In this document: positions 1 through 64,000 of the stretch, in pieces
How the letters are laid out: each line of letters opens with the position of its first letter
Position numbering within the stretch: position 1 is the first letter of the stretch
Source: Burkholderia pyrrocinia
Lineage (GTDB): Bacteria; Pseudomonadota; Gammaproteobacteria; Burkholderiales; Burkholderiaceae
DNA: 64,000 nt
Assembly: GCF_022809715.1 (NCBI RefSeq)
Contig: NZ_CP094461.1
Location: 682,001-746,000, forward strand
Direction: 5' to 3'
Notes under the pieces: model-generated
What the model was told of the DNA's origin: nothing
The model's database searches: none
The model's input: the letters and a program-made list of their open reading frames with translations, nothing else
Translations under genes and position numbers: made by a program

Positions 1-126
1 CGCCTGTCGCGCCAACCTGATCCGCGGTGCCGCGCGCGATCGTCATGCGAACGCGCGCGTCCGACACGCCGTCTACTGCCCCGCCAGTCGAATGACGCCG
101 GGCGAACCGGTTCACGTGGAGCGCGC

Positions 127-1407
127 ATGAAGCACAAACGACTCTGGTTCGGTGCGGCAGGCATCGCGATCGCCGGCCTGGCGGTCGCGATCGGCATCAT
201 GGTTCGGCCGTCGATCGCGCCGATCGATCCGCCTGCCCGCGCATCGTTCGATCCGCAACTGATCAAGGCCGGCGCGCGCGTGGTCGCGCTCGGCGATTGC
301 GTCGTCTGCCACACCGCGAAGGACGGCAAGCCGTTCGCGGGCGGGCTGCCGCTCGCTACGCCGTTCGGCACGATCTACGCGACCAACATCACGCCGGATG
401 CCGACACCGGCATCGGCCGCTGGTCGCGTGACGCGTTCGCGCGTGCGCTGCGCAGCGGCATCGCCCGCGATGGCCATCCGCTCTACCCGGCGTTTCCGTA
501 CATTCACTTCACGCGGATGTCCGACGACGACATCGCGGCTGCGTACGCGTACCTGATGACCCGCGAGCCGGTTCGAACGAAGGCGCCGGCGAACGACCTG
601 ATCTTCCCGCTCAACTTCCGGCCGCTGGTCGCGTTCTGGAACGTGCTGTTCCTGCGCGAAGGCGCGTACCGGCCGGACCCGTCGCAATCCGCGCAATGGA
701 ATCGAGGCAAGCTGCTGGTCGACGGCCTCGGCCACTGCGCGTCCTGCCATTCGCCGCTGAATGCGATCGGCGGCGAACAGTCGGGCAAGGCATTCGACGG
801 CGGCATCGTCGACGGCTGGGAAGCACCGCCGCTCAATACGCTCGGCAATGCGGCACGGCCGTGGACGCAGGCGCAACTCGTCACGTACCTGCGCACCGGC
901 CGCGCGAGCGAGCACGGCGCGGCCGCCGGGCCGATGCTGCCCGTCACACGCGATCTCGCGACGGTGCCGGTCGAGGATGTCGAGGCCATCGCGGCCTACA
1001 TCCTGTCGATCCAGAAGCCGGCCGCCGCGCGGCCTGCGACGACCGCCGCCGAACGCCATGCGACGACGCCGGCCGGCCAACGCGGCGCGGTGCTGTTCCA
1101 GGCGTCGTGCGCGCAGTGCCACGGGCCTGCATCGCCGATGCAGTCGATCGGCGAACGGCCGACGCTCGCATTCAGCACGGCGGTCGCCGCCGACACGCCG
1201 CGCAACGCGATCCAGATGATGCTCAACGGGATCGGCTGGCACGGCGAGGACACGCTGAACTACATGCCGTCTTACCTCGACCAGTACGACGACGCGCAGA
1301 TCGCGGACCTCGCCGCGTACCTCCGCGAAACGTACACCGATCGCCCCGCATGGAGCGGCATCGACACCCTGGCCGCGAAACTCAGAAAGGAGGACAGCGC
1401 GCGATGA
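127..1407 (+). CDS. Triheme c-type cytochrome, electron-acceptor subunit of a molybdenum hydroxylase
   Basis: Membrane-anchored or exported cytochrome of 426 residues that should take electrons from the molybdenum enzyme encoded by the next two genes and pass them to the respiratory chain. Residues 1-25 form one hydrophobic segment (signal or anchor). Three haem-binding CxxCH motifs are visible at C58-H62, C204-H208 and C328-H332, the arrangement of the cytochrome subunit of alcohol/aldehyde dehydrogenase-type complexes. A GGAG-like ribosome site precedes the ATG. The stop overlaps the next start (ATGA), so the three genes are one operon. The first 126 bases of the window show no recognisable gene. 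Family assignment is firm; the substrate of the complex is not known. Confidence 0.9.
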   Translation: MKHKRLWFGAAGIAIAGLAVAIGIMVRPSIAPIDPPARASFDPQLIKAGARVVALGDCVVCHTAKDGKPFAGGLPLATPFGTIYATNITPDADTGIGRWSRDAFARALRSGIARDGHPLYPAFPYIHFTRMSDDDIAAAYAYLMTREPVRTKAPANDLIFPLNFRPLVAFWNVLFLREGAYRPDPSQSAQWNRGKLLVDGLGHCASCHSPLNAIGGEQSGKAFDGGIVDGWEAPPLNTLGNAARPWTQAQLVTYLRTGRASEHGAAAGPMLPVTRDLATVPVEDVEAIAAYILSIQKPAAARPATTAAERHATTPAGQRGAVLFQASCAQCHGPASPMQSIGERPTLAFSTAVAADTPRNAIQMMLNGIGWHGEDTLNYMPSYLDQYDDAQIADLAAYLRETYTDRPAWSGIDTLAAKLRKEDSAR

Positions 1408-1904
1408 TCACCCTCACCGTGAATGGCGTGCGGCACACGCTCGACATCGATCCGTCCACGCCGCTCCTTTACGCGCTGCGCAACGACCTGCACCTGCACG
1501 GCGCGAAGTTCGGCTGCGGCCTCGGGCAATGCGGCGCGTGCACCGTGATCGTCGACGACAAGCCGATGTTCTCGTGCCTGATCCCGGTCGCCGCGGTCGG
1601 CGAGCGCCGCGTCAGGACCATCGAGAGCCTCGGCACCGCCGAGCATCCGGGCAAGCTTCAGCAAGCGTTCATCGAGCATCAGGCGGCGCAGTGCGGTTAT
1701 TGCATCGCGGGCATGATCATGCGCGCGCAGGCGCTGCTGGAGCGCAAGCCGAAACCCACCGAACACGAGCTGCGCACGCACATGGAACCGAATCTGTGCC
1801 GTTGCGGCACCCACATGCGGATCCTGGCGGCCGTGCGCCAGGTCGCGGGCCTGCCGGACCCGGAACCGGCCGCCGCTCCCGTCACGATCAGCAAGGGACT
1901 CTGA
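1404..1904 (+). CDS. iorA: [2Fe-2S] subunit of xanthine dehydrogenase-family enzyme (IorA-like)
   Basis: Small electron-transfer subunit (166 aa) of a molybdenum hydroxylase, carrying two [2Fe-2S] clusters between the molybdenum site and the cytochrome. The plant-ferredoxin-type cluster motif CGLGQCGAC plus a further Cys lies around residues 38-60, and the second, four-helix-bundle cluster motif (QCGYC ... NLCRC) around residues 98-138. Length and motif order match IorA of isoquinoline 1-oxidoreductase and the small subunits of nicotinate and aldehyde dehydrogenases. Start chosen at the ATG overlapping the cytochrome stop; its own stop overlaps the next start. The symbol reflects family similarity only; isoquinoline as substrate is not implied. 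Confidence 0.9.
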   Translation: MITLTVNGVRHTLDIDPSTPLLYALRNDLHLHGAKFGCGLGQCGACTVIVDDKPMFSCLIPVAAVGERRVRTIESLGTAEHPGKLQQAFIEHQAAQCGYCIAGMIMRAQALLERKPKPTEHELRTHMEPNLCRCGTHMRILAAVRQVAGLPDPEPAAAPVTISKGL

Positions 1905-4165
1905 TGAACCCACCCGACGATATCGACGAAGGCCGCCGGCACTTCATGGTTTCCGGCGCGCTGTTCGTCGCGTTCAGCCTCGCACCGGCCGCGCGCGCCG
2001 CCGCCGAGGTCGTGATCGCGGACGAAGGCGCCGCCGTCCACGTGGCCAAGGCTACCGAAACGCTGGCCGGCAGCCTGAAGACCAATCCGCTGCTGGACGC
2101 GTGGATCAAGATCGCGCCCGACGGCAAGGTCACCGTGTTCACGGGCAAGGTCGAGCTCGGCACCGGCGTGCGCACCGCGTTGCTGCAGGTGGCCGCCGAG
2201 GAGCTGAACATGAAGCCCTCGCTGATCACGTTCCTGACCGCCGACACCGGCGCGTCGCCGGACGAGGGATTGACGGCCGGCAGCCACACGATGGCGGACA
2301 GCGGCTCCGCGCTGCTGAACGCCGCCGCGCAGGTGCGCGGGCTGCTGGTCGACGGCGCCGCGAAGCAGTTCGGCGTCGAGGCGCGCCTGCTCACCGTCGC
2401 CGACGCGGTCATCAAGGCGCCGGACGGCCGCACGATGCGCTACGGCGACGCAGTCCGCACCGTCGACCTGCATCGCAACGCGACGCCGGCTTCGCCGTTG
2501 AAGAGCCCGGCCACGTTCGCCGTGATCGGCACGTCGCTGCCGCGCGTCGACATTCCGAACAAGGTCACGGGCGGCGTCAGCTACGTGCAGGACATGACGC
2601 TGCCCGGCATGCTGCATGCGCGCGTCGTGATGCCGCCGGTGTACGACGCGAAGCTGCTGTCGTTCGACGAAGCCGCGATCCTGAAGATGCCGGGTGTCGT
2701 GCGGATCGTGCGCAACGGCAGCATGCTCGCGGTGGTCGCGCAGGGCGAATGGCAGGCGGTCGTCGCGCAGCGCGCGCTGGCCGCCGGCTGCCGCTGGTCG
2801 CCCGGCCGGGCGCTGCCCGATCGCAACACGGTTCACGAGGACCTGAAACGAATCTCGACGCAGCGCATCGAGATCGCCAATACGCATGCGCAAACCGCGC
2901 CGGCGACGAAAACGCTGTCCGCCACGTTCCTGAAGAACTACCTGCTGCACGGCTCGATCGGGCCGTCCTGCTCGGTCGCGCATCTCGAGAACGGCACGCT
3001 GACCGTGTGGACCCACTCGCAAGGCGTCTACCCGCTGCGCGACGCGCTCGCCGAGATGCTGTCGATGCCGAAGGCGAGCGTGCGCTGCATCCATACCGAG
3101 GGCTCCGGCTGCTACGGGCACAACGGTGCGGACGACGCGGCCGCGCATGCGGCGCTGATCGCGGCCGCGATGCCCGGCAAGCCGATCCGCGTCCAGTGGA
3201 TGCGCGAACAGGAGCATACGTGGGACCACTTCACGCCGGCGATGGTCACCGAGCTCAGCGCGTCGCTCGACGCGAGCGGCCGCATCGTCGACTGGAACTA
3301 CGCGCTGTGGAGCAGTTCGCACAACGAGCGGATCGTCAACGCCGGCCGGCTGCTGCCCGCGCGCATGCTCGAACCGCCGTTCGTGCCCGCGCCGTCGACG
3401 CCGATGCTGCAGCCCGAGGGCGGCGGCGACCGCAACGCGATCCCGCTGTACGCGCTGCCGAACATGCACATCGTCAACAACTTCTCGCCGACGATGCCGC
3501 TGCAGACGTCGGCGATGCGCTCGCTCGGCGCGCACACGAACGTCTGGGCGATCGAAAGCTTCATGGACGAGCTCGCGCACGCGGCCGGCGTCGATCCTGT
3601 CGAATTCCGGCTGCGTCACATGCAGGATCACCGCGCGAGCCAGGTGATCAAGCTCGCCGCGACGAAATTCGGCTGGCCGCGGCCGCCGCGCGAACGCAAC
3701 CGCGGCGTCGGCTTCGCCTTCGGCAAATACAAGAACCTGATGGCCTACGTCGCGATCGCGGTCGAGGTGTCGGTCGTGCCGGAAACCGGCCAGGTGACGC
3801 TCGAACGTGCGGAAGCGGCCGTCGACGCTGGCCAGATCGTGTCGCCGGACGGCATTCGCAACCAGATCGAGGGCGGTATCATCCAGTCCGCGAGCTGGAC
3901 GCTGTACGAGGCGCTGAAATACGATACGCAGCGCGTGCGCAGCTTCGACTGGAGCAGCTATCCGATCCTGCGCTTCTCGGCCGCGCCGCAAAGCGTGCGG
4001 GTCAATCTGATCAATCGTCCCGGCGCGCCGTTCCTCGGCGCGGCCGAGGCGTCGATGGGACCGACCGCCGGCGCGCTCGCCAACGCGATCTTCGACGCGA
4101 CCGGCCAGCGCCTGCGCGAGATGCCGTTTGCGGGCGACGCGCTCAGGAAACGCATCGACGCATAG
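1904..4165 (+). CDS. iorB: Molybdopterin-binding subunit of xanthine dehydrogenase-family enzyme (IorB-like)
   Basis: Catalytic subunit (753 aa), expected to hydroxylate an N-heteroaromatic or oxidise an aldehyde at a molybdopterin-cytosine-dinucleotide centre. The N terminus has a twin-arginine motif (GRRHFMVSG) and a hydrophobic stretch ending in ARAAA, so the enzyme is probably exported folded by Tat, fitting the periplasmic-type cytochrome upstream. The catalytic glutamate appears in the C-terminal GAAEAS motif (about E715). Length and two-gene organisation are those of IorB/aldehyde dehydrogenase large subunits. It overlaps the [2Fe-2S] gene by one base (TGATG), showing translational coupling. 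Substrate unknown; a LysR regulator follows 70 bp downstream. Confidence 0.9.
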   Translation: MNPPDDIDEGRRHFMVSGALFVAFSLAPAARAAAEVVIADEGAAVHVAKATETLAGSLKTNPLLDAWIKIAPDGKVTVFTGKVELGTGVRTALLQVAAEELNMKPSLITFLTADTGASPDEGLTAGSHTMADSGSALLNAAAQVRGLLVDGAAKQFGVEARLLTVADAVIKAPDGRTMRYGDAVRTVDLHRNATPASPLKSPATFAVIGTSLPRVDIPNKVTGGVSYVQDMTLPGMLHARVVMPPVYDAKLLSFDEAAILKMPGVVRIVRNGSMLAVVAQGEWQAVVAQRALAAGCRWSPGRALPDRNTVHEDLKRISTQRIEIANTHAQTAPATKTLSATFLKNYLLHGSIGPSCSVAHLENGTLTVWTHSQGVYPLRDALAEMLSMPKASVRCIHTEGSGCYGHNGADDAAAHAALIAAAMPGKPIRVQWMREQEHTWDHFTPAMVTELSASLDASGRIVDWNYALWSSSHNERIVNAGRLLPARMLEPPFVPAPSTPMLQPEGGGDRNAIPLYALPNMHIVNNFSPTMPLQTSAMRSLGAHTNVWAIESFMDELAHAAGVDPVEFRLRHMQDHRASQVIKLAATKFGWPRPPRERNRGVGFAFGKYKNLMAYVAIAVEVSVVPETGQVTLERAEAAVDAGQIVSPDGIRNQIEGGIIQSASWTLYEALKYDTQRVRSFDWSSYPILRFSAAPQSVRVNLINRPGAPFLGAAEASMGPTAGALANAIFDATGQRLREMPFAGDALRKRIDA

Positions 4166-4235
4166 CGGCATCACACGACACATCGCGCCGGCATGAACCG
4201 GCGCGGGCAATAAACAGGCTGGAGATTTCGGAACG

Positions 4236-5153
4236 ATGGATACCTTGCTTTCAATGCGCGTGTTTACGCGCATCGTCGAGACAGGCAGCTTCACGCGCGC
4301 GTCCGACACGACTGGCCTGACGACGCCGCGCGTGTCCGCGCTGCTGAGCGCGCTCGAACAGCATCTCGGCTGCCGGCTGCTGAACCGCACCACGCGCCGG
4401 ATCTCGCTCACCGAGGACGGGCAGGCGTACTACGAACGCTCGGTCGCGGTGCTGCGCGAGATCGACGACATGGAGGCATCGGTATCGCAGGCGCGCAACG
4501 TGCCGCGCGGCCGCCTGAAGGTGAACCTGCCGCCGGCCATGGCGAAGCAGATCATGGTGCCCGCGCTGCCCGAATTTCTCGCCGCCCATCCGGGCATCAT
4601 GGTCGAGCTCGGCGTGACCGATCGCCAGATCGACCTCGTCGGCGAAGGCGTCGACTGCGTGGTGCGAATCGGCGCGCTCGACGATTCGGGGCTGGTCGCG
4701 AAGCGGATCGGCAGCCTGACCACCTGCACCTGCGCGTCCCCCACGTATCTCGAACGATGCGGCGCACCCGAAACGGTGGACGATCTCGCGCAGCACATCG
4801 CGGTCAGCCACATCTCGGCCGATACGGGCCGCCCGCGGCCGTGGGACTACGTCGTCGACGGCGAAGCGCGCATCGTGCAGATGTGCGGCACGGTCGCGGT
4901 CAACGACGCCGACACCTACATCGAGTGCGGCGTCGCGGGGATCGGCCTGATCAAGACCTCGCTGTACCTGGTCGAGCCGTATCTGAAATCGGGGCGCCTG
5001 CGCGAGGTGCTGACCGATTTCAACCCGCCGCCCCGGCCGATCTCGATCCTGTATCCGCCCAATCGGCATACGCCCGTCAAGCTCAAGGTCTTCGTCGACT
5101 GGCTCGCGGGGCTGTTCGCGGAGATTCCGACGCTGCAGGGCAAGCGCTGTTGA
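4236..5153 (+). CDS. LysR-family transcriptional regulator
   Basis: DNA-binding regulator of 305 aa with the LysR helix-turn-helix in the first 60 residues (starting MDTLLSMRVFTRIVETGSFT) and an effector-binding domain behind it. It lies 70 bp after the molybdenum hydroxylase genes on the same strand, separated by an AT-richer stretch with a GGAGAT ribosome site before the ATG. The common inference is that it controls the preceding iorAB-type operon or the MFS/Old Yellow Enzyme genes downstream. Nothing in the sequence fixes the effector. Confidence 0.9.
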   Translation: MDTLLSMRVFTRIVETGSFTRASDTTGLTTPRVSALLSALEQHLGCRLLNRTTRRISLTEDGQAYYERSVAVLREIDDMEASVSQARNVPRGRLKVNLPPAMAKQIMVPALPEFLAAHPGIMVELGVTDRQIDLVGEGVDCVVRIGALDDSGLVAKRIGSLTTCTCASPTYLERCGAPETVDDLAQHIAVSHISADTGRPRPWDYVVDGEARIVQMCGTVAVNDADTYIECGVAGIGLIKTSLYLVEPYLKSGRLREVLTDFNPPPRPISILYPPNRHTPVKLKVFVDWLAGLFAEIPTLQGKRC

Positions 5154-5156
5154 TAC

Positions 5157-5783
5157 TCGTCGTTGAAGCCCGCCGTTGAATCCCGCTTTTGAATCCGATC
5201 CTCCTCGCCACCGCGCGCGCCGCATGAATCACGTGATTTAAGACGGCGTTCAGGACTATTCAGCGCTGTCGATCCAGACTGGCCTCATCGGGCTTCGCGA
5301 TCCGCGATATCCGCGCCGGGAGCCCGTTTCGAGAGGCACATCATGAAGATCGCGACCGCCGCAGCGTCCGTCCAGGCCGTCTTCGAAGTCCTCGGCCCGG
5401 CGTTGCCGGCGGCCGCATCGCGCTCGCCGGCAACGCGGCCTGCACGCCGCGGGCCCCTATCGCATCCGACATACCGAAGCCCCTCGCCGACACGGTCACC
5501 CTCGCGCAGGCGCGGCCGCCCCGTGCGCACGATGTCACGTCACGAACCGCGTTGCGAACCCCGTCACGGGCGGCCGCATGCCGCGTCGCGTCGGCCGGCC
5601 TCCGCGCCCGGTCCGACCCCTTTGCGTGGCGCGCAATGCTCGATTGCGCCCCGGACGTATTCCCTTGTTATCGATCGATCAATAATCTTGACGGCAATGC
5701 GGCGGCTTCCGTTTCGCCGCGATAGCAATCGCAACGCCCGCCCGACGCACGGGCACCCGATATCTCTTTCCAAGGAGTCGACC
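5157..5783. other. Long intergenic region upstream of the MFS gene
   Basis: More than 600 bases without a convincing gene. An open frame runs from 5343 into the MFS gene, but its residues are arginine/proline/serine-rich noise and the true start is at 5784. The only clear structure is the palindrome at 5668-5685 listed separately. Base composition drops in G+C from about 5660 to 5700, as expected for a promoter. Confidence 0.5.
5668..5685. promoter_or_regulatory. 18-bp near-perfect palindrome, probable operator upstream of the MFS gene
   Basis: TTATCGATCGATCAATAA is an inverted repeat with one mismatched pair, about 100 bp before the exporter start. Fifteen of its 18 bases recur, in reverse orientation, upstream of the tetR-type gene at 21848. 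This suggests a TetR-type binding site; no footprint exists, so the role is inference. Confidence 0.45.
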
Positions 5784-7001
5784 ATGTCAGCAGAATCCAC
5801 CCCGCTCGCGCCCCACGGGCATGCGGCCAAGCTCACGCAGGGCCTCATCCTGCTGTTCGCGTTCAGTTGCGGCGCGATCGTCGCGAACCTGTACTACGCG
5901 CAACCGATCACCGAACTCATCGCGCCCAGCCTGCACATGTCCGGCGAAACCGCGAGCCTCATCGTGTCGCTGACGCAGATCGGCTATGCGCTCGGCCTGT
6001 TCTTCATCGTGCCGCTCGGCGACCTGCTCGAGAACCGCAAGCTGATGATCGTCACGGCCGTCGTGTCGATCGCGAGCCTCGCGGCGGCCGCGGTCGTCCA
6101 GACGCCCGGGCTGTTCCTCGCGATTTCGCTGCTGGTCGGCTTCAGTTCCGTCGCCGTGCAGATCCTGGTGCCGCTCGCCGCGCACCTCGCGCCGGATCAT
6201 TCGCGCGGCCGCGTGGTCGGCACGATCATGAGCGGGCTGCTGCTCGGCATCCTGCTCGCGCGCCCGCTGTCGAGCGTCGTGGCCGACGCGTTCGGCTGGC
6301 GCTTCGTGTTCGCGGCCGCCGCCGTGCTGATGACGCTCGTGACGGCCGTGCTCGCGCTGACGATCCCGTCGCGCCAGCCCGATCACCGTGCGACCTATTT
6401 CGAGCTGATCGGCTCGCTGCTGCATCTGGTCCGCACGATGCCGGTGCTGCGCCATCGCGCGTTCTACCAGGGCCTGATGTTCGCGTCGTTCAGCCTGTTC
6501 TGGACCGCCGTGCCGGTCGAGCTGACGCGTCACTACGGGCTGTCGCAATCGGCCATCGGCCTGTTCGCGCTGGTCGGCGCGATCGGCGCAACGTCGGCAC
6601 CGGTCGCGGGCCGCCTCGCGGATGCCGGCCATACCGTGCGGGCGACGCTGATCGCGCTGGTCGCCGGCGCCCTGTCGTATGCGGTCGCGCTGATCCACGG
6701 CGCCGGCCTGTATGGCCTGGTCGTCACGGGCATCGTGCTCGATTTCGCGGTGCAAATGAACATGGTGCTCGGCCAGCGCGAGATCTACGCGCTGCACGCG
6801 GCGAGCCGCAACCGCCTGAACGCGCTGTACATGACGAGCATCTTCGTCGGCGGCGCCATCGGCTCCGCGCTCGCGAGCCCGCTGTACGAGCATGGCGGCT
6901 GGCCGCTCGTCGCCGCGGTCGCCGGCGCGTTCCCGATCGTTGCGCTCATCCACTACCTTGCCATCGGCCGTCCGCACGCGGAACGCCACGCTCAGTCCTG
7001 A
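5784..7001 (+). CDS. MFS transporter (DHA1-like drug/efflux family)
   Basis: Inner-membrane transporter of 405 aa with about twelve hydrophobic segments. The loop after the second segment carries a typical MFS motif A region (PLGDLLENRKLM), where Gly-Asp and the basic residues are intact. The start is placed at the ATG preceded by AAGGAG (CCAAGGAGTCGACC) rather than at the much earlier frame opening. It precedes an Old Yellow Enzyme gene by 181 bp on the same strand, a pairing often seen for handling electrophilic or aromatic compounds. Substrate unknown. Confidence 0.9.
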   Translation: MSAESTPLAPHGHAAKLTQGLILLFAFSCGAIVANLYYAQPITELIAPSLHMSGETASLIVSLTQIGYALGLFFIVPLGDLLENRKLMIVTAVVSIASLAAAAVVQTPGLFLAISLLVGFSSVAVQILVPLAAHLAPDHSRGRVVGTIMSGLLLGILLARPLSSVVADAFGWRFVFAAAAVLMTLVTAVLALTIPSRQPDHRATYFELIGSLLHLVRTMPVLRHRAFYQGLMFASFSLFWTAVPVELTRHYGLSQSAIGLFALVGAIGATSAPVAGRLADAGHTVRATLIALVAGALSYAVALIHGAGLYGLVVTGIVLDFAVQMNMVLGQREIYALHAASRNRLNALYMTSIFVGGAIGSALASPLYEHGGWPLVAAVAGAFPIVALIHYLAIGRPHAERHAQS

Positions 7002-7182
7002 ACCGGCGCCGGCACCGGTTCACGCGCGAATCCCGCCCGGGCCGTTCGCGCGCCGGAACGCTGCCGGCACGTCACCCGCGTCACTCCCGAACTTTCCGCA
7101 AGGCCCGCCGTTGCGCCGGTTGCAACCGGACGCTATCGCACGATAAGCGGCGCCGCCCTGCTCCACGCAAAAGGAATCCATC

Positions 7183-8295
7183 ATGTCTTCCCTGCTCAGC
7201 CACTACGACCTGCGCGGCCTGCCGCTTCCCAACCGTGTCGTGATGGGGCCGATGACGCGTTCGCGCGCGCCGTCGCGCGGCCAGCCGACCGAACTCATGG
7301 CCGAGTACTACGCGCAGCGCGCATCCGCCGGCCTGATCGTGACCGAAGCGACCAACGTCAGCCCGGCCTCCGCATCGTTCGAACTGACGCCGGGGCTCGT
7401 CACCGACGAACAGGCGGCCGGCTGGAAGCAGATCACGGACGCGGTCCACGCGAACGGCGGCCGCATCTTCGCGCAGCTGTGGCACGGCGGCCGGGTCAGC
7501 TCGCTGACGCTGCTCGGCGGCGATGCGCCGCTGTCGCCGTCGGGCGTCAACGACGATCTCGAGCAGCTGCAGGTGTGGGCGCAGTTGCAGAACGGCTATT
7601 ACACGAAGATTCACGCGACGCCGTCGCGTGCGATGACGACGGACGAAGTCGCCGGGACGGTCGACGAATTCCGCCAGGCGGCGATCCGCGCGATGGCGGC
7701 CGGCTTCGACGGCGTCGAGATCCACGCGGCCAACGGCTACCTGCCGCACCAGTTCCTGTCGTCGACGCTGAACCGCCGCGACGACGGTTACGGCGGCTCG
7801 ATCGCGAACCGCGCGCGCTTCCTCGAGGAAATCGTCGACGCGGTCGGCGGCGTGATGCCGCTCGACCGCGTGGGCGTGCGCATCTCGCCGTACGCGAAGT
7901 ACAACAACGTGCGCGACGCGGATCCGGACGCGACGTACGCGTACGTCGGCCGCATGCTCGACGAAGCCGGCGTCGCCTATCTGCACGCGGCCGACACCAA
8001 CGGCTGGAGCGGCGAGCCCGACCTGCCGCGCATCATCGAGAACACGCGCAAGACCTTCGGCGGCACGCTGATCGTCAACGGCGGCATTGCGCCGGAGGCC
8101 GCGAACGCTCTGATCGATGCCGGCGACGCCGATCTCGTCGCGTTTGCGCGTGCGTACATCGCGAACCCCGATCTCGTCGAGCGCATCGCGGCGAATGCGC
8201 CGCTCGCCGCGCCGAAGCCGGTCGGCTGGTATGGCGGCGACCGCGCGGGATACGTCGACTATGCGCGTCACGACGCGGCCAGCCGGGCGGCCTGA
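7183..8295 (+). CDS. nemA: Old Yellow Enzyme-family NADH:flavin oxidoreductase (N-ethylmaleimide reductase-like)
   Basis: FMN-dependent ene-reductase (370 aa) that would reduce activated C=C bonds, nitro groups or similar electrophiles with NAD(P)H. It shows the family's TIM-barrel landmarks: PMTRSRA near the N terminus, GRIFAQLWHGGR, the substrate-binding His/Asn pair in HAANGYL, the GGSIANRARF region and the late phosphate-binding DADLVAFARAYIANPDLV. An AAAGGAATC ribosome site precedes the ATG. Length matches NemA/OYE. The symbol is by similarity; xenobiotic reductase is an equal alternative name. Confidence 0.9.
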   Translation: MSSLLSHYDLRGLPLPNRVVMGPMTRSRAPSRGQPTELMAEYYAQRASAGLIVTEATNVSPASASFELTPGLVTDEQAAGWKQITDAVHANGGRIFAQLWHGGRVSSLTLLGGDAPLSPSGVNDDLEQLQVWAQLQNGYYTKIHATPSRAMTTDEVAGTVDEFRQAAIRAMAAGFDGVEIHAANGYLPHQFLSSTLNRRDDGYGGSIANRARFLEEIVDAVGGVMPLDRVGVRISPYAKYNNVRDADPDATYAYVGRMLDEAGVAYLHAADTNGWSGEPDLPRIIENTRKTFGGTLIVNGGIAPEAANALIDAGDADLVAFARAYIANPDLVERIAANAPLAAPKPVGWYGGDRAGYVDYARHDAASRAA

Positions 8296-8373
8296 GCCCC
8301 GCTCCGGCGGCGGCCCGATGCGGTCTCGTTCAGACCGTCGCCGACCTTGGTCGAACCCGTCGTGCCGACCCGC

Positions 8374-9045
8374 TCACGCGTCGTTCCAGCGCGCGCCCAG
8401 CACGCGTCCGCAGAAGTTCGGCCGGTGAAAATCCGGATCGGCGCGCTCGAGCACGTCGGCGCTCCACGTGCCGAACGTCGACGCCGGCCGGTGCGCGACC
8501 CCGCGTGCGATCGCGTCGAGGAACGCGCCGCCGAACCCGTCGCCGCGCGGGTACGCGGCGAGCAGCGCCCGCCGCTCGTCGGCCGAATACGCGTCGACGC
8601 CGGTTGCCATCAGGTCGGTCGATACGGCGGACGCCAGCACGCGCGCGAGCGGCGACACGCGCGCGGCCACACCGGGCGACGTATGCAGCGCGATCGCGTG
8701 CCACACGTCGTCGCGCATGCGCTGCGACGTCTGATGGCGCAGCAGGAACGCCTGCGCGGCATCGGCGCTGTCGAGCTCGTAGCGCTCGGTCGAACGGCCA
8801 TACGCGGTGCTCAAGCCCATGTTCGCGTACATCGCGGCCACGTACAGCGTATCGGCATCGCAGGCATCGCTGGCACGTCGCGCGGCAAGCGACGCGAGAA
8901 CGAACACCCGGCACGCGTGGTCGGTAATCACCTGCGGCAGCGACGCGCATGCCGCTTCGGCGGCTTCGATCGCCATCGGCGTCCGGGGAATGCGGACGCC
9001 GGCGACTTCGTCATGGGCCGATGCGCACGTGTGCGCAGAATTCAT
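8374..9045 (-). CDS. HD-domain (cyanamide hydratase-like) protein with a degenerate HD motif
   Basis: A 223-aa helical protein of the HD-domain group related to cyanamide hydratases. The first metal-binding histidine is present (H43 in TDHACRVFVLASLAARR) and the downstream IALHTSP segment is conserved. The defining His-Asp pair is replaced: where relatives read LHDLGL this protein reads YANMGL (A74-N75). Metal-dependent hydrolase activity is therefore doubtful; it may be a structural or binding descendant. The start was chosen at MNSAHT, 11 bases after a GGAG ribosome site, not at the longer frame opening at 9408. It is transcribed toward the Old Yellow Enzyme gene (convergent). Confidence 0.75.
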   Translation of the reverse strand: MNSAHTCASAHDEVAGVRIPRTPMAIEAAEAACASLPQVITDHACRVFVLASLAARRASDACDADTLYVAAMYANMGLSTAYGRSTERYELDSADAAQAFLLRHQTSQRMRDDVWHAIALHTSPGVAARVSPLARVLASAVSTDLMATGVDAYSADERRALLAAYPRGDGFGGAFLDAIARGVAHRPASTFGTWSADVLERADPDFHRPNFCGRVLGARWNDA

Positions 9046-9142
9046 CTCGTCTCCTTCTGCCCCGCGCCGGGGGCGGGAAATTATCCATTCATCGCGCGGC
9101 ACGCGCCGGGGTCGCCCGGCCTGCCCGCTGAGCGACGCCATC

Positions 9143-11032
9143 CTAAAAGACGACACCGGGTTGACCGAATGCTTCGCACTGCTTGACGGACTCTGTCGCG
9201 GCCGCATGCAGGCACTGCGCGAAACGACGCCCGTAACCGCGCACGGAACCGGCATCCGGGCCGGCGTCGGCCGCCGCACGCGGCTGTGCCGGCGCGGCCG
9301 GACGACGCTGGCCGAATCCGCCGACACCGCCGAATTCGGCCACCGGCGACCACGCGGGGCGGACCGCCAGCGGCGGCGGCGCAAGCGGCGCAAACTCGTC
9401 GTCCGCATGCACGACCTTGCCGCCGACGACCGTCAGCACCGACGACAAGGATTTGATCTGCGCGTCGTCGATCGTGAAGTAGTCGTCCGTCAGCACCGCA
9501 AAATCCGCGTACTGGCCGGGCACCAGCGCGCCCTTGCGGTCGTCCTCGTTCGAGAACCATGCGCTGCCGACCGTATAGCGGCGCAGCGCTTCCATCCGGC
9601 TGAGCCGGTTGCGTTCGGGGTAGAGCGCCGTGCCGCCGACGGTGCGCCCGGACACCATCCAGTACAGCGACACGAACGGGTTGTAGCTCGCGATGCGCGT
9701 CGCATCGGTGCCCGCGCCGACCGGCAGCCCGGCCGCCAGCATCGCGCGGATCGGCGGCGTGCGCGCGGCCGCTTCGGCGCCGTAGCGCGCAATGAAGTAC
9801 TCGCCCTGGAACGCCATCCGGTGCTGGACCGTCACGCCGCCGCCGAGCGCGGCGATGCGCGCGATGTTCGCATCCGAAATCGTCTCGCAATGATCGAAGA
9901 ACCAGCGCAGCCCGTCGAACGGGATGTCGCGGTTCACGGCTTCGAGCACATTGAGGAAGCGGCCGATCGATTCGTCGTAGGTCGCGTGCAGCCGGAACGG
10001 CCAGCGGTGCCGCACCAGCAGCCGCACCACCGCGGCCAGCTCAGCCTCGAGCGCGGCGGGCAGATCGGGGCGCGGTTCGAGGAAATTCCCGAAATCGGCT
10101 GCCGAATACACCAGCAGCTCGCCGGCGCCGTTCATCCGCAGGAACCCGTCGCCGTCGCCGGGCTGCGCCAGCGTCACCCATCGCGCGTAATCGTCGAGTT
10201 CCTGTCCGGCATGCTGCACGAACAGGCTGTAGGCGATGCGCACCGTCAGTTCGCCGCGCTTCGCGAGCGCCATGATCGCGCCATAGTCGTCCGGATAGGC
10301 CTGGAAATCGCCGCCCGCGTCGATCGCGCTCGTCACGCCGAGGCGGTTCAGTTCACGCAGGAAGTGCCGCATCGAATTCATCTGCTCGTCGTAGCCGAGC
10401 TTCGGGCCCTTCTCGAGCGCCGCATGCAGGATGCCCAGGTCCGGGCGCGCGATCAGCATGCCGGTCGGCCTGCCGAGGCGATCGCGCTGGATTTCGCCGC
10501 CGGGCGGATCGGACGTATCGCGGCCATAGCCGATCGCGCGCAGCGCGGCCGCGTTCAGCAGCGCGCTGTCGCCCAGGTGCATGATGAAGACCGGCGTGTC
10601 GGGCGCGATCGCGTTGAGCTCGGCCGCCGTCGGCCCGCGCTTTTCCGCGAACTGGAATTCGGTCCAGCCGCCGACGACGCGCACCCACTGCGGCGCAGGC
10701 GTGCGCAGCACCTGGCGACGCAGCATGCAGAGCGCATCGGCGAGCGTCGGCACGCCGTCCCAGCGCAGTTCCAGGTTGAAGTTCAGGCCGCCGCGGATCA
10801 CATGCAGGTGCGAATCGTTCAGCCCCGGGATCACGGTGCGGCCGTTCAGGTCGATGCGCAGCGTGTCGGCGCGCGCATGGCGCATCACCTCGTGCCCGCT
10901 GCCGGTCGCGAGGATCCGGCCGTCCTTCACCGCGAGCGCGGTCACGAACGACTGCCGGTCGTCCTGCGTCGCGATCTTGCCGTTGCATACGATGAGGTCC
11001 GCCGTTGCGGCGGATTCCGTCGCCTTAAGCAC
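9143..11032 (-). CDS. Amidohydrolase family protein (YtcJ-like)
   Basis: Metal-dependent amidohydrolase of 629 aa, most like the YtcJ/exoenzyme-regulatory-type branch. The metal-binding HxH pair is visible in GLNDSHLHV near residue 70, further ligand histidines appear in FRLHATYDE and FFDHCE, and the final Asp lies in VGAGTDATRI. The start is a GTG (VLKATES) directly behind a strong CAGGAGG ribosome site; the longer frame to 11200 lacks such a site. The C-terminal 60 residues are low-complexity (Ala/Gly/Arg). Substrate unknown; the large regulator upstream on the same strand may control it. Confidence 0.85.
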   Translation of the reverse strand: MLKATESAATADLIVCNGKIATQDDRQSFVTALAVKDGRILATGSGHEVMRHARADTLRIDLNGRTVIPGLNDSHLHVIRGGLNFNLELRWDGVPTLADALCMLRRQVLRTPAPQWVRVVGGWTEFQFAEKRGPTAAELNAIAPDTPVFIMHLGDSALLNAAALRAIGYGRDTSDPPGGEIQRDRLGRPTGMLIARPDLGILHAALEKGPKLGYDEQMNSMRHFLRELNRLGVTSAIDAGGDFQAYPDDYGAIMALAKRGELTVRIAYSLFVQHAGQELDDYARWVTLAQPGDGDGFLRMNGAGELLVYSAADFGNFLEPRPDLPAALEAELAAVVRLLVRHRWPFRLHATYDESIGRFLNVLEAVNRDIPFDGLRWFFDHCETISDANIARIAALGGGVTVQHRMAFQGEYFIARYGAEAAARTPPIRAMLAAGLPVGAGTDATRIASYNPFVSLYWMVSGRTVGGTALYPERNRLSRMEALRRYTVGSAWFSNEDDRKGALVPGQYADFAVLTDDYFTIDDAQIKSLSSVLTVVGGKVVHADDEFAPLAPPPLAVRPAWSPVAEFGGVGGFGQRRPAAPAQPRAAADAGPDAGSVRGYGRRFAQCLHAAATESVKQCEAFGQPGVVF

Positions 11033-11196
11033 CGTCCGGCCTCCTGTTTGCGCCGAAAGCCGGCATACGGCCGCACGCGGCATGCACCCGGATTGACGAT
11101 ACACGGACCATCCACTTCCCCTTGAACGTTGATCGATCGGACCGGCAGGCTGCGGCGCGATGGCGCGGCTGCGTCCTGCGCGGGCCGGGCGCGCCG

Positions 11197-14094
11197 TCAC
11201 GCCACCTGCTGCATCGCATCCGCCGCCTCATGCCGCATCCGCGTACGGCCCGTCGACGGCGTCGTGTCCGGCCGGACGAAGTTCTGCACGCGCGCCAGCC
11301 GGCGCACGTCGAACGCACGCGATTGCGGATCGAAATACCCTGACAGACTGGCCAGCAGCGACGAAGCCTGCCCGGTCCGCCCGCGCTCGATCAGGTGATC
11401 GGCGAGATCGAGCGTGCCGCGCAGCGCCCACATCGCGGCCCCTTGCCCGTTCGCGGTATGGATCCCCATCAGCAGATGACGGTGCCCGTCGGCTTCGCAG
11501 GCGATCGCGAGGTCCGCATCGGCGCTGCGTGCCTGTTCGAGCATCGCGAGCCCCCTGGCGCGCAGCAGCTCGGGCACGAACAGGTGCTCGCCGTGCGTGC
11601 GGCAGCGCGCGAGCGTCGCGTCGAGCTTCGTGCATGCCTCGGCCGCGCGGCCCGTGCGCGTCAGCCCTTCCGCGTACGCGACGATCAGCGGCGCGAGCGT
11701 GCGCTGAAAGCCGCTCGCCTCGATGCGCCGCAGCGCGGGCTCGAGCCGCGCGAGACCGGCACCGGGGTGCCCGGTCTGCATGTCGAACTGCCCGGCAAGA
11801 CATTCCGCGTGGCCGAGCCAGACGTCGAAGCCGTTCGCCTCTGCGGTCGATCGCAGCGTCCCGAGATAATCGGAAATCACGTCGTGATCGCCATAGCGCA
11901 ATGCAATCGGCACGGCCGCGGCGCCGAGCACCACGCACAACGCCGGCGCCGAATCGCTGCGGCGCGCGCATTCGACCGCCTGCGCCGCCAGTCGCATCGC
12001 ATATTCCGGGTCGCCCTGCATCCACACGAGCCGCGTCAGCATCGTCCGGCCGAGCGTCGCGACGTCGATCCCGAGCGCCGCCTCTGCACAGGACGGTTCG
12101 CCGACCTCGGCCAGTTCGGCCATCGCCGCCTCCAGCCGCTCGCGCGCCTGCGCATGCTCGCCGAAGTAATGCAGCGAGGTCGCGACCATCGCGGTCGCCA
12201 GCAGCCGCTGCGACCGGTCGCCCCGCCGCTCCGCGGCGCGCTCGAAGCGCGTCGCGTAGCGCAGCGATTCGTGGATGTCGGAGCGCGTCAGCATCGTGTT
12301 CCACAGCCCGACCAGCGCACGCGCGTCGAACGCCTCGTCGCCGATCCGGCCCGCGAGACCGAGCGTCCGGTCCCACATCGCCGCGGCCGTGTGCGTATCG
12401 CCGTCGGTATGCAGCAGCGCCGCCGCATAGGCCGCGCGCAGGCGCATTTCGCGCGCCGCATCGATGCCCCCGGCCGCCCCGGCCTCGATTGCGTCGAGCG
12501 CTCGCCTCGCCGGTATCGAACATTCGCGCATCCGCGCCGGCTCCCGCAACGCGAGCGCCAGCGCGTCCGCTTCCAGCGCGTGCGGCTCGGCCGCCGCGGG
12601 CTCGCCCGGTGCCGGCGCAGGCTCGCCCGCGGCGAGACGCAGGCTCGCGAGGTCCGCGGCTTGCGCCTGCGTCAGCATCCGCGCTTCCCCCTGCTCGCGT
12701 TCGTAGCGCGCATGACGCTCGGCGACGGCTTCGAATTCGCCCTCGTTGTGCAGCTTCTCGAGCGCATACGCGCGCGTCGATTCCGTCAACCGGTAGCGCG
12801 CCTGCGCGCCGTCGAACTCGACGGTCACCAGCGACTTCGCGACCAGCTCGCCGAGCACCGCGATCATCCCGGCGGCCGACATGCCGGGGTCCATCGCCAC
12901 CTCGCGGGCCGCATCGAACGTAAACGGGCCGATGAAGCACGCCATGCGACGAAACAGCGACCGCGCGGCCGCATCCAGCAGCACGTAGCTCCAGTCGAAC
13001 GTCGCCCGCAGCGTCTGGTGGCGCGGCAGCGCCGAGCGCAGCCCGCCCGTCAGCAGGTTCAGCCGGTCGTCGAGACGCGACGCGACCACCTCGAGCCCGA
13101 GCGTCGCGACGCGCGCGGCGGCCAGTTCGATCGCCAGCGGCAGTCCGTCGAGGCGCCGGCAGATGTCGCCGATCAGCCTGACGCCGGCCGCGTCGACCTC
13201 GCAATCGGGCGTGGCGGCGCGAATCCGCGCCAGAAACAGTTCGACGGCCGAATGGCGCACGATCTCGTCGACGGACGCGCTGCCGTCCGGCACCGCCAGC
13301 GGGGCCACGCGAAACACGGCTTCGACCGAGATATGAAGCGGCTCGCGGCTCGTCACGAGCACGCGCAGCGGCGCGGCGCGCGACGTCAGCGTTTCGACGA
13401 GGTCGGCCACCAGGTCGACGACGTGCTCCGCGTTGTCGAGCACGAGCAGGCCGCGCGAAGCGGCGAATGCGTCGCCGATGCGGTCGGCGGCAGGCACGCC
13501 GTCCGTGTCGAGCCCCAGTGCCGCGGCAATCGCGAGCAGCACGTCGTCGCGCGTCGCGGCACTGGCCAGCTCCACGAACAGGCCACGCTCGCCGGACCGG
13601 CTGCGCAGCTCGTGCACGACGCGGTTGGCCAGGCTCGTCTTGCCGATGCCGCCCGCACCGACCAGCGTGACGACCGGCGCACGTCCGATCATGTCGACGA
13701 TCTGCTCGATCTCGGCCTGACGTCCGACCAGCGGAACCGGATGAAAGGCAGCGGCAACCTCGGGCGGACAGTCGGCCGCGCGCGGCGCCGCCGAATGCGC
13801 GACCGGCGGCTGCGCGATCAGCAGGTAGCCGCGGCCCGGCACCGTCTTGATCAGGTCGCGGTTCGCGCCCAGTGCCTTGCGCAACGTCGCGACATGGACC
13901 TGCAGCCGGTTTTCCTCGACGATCAGGCCCGGCCAGACGGCATCCATGATGTCGTCCTTCGACACGACGGAACCGTTCGCGCGATGCAGTACTTCAAGGA
14001 TGTCGAGCGCGCGTGCGCCGATCCGCAGCGACGCGCCGTGATGGCGAATGTCGCGCTGCTCGAAATCCACCGACAAATGCCCGATCTGGATCAT
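11197..14094 (-). CDS. Large winged-helix / NB-ARC ATPase / TPR transcriptional regulator
   Basis: A 965-aa signal-integrating regulator. An OmpR-type winged helix occupies about residues 1-95 (ending KTVPGRGYLL), followed by an NB-ARC-like ATPase with P-loop GAGGIGKT at 146-153, a Walker B/sensor region (LLVLDNAEHV, RVLVTSREPL), and a long helical, Ala/Arg/Glu-rich C-terminal half typical of TPR arrays. The start at MIQIGHL follows GGAGGCGGCC; an ATG 33 bases earlier has no ribosome site. Such STAND regulators are inactive until an inducer allows ATP binding. It lies 164 bp upstream of the amidohydrolase gene and divergent from the AraC gene. Confidence 0.85.
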   Translation of the reverse strand: MIQIGHLSVDFEQRDIRHHGASLRIGARALDILEVLHRANGSVVSKDDIMDAVWPGLIVEENRLQVHVATLRKALGANRDLIKTVPGRGYLLIAQPPVAHSAAPRAADCPPEVAAAFHPVPLVGRQAEIEQIVDMIGRAPVVTLVGAGGIGKTSLANRVVHELRSRSGERGLFVELASAATRDDVLLAIAAALGLDTDGVPAADRIGDAFAASRGLLVLDNAEHVVDLVADLVETLTSRAAPLRVLVTSREPLHISVEAVFRVAPLAVPDGSASVDEIVRHSAVELFLARIRAATPDCEVDAAGVRLIGDICRRLDGLPLAIELAAARVATLGLEVVASRLDDRLNLLTGGLRSALPRHQTLRATFDWSYVLLDAAARSLFRRMACFIGPFTFDAAREVAMDPGMSAAGMIAVLGELVAKSLVTVEFDGAQARYRLTESTRAYALEKLHNEGEFEAVAERHARYEREQGEARMLTQAQAADLASLRLAAGEPAPAPGEPAAAEPHALEADALALALREPARMRECSIPARRALDAIEAGAAGGIDAAREMRLRAAYAAALLHTDGDTHTAAAMWDRTLGLAGRIGDEAFDARALVGLWNTMLTRSDIHESLRYATRFERAAERRGDRSQRLLATAMVATSLHYFGEHAQARERLEAAMAELAEVGEPSCAEAALGIDVATLGRTMLTRLVWMQGDPEYAMRLAAQAVECARRSDSAPALCVVLGAAAVPIALRYGDHDVISDYLGTLRSTAEANGFDVWLGHAECLAGQFDMQTGHPGAGLARLEPALRRIEASGFQRTLAPLIVAYAEGLTRTGRAAEACTKLDATLARCRTHGEHLFVPELLRARGLAMLEQARSADADLAIACEADGHRHLLMGIHTANGQGAAMWALRGTLDLADHLIERGRTGQASSLLASLSGYFDPQSRAFDVRRLARVQNFVRPDTTPSTGRTRMRHEAADAMQQVA

Positions 14095-14491
14095 GGCCGC
14101 CTCCAGGTTCCCCACGATGACCGCCATGTGAACGCACGGTTCACCGGGGCGGGAGTCCGCACCCGGCCAGCCCTGCAGGCCGGGCGCAAAGTCTCAAAAA
14201 GTGGGCCGAGTGTAAACGCGGGTTAAACAAAAATCTTGAAGGAAAATGCGCTGGCGCCGTGCAGAAAGGCATGCCGCCGAACCCGCGGCGCGCGATTGCA
14301 AATGGGGCAGCATCGATCGGAATCGCGCCTTCGCTGGCCGGCCGGGCCTGGCGCGGCATGGATCGACCGCTTCAAGCATTCCGTCAGCCAGCGGACATTT
14401 ATTCAAGTTATCTTGGGCCTGTCGGCCGTGCTATACACTGCACGCAACCAGGATGCTCGCGCACCGCCCCCCATCGAAGGATCGTTCCACC
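14095..14491. other. Divergent intergenic region between the STAND regulator and araC-type gene
   Basis: About 400 bases holding the promoters of two divergent regulators. A TATAC box near 14451 could serve the AraC gene, but I see no good -35 partner. No small gene or clear inverted repeat was found. Confidence 0.4.
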
Positions 14492-15400
14492 ATGCCAGCC
14501 CCTCTCGCCGCGCCACCGGCGCCTACGCCGAAAGACACGCTCGGATGCATCTCGACCCTGTTGTCCAAGGATATTGAAAGGTCGGTCGGCGGCCTGACGC
14601 TGCACCGCAAATGCATGCGCGACGAGCAATTCGAGCGCATCGAGATGGCGGCCAGCGACCGCGGCTTCCTGATCGGCGTGTCGCTGAATGGCGGGCACCG
14701 GCGCACGATCTACGGCGGGGCCGGCAAATCCGAGCGGCGGTTTCAAAACAACTCGATCTACATTCGCGACTTTTCCCGGAATTTCCGCGCCGACCTGTAC
14801 GGCAAGTTCGACTTCCTGCTCGTCGAGCTGTCGCGCAGCTACCTCGACCGTCTCGGCCGCGAGCACGACGGAACGGAAATCGGCGGCCTGACTTGCGCGC
14901 CCGACACGCAGGACGCGGTGCTGGGCCATCTCGCGCACGCCGTCGCCCACAGCCTCGACGCGCCGGGCGCGCTGAACACGCTGTTCGTCGAGCAGATGGG
15001 GCTCGCGATCGGCACGCATCTCGCATGCCGCTACGGCAATGCGCACGCGCGCGACCTGCAGCGCAAGGGCCTGCTGTCGCCGGCCAAGGCCGCGCTCGCG
15101 AAGGAACTGCTGATGGAAAAGGCCAACCTCGGCGTATCGATCGAGGAAGTGGCCAACGAATGCGATCTGTCGCGCGGCTATTTCATCCGCGCGTTCTCGC
15201 GCACGACGGGCCGCACGCCGCATCAATGGCTGCTCGAACAGCGCGTGATCCGCGCCCGGCAACTGATCGAGACGACCGACATGACGCTCGCGGAAATCGC
15301 GGCCGCCTGCGGCTTCGCGGACCAGAGCCACCTGAACCGCGTGTTCGCGCGCATCGTCGGCCATCCGCCCGGCGCATGGCGGCGCGAACTGTCGCGCTGA
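14492..15400 (+). CDS. AraC-family transcriptional regulator
   Basis: Regulator of 302 aa with an N-terminal ligand/dimerisation region and two AraC helix-turn-helix units over roughly the last 100 residues (SIEEVANECDLSRGYFIRAFSR and MTLAEIAAACGFADQSHLNRVF, ending in the conserved GxxPGAWR). The start is the ATG of MPAPLAAPP; a longer open frame begins at 14246 but its sequence is not protein-like. It is convergent with the metallo-beta-lactamase-fold gene, 28 bp apart. Target genes are unknown; the divergent STAND regulator or that hydrolase are candidates. Confidence 0.88.
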   Translation: MPAPLAAPPAPTPKDTLGCISTLLSKDIERSVGGLTLHRKCMRDEQFERIEMAASDRGFLIGVSLNGGHRRTIYGGAGKSERRFQNNSIYIRDFSRNFRADLYGKFDFLLVELSRSYLDRLGREHDGTEIGGLTCAPDTQDAVLGHLAHAVAHSLDAPGALNTLFVEQMGLAIGTHLACRYGNAHARDLQRKGLLSPAKAALAKELLMEKANLGVSIEEVANECDLSRGYFIRAFSRTTGRTPHQWLLEQRVIRARQLIETTDMTLAEIAAACGFADQSHLNRVFARIVGHPPGAWRRELSR

Positions 15401-15428
15401 AGCAGCCGCCACGCGCGCGCCATGCGCG

Positions 15429-16415
15429 TCATTGAAGCGGCGTCGCGTCGTAATTGACCGGCACCCAGTCGTACTGCTCCCCGTCCCTGCGCAGATGCCC
15501 GAGCCCGGGAAACGCGATGTGCGCGGCACCGACCAGATAACGCTTGTCCGCGACGCGCTTCAGCGTAGCGCGCCGGGTGCGGCGCGCCGCATCGGCATCG
15601 CTGTCGTACTGGACGGTCGCGTCCGGATCCTGCAACTGGATCGCCGCGACGTGCACGATGTCGCCCCACGCGAGCAGCCCCGCGTTGCCGCTCTCGATCA
15701 GATAGGCCGTATGGCCCGGCGTATGGCCGGGCATCGGCACCGCGCGAATGCCGGGGGCGAGCGTCGCTTCGCCGCGAAAGGTCTTGAAGCGTCCGGCCGC
15801 GACGTACGGCGCGACCGACGCGGCCGCCGCATCGAAAAACGACGCGAGGAACGCGGGCGCCTGTGCCTTGTTGTCCGGATCGAGCCAGTAATTCGCTTCG
15901 ATCTCGTTCACGCGAACGACCGCATTCGGAAAGGTCATCCTGCCGTTCGACGCAATGCCGCCGACATGATCCTTGTGCAGGTGCGTGAGCAACACTTCGT
16001 CGATCTGCTCCGGCGCATAGCCTGCCGCGCGCAGGTTCGCGAGCAGCTTGCCGCAGCAGTCGCCATACAGCACGCCGGCGCCCGTATCGACGAGAATCCG
16101 CTTCGATCCCGTATCGACCAGGAACGCGTTGATCGACCCCTGTACCGGCGGCTCGAGAAACTCGCGATCGAGATCGCGCCGGATGTCGTCTTTCGACACA
16201 TCGCGGAAGACCGTATCGACCGGAAACGGATGCGTGCCGTCGGACAGCGCGACGATCCGGAGGTCGCCGAGCTTCTGCCGATAGAAACCGGGGGCCTGGT
16301 TGCCGCCGCCCGGCTCGCCCGCGAACGCGACCGATGCGAGGATACCGGTGCACCACGCGATGAGCAGCATGCGGCCCGAGCGCGCCGCGCGCGTGCGCCA
16401 GTTCAGGTTCTTCAT
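15429..16415 (-). CDS. Secreted metallo-beta-lactamase-fold hydrolase
   Basis: Zinc hydrolase of 328 aa with an N-terminal signal peptide (basic start, hydrophobic core, cleavage probably after SVAFA near residue 32), so it acts in the periplasm or outside. The metal-binding motif HLHKDH is at H145, H147, D149-H150, and later ligands are in MPGHTPGHTAY and WGDIVH. The layout resembles the lactonase/methyl-parathion-hydrolase branch rather than true beta-lactamases; a quorum-signal lactonase is one possibility, not shown. Start at MKNLNW; the frame upstream runs through a short tandem repeat. Confidence 0.85.
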   Translation of the reverse strand: MKNLNWRTRAARSGRMLLIAWCTGILASVAFAGEPGGGNQAPGFYRQKLGDLRIVALSDGTHPFPVDTVFRDVSKDDIRRDLDREFLEPPVQGSINAFLVDTGSKRILVDTGAGVLYGDCCGKLLANLRAAGYAPEQIDEVLLTHLHKDHVGGIASNGRMTFPNAVVRVNEIEANYWLDPDNKAQAPAFLASFFDAAAASVAPYVAAGRFKTFRGEATLAPGIRAVPMPGHTPGHTAYLIESGNAGLLAWGDIVHVAAIQLQDPDATVQYDSDADAARRTRRATLKRVADKRYLVGAAHIAFPGLGHLRRDGEQYDWVPVNYDATPLQ

Positions 16416-16440
16416 GTCCGTTTCCCGGTTGTGTATCGAC

Positions 16441-16462
16441 GTTGCGACGTTGCGACGTTGCG
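16441..16462. repeat. Short tandem repeat GTTGCGAC
   Basis: Nearly three head-to-tail copies of an 8-base unit (two perfect copies and six bases of a third) sit 26 bases before the start of the secreted hydrolase gene, inside its probable 5' leader. Slippage there could change leader length. Confidence 0.7.
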
Positions 16463-16586
16463 CGCCGCCCGGCCGGCCCGGCCGGCGAGATGCACGCGAC
16501 ACCGAGCTTACCGGCCGGATTCGCAATAATCCTGAGCGGGACATGAATCGTTCTGAAGGCCGGGCCCCGGCGGCGCCGGCCCGGAT

Positions 16587-17237
16587 TCAGGCGGCCCGGT
16601 CACGCGCGTGCTGCGCGGCAATCAATGCATCGCGAAAGACGGCAGCCGGCTGCGCGCCGCTGACGACCGACTGGCCGATGCGCGTCGACGGCACCGAAGC
16701 AACGCCTTCGCTTGCCGCCTGCGCTTCGAGCGCGACCACCGCGTCGAGCCCTTCGCCGGACGCCAGGAACGCACGCACCGCGTCGCCCGGCAAACCGGCG
16801 CCGGCCGCAATCTCGACCAGCACGTCCGCATCGCCGATATCGCGGCCGTCGCGGAAATACGCGGCAAACAGCGCGTCGACGAGCGCGACCGCGCTGCCGC
16901 GTTGCTGGGCGAACCAGACGAGCCGGTGTGCAAGCCGCGTGTTCGGCGTGCGTGCGATCCGCGCATGATCGAACACGAGGCCGGCCGCCCGGCCGGCTTC
17001 GGCCACATGCGCGTCGAGTGCCTGCGAACGCGCCCAGCTGCCGAACTTCGCGCTCCGGTACGCCTTGCGGTCGATGCCGCCGGCCGGCATCGACGGGTTC
17101 AGTTCGAACGGCACGAACCGGACGCTCACGTGGCCGGCCAGGCCGGCTTCGTCGATCGCCTCCGCGAGCCGGTGCTCCGCGATCCAGCACCACGGGCAGA
17201 TGAGGTCGTAGGTCACCGTTACTTCGAGGGGTTTCAT
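16587..17237 (-). CDS. DsbA-family thioredoxin-fold oxidoreductase (FrnE-like)
   Basis: Cytoplasmic DsbA-fold protein of 216 aa without a signal peptide. The redox motif CPWC is at C14-C17 in YDLICPWCW, and the C-terminal cis-proline region reads VPSTRIGQ, where the family usually has VP-[ST]-F. Length and motif match the FrnE/2-hydroxychromene-isomerase-related group, whose members act as thiol oxidoreductases or isomerases. The start has AAGGAG nine bases upstream. It is divergent from a LysR gene 132 bp away, the usual arrangement for a regulator and its target. Confidence 0.88.
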   Translation of the reverse strand: MKPLEVTVTYDLICPWCWIAEHRLAEAIDEAGLAGHVSVRFVPFELNPSMPAGGIDRKAYRSAKFGSWARSQALDAHVAEAGRAAGLVFDHARIARTPNTRLAHRLVWFAQQRGSAVALVDALFAAYFRDGRDIGDADVLVEIAAGAGLPGDAVRAFLASGEGLDAVVALEAQAASEGVASVPSTRIGQSVVSGAQPAAVFRDALIAAQHARDRAA

Positions 17238-17330
17238 CGCAGGCTCCTTCCTGTACATTGCAGTCCGGAAGATAGCGCGTGCGGGCCGACGATAGAATGC
17301 GAACGGCACGCAATGCATCGTTGCGGCGCG

Positions 17331-17361
17331 CACAAAGGCACGAAGACACGAAGTCACAAAG
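17331..17361 (+). repeat. Four phased copies of CACRAAG in the leader of the LysR gene
   Basis: CACAAAG, CACGAAG, CACGAAG and CACAAAG start at 17331, 17339, 17347 and 17355, exactly 8 bases apart. The last copy supplies the AAAGG ribosome site of the LysR gene that starts at 17370, so changes in copy number would alter the leader but not the coding frame. Confidence 0.75.
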
Positions 17362-17369
17362 GCGACGAC

Positions 17370-18275
17370 ATGGACAAATTCTCCGCGCTGCGCGCGTTCG
17401 TGGAAGTAGCGGAAGCCGGCGGCTTCTCGAGCGCGGGACGGCGCCTCGAGCTCGCGGCGTCGTCGGTGGTGCGCGCGGTGGATGCGCTCGAGGCGTCGCT
17501 CGGCACCGTGCTGCTGAACCGCACGACGCGACAGGTCACGCTGTCCGATGCCGGCTCCGTGTACTACGCCCGCGCGAAGCGGCTGCTCGAGGAACTCGCG
17601 GAAGCCGACGCACTGGTTTCCGATCGCGGCGACGAGCCGTCCGGACCGCTGCGCGTGTCGGTGCCGGTCGCGTACGGCGTGCGCCGCATCGCGCCGCACG
17701 TCGCGGCCTTCCTCGCACGCTATCCGAAGCTCGACCTCGACCTGCAGCTCACCGACGAACGCGTCGATCTCGTCGCCGGCCGGATCGACGTCGCGATCCG
17801 GCTCGGTGAAGCAGCGCCGTCCGCGGAAGTCGTCGCGCGGCCGCTCGGCACGTTCCAGCGCTATGTGGTCGCGAGCCACGACTACCTCGATGCGCACGGC
17901 ACGCCATCGGCGCCGGGCGAGCTGGTCGATCACGGGTGTCTGCGCTTTCACTTCGGCGGCGACCAGCAGGCGTGGACGTTTGCCGATGCGCACGGCACGA
18001 CGAAAGTGCTCGTCGCCGGGCGCCTGAAGTCGAATCACAGCGAGGTGTTGCGCGATGCCGTGCTCGACGGCGCCGGCATCGCGCTGCTGCCTGACTGGCT
18101 GGTCGATGCCGACGTGCAATCGGGCCGCCTGCGCAGGCTCTTCGAACAGTACGACGTCACGCCCGATGCGGCGCGCTCGGTCGTCACCGCGCTCTACCTG
18201 CCGAATCAGCGCGGCTCGAAGCGCGTGACGGCGTTCATCGATTTTGTCGAAGCGCTGGCGCGCGCGCAGCACTGA
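17370..18275 (+). CDS. LysR-family transcriptional regulator
   Basis: A 301-aa LysR protein: helix-turn-helix in residues 1-60 (FSALRAFVEVAEAGGFSSAGRR), then the substrate-binding fold (SVPVAYGVRRIAPHVAAFL onward). The start is the ATG after AAAGGCGACGAC. It is divergent from the DsbA-like gene, which it probably controls, and convergent with the AlgE-like porin gene 18 bp further on. Effector not deducible. Confidence 0.92.
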   Translation: MDKFSALRAFVEVAEAGGFSSAGRRLELAASSVVRAVDALEASLGTVLLNRTTRQVTLSDAGSVYYARAKRLLEELAEADALVSDRGDEPSGPLRVSVPVAYGVRRIAPHVAAFLARYPKLDLDLQLTDERVDLVAGRIDVAIRLGEAAPSAEVVARPLGTFQRYVVASHDYLDAHGTPSAPGELVDHGCLRFHFGGDQQAWTFADAHGTTKVLVAGRLKSNHSEVLRDAVLDGAGIALLPDWLVDADVQSGRLRRLFEQYDVTPDAARSVVTALYLPNQRGSKRVTAFIDFVEALARAQH

Positions 18276-18293
18276 GCGGCGCGGCGCGCCGCA

Positions 18294-19769
18294 TTACCAG
18301 CCGAACTTCGCTTCCATGCCGACATAGTCGGCATTGCGCGCACCGAGCGCGCGAATCGAGTTGGCGATCTGGAAGTGCACGGCCTCGACGGCCAGCGCCA
18401 CGTTCGCATTGACGAGCCAGTCCACGCGGGCCTGCGCATACATGCCCGTCCACGAACCGCCCTTGCCGGCCGTGCCCGGCACCGCCGACATCCCTTGCCC
18501 GTAGATCGCGTCGGCCGTCGACTCGCGCCACTGGAAACCGACCGCGGTCAGCACCGTCACGTTGCTGGCCGGCTTGAACGTCAGCGAAGGCTTCACGTGA
18601 ATCAGGTTGCTGTAGCCGGTGTAGCCGGCCAGCGTGAAGTAATAGCCGTTCGGGAACAGCGGGTTGAAGGTGCCCATGCGCCCGTCGCCGGGATGCTTGT
18701 CGCCCGACGCGCCGTCGACCTGAATGCCGATGCGCGGCGTGCCCGCCGTCTTCGTGAACGTATAGCCGCCCAGCGCGCCGAACGCCCACGCACCGATCGT
18801 GTCCTGCCCGATGTGCCCCGTCTGGAGCATCGCCTCGACGTCCCAGTCGAGCCGGCCGGATTTGCCCGCGTAGCGCATGTCGAACACGTCGCGCCGCTCG
18901 GTGCCGGCCCCGGCGAGATAACGCGCGTTGTCGCGCGTATAGCGCGACCAGTAGGCCGACAGGTCGCCGGGGCCCGTGCCGCTGCGCTCGACGCGCACGC
19001 CGTCGAATCGCAGGTGCCGGTTCGACACGTCGTCGAACACCGCGTCGTTGCGATATTGCACCGGGCGCGTCACATAGCCGATCAGCCGCCATTTGCCGAT
19101 TTCGTAGTTCGCCCACAGCGCGTCGAACGCCTGGCGCACGTTCGGCCCGTCGCGCACCGACACGAACCGCTGCAAGTCGAACGCCATCTCCTGCCGGCCG
19201 ATGCGGGCCTTGAGCGTGCCGCCGCCAATTTGATCGACATACGCGACGAACGCCTGCTCGATATCGAGCTGATCCTTGTCGACGGGCCCGACCGTATCCT
19301 TGCCGAACGGCCGCGCATCGACGAACTGGACGAACGCCTGGAAATGCCCGGCATAACGCAGATCCGCATGCACCGTCGCACGCTGGATCACGTAATTGTC
19401 GTCATGCGCGGCGCCAAGCCCGAACAGCGGCGCGTTGTTCAGCTCGAAGCGCTCGCGCAGGTTCGCGCCGAGCGACAGGTAGGTCGACGGGTCGGCGCCC
19501 AGCGGGATGTACTTCAGCGCATCGAGCGGCTTGCGCGGCACGCACGGATCCGCGAGTGCCGACCAGTCTTCCTGCCAACGGTTGAACAGCACGGTCGGCC
19601 GCTTGGCCGTACACGTCGCGCCGGCGGTCGAGGCCGGCGCCGCGGCATCGGCCGCCGCGGCTTCCTCGGCGCCGGCCGCCGTCCCGGCGCACGTCGCGAC
19701 GCCGCCTGCCAGCACGGCGGCCGGCAGCACGCGCCGCCACGCCCGTCTCATCGGCCGGCGGCCCATCAT
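18294..19769 (-). CDS. AlgE-like outer-membrane beta-barrel (alginate export family)
   Basis: Exported 491-aa protein with an N-terminal signal peptide (basic start, hydrophobic core, cleavage near AGAEE). From residue 80 onward it alternates short polar and aromatic strands (LSLGANLRERFELNN, AFVAYVDQ, LKARIGRQEM) and ends in FGW, a good C-terminal beta-signal for outer-membrane insertion. This pattern is that of the alginate-export/AlgE family, which in soil bacteria often serves as a substrate-specific porin rather than for alginate. Its start overlaps the stop of the secreted VOC gene (ATGA), so the pair is co-translated. Confidence 0.85.
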   Translation of the reverse strand: MMGRRPMRRAWRRVLPAAVLAGGVATCAGTAAGAEEAAAADAAAPASTAGATCTAKRPTVLFNRWQEDWSALADPCVPRKPLDALKYIPLGADPSTYLSLGANLRERFELNNAPLFGLGAAHDDNYVIQRATVHADLRYAGHFQAFVQFVDARPFGKDTVGPVDKDQLDIEQAFVAYVDQIGGGTLKARIGRQEMAFDLQRFVSVRDGPNVRQAFDALWANYEIGKWRLIGYVTRPVQYRNDAVFDDVSNRHLRFDGVRVERSGTGPGDLSAYWSRYTRDNARYLAGAGTERRDVFDMRYAGKSGRLDWDVEAMLQTGHIGQDTIGAWAFGALGGYTFTKTAGTPRIGIQVDGASGDKHPGDGRMGTFNPLFPNGYYFTLAGYTGYSNLIHVKPSLTFKPASNVTVLTAVGFQWRESTADAIYGQGMSAVPGTAGKGGSWTGMYAQARVDWLVNANVALAVEAVHFQIANSIRALGARNADYVGMEAKFGW

Positions 19770-20707
19770 TTCGACCGCGCGTGGATCTCGGCGACGTAGC
19801 CGCCCGGGAACTGCACGAGCGCCGCATCGCGCCCGTCCGACGTGAAGGTCGGCACCAGCACGGTCACGCCCGCGGCCTGCGCCTGCTTCAGCGTCGCGGC
19901 CAGATCCTGCACTTCATAGCCGGTCATCTCGCGGCCGAACGGGTAAGGCAGATGGCCGTCAGTAGCCAGCACGGTCATCTTGCCGAAGCCCGACTCGATG
20001 CGGATGCGGCGATACGTGTCGTTCGGCCGGCCGATCTCGATGCCCGGCGCCTTGCGCACGTCGGACACGACCTTGCCGCGCGAGAACGCGACGAAGTCGT
20101 GCACCAGCTTGCTCGCGCTTTCCGGCGACACGTACACGCGGTTTTCCGGCACCGTCTGCAGCGGGTCATACTTCGGCGCCTGGGTGTGCCAGTAGAGTTG
20201 CATGTTCACGCCGCCCGGCCAGCGGACGATCGCGTCGCGACCGATCGGATCGGGGAACGTGTCGACGATCACGTCCGCGCCGTGCGCGCGCGCCGACTTC
20301 ACCGCGACGTCCATGTCGGTGACGAGATAGCCGGTGCGCTCCTCGCAGAACGGATACGGAATCGGCGTCTTGAAGCCGAACACCGAGACCGTGCCGACCG
20401 GCGTCAGCACCAGCTGCGACATCGTCTGGCTCGGCGTCGGCGTGACCTGGAACACGCCCTGCTTCGACTTCTTGCCGCCGAACGTCGCGACGAAGCTGTC
20501 GGTGAAGCGGTCGAAATCCTCCGGTGCGACGCACACGTGCGTCGTGTCGTATTGCGGGCCGACCGCGACGGCCGGCACCTTCGCGGACGAGGTCTCCAGC
20601 AGGCGCGTCTCGTCGGCATGAGCCGGTGCGGTCGCCAGCAAAGCGCCGAGCACGGCCGTCGACGCGGCCGTCATCCGCAATACTTGTCGCAACTTCAGTG
20701 CAAACAT
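19766..20707 (-). CDS. Secreted VOC (glyoxalase/bleomycin-resistance fold) protein
   Basis: A 313-aa protein with a signal peptide (residues 1-31, ending APAHA) and two VOC-type modules: one near 50-180 (YDTTHVCVAPEDFDRFTDSFVATFGG ... WPGGVNMQLYWH) and a second near 180-313 (NRVYVSPESASKLVHDFVAFS ... FPGGYVAEIHARSK). Repeated PYPF/GYxV elements support the duplication. VOC enzymes are normally cytoplasmic, so a periplasmic one is unusual. Start at MFALKL after AAGGAGAATTCG. It sits between a DUF1275 membrane gene and an AlgE-like porin on the same strand. Enzyme versus binding protein cannot be decided. Confidence 0.8.
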   Translation of the reverse strand: MFALKLRQVLRMTAASTAVLGALLATAPAHADETRLLETSSAKVPAVAVGPQYDTTHVCVAPEDFDRFTDSFVATFGGKKSKQGVFQVTPTPSQTMSQLVLTPVGTVSVFGFKTPIPYPFCEERTGYLVTDMDVAVKSARAHGADVIVDTFPDPIGRDAIVRWPGGVNMQLYWHTQAPKYDPLQTVPENRVYVSPESASKLVHDFVAFSRGKVVSDVRKAPGIEIGRPNDTYRRIRIESGFGKMTVLATDGHLPYPFGREMTGYEVQDLAATLKQAQAAGVTVLVPTFTSDGRDAALVQFPGGYVAEIHARSK

Positions 20708-20755
20708 CGAATTCTCCTTGAAAGTGGCAAGCGCAGCCGTATGCTGCGCGCGCAT

Positions 20756-21496
20756 TCAGCGTGACGTCGGCCGCGTGTCGGGCCGACCGGATTGATAGGC
20801 GAGGAAGCACAGCGCGGCGAGCGGCAGCGCCAGTGCCCAGAAGGCGGCGAACACATAGGCCGCCGCCCCCGCGCCCGCCCCGAGCGCAAAGCCCGCGACC
20901 GGCGGCAGCGTGCGCCGCAGCCGCACCCGCGCGGCGTCCCGTTCGACAGGCGCTGCGAGCGGCACGAGCCAGTCGAACGCATCGATCACTGCCTGCGTGA
21001 CATTGCCCGTCATCACCGTGTTGGCGACGACCGAGCGGGCCGTCAGCCGGCCGTGCGCGTTCTGGACACCCATCGCCGCGGCGCCGAGCAGGCCGCACAG
21101 GATCGTCCTCGGCGCGTCGGCGTCGGCGATCGGCGATGCCATCACGCCGGCCAGCATGAACCCGGCCAGCAGCACGGCCTGCAGCGCATACAGCGAACGT
21201 GCGCGCACGCCATGGCCCAGCACGCGCATCCGATGGTCGAGCACGCGCGCGCCGACGATGCCGGCGATGAAGGCCGGAAACGCGAGCCACTTGATCACGA
21301 GCCCTTGCCCGACGCCCGCCAGCCCCGAACCGATCAGGATGAAGTTGCCGGTGACGTGCGCAGTGAACAGGCCGAACAGCGCGACGAAGCCGAGCGTGTC
21401 GACATAACCGGCGATCGACGCGAGAAACACGTCCTCGCCGCGCACGTGATCGGGCGCGGCGGCGGCGGCGCCCGCGGTTACTTGCTGCGAAGGCAT
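20756..21496 (-). CDS. DUF1275 family (YoaK-like) integral membrane protein
   Basis: A 246-aa membrane protein with six or seven hydrophobic segments. It shows the DUF1275 signatures YVDTLGFVALFGLFTAHVTGN near the N terminus and MGVQNAHGRL...VVANTVMTGNVTQ in the middle. Molecular function is unknown. It is the first gene of a probable operon with the secreted VOC protein (48 bp downstream) and the AlgE-like porin. A second DUF1275 gene is at 54970. Confidence 0.88.
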   Translation of the reverse strand: MPSQQVTAGAAAAAPDHVRGEDVFLASIAGYVDTLGFVALFGLFTAHVTGNFILIGSGLAGVGQGLVIKWLAFPAFIAGIVGARVLDHRMRVLGHGVRARSLYALQAVLLAGFMLAGVMASPIADADAPRTILCGLLGAAAMGVQNAHGRLTARSVVANTVMTGNVTQAVIDAFDWLVPLAAPVERDAARVRLRRTLPPVAGFALGAGAGAAAYVFAAFWALALPLAALCFLAYQSGRPDTRPTSR

Positions 21497-21798
21497 GAGC
21501 CGGTTTCCTGGAATGTGTCGACTGCGCCGGCGCCCGACGAGATCAGATAAAGCATGTTCCGCTCCGGTTTCGCCGACGGGTCCGGCTTGCCGACTGGCAT
21601 CCGGCCCATGCGGCGGTTCGGAAGCTAGAGTAGTGAAGGCCGGCCTGAATGTCTTGGCGGCGGCCTGAAATTTTCTGAATCCGCCGGCTCGCGCGCAGGA
21701 CGGAGGCGCCGGTCCGGTTCGACGCAGGGCGATACCGCAAGGAATTCAGCGCCGCAACAAAAGCCGCGCTGCAAACCGTATTCGCGGCCCCGATCGTG

Positions 21799-21816
21799 TT
21801 ATTTTTCGATCGATAG
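21799..21816. promoter_or_regulatory. Probable operator upstream of the tetR-type gene
   Basis: The complement of this stretch reads CTATCGATCGAAAAATAA, matching the palindrome upstream of the MFS exporter gene (5668-5685) at 15 of 18 positions. It lies about 30 bp before the tetR-type start in a locally A+T-rich region. Autoregulation is the likely reading; it is inferred from position and similarity only. Confidence 0.4.
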
Positions 21817-21847
21817 TTTAGGCATGCGCGCCATCAGGAGCCGACGA

Positions 21848-22567
21848 ATGACCGAAAGAAAACGCAGCACGCCGGCCCGCGAGCCCGGGACCGACACCGA
21901 CGGCAACGCCGTCACGCCGGGCCGCCGGCTCGCGCCGGAAGCGCGCGAGCGTCAGATCGTCGAGAAGGCGATCGAGCACTTCGCGACGCACGGCTTTTCC
22001 GGCAGCACGCGCGAGCTCGCGCGGCAGATCGGCGTCACCCAGCCGCTGCTGTACCGGTACTTTCCGAGCAAGGAAGCGCTGATCGATCGTGTCTACGACG
22101 AGATCTATACGTGGGATCCCGACTGGGAAAAGCTGATCGCCGATCGCGCGGTCCCGCTGCAGGAGCGGCTCGTCGCGTTCTACCGCGCGTACGCGCAAAC
22201 CATCCTGCGGCGCGAATGGATCCGCACCTTCATCTTCGCAGGGCTCAGCCGCGAGGGGTTCAACACGCGCTACCTGTCGCGGCTGCGCGAACGCGTATTC
22301 CTGCCGGTGCTGCGCGAGCTGCGGTACGAATACGACATCGCCACGCCGGCGACGGAGGCCCAGCGCAATGCGGAAATCGAACTGGTCTGGAGCCTGCACG
22401 CGAGCATCTTCTATTTCGGCGTCCGCAAATGGGTCTACGGCCTGCCGGTGCCCGACGATCTCGATACCGAAATCGAACGGCTGATCGACGCATTCCTGCA
22501 CGGCACGCCCGCTACGCTGAAGCAGCTCGCGTCGGGCGCGACCGGCCGGCGCCGCCGGCGCGCGTGA
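21848..22567 (+). CDS. TetR-family transcriptional regulator
   Basis: A 239-aa repressor-type protein. A basic 40-residue N-terminal extension precedes the TetR helix-turn-helix (ERQIVEKAIEHFATHGFSGSTRELARQIGVTQPLLYRYFPSKEALI, split over residues 46-90), followed by a helical ligand-binding domain. The start at MTERKR follows AGGAGCCGACGA; an earlier in-frame ATG has no ribosome site. The C terminus is very Arg-rich. It precedes the dehalogenase-like and flavin monooxygenase genes, which it may control, and a putative operator pair links it to the MFS gene. Confidence 0.9.
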   Translation: MTERKRSTPAREPGTDTDGNAVTPGRRLAPEARERQIVEKAIEHFATHGFSGSTRELARQIGVTQPLLYRYFPSKEALIDRVYDEIYTWDPDWEKLIADRAVPLQERLVAFYRAYAQTILRREWIRTFIFAGLSREGFNTRYLSRLRERVFLPVLRELRYEYDIATPATEAQRNAEIELVWSLHASIFYFGVRKWVYGLPVPDDLDTEIERLIDAFLHGTPATLKQLASGATGRRRRRA

Positions 22568-22616
22568 CGCGGCGGCGGCCGGCGATCGCGCGCGGGTCGC
22601 GTGCAACTGCGGCGCG

Positions 22617-22664
22617 ACGGTCGATGACGGTCGATGACGGTCGATGACGGTCGATGACGGTCGA
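22617..22664. repeat. Tandem repeat of the 10-mer TCGATGACGG
   Basis: Four perfect copies fill 22621-22660, with partial copies on both sides (GACGG before, TCGA after). The array lies in the 364-bp noncoding interval between the TetR gene and the alpha/beta hydrolase. One unit equals about one helical turn. Confidence 0.9.
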
Positions 22665-22931
22665 ATCGGCATCCGGCATTTTCGCGCCCGGGCTCCTTGG
22701 TCGGTCGCGCCGACCGTCGGACCGCCGCTTGCGGCGCGAATCACGCGAGGATCAGGAAACACCGGCCATCCGCTGACAACGTGATCGTGATATAGCGGCC
22801 GATGCCGGCCGCGCGCACCACCAGACGAATTCAGAACAATTTATCCGGCACGCCGCGCGCTTCGCCTATCCTCGACAAGTATTCGCGCCCGCGCCTGCCG
22901 TGCGCGGGACGAACCGGACAGGGACCGTCAC

Positions 22932-23807
22932 ATGACCATCGCCACGCCTTCGATCACCCATCACACCGTCACCGCGAACGGCATCCGCCAGCATTACATC
23001 GATGCCGGCAGCGGGCCCGTCGTCGTGCTGCTGCACGGCTTCCCGGAAACCAGCTTCGCGTGGCGCTTCCAGATCCCCGCGCTGGCGCAGCGCTACCGCG
23101 TGATCGCGCCCGACCTGCGCGGCTACGGCGAAACCGACAAGCCGGCCGCCGGCTACGACAAGCGCAACATGGCGCGCGACCTCGCCGAACTGCTCGACAC
23201 GCTCGGCATCGGCCGCATCGCGCTCGTCGGGCACGACCGCGGCGCACGCGTCGCAACGCGTTTCTCGAAAGACTTCCCCGAACGCGTCGACCGGCTCGTC
23301 GTGATGGACAACGTGCCGACGCGCATCGTCGCGCAGAACATGACCGCGCAAACGGCGCGCGCGTACTGGTTCTTCCTGTTCCACCAGGTGCCGGACCTTC
23401 CCGAGGCGTTGATCGCCGGCAAGGAAGCCGAATGGCTGAGTTATTTCTTTTCCGACTGGTGCTACAACCCGCACGCGATCTCCGGCGACGCGTTCGACAC
23501 GTACGTGCGCGCGTATCGACGCCCGGGCGCCGTGCGCGGCGCACTGGCCGACTATCGCGCGAACGCGGAAGACGTGAAGCAGGATCTCGTCGATGCGGAC
23601 GTCCGGATCGCATGCCCGACCATGGCCATCTGGGGCGAGGATTTTTATGCGGTCGGCAAGATGTTCGACATGAAATCCGTGTGGGAAAGCATGGCGACGA
23701 ACCTGCATGCCGAGCCGATCGCGCAGTGCGGACACCTGCCGCAGGAGGAACAGCCGGAGCGCGTGAACGCGCTGCTGCTCGACTTCCTGAAGCACTGGGA
23801 AGGCTGA
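22932..23807 (+). CDS. Alpha/beta hydrolase, fluoroacetate-dehalogenase/epoxide-hydrolase-like
   Basis: Hydrolase of 291 aa. Nucleophile elbow GHDRG gives D102; the oxyanion motif is LLHGFPET; the catalytic His is H268 (CGHLPQEEQPE). As in fluoroacetate dehalogenases, two arginines flank the nucleophile (D102-R103-G-A-R106), which in that family hold the substrate carboxylate, and Y208 is present. The His-Trp pair that binds halide in characterised enzymes appears as W146-F147 when YHWSFL is aligned with YWFFLF, so the leaving-group pocket differs. It begins a two-gene unit with a flavin monooxygenase 39 bp downstream. Haloacetate dehalogenase is the most likely database name. Confidence 0.85.
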   Translation: MTIATPSITHHTVTANGIRQHYIDAGSGPVVVLLHGFPETSFAWRFQIPALAQRYRVIAPDLRGYGETDKPAAGYDKRNMARDLAELLDTLGIGRIALVGHDRGARVATRFSKDFPERVDRLVVMDNVPTRIVAQNMTAQTARAYWFFLFHQVPDLPEALIAGKEAEWLSYFFSDWCYNPHAISGDAFDTYVRAYRRPGAVRGALADYRANAEDVKQDLVDADVRIACPTMAIWGEDFYAVGKMFDMKSVWESMATNLHAEPIAQCGHLPQEEQPERVNALLLDFLKHWEG

Positions 23808-23846
23808 ACCGCCGCGCGTGCGACGGATCATCGGGAGGAAGCAATC

Positions 23847-24989
23847 ATGAGCGACGTTTCGGGCCCGCTGGCGGTCGTCATCGGCGGATCGGTGGGCGGG
23901 CTTTTCACGGCCACCGCGCTGCGGGCAGCCGGATGGCGCGTCAAGGTCTTCGAGCAATCGCCGAACGACCTCGACAGCCGCGGCGGCGGCATCGTGCTGC
24001 AAGCGCCGATCGAACGCGCATTCACGTTCGGCGGCGTGCCCGTGCCGCGCGATGCGGGCGTCGATTCGGTCGACCGGATCTATCTCGACGAACACGACCG
24101 GATCGTGCAACGCCTGTACATGCCGCAAACGCAGACCGCGTGGAACGTGATCTACACGGCCCTGAAGCGCGCGCTGCCCGCCGGCGTCGTGCACGCCGGC
24201 GTATCGTTCGAGCGGTTCGCGCAGGAAGGCGATCGCGTGATCGCGCATTTCACGGACGGCCGCGTCGAGCAGGCCGACCTGCTGGTCGGCGCCGACGGCG
24301 GCCGCTCGAACGTCCGCGCGCAACTGCTTCCCGACACGCGGCCCGCGTACGCGGGGTATGTCGCGTGGCGCGGGCTCGTCGACGAGCATCTGCTTCCCGA
24401 AACGGCACTGCGGGTGCTGCGCGACCGCTTCACGTTTCAGCAAGGCGACGCGCATCTGTTCCTGACCTATCTGGTGCCCGGCCGCGGCGGCGCGATCGAA
24501 CCGGGCAAACGACGCGTGAACTGGGTCTGGTACCGGCGGCTCGCAGCGGATCGCCTGCCGTCGCTGTTCCTCGCGCAGGACGGCACGCAGCGCGACGGGT
24601 CGCTGCCGCCCGGCGCGATGCGGGACGACAACCGGCTCGAACTCGTGGATGCCGGCCGCCGGATGCTTGCGCCGACGCTCGCCGCGCTCGTCGATGCTAC
24701 GCAGGCACCGTTCGCCCAGGCGATCCTGGATCTCGCGGTCGACCGCATGGCGTTCGGCCGCGCGGTGTTGCTCGGCGACGCGGCCTGCCTCGTCCGGCCG
24801 CACACGGCCGCCGGCGTCGCGAAAGCGGCGGAGAATGCGGTCGGTCTCGCCGACGCGCTGCGCGGCGTCGTGCGCGGCCCTGCGTTCGACGCCGCGCTGT
24901 CGCGCTGGGAGGCCCGTCAGCTTGCCGCCAATGCGTCGCTGTCCGAACTCGGCATCTCGCTCGGCACCCGGATCATGGGGCGCGCGTGA
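23847..24989 (+). CDS. FAD-dependent aromatic-type monooxygenase
   Basis: A 380-aa group A flavoprotein monooxygenase. The Rossmann dinucleotide fold is VVIGGSVGGLFTATALRAAGWRVKVFEQS at the N terminus, the DG motif region reads DLLVGADGGRSNVRAQL, and the second FAD motif is GRAVLLGDAACLVRPHTAAG. Closest in type to 2,6-dihydroxypyridine 3-monooxygenase. Start ATG after GGGAGGAAGCAATC. It follows the hydrolase gene closely, so the two probably act on one compound; hydroxylation of a ring substrate is expected, identity unknown. Confidence 0.88.
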   Translation: MSDVSGPLAVVIGGSVGGLFTATALRAAGWRVKVFEQSPNDLDSRGGGIVLQAPIERAFTFGGVPVPRDAGVDSVDRIYLDEHDRIVQRLYMPQTQTAWNVIYTALKRALPAGVVHAGVSFERFAQEGDRVIAHFTDGRVEQADLLVGADGGRSNVRAQLLPDTRPAYAGYVAWRGLVDEHLLPETALRVLRDRFTFQQGDAHLFLTYLVPGRGGAIEPGKRRVNWVWYRRLAADRLPSLFLAQDGTQRDGSLPPGAMRDDNRLELVDAGRRMLAPTLAALVDATQAPFAQAILDLAVDRMAFGRAVLLGDAACLVRPHTAAGVAKAAENAVGLADALRGVVRGPAFDAALSRWEARQLAANASLSELGISLGTRIMGRA

Positions 24990-25020
24990 CCGGTCATCGG
25001 ATGCGCGGTGCGTCGTTCGA

Positions 25021-25110
25021 TCATGCGATGGTCTTCGACATACCGCCGTCGACCTGCAACGCGGTGACGAACCTCTTATTTTTCAGATGCTCGAACCGGG
25101 CGCCGATTTC
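25021..25110 (-). pseudogene. C-terminal remnant of a short-chain dehydrogenase
   Basis: Read on the minus strand, one frame gives 29 residues ending RFVTALQVDGGMSKTIA followed by TGA, the conserved C-terminal strand and tail of classical short-chain dehydrogenases (VTGxxLxVDGG). The preceding dehydrogenase body is absent: upstream sequence no longer reads as a Rossmann fold and the frame has no suitable start. It is a truncated gene, convergent with the flavin monooxygenase. The rest of the 230-bp gap shows nothing else. Confidence 0.7.
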
Positions 25111-25219
25111 ACTCGAACGCGACGACGTTCTCCTGATCCGGTCGCGCCGGGTCGCCCGACGAGGCCCACGTCGGGCTTGAAACCGTGAAGCCACACGGGC
25201 GTCTTACCGCTGCACCGCC

Positions 25220-26227
25220 TCAACCCGCCGCAACCAACGAATTAAACGACGTATCCCAGAACGGCGCGACATTCGCCGGTCCGTCCAGCACGCCGATACG
25301 AGCGAACACATCCGCGACCTGCTGATGCTGCGCCACCACGTCGGGCGTCACCGGCAGCAGCGCATAGTCGTCGCTGCGCTGCTCGAACATCGCGACGAGA
25401 TCGGCAACCGGCACGCGCGTCTCGCGGTTCTGCACGAGCGCATAGTCGCGGAAATGCCCGTTCGCCCACGCATACGCACGTCGGAACCGCAGCAGCAGAT
25501 CGCCCGTCGCTGCTCGACGGCGCGCATCGTCGAGCGTGCGCGGGTTCGCGTAGACCGGAAAATTGCCCGACAGATAACCCTTCCCCGTCTTCAGCACGCG
25601 CGCGCCGTAGCGATTGCGCGCGAGCTGGCCGTTGTAGCCGTAGATCGCCCACGCGTCGATGTCGCCGCGATCGTAAGCGGACAACCCATCCGTCGGCGAC
25701 AGGTTGATCGGCTGGATGTCGTCGAAGCTCAAGCCGGCCTCCGCCAGCTGGCGATACAGGAAATAGTGCGACGTCGTCGCGCGCACGTAGCCGACGCGCT
25801 TGCCCTTCAGTTCCGCGATGCCGCGGATCGGCGTGTCCTTGCGCGCGAGCGTGACCTGGTTGTTCAGGTCTTCGCGTGCGCGGGAGATGAACCGCACATT
25901 GGCCTTCTGGCGCGCCGCGAACACCGCCGGAATTTCGCTACCCGAACCGATATCGAGCGCATCCGCATTGAGCGCCTCGATATGCAGCACGCCGTTGTTC
26001 AGCTCGCGCCATTCGATCCGGTACGGTGTGTCGCCGAGGCCGGCCGCCTGCAGCAGCGCGCGCCAGCCGCCCTTGTAGGTCGCGACGCGCAAGGTCGTGC
26101 CGGCGAGATCGGCATTGACGGCCGGCGCAGCGAACGCGGCCCTTGCGGAAAACGGGGCCAACGGGGCCGACACGACCGCGGCACCGGCGAGCAGCAGGCG
26201 GCGGCGTGCCGCCGAAATTGACGACAT
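25220..26227 (-). CDS. ABC transporter substrate-binding protein, aliphatic-sulfonate type (SsuA-like)
   Basis: Periplasmic binding protein of 335 aa with a signal containing RRRLLLAGAAVVSAPLAPF (Tat-like double arginine) and cleavage near AFAAP. The mature part has the SsuA/NMT1-like fold landmarks: LRVATYKGG, IEALNADALDIGSGSEIPA, LKGKRVGYVRATTSHYFLYRQL and a DAWAIYGYNGQLA segment. This family binds sulfonates, taurine or related compounds. No permease or ATPase sits next to it; those of the cluster at 33.1-35.0 kb could be shared. It follows the DUF3088 gene by 53 bp on the same strand. Confidence 0.88.
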   Translation of the reverse strand: MSSISAARRRLLLAGAAVVSAPLAPFSARAAFAAPAVNADLAGTTLRVATYKGGWRALLQAAGLGDTPYRIEWRELNNGVLHIEALNADALDIGSGSEIPAVFAARQKANVRFISRAREDLNNQVTLARKDTPIRGIAELKGKRVGYVRATTSHYFLYRQLAEAGLSFDDIQPINLSPTDGLSAYDRGDIDAWAIYGYNGQLARNRYGARVLKTGKGYLSGNFPVYANPRTLDDARRRAATGDLLLRFRRAYAWANGHFRDYALVQNRETRVPVADLVAMFEQRSDDYALLPVTPDVVAQHQQVADVFARIGVLDGPANVAPFWDTSFNSLVAAG

Positions 26228-26280
26228 CGGATGCTCCTGTCAGTCGGATCAGAATCGGATAAGAAGTGAAAACCGTCGTA

Positions 26281-26625
26281 TCAATGAAGCACCGGAAATC
26301 CGTGGCGTTCGGCCAGCAGTTCGAGGATGCGCCGCGCGTCGGTGACGAAGCGCACGTCGCCGAGCGTCTGCGCGTCGTCCGGCGCCGGCTGGTCGCGGCC
26401 GAGCACGAGCACCGGCAGGCCCTGGTGCGCGTCGTCGAGCGCGTCGATCACCGCATGCCGCGGCCGCTCGAAACCGATGCGCTTCACGTCGATGCGGCCG
26501 GCATGGTCGGGCGCGCTCGCCAGCAGCCCTTCGATCGACAGTCCATGCGGACAGACGAAGCGTCGGCCCGGATGCTTCGGATCGCTAAAGCCCGGTTCCA
26601 GCAAAAACAGTACATCGCGACTCAT
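26281..26625 (-). CDS. DUF3088 family protein
   Basis: Small cytoplasmic protein of 114 aa starting MSRDVLFLLEPGF with RFVCPHGLSIEGLL nearby, the pattern of DUF3088. The single Cys in VCPHG resembles a thioredoxin/glutaredoxin-like entry, and the length fits a lone thioredoxin-type fold, but the function is not known. The start was set at MSRDV behind GGGAG; the frame extends further but without a ribosome site. It is the first gene of a likely two-gene unit with the SsuA-like binding protein, so a link to sulfur acquisition is an inference from context. Confidence 0.75.
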   Translation of the reverse strand: MSRDVLFLLEPGFSDPKHPGRRFVCPHGLSIEGLLASAPDHAGRIDVKRIGFERPRHAVIDALDDAHQGLPVLVLGRDQPAPDDAQTLGDVRFVTDARRILELLAERHGFPVLH

Positions 26626-27112
26626 GTCAAACGGCTCCCGTGTTCGTTGTACGACCGGGACGAACGAGCGCATCGGCACCCTCGTGTTCCCGGAGCATGC
26701 CGGCCCGCGACCGGATGCCCGACTCTACCGTCACGCATCGCACTGCCCTACCAACGTTTTGCGAAATCGATATGCGGCCGCGCATAGCGCATCGGCCGTT
26801 CGCCGCACAAGAGTCCGTTGCATAAAAGCATCGCGAGCCGAACCGCATGCATTGCGGACATCGAACGATTTCATCGATCGATATGACCGCGGCCGCGTGT
26901 TTCCGGCGCTCGACGTTCGCCGTCGGGGCGATGCGTTCGCCGCAGCATGCGCGCCGGACGCGATCGCGACGCACGTGTCGAGCGTGCGGCAACGCACATT
27001 GCAAATCCGCCGCGCCGCGATTTACAAACCACGGATCGACCGTTCAGCGCAGCGCCCGTCGTCAATAGCATCGTGATCCTCGCAGACGTAGTCATAAAAA
27101 CAGAGGATGGTC
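26626..27112. other. Divergent intergenic region before the porin gene
   Basis: Nearly 490 bases between DUF3088 and the porin, lower in G+C than its surroundings from about 26740. It must hold both promoters. Apart from a CATCGATCGATATG inverted repeat near 26873, I see no convincing gene or operator; the several short open frames are Arg/Cys-rich noise. Confidence 0.5.
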
Positions 27113-28297
27113 ATGATCAAAAAATCGGTAGTCCTGGGTTTGGTTTCGATCGGTTCGGCCGGCGCGCATGCGCAGAGTTCGGTCACGTTGTACGGCGTCG
27201 TCGATGCCGGTATCGCCTATACGAACAACCAGGGCGGCGCGAGCAACATCCAGCAGACGAGCGGCAAGCTGAGCGGCAGCCGCTGGGGCCTGAAAGGCGC
27301 GGAGGATCTCGGCAGCGGCCTGCAGGCGGTCTTCACGCTCGAAAGCGGATTCCGGCCGAGCGACGGCGGGCTCGGCCGGGGCGGCCGCCTGTTCGGCCGC
27401 TCCGCGTACGTGGGCCTCGCGAAGAAGGGGCTCGGCACGCTGACGTTCGGCCGCCAGTACGAGCCGATCACCGATCTCGTCGCGCAGTACTCGGGGTCCG
27501 GCTTCTGGTCGCCGGCCACGCACGTCGGCGACAACGACAACCTGAACCAGAGCTTCCGGCTGAACAACGCGGTGAAGTTCCGCAGCGACACGGTCGCCGG
27601 CTTCACGGCCGACCTGCTCTATGCGTTCAGCAACCAGGCGAACGGCGGCGCGGGCACCGGTTTCTCGAACAACAACGCGTGGGGCGTGTCGGCGAACTAC
27701 GTGAACGGCCCGCTGTCGGTCGGCGGCGGCTACGTGCGGCTCAATCATCCGAACGCGACGTCGAATACCAGCGGCGCGGTGGGCGGCGCGACCTCGACCA
27801 CCGGCAACGACTACAGCGGCGCGTTCTTCTACGGGCTGAACGGCGGCGTGCTCAAGCAGCAGATCGGCGCCGTGGGCGCGAACTACGCGCTCGGCCGCGC
27901 GACGCTCGGCTTCGCATGGAGCCACACGCAGCTCGACTATGTCGACGGCTCGTCGCGCAAGTTCAACAACTACGACGTGAACGCGCGTTATCAGATCACG
28001 CCGGCGGCCACGCTGATCGGCGTCTATACGTTCACCGACGGACGCGCGAGCAGCCTGCCGGGCACCGGCGGCCAGACGTTGAAGCCGCGCTGGCACCAGT
28101 TCACGCTCGGGTTCGACTATGCGTTGTCGAAGCGCACCGATCTCTACCTGTCCGGCATCTACCAGCTCGCGGCCGGCGATCCGAGCACGGCAACGTCGGG
28201 CGGCTATCGCAAGGTCGCGGCGATCTCGAACATCGGCAGCGCGTCGTCGACGAACCGCCAGGTCGCGATCGTCAGCGGGCTGCGCGTGAAGTTCTGA
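27113..28297 (+). CDS. Gram-negative general porin (Burkholderia OmpC-like)
   Basis: Trimeric outer-membrane porin, 394 aa. A signal peptide (residues 1-21, ending GAHA) leads to the diagnostic mature start QSSVTLYGVVDAGI; the loop-3 region and the repeated RWGLKGAEDLGSGLQAVFTLESGF motif are typical of beta-proteobacterial porins, and the last residues GLRVKF form the beta-signal. The start is taken at the second ATG, placed properly after AGAGG; a first ATG two codons earlier overlaps that site. It is flanked by sulfur genes on both sides and may serve sulfonate entry, but that is contextual. Confidence 0.93.
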   Translation: MIKKSVVLGLVSIGSAGAHAQSSVTLYGVVDAGIAYTNNQGGASNIQQTSGKLSGSRWGLKGAEDLGSGLQAVFTLESGFRPSDGGLGRGGRLFGRSAYVGLAKKGLGTLTFGRQYEPITDLVAQYSGSGFWSPATHVGDNDNLNQSFRLNNAVKFRSDTVAGFTADLLYAFSNQANGGAGTGFSNNNAWGVSANYVNGPLSVGGGYVRLNHPNATSNTSGAVGGATSTTGNDYSGAFFYGLNGGVLKQQIGAVGANYALGRATLGFAWSHTQLDYVDGSSRKFNNYDVNARYQITPAATLIGVYTFTDGRASSLPGTGGQTLKPRWHQFTLGFDYALSKRTDLYLSGIYQLAAGDPSTATSGGYRKVAAISNIGSASSTNRQVAIVSGLRVKF

Positions 28298-28429
28298 CGG
28301 CACGCGCAGCGGGCGCCGCGCAACAAGCACGATAAGCAAAGCGGGAATCGTTGTTTGCCGCGTCGCGCCCGGTTGCCGAGAATGTCCGTTTCCCCGCGTG
28401 CGGCCGCCGCACGCGATACGCGTTCGACC

Positions 28430-29704
28430 ATGACCGATTCCCGTTTTCCTTCCCGCCCGCCGCGCACCGGCCGGCGCGCGGCGCTGCGCCAGCTCGCGGG
28501 CGGTTGGGCCGCCGCGCTGCTGCCTGCCGGCGGCGCGCTCGCGAGCCAGCCGCTCGCTCCGCTCTCCCCGCTGGACGTGCCGCCGTGGACGCGTTCGCCG
28601 GGCGCGCCGCTGCTGTCGCCGCCGTACGGCGTGCCGGGCCCGCACGAACGCGACGTGATCCGCCGCAGCGCCCGCACGCCTGCGCTGCCCGGCTCCGGCT
28701 CGTCGATGACGCCGCTCGCGGACCTGTTCGGCGACCTCACGCCAAACGGCCTCGTGTACGAGCGTCATCACGCCGGGGTGCCGGACATCGATGCGCAGCG
28801 CCATCGCGTCGTCGTGCACGGCCTCGTGCGCGAGCCGCGCGTGTTCACGATCGACGACCTGCTGCGCTTCCCGTCCGAATCGCGGATCCACTTCCTCGAA
28901 TGCTCGGGCAACACCGGCAGCGAATGGAACGGCCCGAGCGGGCTGCCCGTCCAGTTCACGCACGGGCTGCTGTCATGCTGCGAATGGACGGGCGTCCGGC
29001 TGTCGACGCTGCTCGACGAAACCGGCGTCGATCCATCCGCGCGCTGGCTGCTCGCCGAAGGCGCCGATGGCGCCGCGATGACGCGCAGCCTGCCGCTCGA
29101 CCGGATCCTCGAGCGCGCGCTCGTCGTCTATGCGCAGAACGGCGAACGGCTGCGCCCCGAGAACGGCTACCCGGTGCGGCTGATCGTGCCGGGCTTCGAA
29201 GGCAACACGAACATCAAGTGGCTGCGGCGGCTGAAGCTGGTTCGCGCGCCGGAGATGACGCGCGAGGAAACGTCGAAATACACGAACCTGCTGCCCGATG
29301 GCTGCGCGCGCCAGTTCGTGTTCGAGATGGACGCGAAGTCGGTGATCACGCGGCCGTCGGCCGGCCATCGTCTCGCTGCGCACGGCTATCACCCGATCGG
29401 CGGCTATGCGTGGTCGGGCCGCGGCCGGATTCGCGCGGTCGACGTATCGACCGACGGCGGCCGCACGTGGCGACCCGCGCGGCTCGCGGGCGACGTGCGC
29501 GATCGCGCATTGACGCGCTTCGAGGCCGACTGGGTCTGGAACGGCGAACCGGCAGACCTGCAAAGCCGCGCGACCGACGACACGGGCTACGTGCAGCCGA
29601 CCCGCGATGCGCTCGTCGCCGCGCGCGGGCTCAATTCGCAGTACCACTACAACGGCATCCAGAACTGGCGCGTCGGCACGGACGGCGAGGTGCGCAATGC
29701 GTAA
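28430..29704 (+). CDS. soxC: SoxC-family sulfite dehydrogenase, molybdopterin subunit
   Basis: Periplasmic molybdenum enzyme of 424 aa oxidising sulfite to sulfate. The N terminus has a twin-arginine signal (R15-R16 in TGRRAALRQLAGG). The molybdenum-ligating cysteine is C158 in FLECSGNTG, within the oxidoreductase molybdopterin-binding domain, and the C-terminal dimerisation domain begins near GYHPIGGYAWSGRG. The start is placed at MTDSRF so that the Tat signal is N-terminal; upstream ATGs exist at 28355 and 28382. The next gene, a cytochrome c, overlaps its stop by 8 bases, giving a SoxCD/SorAB-like pair. Sulfite from desulfonation is the likely substrate. Confidence 0.9.
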   Translation: MTDSRFPSRPPRTGRRAALRQLAGGWAAALLPAGGALASQPLAPLSPLDVPPWTRSPGAPLLSPPYGVPGPHERDVIRRSARTPALPGSGSSMTPLADLFGDLTPNGLVYERHHAGVPDIDAQRHRVVVHGLVREPRVFTIDDLLRFPSESRIHFLECSGNTGSEWNGPSGLPVQFTHGLLSCCEWTGVRLSTLLDETGVDPSARWLLAEGADGAAMTRSLPLDRILERALVVYAQNGERLRPENGYPVRLIVPGFEGNTNIKWLRRLKLVRAPEMTREETSKYTNLLPDGCARQFVFEMDAKSVITRPSAGHRLAAHGYHPIGGYAWSGRGRIRAVDVSTDGGRTWRPARLAGDVRDRALTRFEADWVWNGEPADLQSRATDDTGYVQPTRDALVAARGLNSQYHYNGIQNWRVGTDGEVRNA

Positions 29705-30221
29705 GCTGCTCGCCTTTCTCGTCGCCACATCCACGGTCGTATCAAGCGCGTTCGGCGCAGGCTTCGGCCTCGGGCAGCCTGTTGATCGCGCGGCGCTCGC
29801 CGCGTGGGACATCGACGTCGCACCCGACGGCAGCGGCCTGCCGCCCGGCGCGGGCACGGTCGCGCGCGGCGGCCATGTGTTCGCGGACAAATGTGCGATG
29901 TGCCACGGCGCCGGCGGCGAAGGTGGCGTCGGCGATCCGCTCGTCGGCGGCATCGGCTCGCTCGCGGGTGCAAAACCGAAAAAAACCGTCGGCAGCTATT
30001 GGCCCTACGCGACGACGCTGTTCGACTACATCCGCCGTGCGATGCCGTACAACGCGCCGCAATCGCTGAGCGCGGACGACGTCTACGCGGTCACCGCATA
30101 CGTGCTGCACCTGAACGGCATCGTGCCCGATGACGCGCGGCTCGACGCACGCACGCTGCCGCGCGTGAAGATGCCGAACCGCGACGGTTTCGTGCCCGAT
30201 CCGAGGCCGGGCCGGTTATGA
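29697..30221 (+). CDS. Monohaem cytochrome c, partner of the sulfite dehydrogenase
   Basis: A 174-aa exported cytochrome: signal peptide in residues 1-20 (LLAFLVATSTVVSSAFG), one haem site CAMCH at C66-H70, and an axial-ligand Met probably in RRAMPYNAP. It overlaps the SoxC-type gene by 8 bases, so stoichiometric expression is likely, and should carry electrons from sulfite to the respiratory chain as SoxD or SorB do. At 174 aa it is shorter than diheme SoxD, closer in size to SorB-like subunits. Confidence 0.9.
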   Translation: MRKLLAFLVATSTVVSSAFGAGFGLGQPVDRAALAAWDIDVAPDGSGLPPGAGTVARGGHVFADKCAMCHGAGGEGGVGDPLVGGIGSLAGAKPKKTVGSYWPYATTLFDYIRRAMPYNAPQSLSADDVYAVTAYVLHLNGIVPDDARLDARTLPRVKMPNRDGFVPDPRPGRL

Positions 30222-30336
30222 CGCGGCGCGATCCGCTCGCCATGCAATCCGCAATCGTTCCCGCGCGAACCGCCGCAGCGCGTGCGCCTCGTCTTCGTTC
30301 GGCTTCAGCGTGCACACTCCTCGCAAGGAACCCGTC

Positions 30337-31524
30337 ATGAGCGAAACCACCCTCGCCGCCCCCGTCGCATCGTCGCCGTTCGTCGACGTTCGCTCGCCGG
30401 CGGATTTCCCCGACAGCCCGGTGTCGCGCGTGCTCGCGCAACCGCTGATGCTCGGGCTGTTCCTGCCGATCCAGGCCGGCGGATGGAGCGCATCGACGCT
30501 GCCGCGCTCGACCGACTGGACCTTCGACTACAACGCCGACCTGGTCGCGCGCGCCGAAGCGCTCGGCTTCGATCTCGTGTTCGCGCTGTCGCAGTGGCTG
30601 CCGAAAGGCGGCTACGGCGGCGTGTTCGACGGCCAGGCACTCGACTCGTTCATGACGCTGGCCGCGCTGACCGCGCGCACCGAGCGGATCATCCTCGTCG
30701 CGACGAGCCATGTGCTCTACGGGCCGTGGCATCCGCTGCATTTCGCGAAATTCACCGCGACGCTCGATCACATCTCGCGCGGGCGCTGGGGCATCAACGT
30801 CGTGACCGGCCATCGCGCGATCGAGCACGAGATGTTCGGCTGGAACCGGATCGAGCACGACCGGCGCTACGAGATGGCCGCCGAATTCGTCGACGCGGTC
30901 CAGCAGTTGTGGGCGCAACCAGACAATTTCAGCTACGCGCCCGCACTGTCGAGCTGGCGCCTGGGCGGCGCATTCGTGACACCGAAGCCGCGCTACGGCC
31001 GCCCGCTGCTGATCAACGCGACCGGCTCCGACGCGGGCATCGATTTCGCGGCGCGCTATTCGGACATCGTATTCGTCACGAGCCCGGCCGGCCCCGACGT
31101 CGATCGCGCGCTCGACGCGCTGCCCGCGCATACCGCACGCGTGAAGGCGGCCGCCGCAGCACGCGGCCGGACGATCCGCACGCTGCTCAATCCGCTCGTG
31201 ATCTGCCGCGAGACGGCGGCCGAAGCGCGCGCGTACCACGACGCGATCGTCGCGCATGCGGACGAAGGCAGCTTCCATCGCTTCGACAGCGACGCGCATG
31301 CGTGGCGCGGCGGCTTCGAACAGCGCTCGCAGGCTGCCGCACGCGCGATCGGCGGCAATATCTCGATCACGGGCTCGCCCGACCAAGTCGCCGACACCAT
31401 CGTGCGACTGCACCGCGCGGGCATCGACGGGATCCAGTTGAGCTTCTACGACTTCAAGCCCGACCTCGACTTCTTCGGCGAGCGCGTGCTGCCGCTGCTG
31501 CGCGACGCCGGGTTGCGGCACTGA
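30337..31524 (+). CDS. LLM-class flavin monooxygenase, SfnG/SsuD-like
   Basis: FMNH2-dependent monooxygenase of the bacterial luciferase fold, 395 aa. Landmarks include STDWTFDYNADLVARAEALGFD, the LVATSHVLYGPWHPLHFAK strand, INVVTGHRAIEHEMFG, EHDRRYEMAAEFVDAV and the C-terminal ITGSPDQVADTIVRLHRAGIDGIQLSFYDF. Pattern and length resemble dimethylsulfone monooxygenase SfnG and alkanesulfonate monooxygenase SsuD, which split C-S bonds. Start after AAGGAACCCGTC. It follows the sulfite dehydrogenase pair by 115 bp and faces sfnB, consistent with organosulfur oxidation. A flavin reductase partner is not seen in the window. Confidence 0.85.
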   Translation: MSETTLAAPVASSPFVDVRSPADFPDSPVSRVLAQPLMLGLFLPIQAGGWSASTLPRSTDWTFDYNADLVARAEALGFDLVFALSQWLPKGGYGGVFDGQALDSFMTLAALTARTERIILVATSHVLYGPWHPLHFAKFTATLDHISRGRWGINVVTGHRAIEHEMFGWNRIEHDRRYEMAAEFVDAVQQLWAQPDNFSYAPALSSWRLGGAFVTPKPRYGRPLLINATGSDAGIDFAARYSDIVFVTSPAGPDVDRALDALPAHTARVKAAAAARGRTIRTLLNPLVICRETAAEARAYHDAIVAHADEGSFHRFDSDAHAWRGGFEQRSQAAARAIGGNISITGSPDQVADTIVRLHRAGIDGIQLSFYDFKPDLDFFGERVLPLLRDAGLRH

Positions 31525-31559
31525 AGTCAGGCGGCCGATGCGTCGCGCGCCGCGGCGCA

Positions 31560-31757
31560 CGGGCCGCGGCAACCCGAGGTGGTCGCGCAGCTTGCGGCCC
31601 GCATGGTCGCTGCGAAACAACCCGCGGCGGCGCCAGCTCGGGCAGCGTCGGCGCCATCACGTTGTAGCCGTCGGCGCCGTAGCGCACGAACCGCTCCTCG
31701 AGCGGGTCGACGATCTGCTCCGCCGTGCCGACGAGTTGCGCATGGCCGCGCGCGGCC
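31560..31757 (-). pseudogene. C-terminal remnant of an NtaA/SnaA/DszA-type LLM monooxygenase, with frameshift
   Basis: On the minus strand one frame reads AQLVGTAEQIVDPLEERF followed by YGADGYNVMAPTLPEL; then the continuation is found in another frame as RRRGLFRSDHAGRKLRDHLGL. Both are the conserved end of nitrilotriacetate/pristinamycin/dibenzothiophene-sulfone monooxygenases, but the catalytic barrel is missing, about a dozen residues between the two blocks are gone and the frame shifts. It lies directly behind sfnB on the same strand, so it was probably the next gene of that operon before truncation. No other gene fits in this interval. Confidence 0.8.
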
Positions 31758-31760
31758 GGA

Positions 31761-32978
31761 TCAGAACACGCGCCCTTCGGTCAGGTGCGTCGTCACGCCG
31801 TTCAACTCGTAGTCGCCGATCACGCGCGCCTTGTGCAGCAACGGGTTGTGGCTGAAGATCGTGCGCAGGTTGCGCCAGTGCCGGTCGAGGTTGTGTTCGC
31901 GCGCCGTCGCCGACGCGCCGCCGACTTCGAACAACCGCTCGGCCGCATGCAACGCGAGCTTGCTGACGATCAACTGCGTGCGCGCGGTCGCGAGCGCGCT
32001 GTCGAGCACGAGCGCATGCGCATCGGCGTCGCCGGCCTCGATCGCGTCGGCGGAGCGGTCGAGCGCCCGCGCGTTTTCGCGCACGAGCCCGTCGATCGCG
32101 TGACTGTGCGCGGACAGTTCGCCGACGATCTGCTGGATGAAATGATCGTCGCGCGCGGTCGGCGCCGGGCTGTGCAGCGCCGGGCGGCCGTGCGCGAGCA
32201 CATAGCGGCGCGCATCGGCGACCACGTTGCGCACGATGCCCGCACCCGTCGCAACGAGATGAAGCTGCCGCAGCGCACCGCAATGGCGGCCGACGAGCGA
32301 CGAACCGTCGCGCGCGGCCACTTCGTCCGCGAACACCTGCACGTCGTCGAGCAGCAGGCTGCCGCTCGCGGTCATGCGCTGCCCCATCCCGTCCCAGTCG
32401 TCGAGCACCTGCACGCCGTCGCGCGCGACCGGAATGATCACGGCAAGCGCGTCGCCCTGCTCGTTCTCCACGTTGATGCGCGCAAAATCGGCAAACGCGG
32501 TGCCCGTCGAATAGTATTTGCGGCCCGTCACGCGATGATGAGCGCCGTCCCGGCGCAGCACGGTCGTGTTCTCGCCGGGCCGCGACGTGCCGCGCTCGGT
32601 CGACGCACCGCCGAAGATCGCGCCGGCCAGCGCACGTTCGAGCTGCACGTCGTTGAACGGCGTGCGCGGCGACAGCCTCAGCGTCTCGGTCATGTCGTAG
32701 TGGATGCGCAGCGCGTGCGCGAGATTCGAATCGGCCGCGGCCAGCGTCGCGATCGTGTCGAACAGATCGACCAGCGTGCCGCCGAGGCCGCCGCGCGCCA
32801 CCGGAATCCGCAGCACGCCCAGCGCCGAGCGCCGGAAGATCGCGAAGCCTTCGAACGGCAGCTCGCGACGCGCCTCGCGTTGCGCGGCATCCTGCCCGAT
32901 CGCGTTCGCGAGATCGGGCAGCGCGGCGAGCGCGTCGCGCAACGCGTCGCGCGGGTCGACGGCATCACGGGCAGTCAT
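31761..32978 (-). CDS. sfnB: SfnB/DszC-like acyl-CoA-dehydrogenase-family oxidoreductase
   Basis: FMN-dependent oxidoreductase of the acyl-CoA dehydrogenase fold, 405 aa. Typical elements are RIPVARGGLGGTLVDLFDTIATLAAADSNLAHALRIHY (split across residues 57-95), the GRKYYSTGTAFAD segment, DWDGMGQRMTASGS and the late RHWRNLRTIFSHNPLLHKARVIGDY. This combination marks the SfnB sulfur-acquisition group, related to DszC, thought to oxidise organosulfur compounds when sulfate is scarce. The gene lies 172 bp after the ABC permease on the same strand, with the truncated monooxygenase immediately after it. Confidence 0.87.
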   Translation of the reverse strand: MTARDAVDPRDALRDALAALPDLANAIGQDAAQREARRELPFEGFAIFRRSALGVLRIPVARGGLGGTLVDLFDTIATLAAADSNLAHALRIHYDMTETLRLSPRTPFNDVQLERALAGAIFGGASTERGTSRPGENTTVLRRDGAHHRVTGRKYYSTGTAFADFARINVENEQGDALAVIIPVARDGVQVLDDWDGMGQRMTASGSLLLDDVQVFADEVAARDGSSLVGRHCGALRQLHLVATGAGIVRNVVADARRYVLAHGRPALHSPAPTARDDHFIQQIVGELSAHSHAIDGLVRENARALDRSADAIEAGDADAHALVLDSALATARTQLIVSKLALHAAERLFEVGGASATAREHNLDRHWRNLRTIFSHNPLLHKARVIGDYELNGVTTHLTEGRVF

Positions 32979-33150
32979 TCGGCGGTTCCTTATGCGAGAA
33001 GATCGGGAGCGTCGCTGCGTGGCGTGGTCGAGGCATTCGCGACACGGCGCACGCGCGGCACCGCAAAGTATAGGGACGCACCCGCCGCGCGCGAAAAACC
33101 TATTTCAGCTTTTGTTATGCGTGCGCCGGGAATGGCGGCGCACCATCGCA

Positions 33151-34038
33151 TCAGTGCTGAATGCCCCAGCGCCGCACGGTCGCGCGTTCGAGCGTGTCGA
33201 ACACGAGGTTCTCGACGAGCAGGCCGATCACGATGACGGCCGCGAGACCCGCGAACACGCGGTCGGTATACAGCTCGTTGCGGTTCTGGAAGATGTACCA
33301 GCCGAGCCCGCCCTGCCCCGCGCTCGCGCCGAACACGAGCTCGGCCGCGATCAGCGTGCGCCACGCAAACGCCCAGCCGACGCGCAGGCCCGACAGGATC
33401 GACGGCAGCGCGGCCGGCACGAGGATCAGCGCGATCTGGCGCAGGCCCGTGAGGCCGTAGTTGCGCCCGGCCATCCTCAGCGTGGCCGGCACACCGGCGA
33501 AGCCCGTGTACATGCTGAGCGCGAGCGGCCACAGCACCGCGTGCACGAGCACGAACAGCAGGCTGCCGGTGCCGAGCCCGAACCACAAGAGCGCGATCGG
33601 CAGCAACGCGATCGACGGCAGCGGATTGAACATCGACGTGAGCATCGTCAGCAGGTCGCGGCCGATGCGCGTCGAAACCGCGAGCGACGTCAGCGCGAAC
33701 GCGAAGAACACGCCCAGCGCGTAGCCGCGCAGCAGCACCGACATCGAGATGCCCGTCTTCACGAGCAGTTCGCCCGACTCGATGCCCTGCACGAACGCGG
33801 CCAGCGTCGCGCCGAAGGTCGGCACGAGCAGATCGTTCGCGACGATCCGCGCGACGATCTCCCATGCGGCGATCAGCACGAGCGCGATGACGCTGCGGCG
33901 GAACCAGCCCGCGCCGGCGATGCGGCGCGACAGCGGGGCCGGCGCCGCGCGTTCGGCGTCGGGCAGCGTGTCGAGCGTGCGTTCGTATTCGGCGCGCACG
34001 GGCGGCAGCGGCGGCAGGACCGGATCGATCGTGCTCAT
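33151..34038 (-). CDS. ssuC: ABC transporter permease, sulfonate/taurine type (SsuC-like)
   Basis: Inner-membrane permease of 295 aa. A soluble N-terminal tail of about 45 residues precedes six hydrophobic segments, and the cytoplasmic coupling loop reads AAELVFGASAGQGGLGWYIFQNRNE (in two parts, EAA-type motif with GxxGLG). This is the BPD_transp_1 organisation of SsuC/TauC. Its start overlaps the stop of the ATPase gene (ATGA), so the transporter genes are translationally coupled: tauD-type, binding protein, ATPase, permease. The symbol reflects type; the exact ligand is not known. Confidence 0.9.
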   Translation of the reverse strand: MSTIDPVLPPLPPVRAEYERTLDTLPDAERAAPAPLSRRIAGAGWFRRSVIALVLIAAWEIVARIVANDLLVPTFGATLAAFVQGIESGELLVKTGISMSVLLRGYALGVFFAFALTSLAVSTRIGRDLLTMLTSMFNPLPSIALLPIALLWFGLGTGSLLFVLVHAVLWPLALSMYTGFAGVPATLRMAGRNYGLTGLRQIALILVPAALPSILSGLRVGWAFAWRTLIAAELVFGASAGQGGLGWYIFQNRNELYTDRVFAGLAAVIVIGLLVENLVFDTLERATVRRWGIQH

Positions 34039-34952
34039 GATGCGGCTTCCTCCGTCGTCGGCGCGTTCGTTGCATCGGTATCGAACAGCAGGCGATGGAT
34101 CCGCGCGACGTTGTCGCGGAAGTCGCCGGTGTCGACGCTGTCGAGCGAATGCTCGTGACTGTTGAGTTCCGCGCGCACGCGGCCCGGATGCGGCGACAGC
34201 AGCAGGATCCGGTTGCCGACGACGAGCGCTTCCTCGATCGAATGCGTGACGAACAGCAGCGTGAAGCGAAACTCGTCCCACAGCCGCAGCAGTTCCTGCT
34301 GCATCTTGCGGCGCGTGAGCGCGTCGAGCGCGGCGAACGGTTCGTCCATCAGCAGCACGCGCGGCTGCATCGCCAGTGCGCGCGCGATCGCGACGCGCTG
34401 CTTCATGCCGCCCGACAGCGTGTGCGGATACGCATCGGCAAATGCGCTCAGCCCGACCTTGTCGAGATAGTGCAGCGCGCGTTCGCGTGCTTCGGCACGC
34501 GACAGCTTCGCAGCGGCGCGCAACGGAAACGCGACGTTCTCGACGACCGTCTTCCACGGCGGCAACTGGTCGAACTCCTGGAACACCACGATGCGGTCGG
34601 GCCCCGGCCCGCGCACCGGCAGGCCATCGAGCGCGATCGAACCCGACACGGGCTCGATGAAGCCGGCAATCGCCTTCAGCAGCGTCGACTTCCCGCAACC
34701 CGACGGGCCGAGCAGCACGAAGCGATCGCTGCCGTACACGTCGAAGCTCACGTCGTGCGTCGCGCGAACGATCCGCACGCCGCTGCGGTATTCGAGATTC
34801 ACGCGGTCGATGGCGAGCAGGCGTTCGCTGTGCGCGCCGGCCTGCGCGGGCCGGATCGCCGCGCGCGCGTCGGGCGCGGCCTGGGCGGCGGGCGACGCGC
34901 CGCCGCGCGCCGCATACGGCGGCAGCCAGGTTCGGGGAGAAGTGGCGTTCAC
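34035..34952 (-). CDS. ssuB: ABC transporter ATP-binding protein, sulfonate/taurine type (SsuB/TauB-like)
   Basis: ATPase of 305 aa. Walker A GPSGCGKST at residues 82-90, Q-loop in VVFQEFDQLPPWKT, signature LSGGMKQR, Walker B VLLMDEPFAALD and H-loop FVTHS are all intact, so it should hydrolyse ATP. A GTG start (VNATSPRT) is preferred because AAGAGATCC lies just upstream; a TTG at 35012 is the alternative. The first 45 residues are an Ala/Pro-rich extension not needed for the fold. It overlaps the permease gene by four bases. Confidence 0.88.
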   Translation of the reverse strand: MNATSPRTWLPPYAARGGASPAAQAAPDARAAIRPAQAGAHSERLLAIDRVNLEYRSGVRIVRATHDVSFDVYGSDRFVLLGPSGCGKSTLLKAIAGFIEPVSGSIALDGLPVRGPGPDRIVVFQEFDQLPPWKTVVENVAFPLRAAAKLSRAEARERALHYLDKVGLSAFADAYPHTLSGGMKQRVAIARALAMQPRVLLMDEPFAALDALTRRKMQQELLRLWDEFRFTLLFVTHSIEEALVVGNRILLLSPHPGRVRAELNSHEHSLDSVDTGDFRDNVARIHRLLFDTDATNAPTTEEAAS

Positions 34953-35079
34953 GATCGGATCTCTTGCGGGTAAAGCGTCAACATACGGCCGGGCATCGCG
35001 CGGACCAACCAACGATTGCGCATATCGAAACCGTGCCGACGCATAAGCGTCGATCGCGGCGTCGAAGCGGCGGCACCGC

Positions 35080-36111
35080 TCAACTGCCGCCGGCGGTCGC
35101 CGGATCGTCGAAGAAGTAGTCGCGCCACGACTTCGGCTCGTTGCGGATCGCGCCGGTGCGATGCATGAATTGCGCGAGCGGCAGCGTATTCTGCGGCGCG
35201 GTCTTGAACTGCACCTGCGGATTGCGCAGGATCTTCAACAGCAGCGCACGATCGATCTTCGATGCGTTCACGCGGATATAGGTATCGGCCGCGCGCTCGG
35301 GGTCGGCCGCGATCTGCCGCGCGGCGTCCGCCAGCGCGGCGACGAACGCGCGGTAGGTCTTCGGGTTGTCGTCGCGGAATTTCTCGGTGGCGTACAGCAC
35401 GGTCGCCGAGCTCGGGCCGCCGAGCACGTCGTACGAATTCAGCACGATATGCGCATTCGGGTTGCCGGCAAGCTCCTGCTCCTGGAACGGCGGATTGCCG
35501 AAGTGGCCGGTGATCACGCTGCTGTTCGCGAGGATCGCGGCCGTCGCATCGGGGTGCGGAATCGCCTGCGTGAGCGCGTCGAGCTTGTCGAACTGCTTGT
35601 CGCCCCACTGCTTCGCGGCCGCGTACTGCAGCACGCGCGACTGCACCGACACGCCGACCGCCGGCACCGCGATGCGGTCCTTCGCGCCGAGGTCGGCGAT
35701 CGTCTTCACGTTCGGGTTGCTGCTGACGAGGTAGTACGGGAAATTGCCGAGCGACGCGACACCCTTCACGTTCTGCCGGCCGCGCGTGCGGTCCCACACG
35801 GTCAGCAGCGGCCCGACGCCCGCGCCCGCGATATCGACCGCGCCGGACAGCAGCGCGTCGTTCACGGCCGCGCCGCCCGACAGCCGTACCCAGTCGACCT
35901 TGATGTCGAGGCCGGCCTTGCGCCCTTCCTTTTCGATCAGTTGCTGGTCGCGCGCGACGTTCAGCATCAGGTAGACGACGCCGAACTGCTCGGCGATGCG
36001 GATGCGGCCTTCCGCGTGCGCGGCGTGCGGTGCGAGCGTGCCCGCAAACGCGAGCGCGGCAGTGAGCGTGGCCGCCAGCGCGCGGCGCGCCGGCAAAAAC
36101 GAAAACGACAT
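35080..36111 (-). CDS. ABC transporter substrate-binding protein (sulfonate/taurine type)
   Basis: Periplasmic binding protein, 343 aa. A signal peptide (residues 1-33, ending AAHA) is followed by IRIAEQFGVVYLMLNVARDQQL, the typical SsuA/TauA opening, and by LSGGAAVNDALLSGAVDIAGAGVGPLLTVWD and DRIAVPAVGVSVQSRVLQYAAA. It lies between tauD and the ATPase gene on the same strand, about 130 bp from the latter. It should deliver an alkanesulfonate, taurine or similar ligand; this copy, rather than the one at 25.2 kb, is the transporter's own binding protein. Confidence 0.9.
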   Translation of the reverse strand: MSFSFLPARRALAATLTAALAFAGTLAPHAAHAEGRIRIAEQFGVVYLMLNVARDQQLIEKEGRKAGLDIKVDWVRLSGGAAVNDALLSGAVDIAGAGVGPLLTVWDRTRGRQNVKGVASLGNFPYYLVSSNPNVKTIADLGAKDRIAVPAVGVSVQSRVLQYAAAKQWGDKQFDKLDALTQAIPHPDATAAILANSSVITGHFGNPPFQEQELAGNPNAHIVLNSYDVLGGPSSATVLYATEKFRDDNPKTYRAFVAALADAARQIAADPERAADTYIRVNASKIDRALLLKILRNPQVQFKTAPQNTLPLAQFMHRTGAIRNEPKSWRDYFFDDPATAGGS

Positions 36112-36157
36112 CGGAACTCCGGTCAGGATGGGGCGGAAGAATGACGCGGCACGCGGC

Positions 36158-37087
36158 TCAGAACGGCGCGTCGCCTTCGATCGTCGTGCGGTACAGCTTG
36201 CGGCGCAGATGGTCGGGCGTGCCGGCGGCGAGATGCATCAGCGAACGGTTGTCCCAGAACACGAGATCGTGCTCGCGCCAGCGGTGCCGGTACAGGTGTT
36301 CGGCGCGCACGCTGTGCGCGAACAGTTCGTCGAGCAGCGCGCGGCTTTCGTCGTCGGGCAGGCCGACGATGCGCGTCGTGAAATGCTCGCTGACGAACAG
36401 CGCTTTGCGGCCCGTTTCCGGATGCGTGCGCACGACCGGATGGACGACCGCATCGACCTGCGCGATCTGCTCGGGCGACAGGTTCGGCCGCCACGGGCTG
36501 CGCGCCTGCAGTTCCGCATAACGCGCGAGATACGTATGCTCGGCGCGCCGCCCGTCGACCGCGCGGCGCAGGTGGGCCGGCAGCGTGTCCCACGCGAGAT
36601 GCATGTTCGCGAACAGCGTATCGCCGCCCTCCGCCGGCAATTCCTGCGCGTGCAGCAGCGAACCGAGGCTCGGCTTCTCCTTGTACGACAGGTCGGAATG
36701 CCAGAAATGGCCTGCGTCGCCGAGCCCGATCGGCTTGCCGTGCTCGACGATGTTCGACACGATCAGCACCTCCGGGTGGCCGGCAAGCGCGAACTGGTGC
36801 AACACGTGGATCTGCAGCGGGCCGAAGCGGCGGCTGAATGCGATGTGCTCGTCCGGCGTGATGCGCTGGTCGCGAAACACCAGCACGTGATGGTCGAGAT
36901 GCGCGCGATGGATGCGCGCGAAACCTTCGGCGTCGAGCGGCCGCGACAGGTCGAGGCCGACCACTTCGGCGCCGAGCGGCGCGTCGAACGGAACGATGTC
37001 GAAGCGTTGCGCCGCACCGCCCGGCCAAGATGCGGGCGGATGCCCGGCGGAAAGCGTTGCAGCGTCGCGGATGGCGGTAGTCGTCAC
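36158..37087 (-). CDS. tauD: TauD/TfdA-family 2-oxoglutarate-dependent dioxygenase
   Basis: Fe(II)/2-oxoglutarate dioxygenase of 309 aa that would hydroxylate a sulfonate next to sulfur so that sulfite is released. The iron ligands are H130 and D132 (FWHSDLSYKEKPS) and the distal H285 (SLMHLA), and the 2-oxoglutarate-binding arginine lies in RRKLYRTTIEG. Length fits TauD. It is the first gene of the minus-strand operon with binding protein, ATPase and permease; its promoter should be in the 167 bp up to the DKNYY gene. Taurine, another sulfonate or an alkyl sulfate (AtsK-type) are all possible. Confidence 0.88.
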   Translation of the reverse strand: MTTTAIRDAATLSAGHPPASWPGGAAQRFDIVPFDAPLGAEVVGLDLSRPLDAEGFARIHRAHLDHHVLVFRDQRITPDEHIAFSRRFGPLQIHVLHQFALAGHPEVLIVSNIVEHGKPIGLGDAGHFWHSDLSYKEKPSLGSLLHAQELPAEGGDTLFANMHLAWDTLPAHLRRAVDGRRAEHTYLARYAELQARSPWRPNLSPEQIAQVDAVVHPVVRTHPETGRKALFVSEHFTTRIVGLPDDESRALLDELFAHSVRAEHLYRHRWREHDLVFWDNRSLMHLAAGTPDHLRRKLYRTTIEGDAPF

Positions 37088-37254
37088 GGCACGGCCCCTG
37101 ATTCGGTCAAAACGCGAATCTACGAGTGCGTGCCGGACTGCGTCAACGAAGCGATTCGGATACGTTTATCTGCTGCGGTCATAAAGATCGCTGCTCGGGC
37201 ATACGGGCGGCAACGGGCGGTTGCGCCGCGCACGAAACCGTCCGATCGGGACCT

Positions 37255-38490
37255 TCAGGATTGCGTCGATGAATCCGGCACGCGCACGACGCCATCCGGA
37301 TACCCAAGGCCGATCAACCCGTGTTTGTCGCGGATGCTCATCGACGACACGACCTCCACGCTCGCGCGATCGACGCCGTCGCAAACGGCCAGGTTCGTGT
37401 TGGTCCGGTAGTAGACGCGATGGTCGTCGACCGCATAGAACCGCGTCAGAAAGCGCAGGCTTTTCGCGTCGATCCCCGGCAACGGCTTGCGATAGCTCTG
37501 CCCCCACAGCACGTGGCCGTCATCGTCGACCAGCACGTCGTGAAAGACGGCGCGCGCCGTCTCGACGTCGATGCCCCCCGGCTTGGTCACGATCTTGCCG
37601 TCGTAAAGAATCTGCGCGCCGAGCCGTGCATACCGGTAACCGAGGCTGACCACGCGGGCCGGATCGGCGATGCCGCGCTTGCGCACGCCGGCACAGAACA
37701 GGTGCTTCGCATCCCGCGCGTACGCGCCGCCGATATGGGTCAGGCTGGCGACGTCCGCGTTGACCACGGTCAGATGCCATTCGCCGCGATCGTAGATATC
37801 AGGGCCGAAATAGTAGGCCTGCCGTGCATCGCGATACCAGTCGCCGCCCAGCGATTCCAGCGTCGCGGCATCGCCGTCGGCGATCAGCCCTTCGCCTTCG
37901 TCGTCGTAGCCGAACGCGGCGCCGCTCGCGTAGTAGCGCAGCCCCGACGCATCGACGGCAAAGTTGTCGACCAGATGCCGAAAGCTGCCGAGATCGAAAT
38001 TGTTGAGCGCACGATACCGATGCTCGCTGCCGATGCGGGCCCATACGCGTTCGCCATCGGTATGGAACGGCCCGCCGAGCGGCGCAAGCGGCTCGGTCCG
38101 CGTGTCGCGCCGGCGCCGGGCTTCGGCCTCCTGCTGTCGCTGCGCCTCCTCGGCGTCGTAGCTCGCCTGCTGCTCCGGCGTGACCGCCGATGCGTCCAGA
38201 TGCCGCTGCATGTGGAGCGCATGCAGCGACTGCACGGTCGCGATGCAGGACACCGCATGCGGGATCGAGCGCAGATACAGTGCCCAGTCCTCGTCGTCGC
38301 ATCGGTAGAACCAGTGCACCGCCTCGCCGTCCCATCCGGCCGGGTCCGTGCGCGCGAGCAGCGCCGCCTTGACGTCCTTGACCTTGCCGGGCACGACGAA
38401 AGAGAGGCTGTAGCCGGTCTCGCCGAAGACTTCGAGACTGTCGTCGTCGAACAGGCTTCGCATCAGTTTTTCGAGTTCTTGTACGGTCAT
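37255..38490 (-). CDS. DKNYY-domain protein
   Basis: A 411-aa protein without signal peptide. After a 150-residue N-terminal region with a charged helix (QQASYDAEEAQRQQEAEARRRRD in part), it contains repeated tyrosine-rich units such as VDASGLRYYASG, GDWYRDARQAYYFG, YARDAKHLFCAG and YAVDDHRVYYRT, the D-x-x-x-[VA]-Y-Y pattern of the DKNYY family. These are thought to be surface or scaffold-like repeats of unknown function. It stands alone between the tauD operon and hipBA. Confidence 0.75.
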   Translation of the reverse strand: MTVQELEKLMRSLFDDDSLEVFGETGYSLSFVVPGKVKDVKAALLARTDPAGWDGEAVHWFYRCDDEDWALYLRSIPHAVSCIATVQSLHALHMQRHLDASAVTPEQQASYDAEEAQRQQEAEARRRRDTRTEPLAPLGGPFHTDGERVWARIGSEHRYRALNNFDLGSFRHLVDNFAVDASGLRYYASGAAFGYDDEGEGLIADGDAATLESLGGDWYRDARQAYYFGPDIYDRGEWHLTVVNADVASLTHIGGAYARDAKHLFCAGVRKRGIADPARVVSLGYRYARLGAQILYDGKIVTKPGGIDVETARAVFHDVLVDDDGHVLWGQSYRKPLPGIDAKSLRFLTRFYAVDDHRVYYRTNTNLAVCDGVDRASVEVVSSMSIRDKHGLIGLGYPDGVVRVPDSSTQS

Positions 38491-38727
38491 GGGTTCATGT
38501 CGATCGGGTGACGGGTCACGGAATGGGCCGCTGTGCCGCGGTCATTCTAACGATGTCGACGCGCGCTGCCGACCGCTGCACAGCGGCGTTGACGCACGCC
38601 GTACGATCGTCGGACGGACGTGCACGCTCATGTCGGTCCGGACGAGCACAACGTAGCGTCAGCGTCGATGCGCGCCGTCCCGTGCCCGGGTTGCACGCGC
38701 GGCCGGCTCCGTCCTGCGCGCCAATCA

Positions 38728-38745
38728 CGTATCCGCTCGGATACG
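38728..38745. promoter_or_regulatory. hipBA operator 1 (perfect palindrome)
   Basis: GTATCCG-CT-CGGATAC plus one flanking C/G pair is a perfect 18-bp inverted repeat. Its TATCC...GGATA core matches the E. coli HipB half-sites, with 4 instead of 8 bases between them. Confidence 0.75.
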
Positions 38746-38778
38746 GAAATGCCGTTGCCTGCGATTCGATGCCATCCG

Positions 38779-38794
38779 GTTCCCGCTCGGGAAC
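38779..38794. promoter_or_regulatory. hipBA operator 2 (perfect palindrome)
   Basis: GTTCCCG-CT-CGGGAAC, a perfect inverted repeat starting exactly 50 bp after the first (38729 to 38779). Half-sites differ from operator 1 at two positions, symmetrically. Confidence 0.72.
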
Positions 38795-38828
38795 GAAACG
38801 ATCATCCAGTCACCCGTGGAGCACTTTC

Positions 38829-38844
38829 GTTTCCGAACGGATAC
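38829..38844. promoter_or_regulatory. hipBA operator 3
   Basis: GTTTCCG-AA-CGGATAC, starting exactly 50 bp after operator 2; one mismatch between halves. Confidence 0.72.
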
Positions 38845-38879
38845 GAATCAATGCCCGAACCCGCAAGTTGTGCAATACT

Positions 38880-38895
38880 GTTCCCGCTCAGATAC
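38880..38895. promoter_or_regulatory. hipBA operator 4
   Basis: GTTCCCG-CT-CAGATAC starts 51 bp after operator 3 and ends 17 bp before the hipB start. A TGCAATACT extended -10 element (38872-38879) abuts it, so binding here would block transcription. Confidence 0.7.
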
Positions 38896-38912
38896 GAAGC
38901 ACGGAGAACGTC

Positions 38913-39197
38913 ATGCCGGAGACTCGGTCCGTCAACACGATCGGCGCCCTCGCCAACCTCATTCGCGCCGTGCGGCTCCAGCAGGGGTTCACGCGGGACG
39001 AACTCGCGAACGCCACGGGGCTCTCGCCGAAATTCATCAGCCAGGTGGAAGCCGGGAAGCCGACCGCGCAAATCGGCAAGGTGCTGCTGCTGCTCGGCGA
39101 ACTGGGCGTAAGCCTGTTCGCGCAGTCGTCGATCGAGATTTCGGCGGAAAACGCGCTCAAGGCCGCTCGACGCCGCAGGAGCAGCCATGGCGGCTAG
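38913..39197 (+). CDS. hipB: HipB-like helix-turn-helix antitoxin
   Basis: A 94-aa Cro/C1-type DNA-binding protein (LANLIRAVRLQQGFTRDELANATGLSPKFISQVEAGK in parts), the antitoxin and autorepressor of a HipBA module. The C-terminal tail after residue 72 is short and basic. The start follows GGAGAACGTC. It overlaps the toxin gene by 11 bases, typical for toxin-antitoxin pairs, and four palindromic operators precede it. HipB should dimerise, bind these sites and hold HipA inactive. Confidence 0.9.
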   Translation: MPETRSVNTIGALANLIRAVRLQQGFTRDELANATGLSPKFISQVEAGKPTAQIGKVLLLLGELGVSLFAQSSIEISAENALKAARRRRSSHGG

Positions 39198-40491
39198 AAC
39201 GTTGATCGCGTCCGCGAACGGGCTGCGCATGGGCACGCTGACCGACGACAAGGGCATCTGGTCGTTCACGTACGACGCGCAGTGGCTCGCGTCGCCGCAC
39301 GCGTACCCGCTGTCGCCCGCGTTCGCGCTGCGCGCCGGTACCTTCACCGACAGCTCGACCGATCGCCCGGTCCAGTGGTTCTTCGACAACCTGCTGCCCG
39401 AAGAAGGCATGCGGACGTCGCTCGCGCGCGAGGCGAAGGTCGATGCCGCCGACGCGTGGGGCCTGCTCGCCTACTTCGGGCGTGAATCGGCCGGCGCGCT
39501 CACGCTGCTGGCCGAAGGCGAGCAGGAAGCGGCCGGCAGCATGCAGCCGCTTGGGCTCGACGAACTCGAGCGCCGCATCCAGGCGATGCCCGAGCACGCG
39601 CTGACGGCCACCGCGCCCAAGCGCATGTCCGCGGCCGGCGCGCAGCAGAAGCTGCTGCTGATCCTGCGCGGCGACGCGCCGGACTACGCGCTGTTCGAAC
39701 CGGTCGGCAGCGAGCCGTCGATGCATCTGCTGAAGCCGGACATGCGCGCCGCCGGCTATCCGCATTCGGCGATCAACGAGTTCTTCTGCATGAAGCTTGC
39801 GAAGCGGATGGGCCTCGACGTTCCGGACGTGCATTTTCTTCGCGCACCGTCCGCGTGCTACGTGATCGACCGCTTCGACCGCGACACCGCATCGCAGCCG
39901 GCCGGACGCCTGCACACGATCGATGCGATGCAGCTGCTGAACTACGATCGCGGCTTCAAGTACCAGCGTGCGAACGCGGAGGAGCTCGCCCGCGCGATCG
40001 GGCAGACCAGCACGCGCGCCCTCGCGCGCCTGTCGGTGTTCCGCTGGACGATCTTCAACGTGGTGGTCGGCAACGGCGACGCGCACCTGAAAAACCTGTC
40101 GTTCTTCGTCGACGCGCGCGGCTACCGGCTTGCGCCGTTCTACGACATCGTCAGCACGGTCGTCTATCACACGCCCACGCACCGGCCCGACCATCGCGGC
40201 GACCACTGGCCGCACTGCGAACTGACGATGCCGCTCGGCACGGCGACGCGGTTCTCCGATATCGACATGGGCGCGCTGATCGCGTTCGGCAACGCGCTCG
40301 GGCTCAAGGAGAAGGCGGCCGAAAGCGAGCTTCGGCGCTTTCTCGAACCGCTCGATCGCAGCGTCGCGCAGACGCTCGACGAAGTGCGCGAGATCGCCCG
40401 CCCCGATGCCGGGGAAATCCGCCTGCTTAACTCAATTGCGTCGATGCCGATCGCGGAGATGGGTCGCGCGCTTCGTCAGGCGCGCGGATGA
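39187..40491 (+). CDS. hipA: HipA-like serine/threonine kinase toxin
   Basis: Kinase toxin of 434 aa. Key residues of E. coli HipA are all present: the autophosphorylated serine of the P-loop-like motif is S148 in RMSAAGAQQKL, the ATP-binding lysine K183 in MHLLKPD, the catalytic D298 in GNGDAHLKN and the Mg-binding D320 in FYDIVST. It is therefore probably active; HipA phosphorylates glutamyl-tRNA synthetase and induces dormancy. The N-terminal subdomain with PVQWFFDNLLPEEG is intact. Translation is coupled to hipB by the 11-base overlap. Confidence 0.92.
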   Translation: MAARTLIASANGLRMGTLTDDKGIWSFTYDAQWLASPHAYPLSPAFALRAGTFTDSSTDRPVQWFFDNLLPEEGMRTSLAREAKVDAADAWGLLAYFGRESAGALTLLAEGEQEAAGSMQPLGLDELERRIQAMPEHALTATAPKRMSAAGAQQKLLLILRGDAPDYALFEPVGSEPSMHLLKPDMRAAGYPHSAINEFFCMKLAKRMGLDVPDVHFLRAPSACYVIDRFDRDTASQPAGRLHTIDAMQLLNYDRGFKYQRANAEELARAIGQTSTRALARLSVFRWTIFNVVVGNGDAHLKNLSFFVDARGYRLAPFYDIVSTVVYHTPTHRPDHRGDHWPHCELTMPLGTATRFSDIDMGALIAFGNALGLKEKAAESELRRFLEPLDRSVAQTLDEVREIARPDAGEIRLLNSIASMPIAEMGRALRQARG

Positions 40492-40610
40492 GCGGATGAG
40501 CGCGGATATCGATTTCGCAGCGGCACAAACGCCGTTCGCCGGCCAGGTATCGCCGACGCCATGATTCCGATCGGGACGAACGTCGATCATCGAACCCTTC
40601 ACCTTGGTTC

Positions 40611-42542
40611 TCAAGCCCGCTGGCACAGCCATCCGGAAGCGGCCATCGTCTCGACGTCGTTCACGTTCGTCAGGCTGATTTCGAACAGGTCGCGGCCAAG
40701 CATGACCGGCACCGTGACGGACATGCCGCAGCGATCGTCGGCCAGCGGCTTCAATAGCTGGTAGCTCGTGTGGGCCCCGCCGTCGGCGCTGTAACCGAAC
40801 ACCACATAGCCCCGCAACGCGTCCAGGCTGCCGAGCGACACGCGCAGCTTGCCGGGCGGGGACACCGACTGCGCCGACTCGTTGATCACGTTCCATGACG
40901 AATTCACGCGCGCCTGCCACGCGGGGTCGAGCGCCGCCAGTGCCTGCAGTTGCTGCGCATACGGCGCGACGCGAAACACATAACCCGAGTGGTCGATGAC
41001 ACGCTTGGTCAGGTACCGGTTGCTCACCGCATTGCCCGCGTCGTCCGTGCCCGGCAGGATATCGAACCGGTACGACGTGGTATCGCCGTCGCTCCACCAC
41101 CAGCCGTCGCTGCGATACCGGTAGGGTGTGGCGTCGGGGCCGAGCTGCGCCCACCCGGTGCCGCTCCATTTCGTCAACGCCAGACTGCCGTCCGCGTTCA
41201 CGGCGACTTGCACCGGCGTCGATTCGTTACCGTAAACGCCATTGACCGCGGAAACGTCCGGCGACGGCGCCGCCGACGGCGCACTCGTATTCACGCGTGC
41301 GGGCGCGGCGGCGATGCTGCCGTCTTCCTGCAACGCCTGCAGCAGGATCGCAGGCGCGATGCTGCCCGCGTCGTAGCCCATGCTGCCCGTGATCATCAGC
41401 GCCATCCGCGCGGCCGGCAGCACGTAGAAATGGCTGGAAAAGAACTGCGTGCCGCCGCTCTTGTACGCCGCCGCGGCACCGGCGGCGCGCAGCACCGGAT
41501 CGTCGACGTCGTCCCAGCCGAGACCGAACGCGTACGCATAGCCGAGCCGGGTCGACTTGATCTGCCACCGGTCGGTCTGGTCCGTCAGCATGTCGGCAAT
41601 CCCCGCCGCCGACGCGATCCGCTGCCCCTGGAACAGGCCGTTGCCGATGAACATCTGCGCGAGGTTCATCATGTCGAGCGGCGTCGTCGCCAGGCCGCCC
41701 GTTGCATACGCGTTCGTGATTTCCTGCCCGTACTGGGTTCCGTTCGCGTACCCGAGCGCGAATTCGCCGCGGGTCGGCACGCTGGTCAGAAAGCCGGAAT
41801 TCGTCATGTTCAGCGGCGAGAGGATATTGCGCTGAACGAAATCCGTGAAGCTTTGCCCGGTGACGGCCGCGACCACCAGTTCGAATATCGTGAAGCCGTC
41901 GTTGCAGTACACCGCGAACTGGCCCGGCAGGTGATTCAGGTGCTCGTTGGCGAGCACCTTCTGCGCCGCCGCCGCGTAGCCGGGGATCGGCACATACGAA
42001 AACATGTCGTTCACATTCTGGCCGGGCAGGCCCGACGAATGCGACAGCAGATGACGCGACGTGATCTGCGCGTACTGCGGCGACAACATCGAGAACGACG
42101 GCACGTAGCGCACGATCGGCGCGTCCAGGTCGATCAGCCCGCGATCCTGCAGGATCACGCCGGCCAGCGCCGCGATGACCTTGGTGACCGAGCCGATGTT
42201 GTAGCGCGTCGTCGGCGTGGCGGCGGCGGCCGGGCTGACCACGGCATTGCCGAAAGCCTCGGCCCACACCACCTGGTTGTCCTTCAGCAAGGCAACCGAG
42301 ATGCTCGCGACGTTCTGCCGGTCGGCGTCGAGCGCGGCCTGAATGGTTTGCCGCCCCACGGCAATGGTTGCGCCATACGTCGGCTGCTTCTGAATGCTGT
42401 CCGACCCGCCGCAACCTGGCAGCACCGCGGACAGCAATCCCGCGCCGGCATACTCGAGAAACTGCCGGCGACCGGTGCTGGCCGGGACGGCGCCTGAATG
42501 CGGATCATGCGAATCGCGTGTATTCGGCATAGGTGTTTTCAT
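40611..42542 (-). CDS. Exported beta-lactamase-family serine hydrolase (lipoprotein, Tat signal)
   Basis: A 643-aa serine hydrolase of the class C beta-lactamase/penicillin-binding-protein fold. The N terminus combines a twin-arginine motif (R25-R26 in GRRQFLEYAG) with a lipobox LPGC (C44), suggesting a Tat-exported lipoprotein. Catalytic motif SVTK is S118-K121, the tyrosine motif is YCN, and the hydrolase domain ends near residue 400. The remaining 240 residues form a beta-rich extension with no recognised domain. Likely an esterase or peptidase rather than a beta-lactamase. The chosen ATG opens the Tat signal; further upstream codons are noise. Confidence 0.85.
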   Translation of the reverse strand: MKTPMPNTRDSHDPHSGAVPASTGRRQFLEYAGAGLLSAVLPGCGGSDSIQKQPTYGATIAVGRQTIQAALDADRQNVASISVALLKDNQVVWAEAFGNAVVSPAAAATPTTRYNIGSVTKVIAALAGVILQDRGLIDLDAPIVRYVPSFSMLSPQYAQITSRHLLSHSSGLPGQNVNDMFSYVPIPGYAAAAQKVLANEHLNHLPGQFAVYCNDGFTIFELVVAAVTGQSFTDFVQRNILSPLNMTNSGFLTSVPTRGEFALGYANGTQYGQEITNAYATGGLATTPLDMMNLAQMFIGNGLFQGQRIASAAGIADMLTDQTDRWQIKSTRLGYAYAFGLGWDDVDDPVLRAAGAAAAYKSGGTQFFSSHFYVLPAARMALMITGSMGYDAGSIAPAILLQALQEDGSIAAAPARVNTSAPSAAPSPDVSAVNGVYGNESTPVQVAVNADGSLALTKWSGTGWAQLGPDATPYRYRSDGWWWSDGDTTSYRFDILPGTDDAGNAVSNRYLTKRVIDHSGYVFRVAPYAQQLQALAALDPAWQARVNSSWNVINESAQSVSPPGKLRVSLGSLDALRGYVVFGYSADGGAHTSYQLLKPLADDRCGMSVTVPVMLGRDLFEISLTNVNDVETMAASGWLCQRA

Positions 42543-42660
42543 TGTTCTCACTCCGATGTCATTCGGTATCCCGGACCTCGATTCCCGGTCACTCCCGGCC
42601 CCCGCGCGGACACGACATGGCGCCCGGCATCGCAGCGCGGTGGGTCGGCGTATCCGTTGC

Positions 42661-43542
42661 TCAAGAAACCTGCTGTGTCGCGCGCCGCGCGTCACGCGTC
42701 GTCAGGAAACTGCCGTCAGGGCTCCAGCCCGGCGGCCGGATCAGGTAATTGATCGCAGTGCGCAGGTCCCCGGCCTTCGCGAGATCGCGCGCGATGTTGC
42801 CCCACTCGTAGAACGCGATCCTGAACGGATTGTCGGTGCCGATGCTCGACGTCAAACCGTAGTGCGGCGTGAATCGCTCCGGCGTGTACGACCCGAACAG
42901 CCGGTCCCAGATCATCGTGGTGCCGGCGTAGTTCGTATCCAGATAGTCGAAATCGCTGCCGTGATGGACGCGATGCTGCGACGGCGTGTTCAGCAGCGCC
43001 TCGAACCAGCGCGGCATCTTGTCGATCGCTTCCGTGTGAATCCAGAACTGGTAAATCAGGCTCACCGACTGCATGAACAGGATCATCTTCGGATGGAACC
43101 CGAGCAACGGCATCCACGCCCAGAACAGGAACGATCCGCTGATCGTGCCCGTCCAGGTCTGGCGCAGCGACACCGACAGGTTGTATTGCTCCGACGAATG
43201 GTGCACCGAATGCGAGGCCCAGAACCAGCGCACCTCGTGACTCAGGCGATGGAACCAGTAATAGCTGAAATCGTCCGCGAAGAAACACAGCACCCACGCC
43301 CACCAGACGTTCATCGGGATCGTGAAAAGCCGGTGCGCGTACACCCAGCTCAGCACCGTCAGCACCAGCCCGCCGGTCAGGACGCTGGCGACGAACGCGC
43401 CTGCTGCAAGCGCGAGATTCGCCAGCGTATCGCGGGTCCGGTACAGCCGCCTCCCGAGCATCGCGGCGAGCACGACCTCGACCGCGATCAGCACCGCGAA
43501 AGCCGGCAACGCGGCCACCATGATATCGGGCAGGTTTTGCAT
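42661..43542 (-). CDS. Sterol desaturase/fatty acid hydroxylase-family membrane protein
   Basis: Integral membrane di-iron oxygenase-type protein of 293 aa with about four membrane segments. The histidine-rich metal sites are HRLSHE, HSVHHSS and HRVHHG, spaced as in the family, so a di-iron centre can form. Bacterial members hydroxylate lipids, carotenoids or act in ether-lipid or quorum-signal-related lipid metabolism; the substrate here is unknown. Start at MQNLPD. It is transcribed away from the two-component genes, after a 480-bp noncoding region that contains a 20-bp palindrome. Confidence 0.87.
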   Translation of the reverse strand: MQNLPDIMVAALPAFAVLIAVEVVLAAMLGRRLYRTRDTLANLALAAGAFVASVLTGGLVLTVLSWVYAHRLFTIPMNVWWAWVLCFFADDFSYYWFHRLSHEVRWFWASHSVHHSSEQYNLSVSLRQTWTGTISGSFLFWAWMPLLGFHPKMILFMQSVSLIYQFWIHTEAIDKMPRWFEALLNTPSQHRVHHGSDFDYLDTNYAGTTMIWDRLFGSYTPERFTPHYGLTSSIGTDNPFRIAFYEWGNIARDLAKAGDLRTAINYLIRPPGWSPDGSFLTTRDARRATQQVS

Positions 43543-44022
43543 GACCGTTGCGCTCCAGGCCGGTGGGCGATGGCACCAAGGCCATTGCCGTTCAAGAATT
43601 CGACCGCGATCCGCCGGTCGGCTCATGCGCAAGGTGAACGCGATTCAGGGTGCAGGCACGGCCCCCTGTCGCGATGCTTTCAGAAAGTACTGCGCCCGGA
43701 CAAATCGGCCGCGGCCGGTCCGACCGGCTCTTCCGCCACATCGGGCCGTGCCGGCGACGTGCCGATCCGATCGGACGTGCGGCCCGGCCGCCGTCGCGAT
43801 CGGGCCGGCCAACTGCCCGCCGGCCCGAACGACAGGTTGGTCTCCCCGGCTATCCAGGCTTTCTTCGATACCCCGCGCTGCTGTTTTTTTACGATTGCCA
43901 GCAGGTGCGAAGGTACTGCACGCGATTCGCTTGGGTAAATACCGCATATGCAGTATTCGCCGCACCGGCCGACGCGTCGAATGCCTCACGCCCGTGCACC
44001 GGCACGGGCGGGAACGAGGCCG
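43543..44022. other. Noncoding region upstream of the sterol-desaturase-family gene
   Basis: About 480 bases. No supported gene; frames here are Arg/Pro-rich. It contains a run of seven T near 43886 and the palindrome at 43938-43957. Confidence 0.5.
43938..43957. promoter_or_regulatory. 20-bp near-perfect palindrome
   Basis: AATACCGCATATGCAGTATT is an inverted repeat with a single mismatched pair, in a locally A+T-rich spot 65 bp after the histidine kinase stop and 400 bp before the desaturase gene. The symmetry suggests a dimeric regulator site; the neighbouring NarL-type response regulator is one candidate. Confidence 0.5.
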
Positions 44023-45792
44023 TCAGGCCGATCCGTCGATCAGCGCCTGCATTTCCTGCGGATCGAGCGGCTTGTGCATCACGCTGAAGCCGCTCGCCGA
44101 AGCGGCATGGATGCCCTCGGGCGACGTATCGCCGGTAATGATGATTGCCGGGATCTCGCGTTCGATGACCCGAAACACCGCGTGGACGACATCCGCGCCG
44201 GTCACGTGCCCGGCCAGCCTGAAATCGGTCACGATCATGTCCAGCTCGGCACGACGGGACGCGGCCAGCTCGATTGCGCGCTCCAGCGATTGCGCGGCGA
44301 CCACGGTGTGGCCCCAGGTTTGAAGCAGGGTTTGCATGCCGGCCAGCACGTCGCGATCGTCGTCGACGACAAGAAAGGTTTTCCGCGTTCGCCCGCGTGC
44401 GGATTCCGGGCCCCTGCTCCGCAGATCCATCGCGGCCTCGCGCAACTGCGCTTGCCGGATCGCGGCAAGCCGCACGGAGAACAGCGAGCCGCGGCCCGCT
44501 GCCGAGCGCACCTGGACGCCGGCCCCGATCAGCACGGCCGTGCGCTGCACGATGGCCAGCCCGAGGCCCAGCCCCTGTTCCCGGTCGCGCGCCGCATTGC
44601 CGATCTGGTAAAACTCCCGAAAAATGTTCGGCAGCTGATCGGCTTCGATGCCGATGCCGGTATCGAAGACCTGGATTTCGACGTCCGTGCCGCGCGGGCG
44701 GCAGCCCACCAGAATGCCGCCGCTGCGCGTATAGCGCACCGCGTTCGACAACACGTTCGACAGGATGGTATGCAGCAGCACCGCATCGGTTTCCAGCCAG
44801 ATCGACGTCGGCCGGATCCTGAGCGTCAATCCTTTCGCCAACGCGGCCTGACGAAACTGATTGTCCAGTGCATCGAGTTCCTGCTGCAGCGGAAAGCGGC
44901 GCGGCTCGGCATCGATCACGCCCGCATCGAGCCGGGAAATGTCCAGCAACACGTTCAGCAATTGCGACATGCCTTTCAACGCGGCCCGAAGCCGTTCGGC
45001 AATATCGTCGAGCGCGGTTCCGTCGACGGTCGGCGCCCGGGCCATTGCACGCAGCGTCGCGATGTAGAGGCCCAGCGCATGCGTCGGCTGACGCAGGTCG
45101 TGGCTGGCGGCAGCCAGGAATTGCGACTTGCTTCGATTCGCGAGTTCGGCGCGCTCCTTCTCCGCAGTCAGCTGCCGGATCAGGTCGACGTTCTCGAAGC
45201 GCAGCGATACCGCGTCCCGCACGGTACGCTGCAGCGTGCGGCTGAACGCGAGATTGACCGCGAGCAGGAACAGCGACAGCAATCCGAGCACCGAAAACAG
45301 CGCATTGCCATACTCGAACGACCGAATCGCGAACGGCAGCACGGTCGGCAATGCGTAAGCGACATAGGTCGGCCACCACGATGAAAGCGACGCCACCGAG
45401 CCGCCGGTCATGCCGGCCAGCACGATGCAGATCAAGGCTGTCACGATCGTGTTGTGCGGCGAGAAAAACAGGACGCCCATGGCGCCCCACAGGCAGCCGG
45501 ACAATCCCGCGAACAACACGTATCGCCGCGCGCGGCCGCTGGCCGTCTCGACGGGATGCTCGCCCGCGCGGCGATCGCGCCAGACCATCACGGCGCGGAT
45601 CGCGGTCAGCACGCAGATCGCCGCGGCCCATCCGAGCAGCGTGCGTCGCGACACCTCGTTCCACAGCAGGAAGGTCGTCAGGCTGACCACGGCGATGTTG
45701 CCGAACAGGATGGGCGGCGACTGGCGGTACAGCGTATTGACCAGTTCCAGCCGCACGTTGGCACGATATTCTTGCGCTATGCTTTTTGCCAT
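44023..45792 (-). CDS. Hybrid sensor histidine kinase with C-terminal receiver
   Basis: A 589-aa membrane sensor. Six hydrophobic segments fill residues 25-185 and leave almost no periplasmic domain, so it may sense within the membrane. The dimerisation/phosphoacceptor helix has H231 in ASHDLRQP; the ATPase boxes are LSNVLSNAVRYT (N), FDTGIGI (G1) and GLGLGLAI (G2). A receiver follows at about 471-589 with D523 in IVTDFRLAG and K574. Divergent from a NarL-type response regulator 141 bp away, its likely partner. Start at MAKSIAQ, with no strong ribosome site. Confidence 0.9.
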   Translation of the reverse strand: MAKSIAQEYRANVRLELVNTLYRQSPPILFGNIAVVSLTTFLLWNEVSRRTLLGWAAAICVLTAIRAVMVWRDRRAGEHPVETASGRARRYVLFAGLSGCLWGAMGVLFFSPHNTIVTALICIVLAGMTGGSVASLSSWWPTYVAYALPTVLPFAIRSFEYGNALFSVLGLLSLFLLAVNLAFSRTLQRTVRDAVSLRFENVDLIRQLTAEKERAELANRSKSQFLAAASHDLRQPTHALGLYIATLRAMARAPTVDGTALDDIAERLRAALKGMSQLLNVLLDISRLDAGVIDAEPRRFPLQQELDALDNQFRQAALAKGLTLRIRPTSIWLETDAVLLHTILSNVLSNAVRYTRSGGILVGCRPRGTDVEIQVFDTGIGIEADQLPNIFREFYQIGNAARDREQGLGLGLAIVQRTAVLIGAGVQVRSAAGRGSLFSVRLAAIRQAQLREAAMDLRSRGPESARGRTRKTFLVVDDDRDVLAGMQTLLQTWGHTVVAAQSLERAIELAASRRAELDMIVTDFRLAGHVTGADVVHAVFRVIEREIPAIIITGDTSPEGIHAASASGFSVMHKPLDPQEMQALIDGSA

Positions 45793-45933
45793 TTCAAAGT
45801 CGCGTAGCAAATCCGGCGTTAAACTGGCCTGGTGTCGATCGGGTCCGCCGCGTGACGCACCGGCAACGGGGATCGCGTCGTATTGTCGCAAAGGAATGCA
45901 CTTCCGGGTGATCCGGGAGAAGGCGAAAGAAAA

Positions 45934-46596
45934 ATGAAAAGCATCGTGCTTGCCGAAGACCACGCCATTATTCGCGACGGGTTGAAGTTGTTGCTGCAAA
46001 CGCGCGCCAACTGGCAGGTCGTGGGGGAAACCGGAGACGGACAGATCGCCGCTCGAATGGTGCGCGACACGCAGGCGGATTTACTGCTGCTGGATCTGGA
46101 TCTACCGGGCTACCCCGGCATCGAACTGGCGAAGCAAATCAAGACGCAATCGCCGCAGACCCGGATCCTGGTGGTCACGGGCAATCAGAACCCCGTCACG
46201 GTGCGCGCGGCTGTGGCGATCGGCGTCGACGGGTACATGCTCAAGCACGAAGACGGCGACGAACTGCTGCATGCCATTTCCCTGGTGCTGTCGGGTATCC
46301 GCTATATCAGCGACGCGCTCGCCCATGTGCTGGAGAACGCCGGCGGCGGTGCCGCACCACCACCGGTCACCGCGCGGGAGAAGGAAATCCTCGTGCTGAT
46401 CGCCAACGGACACTCCAGCAAAGAGATTGCCACCCGGCTGAACCTGAGCGTGTTGACGGTACGCAAGCATCGTCAGAATCTGATGACGAAACTGTCGTTG
46501 CATAACGTGGCCGAAGTGACCGCGTATGCGATACGCGACGGCCTCGCCGAATTACCGCTTCCCGGCAACCTTCGCGCCGAGGAATTGCTGCGCTGA
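45934..46596 (+). CDS. NarL/LuxR-type response regulator
   Basis: A 220-aa transcription factor: receiver domain (residues 1-120) with phosphorylation site D54 (LLLLDLDLPG) and K104, and a LuxR helix-turn-helix at about 148-205 (TAREKEILVLIANGHSSKEIATRL, VLTVRKHRQNLMTKL). The start is the ATG after GGAGAAGGCGAAAGAAA. It is divergent from the hybrid kinase at 44.0 kb, with which it should form a two-component system. Candidate targets include the desaturase-family gene behind the kinase. Confidence 0.92.
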   Translation: MKSIVLAEDHAIIRDGLKLLLQTRANWQVVGETGDGQIAARMVRDTQADLLLLDLDLPGYPGIELAKQIKTQSPQTRILVVTGNQNPVTVRAAVAIGVDGYMLKHEDGDELLHAISLVLSGIRYISDALAHVLENAGGGAAPPPVTAREKEILVLIANGHSSKEIATRLNLSVLTVRKHRQNLMTKLSLHNVAEVTAYAIRDGLAELPLPGNLRAEELLR

Positions 46597-46757
46597 AGGT
46601 CCGTCGGCCGAAGGCGACACGCTTCGCGCCGACCACGAATACCGCCATGCAAGCCCCCGTGCCCTCAAGCGCGATCAGACGGCACGCGATCGTCCGATAA
46701 ACGGGGGGATCTACCCGACTCGCCGCACGTTCATCGGCATCCGACCAGTACCATCGG

Positions 46758-46773
46758 GATAAGTATTCTTATC
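46758..46773. promoter_or_regulatory. Inverted repeat GATAAG-TATT-CTTATC
   Basis: Perfect 6-bp arms around a TATT centre, in the 247-bp gap after the response regulator gene. It may be an operator or a weak hairpin; it is not followed by a T-run, so it is a poor terminator. Confidence 0.4.
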
Positions 46774-46810
46774 ACAACACCTCGATTACCGAATCAAACT
46801 TGCATTCACG

Positions 46811-46836
46811 AAAACGCCCCGCATGCTGCGGGGCGT
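46811..46836 (-). terminator. Rho-independent terminator for the minus-strand small membrane-protein genes
   Basis: A 10-bp perfect stem (ACGCCCCGCA and TGCGGGGCGT) with a three-base loop ends in TTTT on the minus strand, eight bases after the DUF2909 gene. This is a textbook intrinsic terminator and marks the 3' end of that transcript. Confidence 0.85.
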
Positions 46837-46843
46837 GCCCCGC

Positions 46844-47056
46844 TCAACGCCCGATCGGCAATCCGGTCGGTTCGATCCAGCCGAGCTTGTACGCGATCAG
46901 CAGCGACAGAAACAGCGTGACCGACAGCCCGACGCGTGCCGCGAGCGACCACGCCATCCGCTTGGACTTGCCGCGATCGTGATTCATGAAATACAGCGCG
47001 AAAATCAGGCTCGCGATGATCATCGCGAATGCCACGGAGACCAGCAGGGTTTTCAT
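46844..47056 (-). CDS. DUF2909 twin-transmembrane small protein
   Basis: A 70-aa protein made of two membrane helices (residues 2-23 and about 41-61) joined by a short basic loop (NHDRGKSKRMAW). This matches the twin-transmembrane DUF2909 group of beta-proteobacteria, usually found beside cytochrome oxidase assembly genes, which are not seen here. It overlaps the preceding gene by four bases (ATGA) and is followed by a strong terminator. Confidence 0.75.
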   Translation of the reverse strand: MKTLLVSVAFAMIIASLIFALYFMNHDRGKSKRMAWSLAARVGLSVTLFLSLLIAYKLGWIEPTGLPIGR

Positions 47057-47403
47057 GGGTGTTGCCTTTGAAGATCCGAATCGGCCTGAATCAGTTCGGC
47101 CAGTTTTTGTCGTTCGTCCGCGATGTCGCCGACGCCTGATGCCGGCCAGTCCAGCGCGACGCCGTTGCCCAGCGAATCGCGCACGAGTGCCTGGTAGTGC
47201 CGGTCGTTGATCCGGCCGTGGTCCATCGCTTCCGAGATCTCGTGCCGGAACGGCAGCGGGAAACTTGCATACGAACGCGACAGCGCCGCATATTGTCTCG
47301 CATCGATCTCTTTCGACGATGGTATGACGGTCCAGATCACCACGGCCACGATGGCCGTGAAAGGGATCGCCGTGTAGCGAAGAATGAATTTGACAGGTGT
47401 CAT
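47053..47403 (-). CDS. Hypothetical protein with one N-terminal membrane segment
   Basis: A 116-aa protein. Residues 8-28 are hydrophobic (LRYTAIPFTAIVAVVIW), then a polar region without recognised motifs (SSKEIDARQYAALSRSYASF and the rest helical, charged). The start at MTPVKF is favoured because the membrane segment is then N-terminal; the frame extends upstream into noise. It is coupled by ATGA overlap to the DUF2909 gene. I do not recognise a family; it may be anchored with a periplasmic tail. Confidence 0.6.
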   Translation of the reverse strand: MTPVKFILRYTAIPFTAIVAVVIWTVIPSSKEIDARQYAALSRSYASFPLPFRHEISEAMDHGRINDRHYQALVRDSLGNGVALDWPASGVGDIADERQKLAELIQADSDLQRQHP

Positions 47404-47429
47404 GAAGCAGGAGTCGAAGTCATGGCGAA

Positions 47430-47449
47430 CGAGCCGGATATCCGGCTCG
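47430..47449. terminator. 20-bp perfect palindrome after the hyf-like operon
   Basis: CGAGCCGGATATCCGGCTCG is self-complementary and lies 135 bp behind the last hyf-like gene and 27 bp before the next start. It could fold into a hairpin that ends or protects the hyf transcript, but there is no T-run, so an operator is equally possible. Confidence 0.4.
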
Positions 47450-47584
47450 CCAGCCGATAAAAGCGGGGATGAAAACAGGATTCTGCCGCGTTCCCCGCGC
47501 CCGTCGCGCCGCACACCCTGTCGCGGCACGATGATCGCAGGATCCCCGAACGAACGCGCTGAAAATCGCCACGTCCCCGCCTCG

Positions 47585-48100
47585 TCAAGCGCCGCGCGCC
47601 CGGCAGGCCGCCAGGATCCCGCGCAGCAAATCGCGAGGCGGCGGCGGGCAGCCGGGAATCGTCACGTCGACCGGCAGGATCGACGCAACCGGGCCGCACA
47701 CCGCATAGCTGTCGGCAAAGATGCCGCCCGTGCACGCGCACTCGCCGGCCGCGACGACGAGCTTCGGCGCCGGCGTCGCGTCGTATGCGGCGAGCACGGC
47801 CGCCCGCATGTTCAGCGTCACGGGCCCGGTCACGAGCAGCAGGTCCGCGTGGCGGGGACTCGCGACGAACTTGATGCCGAGCCCCTCGATGTTGTAGTAC
47901 GCGTTGTTCAGCGCATGGATCTCCAGCTCGCAGCCGTTGCAGGATCCCGCGTCGATCTGCCGGATGCAGAGCGCCCGCCCGAGCAGATCGAGAATGTCCT
48001 GCCGGATGCGCCGCTCCTCGCGACGCCACGCGTCCTCCGCGGCCGGCACGGGCTCGTCGGGAAAATCGGTGCGCGCGAATTGCCGGATAAGCTGCCACAT
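47585..48100 (-). CDS. hyfI: HyfI/NuoB-like [4Fe-4S] subunit
   Basis: Small subunit (171 aa) of a complex I/hydrogenase-4-like complex. It keeps the four cysteines for a proximal [4Fe-4S] cluster: C54 and C57 (GSCNGCELE), C121 (GECAC) and C151 (GCPPPP), so a cluster can form even though the large subunit lacks Ni-Fe ligands. Start at MWQLIRQF, overlapping the HyfG stop by one base. It is the last gene of the six-gene set. Confidence 0.9.
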   Translation of the reverse strand: MWQLIRQFARTDFPDEPVPAAEDAWRREERRIRQDILDLLGRALCIRQIDAGSCNGCELEIHALNNAYYNIEGLGIKFVASPRHADLLLVTGPVTLNMRAAVLAAYDATPAPKLVVAAGECACTGGIFADSYAVCGPVASILPVDVTIPGCPPPPRDLLRGILAACRARGA

Positions 48101-49662
48101 CAGAGGTCGTGCCCCGCGTAATTCAGGTTGAACGATTTGTTGATCAACGGAAAATCGGCAACGATATTGCCGATGATCGCATGTTCGAGCGCCGGCCAGT
48201 TCTGCCACGACGGGTCATGGCAATGGCACCGCGCGATCGCGTCGCCCGCTTCCGTCTCGAGCGCGACGAATATATCGCCGCGCCATCCCTCGACCCAGCC
48301 GATCCCGCGGGCAGGCGCCGCGGCGGGCGCCACGTCGACGGCGACCGGGCCCGCCGGCAGATTCTCCAGCAGCACGCGCATCACGCGCATCGATTCGTCG
48401 ATCTCGGCGAACCGCACGGCCACGCGCGCGGCAACATCGCCGCGCGGATCGCTCGCCGCGTTGACGGCGACCTCGTCGTACGGCACGGACCGCATCGCCG
48501 CGCGCACGTCGAACGCATGAGCGCTGGCGCGGGCGGCCAGGCCGCGCACGCCGAAGTGCGCGACGACCTCGGCGGTCAATCGGCCGGTGCCCACGAACCG
48601 GTCCTGCAGCCCCGACTGGTCGTCGTAGATTTTCCGCATGACACGCACTTCATGTTCGATGCGTTCGCACGCGTCCGACAGGCTCGCGACGCTGTCGGGC
48701 CCGACGTCGACCGCCACACCGCCGGGCACGATCCGGTCCATCAGGTATCGATGCCCGAACGCGCGATCGTTCATCCGGACCCAGTCCTCCTTGAGCCGTG
48801 AAAACTGCGCGAGACCGAACCCGAACCCGGCGTCGTTGCCGAGCGCGCCGAGATCGCCCAGGTGGTTCGCCACGCGTTCGCGTTCGAGCAGGAGCGCGCG
48901 CAGATACAGCGCGCGCTTCGGCACTGCGGTGCGGCATGCATGCTCGAGCGCCATGCAATAGGCCCACGAGAACGCGACGGTCGAATCGCCGGCGATCCGG
49001 CCCGCGACCCGATGGCCGTTCGATGCGGCCGTCCGCTCGAACAGTCGCTCGACGCCGCGATGCACGTAGCCGAGACGCTCTTCGAGGCGCAGCACCTTCT
49101 CGCCGACGACCGAGAACCGGAAATGTCCCGGCTCGATGACGCCGGCGTGGATGGGCCCGACCGCGATCTCGTGCACGCCGTCGCCGGCCACCGGCACGAA
49201 CCGGTAGTTCGCCTCGTTCGATTCGAACGTTTCGACGCCGGTCGCCGATCGTTGCAGCGGGAAATAGTCGTCGGGCCAGTTGCCGTGATTGAGCCACGGC
49301 CGCGTGTCCTGCGCGCCGCGCGCGCTCAGGCCGGTCAGGTCGAAGATCGCACGCTGCATCCGGGCGGCGGACGGAAACAGCGGCGCCAGATCGGGAAAAT
49401 CCCCGCCGGCGTCGGGCTGCCGCCCGGTCGCGAGACGCACCCACAGGATGCCGTCGTCGCATTCGTACGCGGCGTTCACCGCGAAACCCGCGTCGCGCGC
49501 GTCGCCGCCCCACATCGCGACGAGCCGGCTCCGCTCCGATCGCGCGACGCGCGCCGTCTCGAGCCACCCCGCCGGGTCGACTTCCATCAGCGCCGCGCGA
49601 ACCTGGCCCGCCCGGCATTCGAGCGGGACCGCGGCCTCCCTGGGTATCGATTCGAGTCGCAT
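48100..49662 (-). CDS. hyfG: HyfG/NuoCD-like large subunit lacking Ni-Fe cysteines
   Basis: Fusion of a NuoC-like N-terminal domain (residues 1-155) and a NuoD/hydrogenase-large-subunit-like domain, 520 aa. In true hydrogenases the Ni-Fe cofactor is held by two CxxC motifs. Here the first is R222-I-A-G-D-S227 (relatives RVCGIC) and the C-terminal one is replaced by a HDPSWQNW segment near 482-489 (relatives DPCxxC). The protein therefore cannot bind a Ni-Fe site and probably handles another redox partner or none. It sits between HyfF and HyfI genes, with a 3-bp gap to the former. Confidence 0.9.
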   Translation of the reverse strand: MRLESIPREAAVPLECRAGQVRAALMEVDPAGWLETARVARSERSRLVAMWGGDARDAGFAVNAAYECDDGILWVRLATGRQPDAGGDFPDLAPLFPSAARMQRAIFDLTGLSARGAQDTRPWLNHGNWPDDYFPLQRSATGVETFESNEANYRFVPVAGDGVHEIAVGPIHAGVIEPGHFRFSVVGEKVLRLEERLGYVHRGVERLFERTAASNGHRVAGRIAGDSTVAFSWAYCMALEHACRTAVPKRALYLRALLLERERVANHLGDLGALGNDAGFGFGLAQFSRLKEDWVRMNDRAFGHRYLMDRIVPGGVAVDVGPDSVASLSDACERIEHEVRVMRKIYDDQSGLQDRFVGTGRLTAEVVAHFGVRGLAARASAHAFDVRAAMRSVPYDEVAVNAASDPRGDVAARVAVRFAEIDESMRVMRVLLENLPAGPVAVDVAPAAAPARGIGWVEGWRGDIFVALETEAGDAIARCHCHDPSWQNWPALEHAIIGNIVADFPLINKSFNLNYAGHDL

Positions 49663-49665
49663 GCG

Positions 49666-51129
49666 TCACCCCGCCAGCATCGTCGCGGCCTGGCGATACC
49701 AGGTCGCCAGATAAGGCGGCACGTACAGGCCGAGCATCAGGCCGAGCGCCAGATGGACGAACACCGGCAACAGCGCCGGCCGGTGTCCGAGCGGTTTCGC
49801 CGTCGTCGTGCCGCCGAACACCATCCGCTGCACGCGCGCGAAGATCGCCGCGAAGGCGACGGCGAGCCCGAGCAGCAGCAGCGGCGCGGTCCACGGCAGC
49901 GTGTTCATCGCGGTCGTCAGGATCAGGAATTCGCTCGCGAACACACCGAACGGCGGCAGGCCGAGAATCGCGAGCGTGCCGAGCATCATCCCCCAGCCGA
50001 CGGTCGGACTGACCTGCAGCAGCCCGCGAATGCCGTCGATCGCCTGCGTGCCGGCCTTCTGCGCCGCATGGCCGACCGCGAAGAAGATCGCCGACTTGAC
50101 GAGCGAGTGCACCGTCATGTGCAGCAATCCGGCGAAGGTCGCGACCGGGCCGCCGAGGCCGAAGGCGAACGTCACCAGCCCCATGTGCTCGATCGACGAA
50201 TACGAGAACAGCCGCTTCACGTCCTTCTGCCGGAACAGCGAGAACGACGCGACCAGCACCGACACGAGCCCGAACCCGACCAGCAGCCGCCCCGGCAGCC
50301 CGTTGCCGAGCGCGCCGTCGGCCAGCACCTTGCAGCGCAGTACCGCATACAGCGCGACGTTCAGCAGCAGGCCGGACAGCACCGCCGAAATCGGCGTCGG
50401 ACCTTCGGCATGTGCGTCCGGCAGCCAGCTGTGCATCGGCACGAGGCCGACCTTCGTGCCGTAGCCGACCAGCAGGAACACGAACGCGATCGACACGATG
50501 GTCGGGTCGAGGTGCGCCTTGACCGCGACGAGGCTCGTCCACAGCAGCGCATCCCCGCCGGCCAGTTGCCGGCTTGCGGCGAGGTACAGCAGGATCGTGC
50601 CGAACAGCGCCTGCGCGATGCCGACGCCGCACAGGATGAAATACTTCCACGCGGCCTCGAGGCTCGCGGCCGTCCGGTAGACGCTGACGAGCAGCACGGT
50701 CGCCAGCGTCGCCGCCTCCATCGCGACCCACAGCACGCCGAGGTTGTTGGTCAGCAGCGCGAGCAGCATCGCGAACATGAAGAGCTGATACATCGTGTGA
50801 TAGAGCCGCATCCGCGCGGCCGTCATCCGGCCGCGATCCTCCTCGACCTGCATGTACGGACGCGAGAACAACGACGTCGTCCAGCCGACGAACGCGGTCA
50901 GCGCGACCAGGTAGACGTTGAGCGGATCGACGAAGAACGCGCCGTCGAACACGCTCGACGGGCCGTTTTCGACGGTGTGCGCGGCGAGCACGAGCGTCGC
51001 CGCGAACGTCGCGAAACTGAAGCCGGCGTTCAGGTTGCGCGCGACGCGGCTGGACCGCACGCACACGAGCGTCGCGGCGGCCGCGAGCGGCAGGCCGAGC
51101 ACGGCGAGCACGACATGGGCCTCATTCAT
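49666..51129 (-). CDS. hyfF: HyfF/NuoN-like proton-pumping membrane subunit
   Basis: Antiporter-type membrane subunit of 487 aa with about 14 hydrophobic segments. Hallmarks of the Proton_antipo_M family are present: the KVGLVPMHSWLPDAHAEGPTPISAVLSG segment (in parts) with its key lysine and histidine, and KRLFSYSSIEHMG. It should translocate protons or sodium. The gene overlaps HyfE upstream by 8 bases. Confidence 0.92.
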   Translation of the reverse strand: MNEAHVVLAVLGLPLAAAATLVCVRSSRVARNLNAGFSFATFAATLVLAAHTVENGPSSVFDGAFFVDPLNVYLVALTAFVGWTTSLFSRPYMQVEEDRGRMTAARMRLYHTMYQLFMFAMLLALLTNNLGVLWVAMEAATLATVLLVSVYRTAASLEAAWKYFILCGVGIAQALFGTILLYLAASRQLAGGDALLWTSLVAVKAHLDPTIVSIAFVFLLVGYGTKVGLVPMHSWLPDAHAEGPTPISAVLSGLLLNVALYAVLRCKVLADGALGNGLPGRLLVGFGLVSVLVASFSLFRQKDVKRLFSYSSIEHMGLVTFAFGLGGPVATFAGLLHMTVHSLVKSAIFFAVGHAAQKAGTQAIDGIRGLLQVSPTVGWGMMLGTLAILGLPPFGVFASEFLILTTAMNTLPWTAPLLLLGLAVAFAAIFARVQRMVFGGTTTAKPLGHRPALLPVFVHLALGLMLGLYVPPYLATWYRQAATMLAG

Positions 51130-51781
51130 CTTTGAGCGTCTCGAGGTGATGGATGTCCAGGCTGTCGAACTGCTCGCGGATCTGGAACATGAACACGCCC
51201 AGGATCAGGATGCCGACCAGCACGTCGAGCCCGATGCCGAGTTCGACGATCATCGGCATCCCGTTGGTCGCGGCCGTCGCCGCGAAAAACAGCCCGTTCT
51301 CCATCGACAGGAAGCCGATCACCTGCGGAATCGCCTTGGCGCGCGTGATCATCGCCATGAACGACAGCAGCACGCAGGCGAGCGCGATGCCGAGCGCGCC
51401 GCGCGCGACCGAGGTCGCGAGCTGGCTGATCGGCGATGCGACGTTGAACGCGACGATCACGAGCACGATGCCGATCAGTTGCGTGGTCGGGATGTTGATC
51501 AGCGGCTCGACGTCGGCGCACACGTCGAGCCGGCGCACCAGCCGATACAGGAGCCACGGGATCACGCCGACCTTCAGCACCAGCGTCAACCCGGCGGACA
51601 CGAACAGGTTCGCATCGCCCGTCAGGACGCCGAGAATCAGGTTGGCCGACACGAGCGCGACGCCCTGCAGCGTATAGAGATGGATCAGCGACAGCGTGCG
51701 TCGCTGGCTCAGCATCGCGAACGACAGGATCAGCAGCAGCGCTGCCAGGAAGTTGATCAGTTGCGTCGCGTAGCCGTGCAT
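51122..51781 (-). CDS. hyfE: HyfE-like membrane subunit
   Basis: A 219-aa membrane protein with about seven hydrophobic segments, containing the HyfE/NuoK-like core (LACVLLSFMAMITRAKAIPQ, GFLSMENGLFF) with a membrane glutamate, E in SMEN, typical of proton-path subunits. It is immediately followed by HyfF and preceded by HyfC in the same transcription unit. Confidence 0.9.
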   Translation of the reverse strand: MHGYATQLINFLAALLLILSFAMLSQRRTLSLIHLYTLQGVALVSANLILGVLTGDANLFVSAGLTLVLKVGVIPWLLYRLVRRLDVCADVEPLINIPTTQLIGIVLVIVAFNVASPISQLATSVARGALGIALACVLLSFMAMITRAKAIPQVIGFLSMENGLFFAATAATNGMPMIVELGIGLDVLVGILILGVFMFQIREQFDSLDIHHLETLKDE

Positions 51782-52732
51782 TCACGCCCCCAGCAGGATG
51801 TGCACGAGCATGCCGATCACCGCGAGCAGGAACGCGGTGGCGAGAAACTCGGGCACCCTGAACAGCCGCATCTTCGCATTGACGGTCTCGACCGCGGCGA
51901 GCGCCGCGCCGCCCGCCATCAGCTTGACGAACAGCACCGGCACCGCCAGCAGCAGCGCGAGCGGGTTACCGGCCTCGGCGATGCCCCACGGGACGAACAG
52001 CGCGAGGCCGATGCACGAATAGGCGAACAGCTTGAGACTCGCCGCCCATTCCATCAGCGCGAGATGCCGCCCCGAGTATTCGAGCATCAGCGCCTCGTGG
52101 ATCATCGTCAGTTCGAGGTGGGTGGCCGGATTGTCGACGGGCAGCCGTGCGTTTTCGGCGAGCGACACCAGCGTGAACGCGATGCCGGCAAACGCCAGGC
52201 TCGGATAGAGCGTGAGCTCGCCGCGCCCGAGCGTGCCGACGATACTCGTCAGCAGCGTCGACTGCGTGATCAGCGACGCGGACAGCAGGACCATCAGCAG
52301 CGCCGGCTCCGCGAGAAAGCCGATCAGCATCTCGCGCCGCGCGCCGAGCGTGCCGAATGCCGTGCCGATGTCCATTGCGGCGAGCGACAGCGCGACGCGC
52401 GCGAGCGCGAACAGGCCGACGAGCGCGATCGCGTCCGCGGCGGGCGACAGCGGCAGCTCCGTCGACAGCGTCGGCACGATCGCGCACGCGAGCGTCATCG
52501 CTGCCCAGACGACGTAGGGCGCGCCGCGGAACACCGCGCTCGCGCCGTGCGCGACGACCGATTCCTTGTTGAACAGCTTGTGGAGCATCCGGTACGGCTG
52601 CCAGACCGACGGCGCGCGCCGGTTCTGCAGCCACGCGCGGCACTGGTTGATCCAGCCGGACAGCAGCGGCGCGGCGGCGAGCGCCACCACGATCTCGAGA
52701 ATCTGCGATACCACGCCGGAGACGGTCACCAT
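51782..52732 (-). CDS. hyfC: HyfC/NuoH-like membrane subunit
   Basis: A 316-aa NuoH-family subunit with eight membrane segments that anchors the peripheral arm. The conserved quinone-cavity/charged loop elements PYRMLHKLFNKESVV, RVALSLAAMDIGTAFGTLGARREML (in parts) and ENARLPVDNPATHLELTMIHE are well preserved. The ATG (MVTVSG) overlaps the HyfB stop by seven bases; a much longer frame upstream is the shadow of HyfB. Confidence 0.92.
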   Translation of the reverse strand: MVTVSGVVSQILEIVVALAAAPLLSGWINQCRAWLQNRRAPSVWQPYRMLHKLFNKESVVAHGASAVFRGAPYVVWAAMTLACAIVPTLSTELPLSPAADAIALVGLFALARVALSLAAMDIGTAFGTLGARREMLIGFLAEPALLMVLLSASLITQSTLLTSIVGTLGRGELTLYPSLAFAGIAFTLVSLAENARLPVDNPATHLELTMIHEALMLEYSGRHLALMEWAASLKLFAYSCIGLALFVPWGIAEAGNPLALLLAVPVLFVKLMAGGAALAAVETVNAKMRLFRVPEFLATAFLLAVIGMLVHILLGA

Positions 52733-54729
52733 CTTCTCACCAGCATCAGGAGCAGGATCAGCACCGCGAAGCTGTAGGTCAGGTAGACGGCGATCCTGCC
52801 CGTCTGCAGCCGGCCCGCCCATTCGGCCGCGCGCAGCGTGATCGCGGCGATGCGCTCGTAGAGCAGCCAGGTGCGATCGGCGACCGACACCCGGTACGCG
52901 GGCTGTGCGTCGAACGGCGACGGCACCTGCCGCTCGATGCGCAGCAGCGGCGCGAAGATCTCGCGGATCGGCTGCCCGAACCCCTCGGCCGTGTCCTGCA
53001 TCCGCGTGGTCGGAAACGGGAAGCCGCAACCCCACGGCGCGGCGCGGCGCAGCCGGCCGTGGTAGAAGCGCCGCACCAGCAGCCATGCGAGCCCGCAGCA
53101 CGCGACGAAAAACAGCATGAACACGGCCGGCATGTAGCTCGCGCGCGCGGTCGACACCGGCACGAACAGCAGCCAGCCGTGATTGTCCGCGCCGACACCG
53201 GCGCCGACGAGCCCGCGCGTGACCGGATCCAGCAGCTTGACGAACTGCGCGGGCATCAGCCCGAGCAGCACGCTGACCGCCGCGAACCAGCAGAACGCGA
53301 GCCGCTCCCACGCATTCGCGTCGCGGGCGCGGCTCAGCTTGGCTTCCCTCGGCTGCCCGAGAAACACGATGCCGAAGAACTTGACCATCGTGTAGCCGGC
53401 GAGCGCGGCCGACATCGCGACCAGCGCGGCCGCGATCGGCACCGTCATCGCCAGCACCGAATCCGGCAGGCCGGGCGTGAACAGGAACGCCTGCAGCAAC
53501 AGCCACTCCGCGACGAAACCGCTCAGCGGCGGCAGGCCCGCGCTCGCCGCGACGCCCACGAGCACGGCCCAGGCCGTCCACGGCATGAAACGGATCAACC
53601 CGCCGAGCTTGCCGAGATTGCGTTCTCCGGTGGCGTGCAGCACGGCGCCGGTCCCCAGGAACAGCAGGCTCTTGTATGCCGCATGCGCGACGACCTGATA
53701 GAGCATCGCGGTCAGCGCGAGCGCCGCCAGGGTCGTCATGCCGAACGCGCGAAACAGCACCGCGAGCCCGAGCGACACGAACATCAGGCCGATGTTGTCG
53801 ATCGACGAATAGGCGAGCAGGCGCTTCATGTCGACCTGGATCGTGCTGAAGACCACGCCGAGCAGCGCGGTGCCGCCGCCGAGCACGAGCAGCAGCACGC
53901 CCCACCACGCGATCTGCACGTGCAGCAGGTCGAACACGGTGCGCAGCAGCCCGTAGAGCCCCACCTTCAGCACGAACCCGCTCAGGAGCGCCGACACGGG
54001 GGACGGTGCGGCCGGATGCGCGTCGGGCAGCCACACATGCAGCGGAAATACGCCCGCCTTCGCGCCGAAGCCGACGAGCGCGAACAGGAACGCGAGCGAC
54101 GCCCAGGTTGCATCGAGCGACTGGGTGCGCATGTTCGCGAACGTGTAATCGCCGGTGCGCGCCTGCAGGATGCCGAAGCACAGCAGCAGCGCGAGCGCGC
54201 CGACATGCGAAATCAGGAAATACAGGTAGCCCGCGCGGCGGATTTCGCCGATCCGGTGATTGGACATCACGAGGAAGGTCGCGGACAGCGTCAGCGTTTC
54301 CCACGCGACCATGAACGCGTACGCGTCGTCGGCAACGAGCACGAGCGCGATGCTCGCGACGCACACGTGATATTCGCAGCAGATGAGCCCGGGCGCGGCG
54401 CCCTCGCCCTTGCGGAAGTAGCCGGCGGAAAACGCGCCGATCCCGGCACTGACGAGGCCGAGCACGAACAGGAAATAGCCGGACAGGCGGTCGAGCCGCA
54501 GATGGAACGGCAGGTCGGGCAGCCCGATCGGCAGCACCGCGACGGACGGCTCGGCAAACACGCCCGCGAGCCCCGCGGCCGCCAGCAGCAGCCCGCCCAG
54601 CGCACCGAGCGGAAACAATCCGTGCGCAACGACCCGCGTGCGATGCAGCGCCCCGAGCCCCAGCGCGCCGATCGCGAGCCAGGCGGCCACGACCAGCAGC
54701 ACGAAATGGACGACCGGCACGGATGCCAT
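52726..54729 (-). CDS. hyfB: HyfB/NuoL-like proton-pumping membrane subunit
   Basis: Large antiporter-type subunit, 667 aa, first gene of the operon. Around 14-16 hydrophobic segments; the conserved VGFGAKAGVFPLHVWLPDAHP and DMKRLLAYSSIDNIGLM motifs (Lys and His residues of the proton channel) are intact. The C-terminal region with WGCGFPFPTTRMQDTAEGFGQPI is typical of HyfB. The start at MASVPVV (GGAG about ten bases upstream) is favoured since the first helix begins there; ATG at 54768 is the alternative and adds 13 residues. Confidence 0.9.
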   Translation of the reverse strand: MASVPVVHFVLLVVAAWLAIGALGLGALHRTRVVAHGLFPLGALGGLLLAAAGLAGVFAEPSVAVLPIGLPDLPFHLRLDRLSGYFLFVLGLVSAGIGAFSAGYFRKGEGAAPGLICCEYHVCVASIALVLVADDAYAFMVAWETLTLSATFLVMSNHRIGEIRRAGYLYFLISHVGALALLLCFGILQARTGDYTFANMRTQSLDATWASLAFLFALVGFGAKAGVFPLHVWLPDAHPAAPSPVSALLSGFVLKVGLYGLLRTVFDLLHVQIAWWGVLLLVLGGGTALLGVVFSTIQVDMKRLLAYSSIDNIGLMFVSLGLAVLFRAFGMTTLAALALTAMLYQVVAHAAYKSLLFLGTGAVLHATGERNLGKLGGLIRFMPWTAWAVLVGVAASAGLPPLSGFVAEWLLLQAFLFTPGLPDSVLAMTVPIAAALVAMSAALAGYTMVKFFGIVFLGQPREAKLSRARDANAWERLAFCWFAAVSVLLGLMPAQFVKLLDPVTRGLVGAGVGADNHGWLLFVPVSTARASYMPAVFMLFFVACCGLAWLLVRRFYHGRLRRAAPWGCGFPFPTTRMQDTAEGFGQPIREIFAPLLRIERQVPSPFDAQPAYRVSVADRTWLLYERIAAITLRAAEWAGRLQTGRIAVYLTYSFAVLILLLMLVRRW

Positions 54730-54838
54730 CCGGATTGTCTCCAGTACGCTCGGGTTGAACGGGGGCATGGAACGGCGACGGCAGGCGCGCCGGCTCCACA
54801 TGCATTATTGCATCGAAAGCCAAATCTGGCTAACAGGA

Positions 54839-54859
54839 TATGATAATGGCATTATCATA
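54839..54859. promoter_or_regulatory. 21-bp palindrome between hyfB and the DUF1275 gene
   Basis: Two perfect 10-base arms, TATGATAATG and CATTATCATA, surround a single G. The core TGATAAT-N3-ATTATCA resembles a Fur box with wider spacing. A second inverted repeat (AGCCA-N4-TGGCT) is at 54818-54831. Both lie in an A+T-rich divergent promoter region about 110 bp from each gene. Confidence 0.6.
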
Positions 54860-54969
54860 CAAGCCACATGATTCGAGGAAGCCGGCGACTTCGCGGGCCG
54901 CCCGTTCGGCCCGCAGGGCGCCGTCCGGCACGTCCGCGCCCGCGATCCCGGCGATTGAGCGAAACCCTT

Positions 54970-55737
54970 ATGCCAGCGCAGTACTTTCGAAGCCTGACGG
55001 GTAAACACCGCAGCGCAACCGCGAACCGCCAGCTCGGCTTTTCGCTCGCGTTCGTCGCCGGCGCGACCAACGCGGGCGGCTTCCTTGCGGTCAGGCAATA
55101 CACGTCGCACATGAGCGGCATCGTGTCGGCGATCGCCGACCAGGCGGCGCTCGGCGACATTCCGCTCGCGCTGGCCGGCATCAGTTCGCTGGCGTCGTTT
55201 CTCGTCGGTGCCGGCTGCTCGGCGGTGCTCGTCAACTGGGGGCGCCGCCGCGGCCTGCAGAGCCAGTACGTGCTGCCGCTGCTGGTCGAGGCCGTGCTGC
55301 TCCTGCTGTTCGGGCTGCTCGGCAGCCACCTCGCGCTGTGGGAGGCGTTCTTCGTGCCCGTGACCGTGATCCTGCTGTGCTTCATCATGGGGCTGCAAAA
55401 CGCGATGATCACGAAGCTGTCGGGCGCGGAGATCCGCACGACGCACATGACCGGCATCGTGACCGACCTCGGCATCGAGCTGGGCAAGCTGTTTTACTGG
55501 AACCGCTCGGCCGTCGACGTGGACATGCATGCGGTCGTCGCCAACCGCGCGAAGCTGAGGATTCACGCCACGATGCTGGCGTCGTTCTTCGTCGGCGGCC
55601 TGGCCGGTGCGATCGGCTTCAAGTATGTCGGCTACGTGTCGACGGTACCGCTCGCCGGCATGCTCGTCATGCTCGCGATCGTGCCCGTGGCCGACGACGT
55701 GCTGACCTGGTTCTGCCGGCTCGATCGCCGGCCCTGA
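54970..55737 (+). CDS. DUF1275 family (YoaK-like) integral membrane protein
   Basis: A 255-aa membrane protein with about six hydrophobic segments and the DUF1275 signatures AGATNAGGFLAVRQYTSHMSG and MGLQNAMITKLSGAEIRTTHMTGIVTDLG (in parts). Function unknown. The start is the ATG after GAGCGAAACCCTT; earlier codons in the frame are Arg/Pro-rich noise. It is divergent from the hyf-like operon and may share the palindromic operator. Confidence 0.88.
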   Translation: MPAQYFRSLTGKHRSATANRQLGFSLAFVAGATNAGGFLAVRQYTSHMSGIVSAIADQAALGDIPLALAGISSLASFLVGAGCSAVLVNWGRRRGLQSQYVLPLLVEAVLLLLFGLLGSHLALWEAFFVPVTVILLCFIMGLQNAMITKLSGAEIRTTHMTGIVTDLGIELGKLFYWNRSAVDVDMHAVVANRAKLRIHATMLASFFVGGLAGAIGFKYVGYVSTVPLAGMLVMLAIVPVADDVLTWFCRLDRRP

Positions 55738-55900
55738 GCCGGCGCGAAACCCGACCCGTGCGCGAACATTCCGGCGGGCCGTCCGGATGGATGGCCGGAC
55801 CGCACGGTGGATTCAACCGGCCGGACAACCCGTTTCGGCCGTGATGCCGAAAGCAGATGTATTATAATTTGATTAACATATCCGCCGACCTGTCCGCGCA

Positions 55901-56086
55901 ATGGAAACGAAGACCGCCCGCCTGACCGTCCTGATCGATCCCGCCAAGAAGGAAGCATTCGAGATGCTCTGCGCGGCGCAGGATCTCACGCCGTCGCAAG
56001 TCGTCCGTCAGTTGATCCGCGAGTATCTCGAGCATCACGGCGTGACCTACAAGACCAAGAGCCCGCTCGGCAAGCGCATGAAGTAA
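55901..56086 (+). CDS. Ribbon-helix-helix DNA-binding protein
   Basis: A 61-aa protein whose layout is a short beta strand (ARLTVLIDP) and two helices (AKKEAFEMLCAAQ, TPSQVVRQLIREYLEHH), the Arc/MetJ ribbon-helix-helix fold. A TATAAT box at 55863-55868 lies 33 bp before the ATG in a sharply A+T-rich stretch, so it has its own promoter. No toxin gene is next to it: the following gene is convergent. It could be a solitary regulator. Confidence 0.75.
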   Translation: METKTARLTVLIDPAKKEAFEMLCAAQDLTPSQVVRQLIREYLEHHGVTYKTKSPLGKRMK

Positions 56087-56093
56087 CCGCGGG

Positions 56094-56927
56094 TCAAGCC
56101 CCGATTTCCCAGCGCCCGGCTTGCTCGCGCCAGGCCAGCCGCGCCGGATCGATGCCCGCGCCGCCCTTCAGCCGCCGGGCCGTGGAGGCCAGCTTCAGCT
56201 CGCCGGCAACGGCGAACTGAAGCGCGCGCTCGAGCAGGATGCGCAACGACGGCAATCGTTCGCCGCCCTTCCATGCGAACGCGATGAAGTTGTTGTCGTC
56301 ACCGCACGGGACCAGCGCATACGACGTACCGAACACGTCGCGCAGCCGCTCGAGGTACAGCGGCAGCGCCGGATCGTCGTCGGTGAAGTTGATCGCGAGC
56401 ACGCCGGCCTCGTTCAGCCGCTCGCGGCACGCCGCGAAGAAGGCGGCGCTCGCGCACCGGCCCGGCATGCCTTCGGCGACGAACGCGTCGTGCAGGATCA
56501 CGTCCGTGCGCACGTCCGTCTCCATCATGTAGTCCGCGCCGTCGGCACACACTACCCTGAAGCGCGCATCATCCGCAGGAATCCTGAACACGTCGCGCAG
56601 CGCGATCACCTCGGGATTGATCTCGACCGCATCGATCGCCGTATCGGGCAGATGCCGGTGACAGTATTTCGCCAGCGAGCCGCCGCCGAGCCCGAGCATG
56701 CAGATGCGCACGGGCGCGGGCTGCAGCAGCAGGAAGCCCATCATCACGCGCGTGTAGCCGAGCGCGAGCGCGGCCGGATTCTTCAGCGACATGAAGCTCT
56801 GCGTGGCGAGATGATCGAAGTGCAGCGACACCGCATCGCGCGTCTCCAGCACGAACGGCCGGCCATCGTGCAACGGCGTCGACAGGAATCTGACGAACGC
56901 ATCATAGGAGGTTCGATCCTCTGCCAT
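56094..56927 (-). CDS. Spermidine synthase-like methyltransferase-fold protein
   Basis: A 277-aa protein with the Rossmann methyltransferase fold of polyamine aminopropyltransferases: motif I MLGLGGGSLAKYCHR, the acidic loop DAVEINPEV and VVCADGADYM. It lacks the N-terminal beta domain of classical SpeE (starting instead with DAFVRFLSTPLHDGRPF), so it belongs to the spermidine-synthase-like group whose substrate is often unclear. Start at MAEDRTSY. It ends eight bases from the convergent RHH gene. Confidence 0.8.
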   Translation of the reverse strand: MAEDRTSYDAFVRFLSTPLHDGRPFVLETRDAVSLHFDHLATQSFMSLKNPAALALGYTRVMMGFLLLQPAPVRICMLGLGGGSLAKYCHRHLPDTAIDAVEINPEVIALRDVFRIPADDARFRVVCADGADYMMETDVRTDVILHDAFVAEGMPGRCASAAFFAACRERLNEAGVLAINFTDDDPALPLYLERLRDVFGTSYALVPCGDDNNFIAFAWKGGERLPSLRILLERALQFAVAGELKLASTARRLKGGAGIDPARLAWREQAGRWEIGA

Positions 56928-57024
56928 GCTGGTTATGCCCGGGTAGTCAAACAGTCGAAGCCGCTCGAAGCACGGGCGGCCGGCCGCGCGAACGAAGCGC
57001 CGCCGCGGCGGCGCACGCGCGCAA

Positions 57025-57369
57025 TCACACCTTCTTCAGGAAGCAGGCCTTCAGCATGAAGCCGCCGGCGTCCGTCTTGCAGTCGACTTCGTGATCGCCG
57101 CCGACGATCCGGATGCTCTTGACCTTGGTGCCCATCTTCAGCGTGATCGACGAGCCCTTCACGCGCAGGTCCTTGATCAGCACGACCGAATCGCCGTCCG
57201 ACAGCACGTTGCCGTTCGCGTCCCTGACGACGTCGCCGGCCGCTTCATCGCCGGCTTCGGCGCCGGCCGTCGCCGACCATTCGTGGCCGCAGTCCGGGCA
57301 CACGTAGAGCGTGCCGTCCGGGTAGGTGTTTTCCATCGCGCATTGCGGGCAGGCAGGGGCGGCGTTCAT
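57025..57369 (-). CDS. yjdM: YjdM (PhnA-family) zinc-ribbon protein
   Basis: Small 114-aa protein: N-terminal zinc ribbon with CPQC and CPDCGHEW, then the compact beta domain DANGNVLSDGDSVVLIKDLRVKGSS ... GTKVKSIRIV...HEVDCK (in parts). Near-identical layout to E. coli YjdM (formerly PhnA), whose link to phosphonates is not proven. Start at MNAAPA after GGAAG; an ATG four codons earlier is less likely. A TATAAT box at 57437-57442 (minus strand) gives it a promoter. Confidence 0.9.
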   Translation of the reverse strand: MNAAPACPQCAMENTYPDGTLYVCPDCGHEWSATAGAEAGDEAAGDVVRDANGNVLSDGDSVVLIKDLRVKGSSITLKMGTKVKSIRIVGGDHEVDCKTDAGGFMLKACFLKKV

Positions 57370-57436
57370 TGCAGCTTCCATCGGGTAAGGTTCGAGTCGA
57401 AAAAACGGGGGCGTGCAGCATCTGGTGCACACGGCA

Positions 57437-57478
57437 TTATAATACAATACACATGTTTTCCAGCGCTGTACTATAATC
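57437..57478. promoter_or_regulatory. Divergent promoter region with back-to-back TATAAT boxes
   Basis: An A+T-rich island holds TATAAT at 57473-57478 on the plus strand (toward 57532) and TATAAT at 57442-57437 on the minus strand (toward yjdM). Neither has a good TTGACA partner at 17 bp, so activation by a regulator may be needed. Confidence 0.5.
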
Positions 57479-57531
57479 CTCGCTTTCCGCCGTTCATCGG
57501 ACTTGCAGGCGGTTTCGCTGAGGATGTCGAC

Positions 57532-58008
57532 ATGTTCGAGCTGGATGGTGCACTGCTGCGGCCCGATCGGCGCCCCGTTACCCTTCGGGAACTCACGGAA
57601 AACCGGCCGCTCGTCGTCGTGGGCGTCGGGCGCGGCGTCGAACGCGGCTTCCAGCTGATTCATCGCTTCCACGACGTCGGCGCACAGCTGGCGGCGGCCG
57701 AGATCCACCTGGCTTTCGTGTATCCGGCGGAATCGGCCCGGCATGTGACGGACCCGATCTCGGTCGCCTGCGTGCGGTTCCGGCGCCATCCTCACCTGCT
57801 GCTCGACGCCGACGACCATTGCTTCGCGCGCGGCGTGCCGCCTCGATCGCTGCGCGCCGTGTTCGTCAGCCCGGAAATGGAACGACTCGCCGGCATCGAC
57901 ATCGACTTGCGCGACGCCGCGTGGGAAACCGCGTTTCGCGCGTTTCTCGCGCACTGCGGGCTCGGCGCCGCGCACGGCCCCCGACGACTCAACCAGAGGC
58001 TTTCGTAG
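57532..58008 (+). CDS. Hypothetical redoxin-like protein without catalytic cysteines
   Basis: A 158-aa protein whose order of segments, RRPVTLRELTENRPLVVVGVG, then AAAEIHLAFVYP, then HPHLLLDADDHCFARGVPPRSLRAVFVSPEM (in parts), recalls the thioredoxin fold of AhpC/TSA proteins. The peroxidatic Cys is absent: only a few scattered Cys remain. Start at MFELDG behind GAGGATGTCGAC. It is the first gene of a two-gene unit with an HPr-like protein 5 bp downstream. Function unknown; the fold assignment is a guess from pattern. Confidence 0.55.
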   Translation: MFELDGALLRPDRRPVTLRELTENRPLVVVGVGRGVERGFQLIHRFHDVGAQLAAAEIHLAFVYPAESARHVTDPISVACVRFRRHPHLLLDADDHCFARGVPPRSLRAVFVSPEMERLAGIDIDLRDAAWETAFRAFLAHCGLGAAHGPRRLNQRLS

Positions 58009-58013
58009 AAAAC

Positions 58014-58277
58014 GTGGCAACCGTCGTCTACCTACAAATCGGCGCCGCGTGGAACCGGACCCGCGCAGGCGCGGCCAGGGACGCCGTCGTCGCAGTTGCA
58101 CGCCGCTTCGAAAGCGACATCGTGCTGATCGTGAACGGGTGCCGCGGCAACGCGAAAAACGGCGACGCGATCGCGTCGCTGGAGTTGCGCGGCGGCACGT
58201 CCGCCCAGGTGCTGGCCGCCGGGCCCGATGAGGAGGCGGCGCTTCAGGCGCTGCTGCCGTTGCTGCAGGAGGGTTGA
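58014..58277 (+). CDS. HPr-like protein lacking the phospho-histidine
   Basis: An 87-aa protein beginning with GTG (VATVVYLQIG). The body matches the HPr fold: AGAARDAVVAVARRFESDIVLIVNG, NAKNGDAIASLELRGGTSAQVLAAGPDEEAALQALLPLL (in parts). Yet the HPr phosphorylation site, normally GLHARP, reads WNRTRAG, and the regulatory Ser (AKSIL in HPr) is Asn. It cannot take part in PTS phosphotransfer by the usual residues. The start is uncertain since no strong ribosome site is seen; translation may be coupled to the preceding gene. Confidence 0.55.
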   Translation: MATVVYLQIGAAWNRTRAGAARDAVVAVARRFESDIVLIVNGCRGNAKNGDAIASLELRGGTSAQVLAAGPDEEAALQALLPLLQEG

Positions 58278-58430
58278 CCCGCGTGCCGCCCTCCGCCCCG
58301 TCGCGCGTCGACCCGCTGCTGTCGATGCGCGCACGCCGCGAGACACGCGCCCGATGACGGAATGCCTGCCGCCGCATTCCGCACCCACGCTGCCGCGATC
58401 CACACCGTATACCCATTCCCGGAGGAAGTC

Positions 58431-58652
58431 ATGAGCGACCAAGACACGTCAAACGCCCCCAACCTGTCGGCGTCCGCCGTCTGGGCACTCGAACGCCTCG
58501 CCGACGTTCGCTACGGCCGGGATGCGCCGGCGCTCGGCTGGTCGATCGCGCGGGAACTCGTCGGCGCAGGTTTCGCCAGCCATCCGCCGCACGGCCGTTC
58601 CGGCATTTCGATCACGTCCGCAGGACGGTCCTTCCTGAAAAGCCTGAAGTAG
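58431..58652 (+). CDS. Small hypothetical protein, possible winged-helix
   Basis: A 73-aa basic protein with a strong GGAGGAAGTC ribosome site. Helical segments SASAVWALERLADVR and LGWSIARELVGAGFAS are followed by ISITSAGRSFLKSL, where the final ITSAGRxxL element looks like the wing/terminal helix of small winged-helix proteins. I do not recognise a family. Its neighbours (HPr-like gene and GNAT) give no functional hint. Confidence 0.6.
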   Translation: MSDQDTSNAPNLSASAVWALERLADVRYGRDAPALGWSIARELVGAGFASHPPHGRSGISITSAGRSFLKSLK

Positions 58653-58742
58653 CGGCCGCGCGGGCGGATTCCGCGGTATCGTACCGGCACGTTCCGCGCG
58701 GCCGGTCCGCGTGCCTCCCCCTTCCTGCCCATGGAATGCCCG

Positions 58743-59297
58743 ATGACGTCGAATGTCCCGCCGCCCGTCGCCTCCCCGCCCGTTCTCGACACGCCGCGCC
58801 TCGTCCTCGAAGGCCATCCGCTCGGCGACTTCGACGCGCTCGCCGCGATGTGGACCGAGCCGGACGTCGTCGCGCACATCTTCAACGGCGAGCCGTCCGC
58901 GCCGCGCGATTCGTGGATGCGCCTGCTCGCGTATCGCGGGCTGTGGCCGCTGCTCGGCTACGGCTACTGGGCGATTCGCGAGAAGGCGTCGGGCCGTTAT
59001 GTCGGCGATCTCGGCTTCGCCGATTTCCACCGGCTCGTCGAGCCGTCGATTCGCGGCGTGCCGGAAGCCGGCTGGGCGCTGGCGACGTGGGCGCACGGCA
59101 AGGGCTATGCGACCGAGGCGCTCGCGGCCGCGCTCGCATGGCTCGATGCGCAGCAGCGGTTCGAACGCAGCGTGTGTTTGATCGCGCCGACCAACGTCGC
59201 GTCGATCCGCGTCGCGGAGAAAGCCGGTTATGGCGATCCGGTGCGCATCCGCTTCAACGACACCGATTCGTTGCTGTTTTCACGCGCGAGCCGGTAA
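58743..59297 (+). CDS. GNAT-family N-acetyltransferase (RimJ/RimL-type)
   Basis: Acetyl-CoA-dependent acetyltransferase of 184 aa. N-terminal LDTPRLVLEGHPLGDFDAL and the acetyl-CoA-binding region EAGWALATWAHGKGYATEALAAALAWL (Q/RxxGxG/A-type loop GKGYATE) fit the Acetyltransf_3 subgroup, which often acylates N-terminal amines of proteins or small amines. ATG at 58743 chosen for its GGAA site; another is at 58731. Confidence 0.88.
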   Translation: MTSNVPPPVASPPVLDTPRLVLEGHPLGDFDALAAMWTEPDVVAHIFNGEPSAPRDSWMRLLAYRGLWPLLGYGYWAIREKASGRYVGDLGFADFHRLVEPSIRGVPEAGWALATWAHGKGYATEALAAALAWLDAQQRFERSVCLIAPTNVASIRVAEKAGYGDPVRIRFNDTDSLLFSRASR

Positions 59298-59351
59298 GCG
59301 GAAGGCCGCGCACTCGCGCGCGGCCGATACCCGATATGCAACGCGGCGCCG

Positions 59352-59834
59352 TCACTTGCCCGCTGTCTTCTCGCCGAACGCGGTCACGGCCTGTTCCGGA
59401 TCGCGCGCAAGCCCTTGCGCGAACACCTTCAGGCCTTCGAGCAGCGGCGTCAACGCATCCCACAGCGCGTCGTCGTGCAGCAGCCGGTACGCGCCGCGCA
59501 CGCCGGGCGCGACGTGCTCGTGCTGCGCCGGCTGCCACGCGCTCACGTGATGCAGCGCGTCGGCCGCCGCGAACACGGCCTTGGCGAACTGTTCGGGCGG
59601 AATGCGCGACAGCGCCATCAGCAGCGCCGCGAGATTCTGCATGCCGCTCTGCATGCCGGGCTTGTCGAACGCATCGACGAACGTGTCGGCCAGCCGCGCG
59701 TTCGCGCTGACGACCTCGTTCGCGAAATGCAGGAAACCATGCCGGTGCAGGCTGCCAAGCAGGTGTTCGAGCGCATCGTGCGCACTGGGCTCCGCGTGCG
59801 GAGGCGTGATGTCGGGGGGCTGGCGTTCGGTCAT
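59352..59834 (-). CDS. DUF1641 family protein
   Basis: A 160-aa soluble, mostly helical protein with the DUF1641 pattern LEHLLGSLHRHGFLHFANEVVSANARLADTFVD (in parts). Usually found near formate dehydrogenase or oxidoreductase genes; no such gene is adjacent here. Function unknown. It is convergent with the GNAT gene. Confidence 0.8.
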   Translation of the reverse strand: MTERQPPDITPPHAEPSAHDALEHLLGSLHRHGFLHFANEVVSANARLADTFVDAFDKPGMQSGMQNLAALLMALSRIPPEQFAKAVFAAADALHHVSAWQPAQHEHVAPGVRGAYRLLHDDALWDALTPLLEGLKVFAQGLARDPEQAVTAFGEKTAGK

Positions 59835-60066
59835 CGGCTCGTCTCCGGATGGGGCGCCGCGTTGCCGCCGGGGCGGCGGTCACGCGCACGCCGACTTCGT
59901 CTCGTTCATCCTCCACTGCGAGGCGACACCGCTCGCGACGGCCCGGGACCCGGTTTCTTCGACCTGCGTTGTCGGACACATATGTCCGTACCCGACGGTC
60001 ACGAAATGACAAGCATTTGAAAAATCCGGATGCTCGGCCCGATAGCGAAGCATGCATGCGCGCCCG

Positions 60067-60225
60067 TCACGATTCCCGCCGGGTTCCTGGCTGATCGTCG
60101 GCCGTTCCGCGATCGTCGCCGGTGCCCGGCGTGCCCTCGCTCGCGGCGGCCCGCTTCGCCAGTTCGAGATAGTTCCGGGCAAGCTCGCGCAACTTGTCTT
60201 CCGACGCATCCTCGATCCCGATCAG
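60067..60225 (-). pseudogene. Detached C-terminal tail of the low-affinity iron permease
   Basis: The same frame as the gene at 60226-60591 continues beyond its TAG codon with LIGIEDASEDKLRELARNYL and a charged tail, ending at TGA. This is family-like sequence, so the tail was part of the protein before the amber codon arose. Confidence 0.75.
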
Positions 60226-60591
60226 CTAATCGTTCGCCGCGCGCGTCACGGCGACGAGCTCGTCGAGCTTCAGGTGCAGCGCAACGCTGTCGCGGTTCTG
60301 GTTGTGCTGCAGCAGGAACACCATCAGGAACGTGACGATCGTCGTCCCGGTATTGATCACGAGCTGCCACGCATCCGAATAATGGAACAGCGGCCCGCTG
60401 ACGAGCCACACGACGATAACGGCGACCGCGCTGCCGAACGCGACCGGCGAACCGGCCCAGACGGTCACGTGCGACGCCAGGCGTTCGAATGCACGCGTAA
60501 CGGGATGCCTGGCCGGCACAAACCGTGGATCGGCCGCCGCTCCGCCGCCAGCGCGTGGACGGCCGCGGGATGAATCGTTCGATTCGCGCAT
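60226..60591 (-). CDS. Low-affinity iron permease-family protein, truncated by an in-frame TAG
   Basis: A small membrane protein of the low-affinity iron permease family. The family-defining core is intact: FERLASHVTVWAGSPVAFGSAVAVIVVWLVSG and the second segment WQLVINTGTTIVTFLMVFLLQHNQNRDSVALHLKLDELV (in parts), giving two membrane helices. Start at MRESND behind GGGAGGCACC. After 121 residues a TAG stops the frame, where relatives continue through about 50 more residues; that tail is still present downstream in the same frame. The product may be functional, reduced or read through. Confidence 0.8.
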   Translation of the reverse strand: MRESNDSSRGRPRAGGGAAADPRFVPARHPVTRAFERLASHVTVWAGSPVAFGSAVAVIVVWLVSGPLFHYSDAWQLVINTGTTIVTFLMVFLLQHNQNRDSVALHLKLDELVAVTRAAND

Positions 60592-61019
60592 GGTGCCTCC
60601 CGGATGAGACTGTCGATCGCGGCGCGTGCGGCACGGGGTTCGGCCCGTATGCGGGCGCCGTCGACGAACGAGTATTTCGACGAGCATTTCGCGTGCCCGG
60701 CGGGCTCGAACCGCGGCCTCCGGTCATAAAGCGCAAATCAACGCGCGCCAAACCATCCCCTGCAATTCACCCGCCGCGCTTGCATAGCCTGCCCGGTCCC
60801 GGCTGTTCGGGAATGCGTCGAATGCGGTTCGCCGAGGGTTCCACGCGTCCGGGCTGCCCACGCTCCGTTACTTCGTACACGAAACCGACTTCGACCGTCC
60901 CGCCCCGTCAACCGAATGAAAGCAACCGACCGGCGGACTGATTGAACATAGCCTCGTGCGCAACCTGCGAACTGGAGCCTCCGCGGGATCGACAGGTTGA
61001 AGCCCGCTCCTGCAACGCG
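60592..61019. other. Noncoding region between RidA and the iron permease genes
   Basis: About 430 bases with no supported gene; open frames on both strands are short and compositionally random. It must hold the promoter of the iron permease gene. No clear repeats were noticed. Confidence 0.5.
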
Positions 61020-61418
61020 TCACTCCGGCAGCACCGCCACCGCCTTGATCTCGACGATGTAACCGGGCGACCCGCCCAGCATGTGCGCGCCGACCGCCGT
61101 CCACGCCGGCTTCGGATGCGCATCGACGTAACGGTCGCGAACCTGCATGAACAGCGGCAGGTCGCGCATGTCGGTATGGAACGTCGTCAGGTCGACCACG
61201 TCGTCGAACGATGCGCCGGCCGCCTCCAGCACGCGTTTCAGGTTCTCGAACGCCTGCACGATCTGCGCTTCGCGGCCTTCGACCAGTTGCATCGCCGCAT
61301 CGCGGCCGATCTGGCCGGACACGTAAAGCGTATCGCCGACCTTCAGGCCCGGCGCGTAGCCGATTTTTTCGTACACCGCTTCCATTCCGGCCGGAACGAT
61401 GGCTTTGCGATCACCCAT
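61020..61418 (-). CDS. RidA/YjgF-family protein
   Basis: A 132-aa member of the RidA family, which hydrolyses reactive enamine/imine intermediates or has related roles. The landmark segments GDTLYVSGQIGRDAA, QAFENLKRVLEAAGASFDDVV and the C-terminal VEIKAVAVLPE are present. Whether it keeps the imine-deaminase arginine was not settled; the position expected late in the protein reads PGYIVEIKA rather than the classical R-containing form, so activity is uncertain. It follows benD by 80 bp on the same strand and may be the last gene of the ben transcript. Confidence 0.85.
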   Translation of the reverse strand: MGDRKAIVPAGMEAVYEKIGYAPGLKVGDTLYVSGQIGRDAAMQLVEGREAQIVQAFENLKRVLEAAGASFDDVVDLTTFHTDMRDLPLFMQVRDRYVDAHPKPAWTAVGAHMLGGSPGYIVEIKAVAVLPE

Positions 61419-61498
61419 GAATGTCTCCGTGGCCGGCGTCTCGGCGCCGGCCGGTTGGTTATCGATGAACACGTGCAAGCAGCTTCACCGCGCACCGC

Positions 61499-62275
61499 TC
61501 AGCCCGTATCGCCGCCCGCGACCGGCAGCACCGTGCCGGTGATGTAGCTCGCTTCGTCGGATGCCAGGAACAGGATCGGTGCGATCTGCTCGTCGAGGCT
61601 GCCGTAACGCTTGAAGAACGTCGAATCGGTCACCTGCCGCACGGCTTCGCTCATCCACGCCTGTTCCTGCTCGCTGTCGCCGGCCGCATTGCGCGGCACG
61701 CGGCGCGGCGGCGCGCTGGTGCCGCCCGGCGCGGTCGCGACGACGCGGATGTTGTGCTCCGCGTATTCCATCGCGAGCGCGTGCGTCAGCGCATTGACGC
61801 CGCCTTTCGCCGCCGAATACGGCACGCGGCGGATGCCGCGCGTCGCGTTCGACGAGATGTTGACGATCGTGCCGCCGCCGCGCGCGAGCAGGTGCGGCAG
61901 CGCCGCGTGGCACGTATAGAGCGTCGGCATCAGCGAGCGGCGGATTTCCGCGTCGATCTGTGCCGGCTCGAATTCGGCGAACGGGCGCATGCGTATCGCG
62001 CCGCCGACGCCGTTGATCAGGATGTCGATGCCGCCGAACGTCTGCACCGCACACGCGATCGCCGCGTGCGCGCCTTCGTAGGTTTCGAGATCCGCGACGA
62101 ATCCGGCCGTCTCGCCGCCCGTCGCTTCGGCCGCCACCTCGGCGACGAAATCCGCGCGATCGACGAACAGCACCTTGCCGCCTTCGGCCGCCACGCGCAG
62201 CGCGACGCCGCGGCCGATGCCCTGCGCCGCGCCGGTAACGACGACGACCTTGCCCGAGAATCGTTGCATGATCAT
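61499..62275 (-). CDS. benD: 1,6-dihydroxycyclohexa-2,4-diene-1-carboxylate dehydrogenase
   Basis: Short-chain dehydrogenase of 258 aa that converts the cis-diol from benzoate dioxygenation to catechol with NAD reduction and CO2 loss. NAD motif TGAAQGIGRG, the NGVGG strand and catalytic YSAAK tetrad segment are intact, and the substrate loop WMSEAVRQVTDSTFF is typical of BenD. The ATG overlaps the benC stop (ATGA). Fourth gene of benABCD. Confidence 0.95.
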   Translation of the reverse strand: MIMQRFSGKVVVVTGAAQGIGRGVALRVAAEGGKVLFVDRADFVAEVAAEATGGETAGFVADLETYEGAHAAIACAVQTFGGIDILINGVGGAIRMRPFAEFEPAQIDAEIRRSLMPTLYTCHAALPHLLARGGGTIVNISSNATRGIRRVPYSAAKGGVNALTHALAMEYAEHNIRVVATAPGGTSAPPRRVPRNAAGDSEQEQAWMSEAVRQVTDSTFFKRYGSLDEQIAPILFLASDEASYITGTVLPVAGGDTG

Positions 62276-63294
62276 GCCGCCTTTGCCGTGACGTTGGGGG
62301 TGAACTTCTCGTAGTGGAAGCTGTTCGGCTTCACGCCTTCGTCGTCGAAGTACGTGCGCACCGCGTCGACCATCGGCGGCGGCCCGCACAGGTACACGTC
62401 GACGTCGCCGTCGTTCAGCGCATCGGCCGGAATGTGCTGCGTGACCCAACCCTTGCGCGGATGGCTCGACCCGGCGTCCGCGACGACGGTCGCAAAGCTG
62501 AAGTTCGGCAGTTTCGCCGCATACGCCTCGATCGCGTCGACCAGCACGAGATCGAGATCGCGCGTCACGCCGTAGATCAGGTGCACCTTCTGCTGCGAAC
62601 CGGTACGCGCCAGCACCTCGAGCATCGACAGGAACGGCGCGAGGCCCGTGCCGCCCGCGAGGAACAGCAGCGGCCGCTGCACGTCGCGCAGGTAGAAGCT
62701 GCCGAGCGGCCCGTGCAGGTCCAGCTTGTCGCCCGGCCGCGCCGATTCGAGCCACGTGCTCATCACGCCGCCGGGAATCTTCTTGATCAGGAAGCTGACC
62801 TTCGCGTCGGCCGGCGCCGACGAGAAGGAATACGAACGGTGCTGGCCGCTCGCGGGCACGTCGATGTTCACGTACTGGCCCGGCAGGAACACGGGCGCGG
62901 CCGCGCCGACGTCGAGTTCGAGCACGACGGCCGCATCGTTGTGCTGCTCGACCTTGGTCACCGTCGCGGCGAACCCGCTGTGGCCGGTCTTGCATGCGAC
63001 CGACGACGTCGGCACCGCGATCACGCAATCGCCTTGCGGCACCATCTGGCAGGTCAGCACGAGGCCGCTGTCCTTTTCGTCTTCGGTGAGCGCGTCGTCG
63101 ATGTAGTCGTCGCCGAGGTCGTAGCTGCCGCTTTCGGCGCGGCACTTGCAGGTGCCGCACACGCCGTCGGAACAGTCCATCGGCAGGTTGATCTTCGCGC
63201 GGAAGGCCGCGTCGAGGACTTTCTCGCCGGCCTTGCAGTCGATGAAGCGGGTCACCCCGTCCTCGAAATTCAGTGCAATCTTGTAGCTGGACAT
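62272..63294 (-). CDS. benC: Benzoate 1,2-dioxygenase electron-transfer component
   Basis: Reductase of 340 aa: N-terminal plant-type ferredoxin domain with [2Fe-2S] cysteines in CSDGVCGTCKC plus C in LTCQMVP, then FAD-binding (RSYSFSSAP) and NAD-binding (GGTGLAPFLSMLE, LCGPPPMVDAV) domains. It passes NADH electrons to the BenAB oxygenase. A strong GGAGGTGATTCC site precedes the ATG. Located 39 bp after benB and overlapping benD. Confidence 0.96.
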   Translation of the reverse strand: MSSYKIALNFEDGVTRFIDCKAGEKVLDAAFRAKINLPMDCSDGVCGTCKCRAESGSYDLGDDYIDDALTEDEKDSGLVLTCQMVPQGDCVIAVPTSSVACKTGHSGFAATVTKVEQHNDAAVVLELDVGAAAPVFLPGQYVNIDVPASGQHRSYSFSSAPADAKVSFLIKKIPGGVMSTWLESARPGDKLDLHGPLGSFYLRDVQRPLLFLAGGTGLAPFLSMLEVLARTGSQQKVHLIYGVTRDLDLVLVDAIEAYAAKLPNFSFATVVADAGSSHPRKGWVTQHIPADALNDGDVDVYLCGPPPMVDAVRTYFDDEGVKPNSFHYEKFTPNVTAKAA

Positions 63295-63333
63295 GGAATC
63301 ACCTCCACTTCCCTTCATGACAAAACAACGGCG

Positions 63334-63822
63334 TCAGACGTGATAGACGTCGAGCACCTGCCGGATGTAGTCGTTCTTCAGCAAGATCTTCTTGTACGAG
63401 ATCAGCCATGCGTCGCCCGCCTTGCGCAACGTGACGAACATCGTGCCGAAGAAGTGATCGGTCACGCGGTAACGATGGTTCAGCGTGTGAAAGTTGTAGC
63501 GCACGTCCACCTCGTCGCCGCGTTCGGCCAGCACCTCGACGTTCGTCACGTTGTGGCTGGTACGCGGCTCGGGCGTCGATGCGCCGCTGCGCTCGGTCTT
63601 GATCCGAAATACGCGATCCTCGAGGCCGCCGCGATCCGGGTAGTACATCAGCGAGATCTGGCTCTGGTGGTCGTCGGTCGGCCGATCGTCGTCGTCCCAC
63701 GCGGGCATCCAGTACGTGACGTCTTCCGCGTAACAGGTCAGCCACTCGTCCCACTGGCGATCGTCGAGCAGGCGCGCTTCGCGATACAGCGCGGCGCAGA
63801 TGGTTCGGTAATCGAAGTTCAT
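63334..63822 (-). CDS. benB: Benzoate 1,2-dioxygenase small (beta) subunit
   Basis: Beta subunit of 162 aa with the cystatin-like ring-hydroxylating dioxygenase fold: ALYREARLLDDRQWDEWLTCYAEDVTYWMPAW (in parts) near the N terminus, YYPDRGGLEDRVFRIKTERS and the end YIRQVLDVYHV. It supports the alpha hexamer/trimer assembly of BenA. The start overlaps the benA stop by four bases (ATGA), giving equal subunit expression. Confidence 0.95.
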   Translation of the reverse strand: MNFDYRTICAALYREARLLDDRQWDEWLTCYAEDVTYWMPAWDDDDRPTDDHQSQISLMYYPDRGGLEDRVFRIKTERSGASTPEPRTSHNVTNVEVLAERGDEVDVRYNFHTLNHRYRVTDHFFGTMFVTLRKAGDAWLISYKKILLKNDYIRQVLDVYHV

Positions 63823-64000
63823 GCCGCCACCTCCCCGCGTTCCTTTTTCAGCGCATCGCGCATCACCTGCACCCAGTGTTCGTGCTGGCACACGAACAGC
63901 CCTTCGTCCTCGCTGCGCTCGCCCGAGATGCGCGGGTTCATTCCCATCTTCCTCGCGTTCTCGTCCGGGCCGTCGACCCACAGCGGCGCACCGCGCGACA
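63819..64000 (-). CDS. benA: Benzoate 1,2-dioxygenase large (alpha) subunit, C-terminal part
   Basis: Only the last 59 residues lie in the window: PLWVDGPDENARKMG, NPRISGERSEDEGLFVCQHE and a charged tail ending GEVAA. The GLFVCQH-like end is characteristic of BenA/XylX alpha subunits. The Rieske and mononuclear-iron domains are beyond 64000. Stop overlaps benB. Confidence 0.93.
   Translation of the reverse strand, partial: SRGAPLWVDGPDENARKMGMNPRISGERSEDEGLFVCQHEHWVQVMRDALKKERGEVAA

Follow-up and report, generated by a model that had tools for sequence, protein, structure and literature searches.

Operator pitch upstream of hipBA falls into two classes that follow the HipA clade, with a 50-bp array in Burkholderia as a local case

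Introduction

The hipBA operon of Escherichia coli has long been known for its four cooperative operators, as described in passages of two papers (PMC3920265, PMC3376134). HipA kinases split into clades, and the passages of PMC8262856 that deal with hipBA modules place those of E. coli K-12 and Caulobacter crescentus in clade I. For the related HipBST system, excerpts of PMC10627512 describe a HipB dimer that holds two HipST units apart, an arrangement that is reminiscent of Shewanella oneidensis HipBA on DNA (PDB 4PU3) and is set against E. coli HipBA (2WIU), whose complex is compact; the same excerpts ascribe the HipA of 4PU3-4PU5 to S. oneidensis. Searching the Protein Data Bank with two queries from the side of the HipA tree studied here retrieved only two sets of full-length HipA chains, the E. 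coli-type chains and 4PU3-4PU5.

Here, we analyse a hipBA locus in a 64-kb stretch of DNA (hereafter the window) and compare its operator array with those of hipBA loci in other bacteria. The array proves to be a local case of a general rule, according to which the distance between successive operators follows the clade of the adjoining HipA, and we propose a mechanism by which this pitch might be held.

Results

A hipBA operon preceded by four candidate operators

The window lies on the third contig of its genome (G000:C3:682001-746000), and its nearest hipA loci are those of Burkholderia. On the forward strand, hipB (38913..39197) encodes a 94-aa Cro-type HTH protein, by family an antitoxin and autorepressor (Pfam HTH_3, E 5.6e-10; NCBIfam couple_hipB, E 1.3e-13, under the cut-off of that model). 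It is followed on the same strand by hipA (39187..40491), encoding a 434-aa HipA kinase with the Pfam domains Couple_hipA and HipA_C. The two genes overlap by 11 bp, so that the gene for the HTH antitoxin immediately precedes the toxin gene and is coupled to it, as in type II toxin-antitoxin systems. The kinase core is intact, with S148, D298 and D320 corresponding to E. coli S150, D309 and D332 in alignments, including that with 2wiu. Gene order, domains and kinase core mark the locus as a probable hipBA type II toxin-antitoxin operon. A second hipA of the same genome, located on another contig (G000:C2:972118-973269; L219, L271), belongs to the E. coli HipA clade, and no operator array was found for it.

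Upstream of hipB lie four sites, none assigned to a strand: the most distal site 1 (38729..38744), a perfect palindrome of GTATCCG-CT-CGGATAC; site 2 (38779..38794), likewise a perfect palindrome (GTTCCCG-CT-CGGGAAC); site 3 (38829..38844), GTTTCCG-AA-CGGATAC; and site 4 (38880..38895), GTTCCCG-CT-CAGATAC, which overlaps the predicted transcription start. Successive sites begin 50, 50 and 51 bp apart. All four sites were identified by direct reading, repeat search and conservation, and an unsupervised repeat search recovered the identical four-copy family with the same three spacings. Direct reading and this search bear out the coordinates, sequences and spacing given in an earlier reading of the DNA made without database searches (the sequence-only reading). 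An IUPAC pattern, built post hoc from the four sites themselves, had these four as its sole matches in the 64-kb window at zero mismatches, and became unspecific, yet over-represented, when up to three mismatches were allowed (156 matches versus a shuffled mean of 73.1). In the 7.69-Mb genome (three contigs), the pattern matched eight times, four of them inside the 167 bp of the array, and a reversed control pattern gave zero matches. Because about 2.7 strand-matches per genome are expected by chance, as estimated from base composition, the four further genomic matches need no explanation. A wider hip regulon was rejected on the same grounds, with just these four other matches in 7.69 Mb, roughly the composition expectation.

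Directly before site 4, inspection by eye revealed an extended -10-like element, TG-C-AATACT (38871..38879, forward strand), which would belong to the hipBA promoter and has no good -35; a consensus promoter scan did not report this element. Sequence flanking site 4 reaches 1.74 bits in 31 regions of Burkholderia, compared to 0.38-0.63 for the flanks of sites 1 to 3, as expected of a promoter.

Site positions are kept across Burkholderiaceae

A search with the window HipA found a match at E <= 1e-60 in 46 of 65 genomes from the genus, and a wider HipA search gave 144 relatives, the best 80 of which were kept and yielded 78 loci. Twenty-one loci for which no HipB was found by similarity were absent from the site-chain scan and present in the later motif-blind survey. 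In the Burkholderiaceae set (L007-L075; Burkholderia, Paraburkholderia, Caballeronia, Trinickia and Pandoraea, duplicates included), the site chain was present at 69/69 loci, with four sites at 64 of them, three at four and five at one. Of its 204 steps, 203 measured 50-52 bp (50 bp, 93; 51 bp, 108; 52 bp, 2), and the remaining one, in L061, measured 61 bp. L031 and L045 have one more site, which precedes site 1 by 41 bp. The locus of Paraburkholderia xenovorans LB400 (L056) reads 51/51/51.

Many loci duplicate others, and representatives at 80% identity were therefore used for trees and survey, as were 32 distinct Burkholderia regions. Four sites in steps of 50-52 bp were found in 31 of these 32 regions, the exception being L063 with three sites. 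The steps of the 31 regions followed the patterns 50/50/51 (17 regions), 51/50/51 (8), 51/51/51 (3), 50/51/51 (2) and 50/50/52 (1), and site 4 stood at -33 relative to the hipB start in 30 of them. Operators carried about 1.7 bits per position in the Burkholderia regions versus 0.38-0.63 for the flanks of sites 1 to 3; the positions of the sites are kept while the intervening spacer sequence diverges. The comparison of related upstream regions that the sequence-only reading had proposed hence found both the four sites and their phasing retained. Palindromic operators in the promoter, a hallmark of hipBA, are here recognised from sequence and conservation; with number, position and phasing kept in relatives, the four sites are very probably hipBA operators, in line with the original assignment.

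A second Burkholderia hipBA family (L126-L128, L130, L131, L356), with HipA about 44-46% identical, has its own 49-51 bp array, made of AAACTGTTCGATCGAACAGTTT-like palindromes and located farther upstream of hipA.

A motif-blind survey reveals two pitches

In a first look at distant hipA loci, with slightly different settings, steps of 49-51 bp were seen with palindromes as unlike as AATCC..GGATT, AATCTAAG..CTTAGATT, AATCGAAA..TTTCGATT and TAGCC..GGCTA. For the motif-blind survey, the region from -750 to -120 relative to the hipA start was searched for the highest-scoring pair of palindromes (16-22 bp each, at most 170 bp apart) that resemble one another, and a pair was called significant if its score was reached by at most 1 of 40 dinucleotide shuffles per locus. 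The survey loci included all 82 matches listed from 398 genomes of the phylum, with at most four candidates scored per genome. Significant palindrome pairs were found for 86 of 106 representatives, compared to 12 of 105 control regions farther upstream, of which one was at a ruler distance. The survey distances showed two peaks, one near 50 bp and one near 27 bp.

The two distances were mapped onto a tree of 107 HipA proteins, with five HipA under 380 residues left out. Its labels were 50 (55 rows), 27 (33 rows, including E. coli K-12), none (12) and other (7), assigned by a rule that itself contains ruler windows. The L072 and L094 stretches contain a stop; both were excluded from alignments A1 and A2, and proteins in general were cut at the first stop. 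Over the 88 labelled representatives, the tree requires a single change between rulers. The 27-bp clade, which includes E. coli, holds 43 rows, among them six without an array and four labelled other, and is separated by a branch of 1.21 with an SH-aLRT support of 100; the window row (L139) lies outside this clade. A second tree, which took only 36 new loci, selected by length and label rule, again showed one change with a support of 100 over 124 labelled rows.

The pitch is predicted by the HipA clade in a new sample

The new sample consisted of 66 previously unseen matches listed from 369 genomes of the class, with at most four candidates scored per genome. The clade of each locus was predicted first by its best match to the labelled set, and arrays were then called with the same settings. 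Among the 39 loci predicted as 50, 29 had a 50-bp array and none a 27-bp array, whereas seven were not significant, two read other and one was too short. Conversely, 18 of the 27 loci predicted as 27 had a 27-bp array and none a 50-bp array, with eight not significant and one other. Prediction and ruler agreed at 47/47 ruler-bearing loci, and 19/66 loci were uninformative or odd. Significant pairs were found in 50/65 test regions versus 7/60 control regions; two of these controls showed a ruler-like distance (L318 at 27, L274 at 100), and control regions may in some cases reach into far-upstream arrays.

The gap histogram, which is free of ruler windows and contains significant arrays only (136 of 171 loci), separates the two sides of the tree. 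On the window side (84 loci, 184 gaps), 160 gaps were 49-52 bp long and one was 26-28 bp long; of the 126 gaps at 52 loci in the clade of E. coli HipA, 108 were at 26-28 bp and none at 49-52 bp. A run of three sites was commonest on both sides (59/84 loci on the window side and 28/52 in the E. coli clade). Operator sequences were entirely different between subclades. With spacings of 50/50/51, the window array falls in the 50-bp class, defined by successive operators 49-52 bp apart. In L216 (G121:C32), a locus of the E. coli HipA clade, eleven palindromic operators precede hipA, each step being exactly 27 bp. A scan of viral contigs returned five weak relatives.

No significant pair was detected at 35 of the 171 surveyed loci (20/106 representatives and 15/65 new-sample loci), and some significant arrays showed other distances, for example L106, L197, L201 and L217, as well as L275, L302 and L333 in the new sample. 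Several exceptions to the 50-bp pitch deviate by approximately one helical turn (61 bp in L061, 41 bp in L031 and L045, 40 bp in L170), and a middle step of 37-39 bp between 28-bp steps is found in E. coli K-12 (39), L186 (39) and L192 (37). A rule of plus or minus one helical turn for such exceptions is suggestive only, as other odd distances occur too.

Plasmids and genomes with both pitches

A set of 18 plasmid records was picked for diversity before their arrays were seen, some of which (L353, L356) closely resemble loci of the preceding surveys. Steps of 49-51 bp were seen in 14 of the 17 records of the 50-bp side at no more than 1/40 shuffles; for L349, the best pair was another palindrome with copies 48 bp apart, its operators being 50 bp apart. 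The other three failed the threshold, among them that of Vibrio nigripulchritudo, which reads 49/49. The sole record of the 27-bp side reads 28, below significance. A plasmid of Arcobacter cloacae, which belongs to another phylum (Campylobacterota), reads 50/50. Genes for Fic family proteins were noted near plasmid hipBA in three unrelated hosts (L340, Sulfurospirillum; L344, Pseudoalteromonas; L352, Sphingobium).

Five genomes carry both rulers, and each operon in them has the pitch of its own HipA clade: 50/49 and 28 in G403 (L162/L188), 51/50 and 27/27 in G493 (L281/L322), 49/50 and 27/23 in G563 (L304/L316), and 49/50 and 28/28 in G766 (L301/L335), while G679 has two 50-side loci (L297, L305) next to 27/27 and 28/28 (L327, L331). 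The presence of both rulers in one genome indicates that pitch follows the operon and not the host with its nucleoid proteins and supercoiling. Pitch is a property of the HipA clade that is kept while the operator sequence changes, a rule that is strongly supported by these observations.

Discussion

What sets the pitch

The sites, their conservation, the two rulers and the single change in the tree are computed; repression, binding by HipB, contacts among the complexes and the role of HipA as ruler are inferred. Our preferred reading, which we consider probable, is that the sites are autoregulatory hipBA operators whose pitch is held by adjoining HipA2-HipB2 complexes in a fixed geometry, the E. 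coli branch having another geometry. Each palindrome would be bound by a HipB dimer carrying two HipA molecules. At site 4, which lies on the putative transcription start, this would block RNA polymerase, and occupation of sites 1 to 3 would prolong the assembly upstream. Adjacent HipA2-HipB2 complexes would meet in a single invariant geometry, most probably through their HipA subunits, and selection would keep the pitch at 50 +/- 1 bp whichever palindrome the local HipB reads, with HipA of the E. coli branch adopting another assembly geometry and a pitch of 27 +/- 1 bp. Contacts between HipA2-HipB2 complexes are favoured because, according to passages of two reports, the N-terminal subdomain of E. 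coli HipA takes part in dimerisation when DNA is bound (PMC6581861) and G22S is believed to impair the dimerisation of HipA within complexes on operators (PMC7029023).

At 10.5 bp per turn, 50 bp correspond to 4.76 turns (274 degrees), 51 bp to 4.86 turns (309 degrees) and 27 bp to 2.57 turns. As neither pitch amounts to an integral number of turns of B-DNA, simple same-face stacking fails to explain either of them. The sequence-only reading, which had placed all four sites on the same face of the DNA, is thus right only approximately: its view would hold with an effective repeat of about 10.1 bp, as might be found in a left-handed wrap, but does not at 10.5 bp per turn.

Could the pitch instead be set by HipB and DNA mechanics, with operator bends, perhaps aided by a nucleoid protein, adding up to a superhelical path? 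In passages of two papers, the E. coli operators are described as bent by 70 degrees on binding and as bound cooperatively by HipB at all four sites (PMC3920265; PMC3376134), and since HipB and HipA travel together, the same tree would be expected if HipB were the ruler. Against this reading, however, the pitch stays at 50 bp although palindromes and spacers are completely different from one subclade to the next, and a host factor is difficult to reconcile with the E. coli branch, which has the same HTH fold and a quite different pitch even within one genome, as seen in five genomes. We regard this alternative as unlikely.

Two further alternatives appear far less probable still. Tandem duplication of a 50-bp unit is a simple route to evenly spaced sites, and the operators might then be independent and their even spacing merely historical. 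Yet adjacent spacers on the 50-bp side are scarcely more alike than shuffled ones (identity 0.290 versus 0.269, compared to 0.751 for operators; 80 comparisons), and the pitch is kept across subclades with unrelated palindromes and with two to five sites; duplication as the source of the pitch was rejected on the spacer comparison, and we consider independent operators highly improbable. That the sites bind another regulator and that hipB is merely adjacent is conceivable for candidate operators known from sequence alone. However, arrays track the HipA clade in chromosomes and plasmids, paired hipBA operons of a single genome carry the arrays of their respective clades, and site 4 keeps its -33 position from the hipB start in 30/31 Burkholderia regions, leaving very little room for such a regulator. 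Cooperative HipB-HipA assembly would best explain the conserved pitch, and the survey suggests that the protein complex itself measures DNA.

Within such an assembly, base-specific HipB contacts are not the ruler, since the palindrome varies between subclades and the pitch is constant. Because HipB and HipA travel together, the survey does not separate the two as the measuring protein. Residue differences between the HipA clades are very numerous and spread over the entire protein, so that the determinant could lie in HipA or in HipB, and no residue determinant could be singled out, as too many alignment columns separate the clades. High-persistence mutations at the HipA-HipA interface include D88N and P86L. 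The E. coli D88 column holds D in 25/43 rows of the 27-bp clade, and G (42/64) or A (11/64) on the other side; the D291 column holds D in 42/43 rows of the 27-bp clade versus A in 24, T in 15 and D in 15 of 64 rows; and the G22 column differs little between clades.

HipB was extracted for 49/52 loci of the 27-bp clade and 78/84 loci of the 50-bp side. Its last residue is aromatic in 45/50 sequences of the 27-bp clade (E. coli added) compared to 3/78 on the 50-bp side, where an aromatic residue is found within the last four positions in 9/78. The window HipB ends in HGG and thus lacks the aromatic end of the E. coli type. An aromatic tail as the sole ruler was rejected, since L291, L305 and L308 on the 50-bp side keep an aromatic end and show 49- and 50-bp steps; it is a correlate and not the ruler.

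Meaning of the two rulers

The spacing might further report the quaternary structure of HipBA, with two ancient superstructures, a compact one at 27 bp in the E. coli branch and, on the window and Shewanella side, an extended one at 50 bp whose HipA2-HipB2 units would form a regular toxin-storing lattice on the promoter. We put this forward tentatively, at slightly less than an even chance; if true, pitch alone would reveal from the genome which assembly a hipBA locus forms. Control of the persistence kinase is linked to the way in which HipA, HipB and DNA assemble at the promoter. That so strict a pitch outlasts changes of operator sequence is a pointer to selection acting on protein geometry. 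Pitch separates the two HipA branches in one step, offers an easy way to recognise, from sequence, hipBA operators whose palindrome is not a known one, and leads to predictions on spacing, site number and phase that are directly testable. In the passages searched in the open-access literature, we found neither a 50-bp class nor a two-ruler rule across HipA; this negative does not prove the rule to be new.

Comparison with known systems

Like the window, E. coli K-12 hipBA has adjoining genes for an HTH antitoxin and a HipA kinase with the same core catalytic residues, and four palindromic operators that end near the hipB start. The two loci differ in their half-sites (TATCC-N8-GGATA in E. coli versus TATCC-N4-GGATA at site 1 of the window), in operator spacing (28/39/28 versus 50/50/51, the latter outside a pitch of 26-28 bp), in the HipA clade (E. 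coli inside and the window outside the 27-bp clade) and in the HipB C-terminus (Trp versus Gly-Gly). The sequence-only reading had drawn the parallel with E. coli and had noted the N4 spacing of the half-sites, which is correct for site 1. The parallel itself extends to the number of operators, but not to their pitch, which is 28/39/28 in K-12 and mostly 26-28 bp in its HipA clade. For C. crescentus hipBA1 and hipBA2, passages of PMC7029023 describe series of inverted repeats at intervals consistent with the higher-order complex of E. coli; in these passages, the comparison is with E. coli only and a 50-bp class is not mentioned.

According to passages of PMC10653801, Legionella pneumophila HipBST resembles the window in having evenly spaced operators, three in number, which are bound by HipB in gel shifts, and differs from it in its 18-nt sites, its 53-bp gaps and its split toxin. 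From these values, its sites would lie about 71 bp apart from start to start; with 10.5 bp per turn, 71 bp and 50 bp are equal in helical phase. S. oneidensis HipA (PDB 4PU3/4PU5) falls among 50-bp rows, the smallest set around it comprising five labelled rows, all 50. In BLAST, it scores 360 bits with L302 of the 50-bp side versus 132 bits with the best row of the 27-bp clade; the array of L302 itself was called other, and the next matches, L305 and L303, read 50. S. oneidensis HipA and the window HipA are related only distantly, and Shewanella is placed here through its HipA. Judging from these placements and from the excerpted structural descriptions, extended complexes may go with a pitch of 50 (or 71) bp and compact ones with 27 bp.
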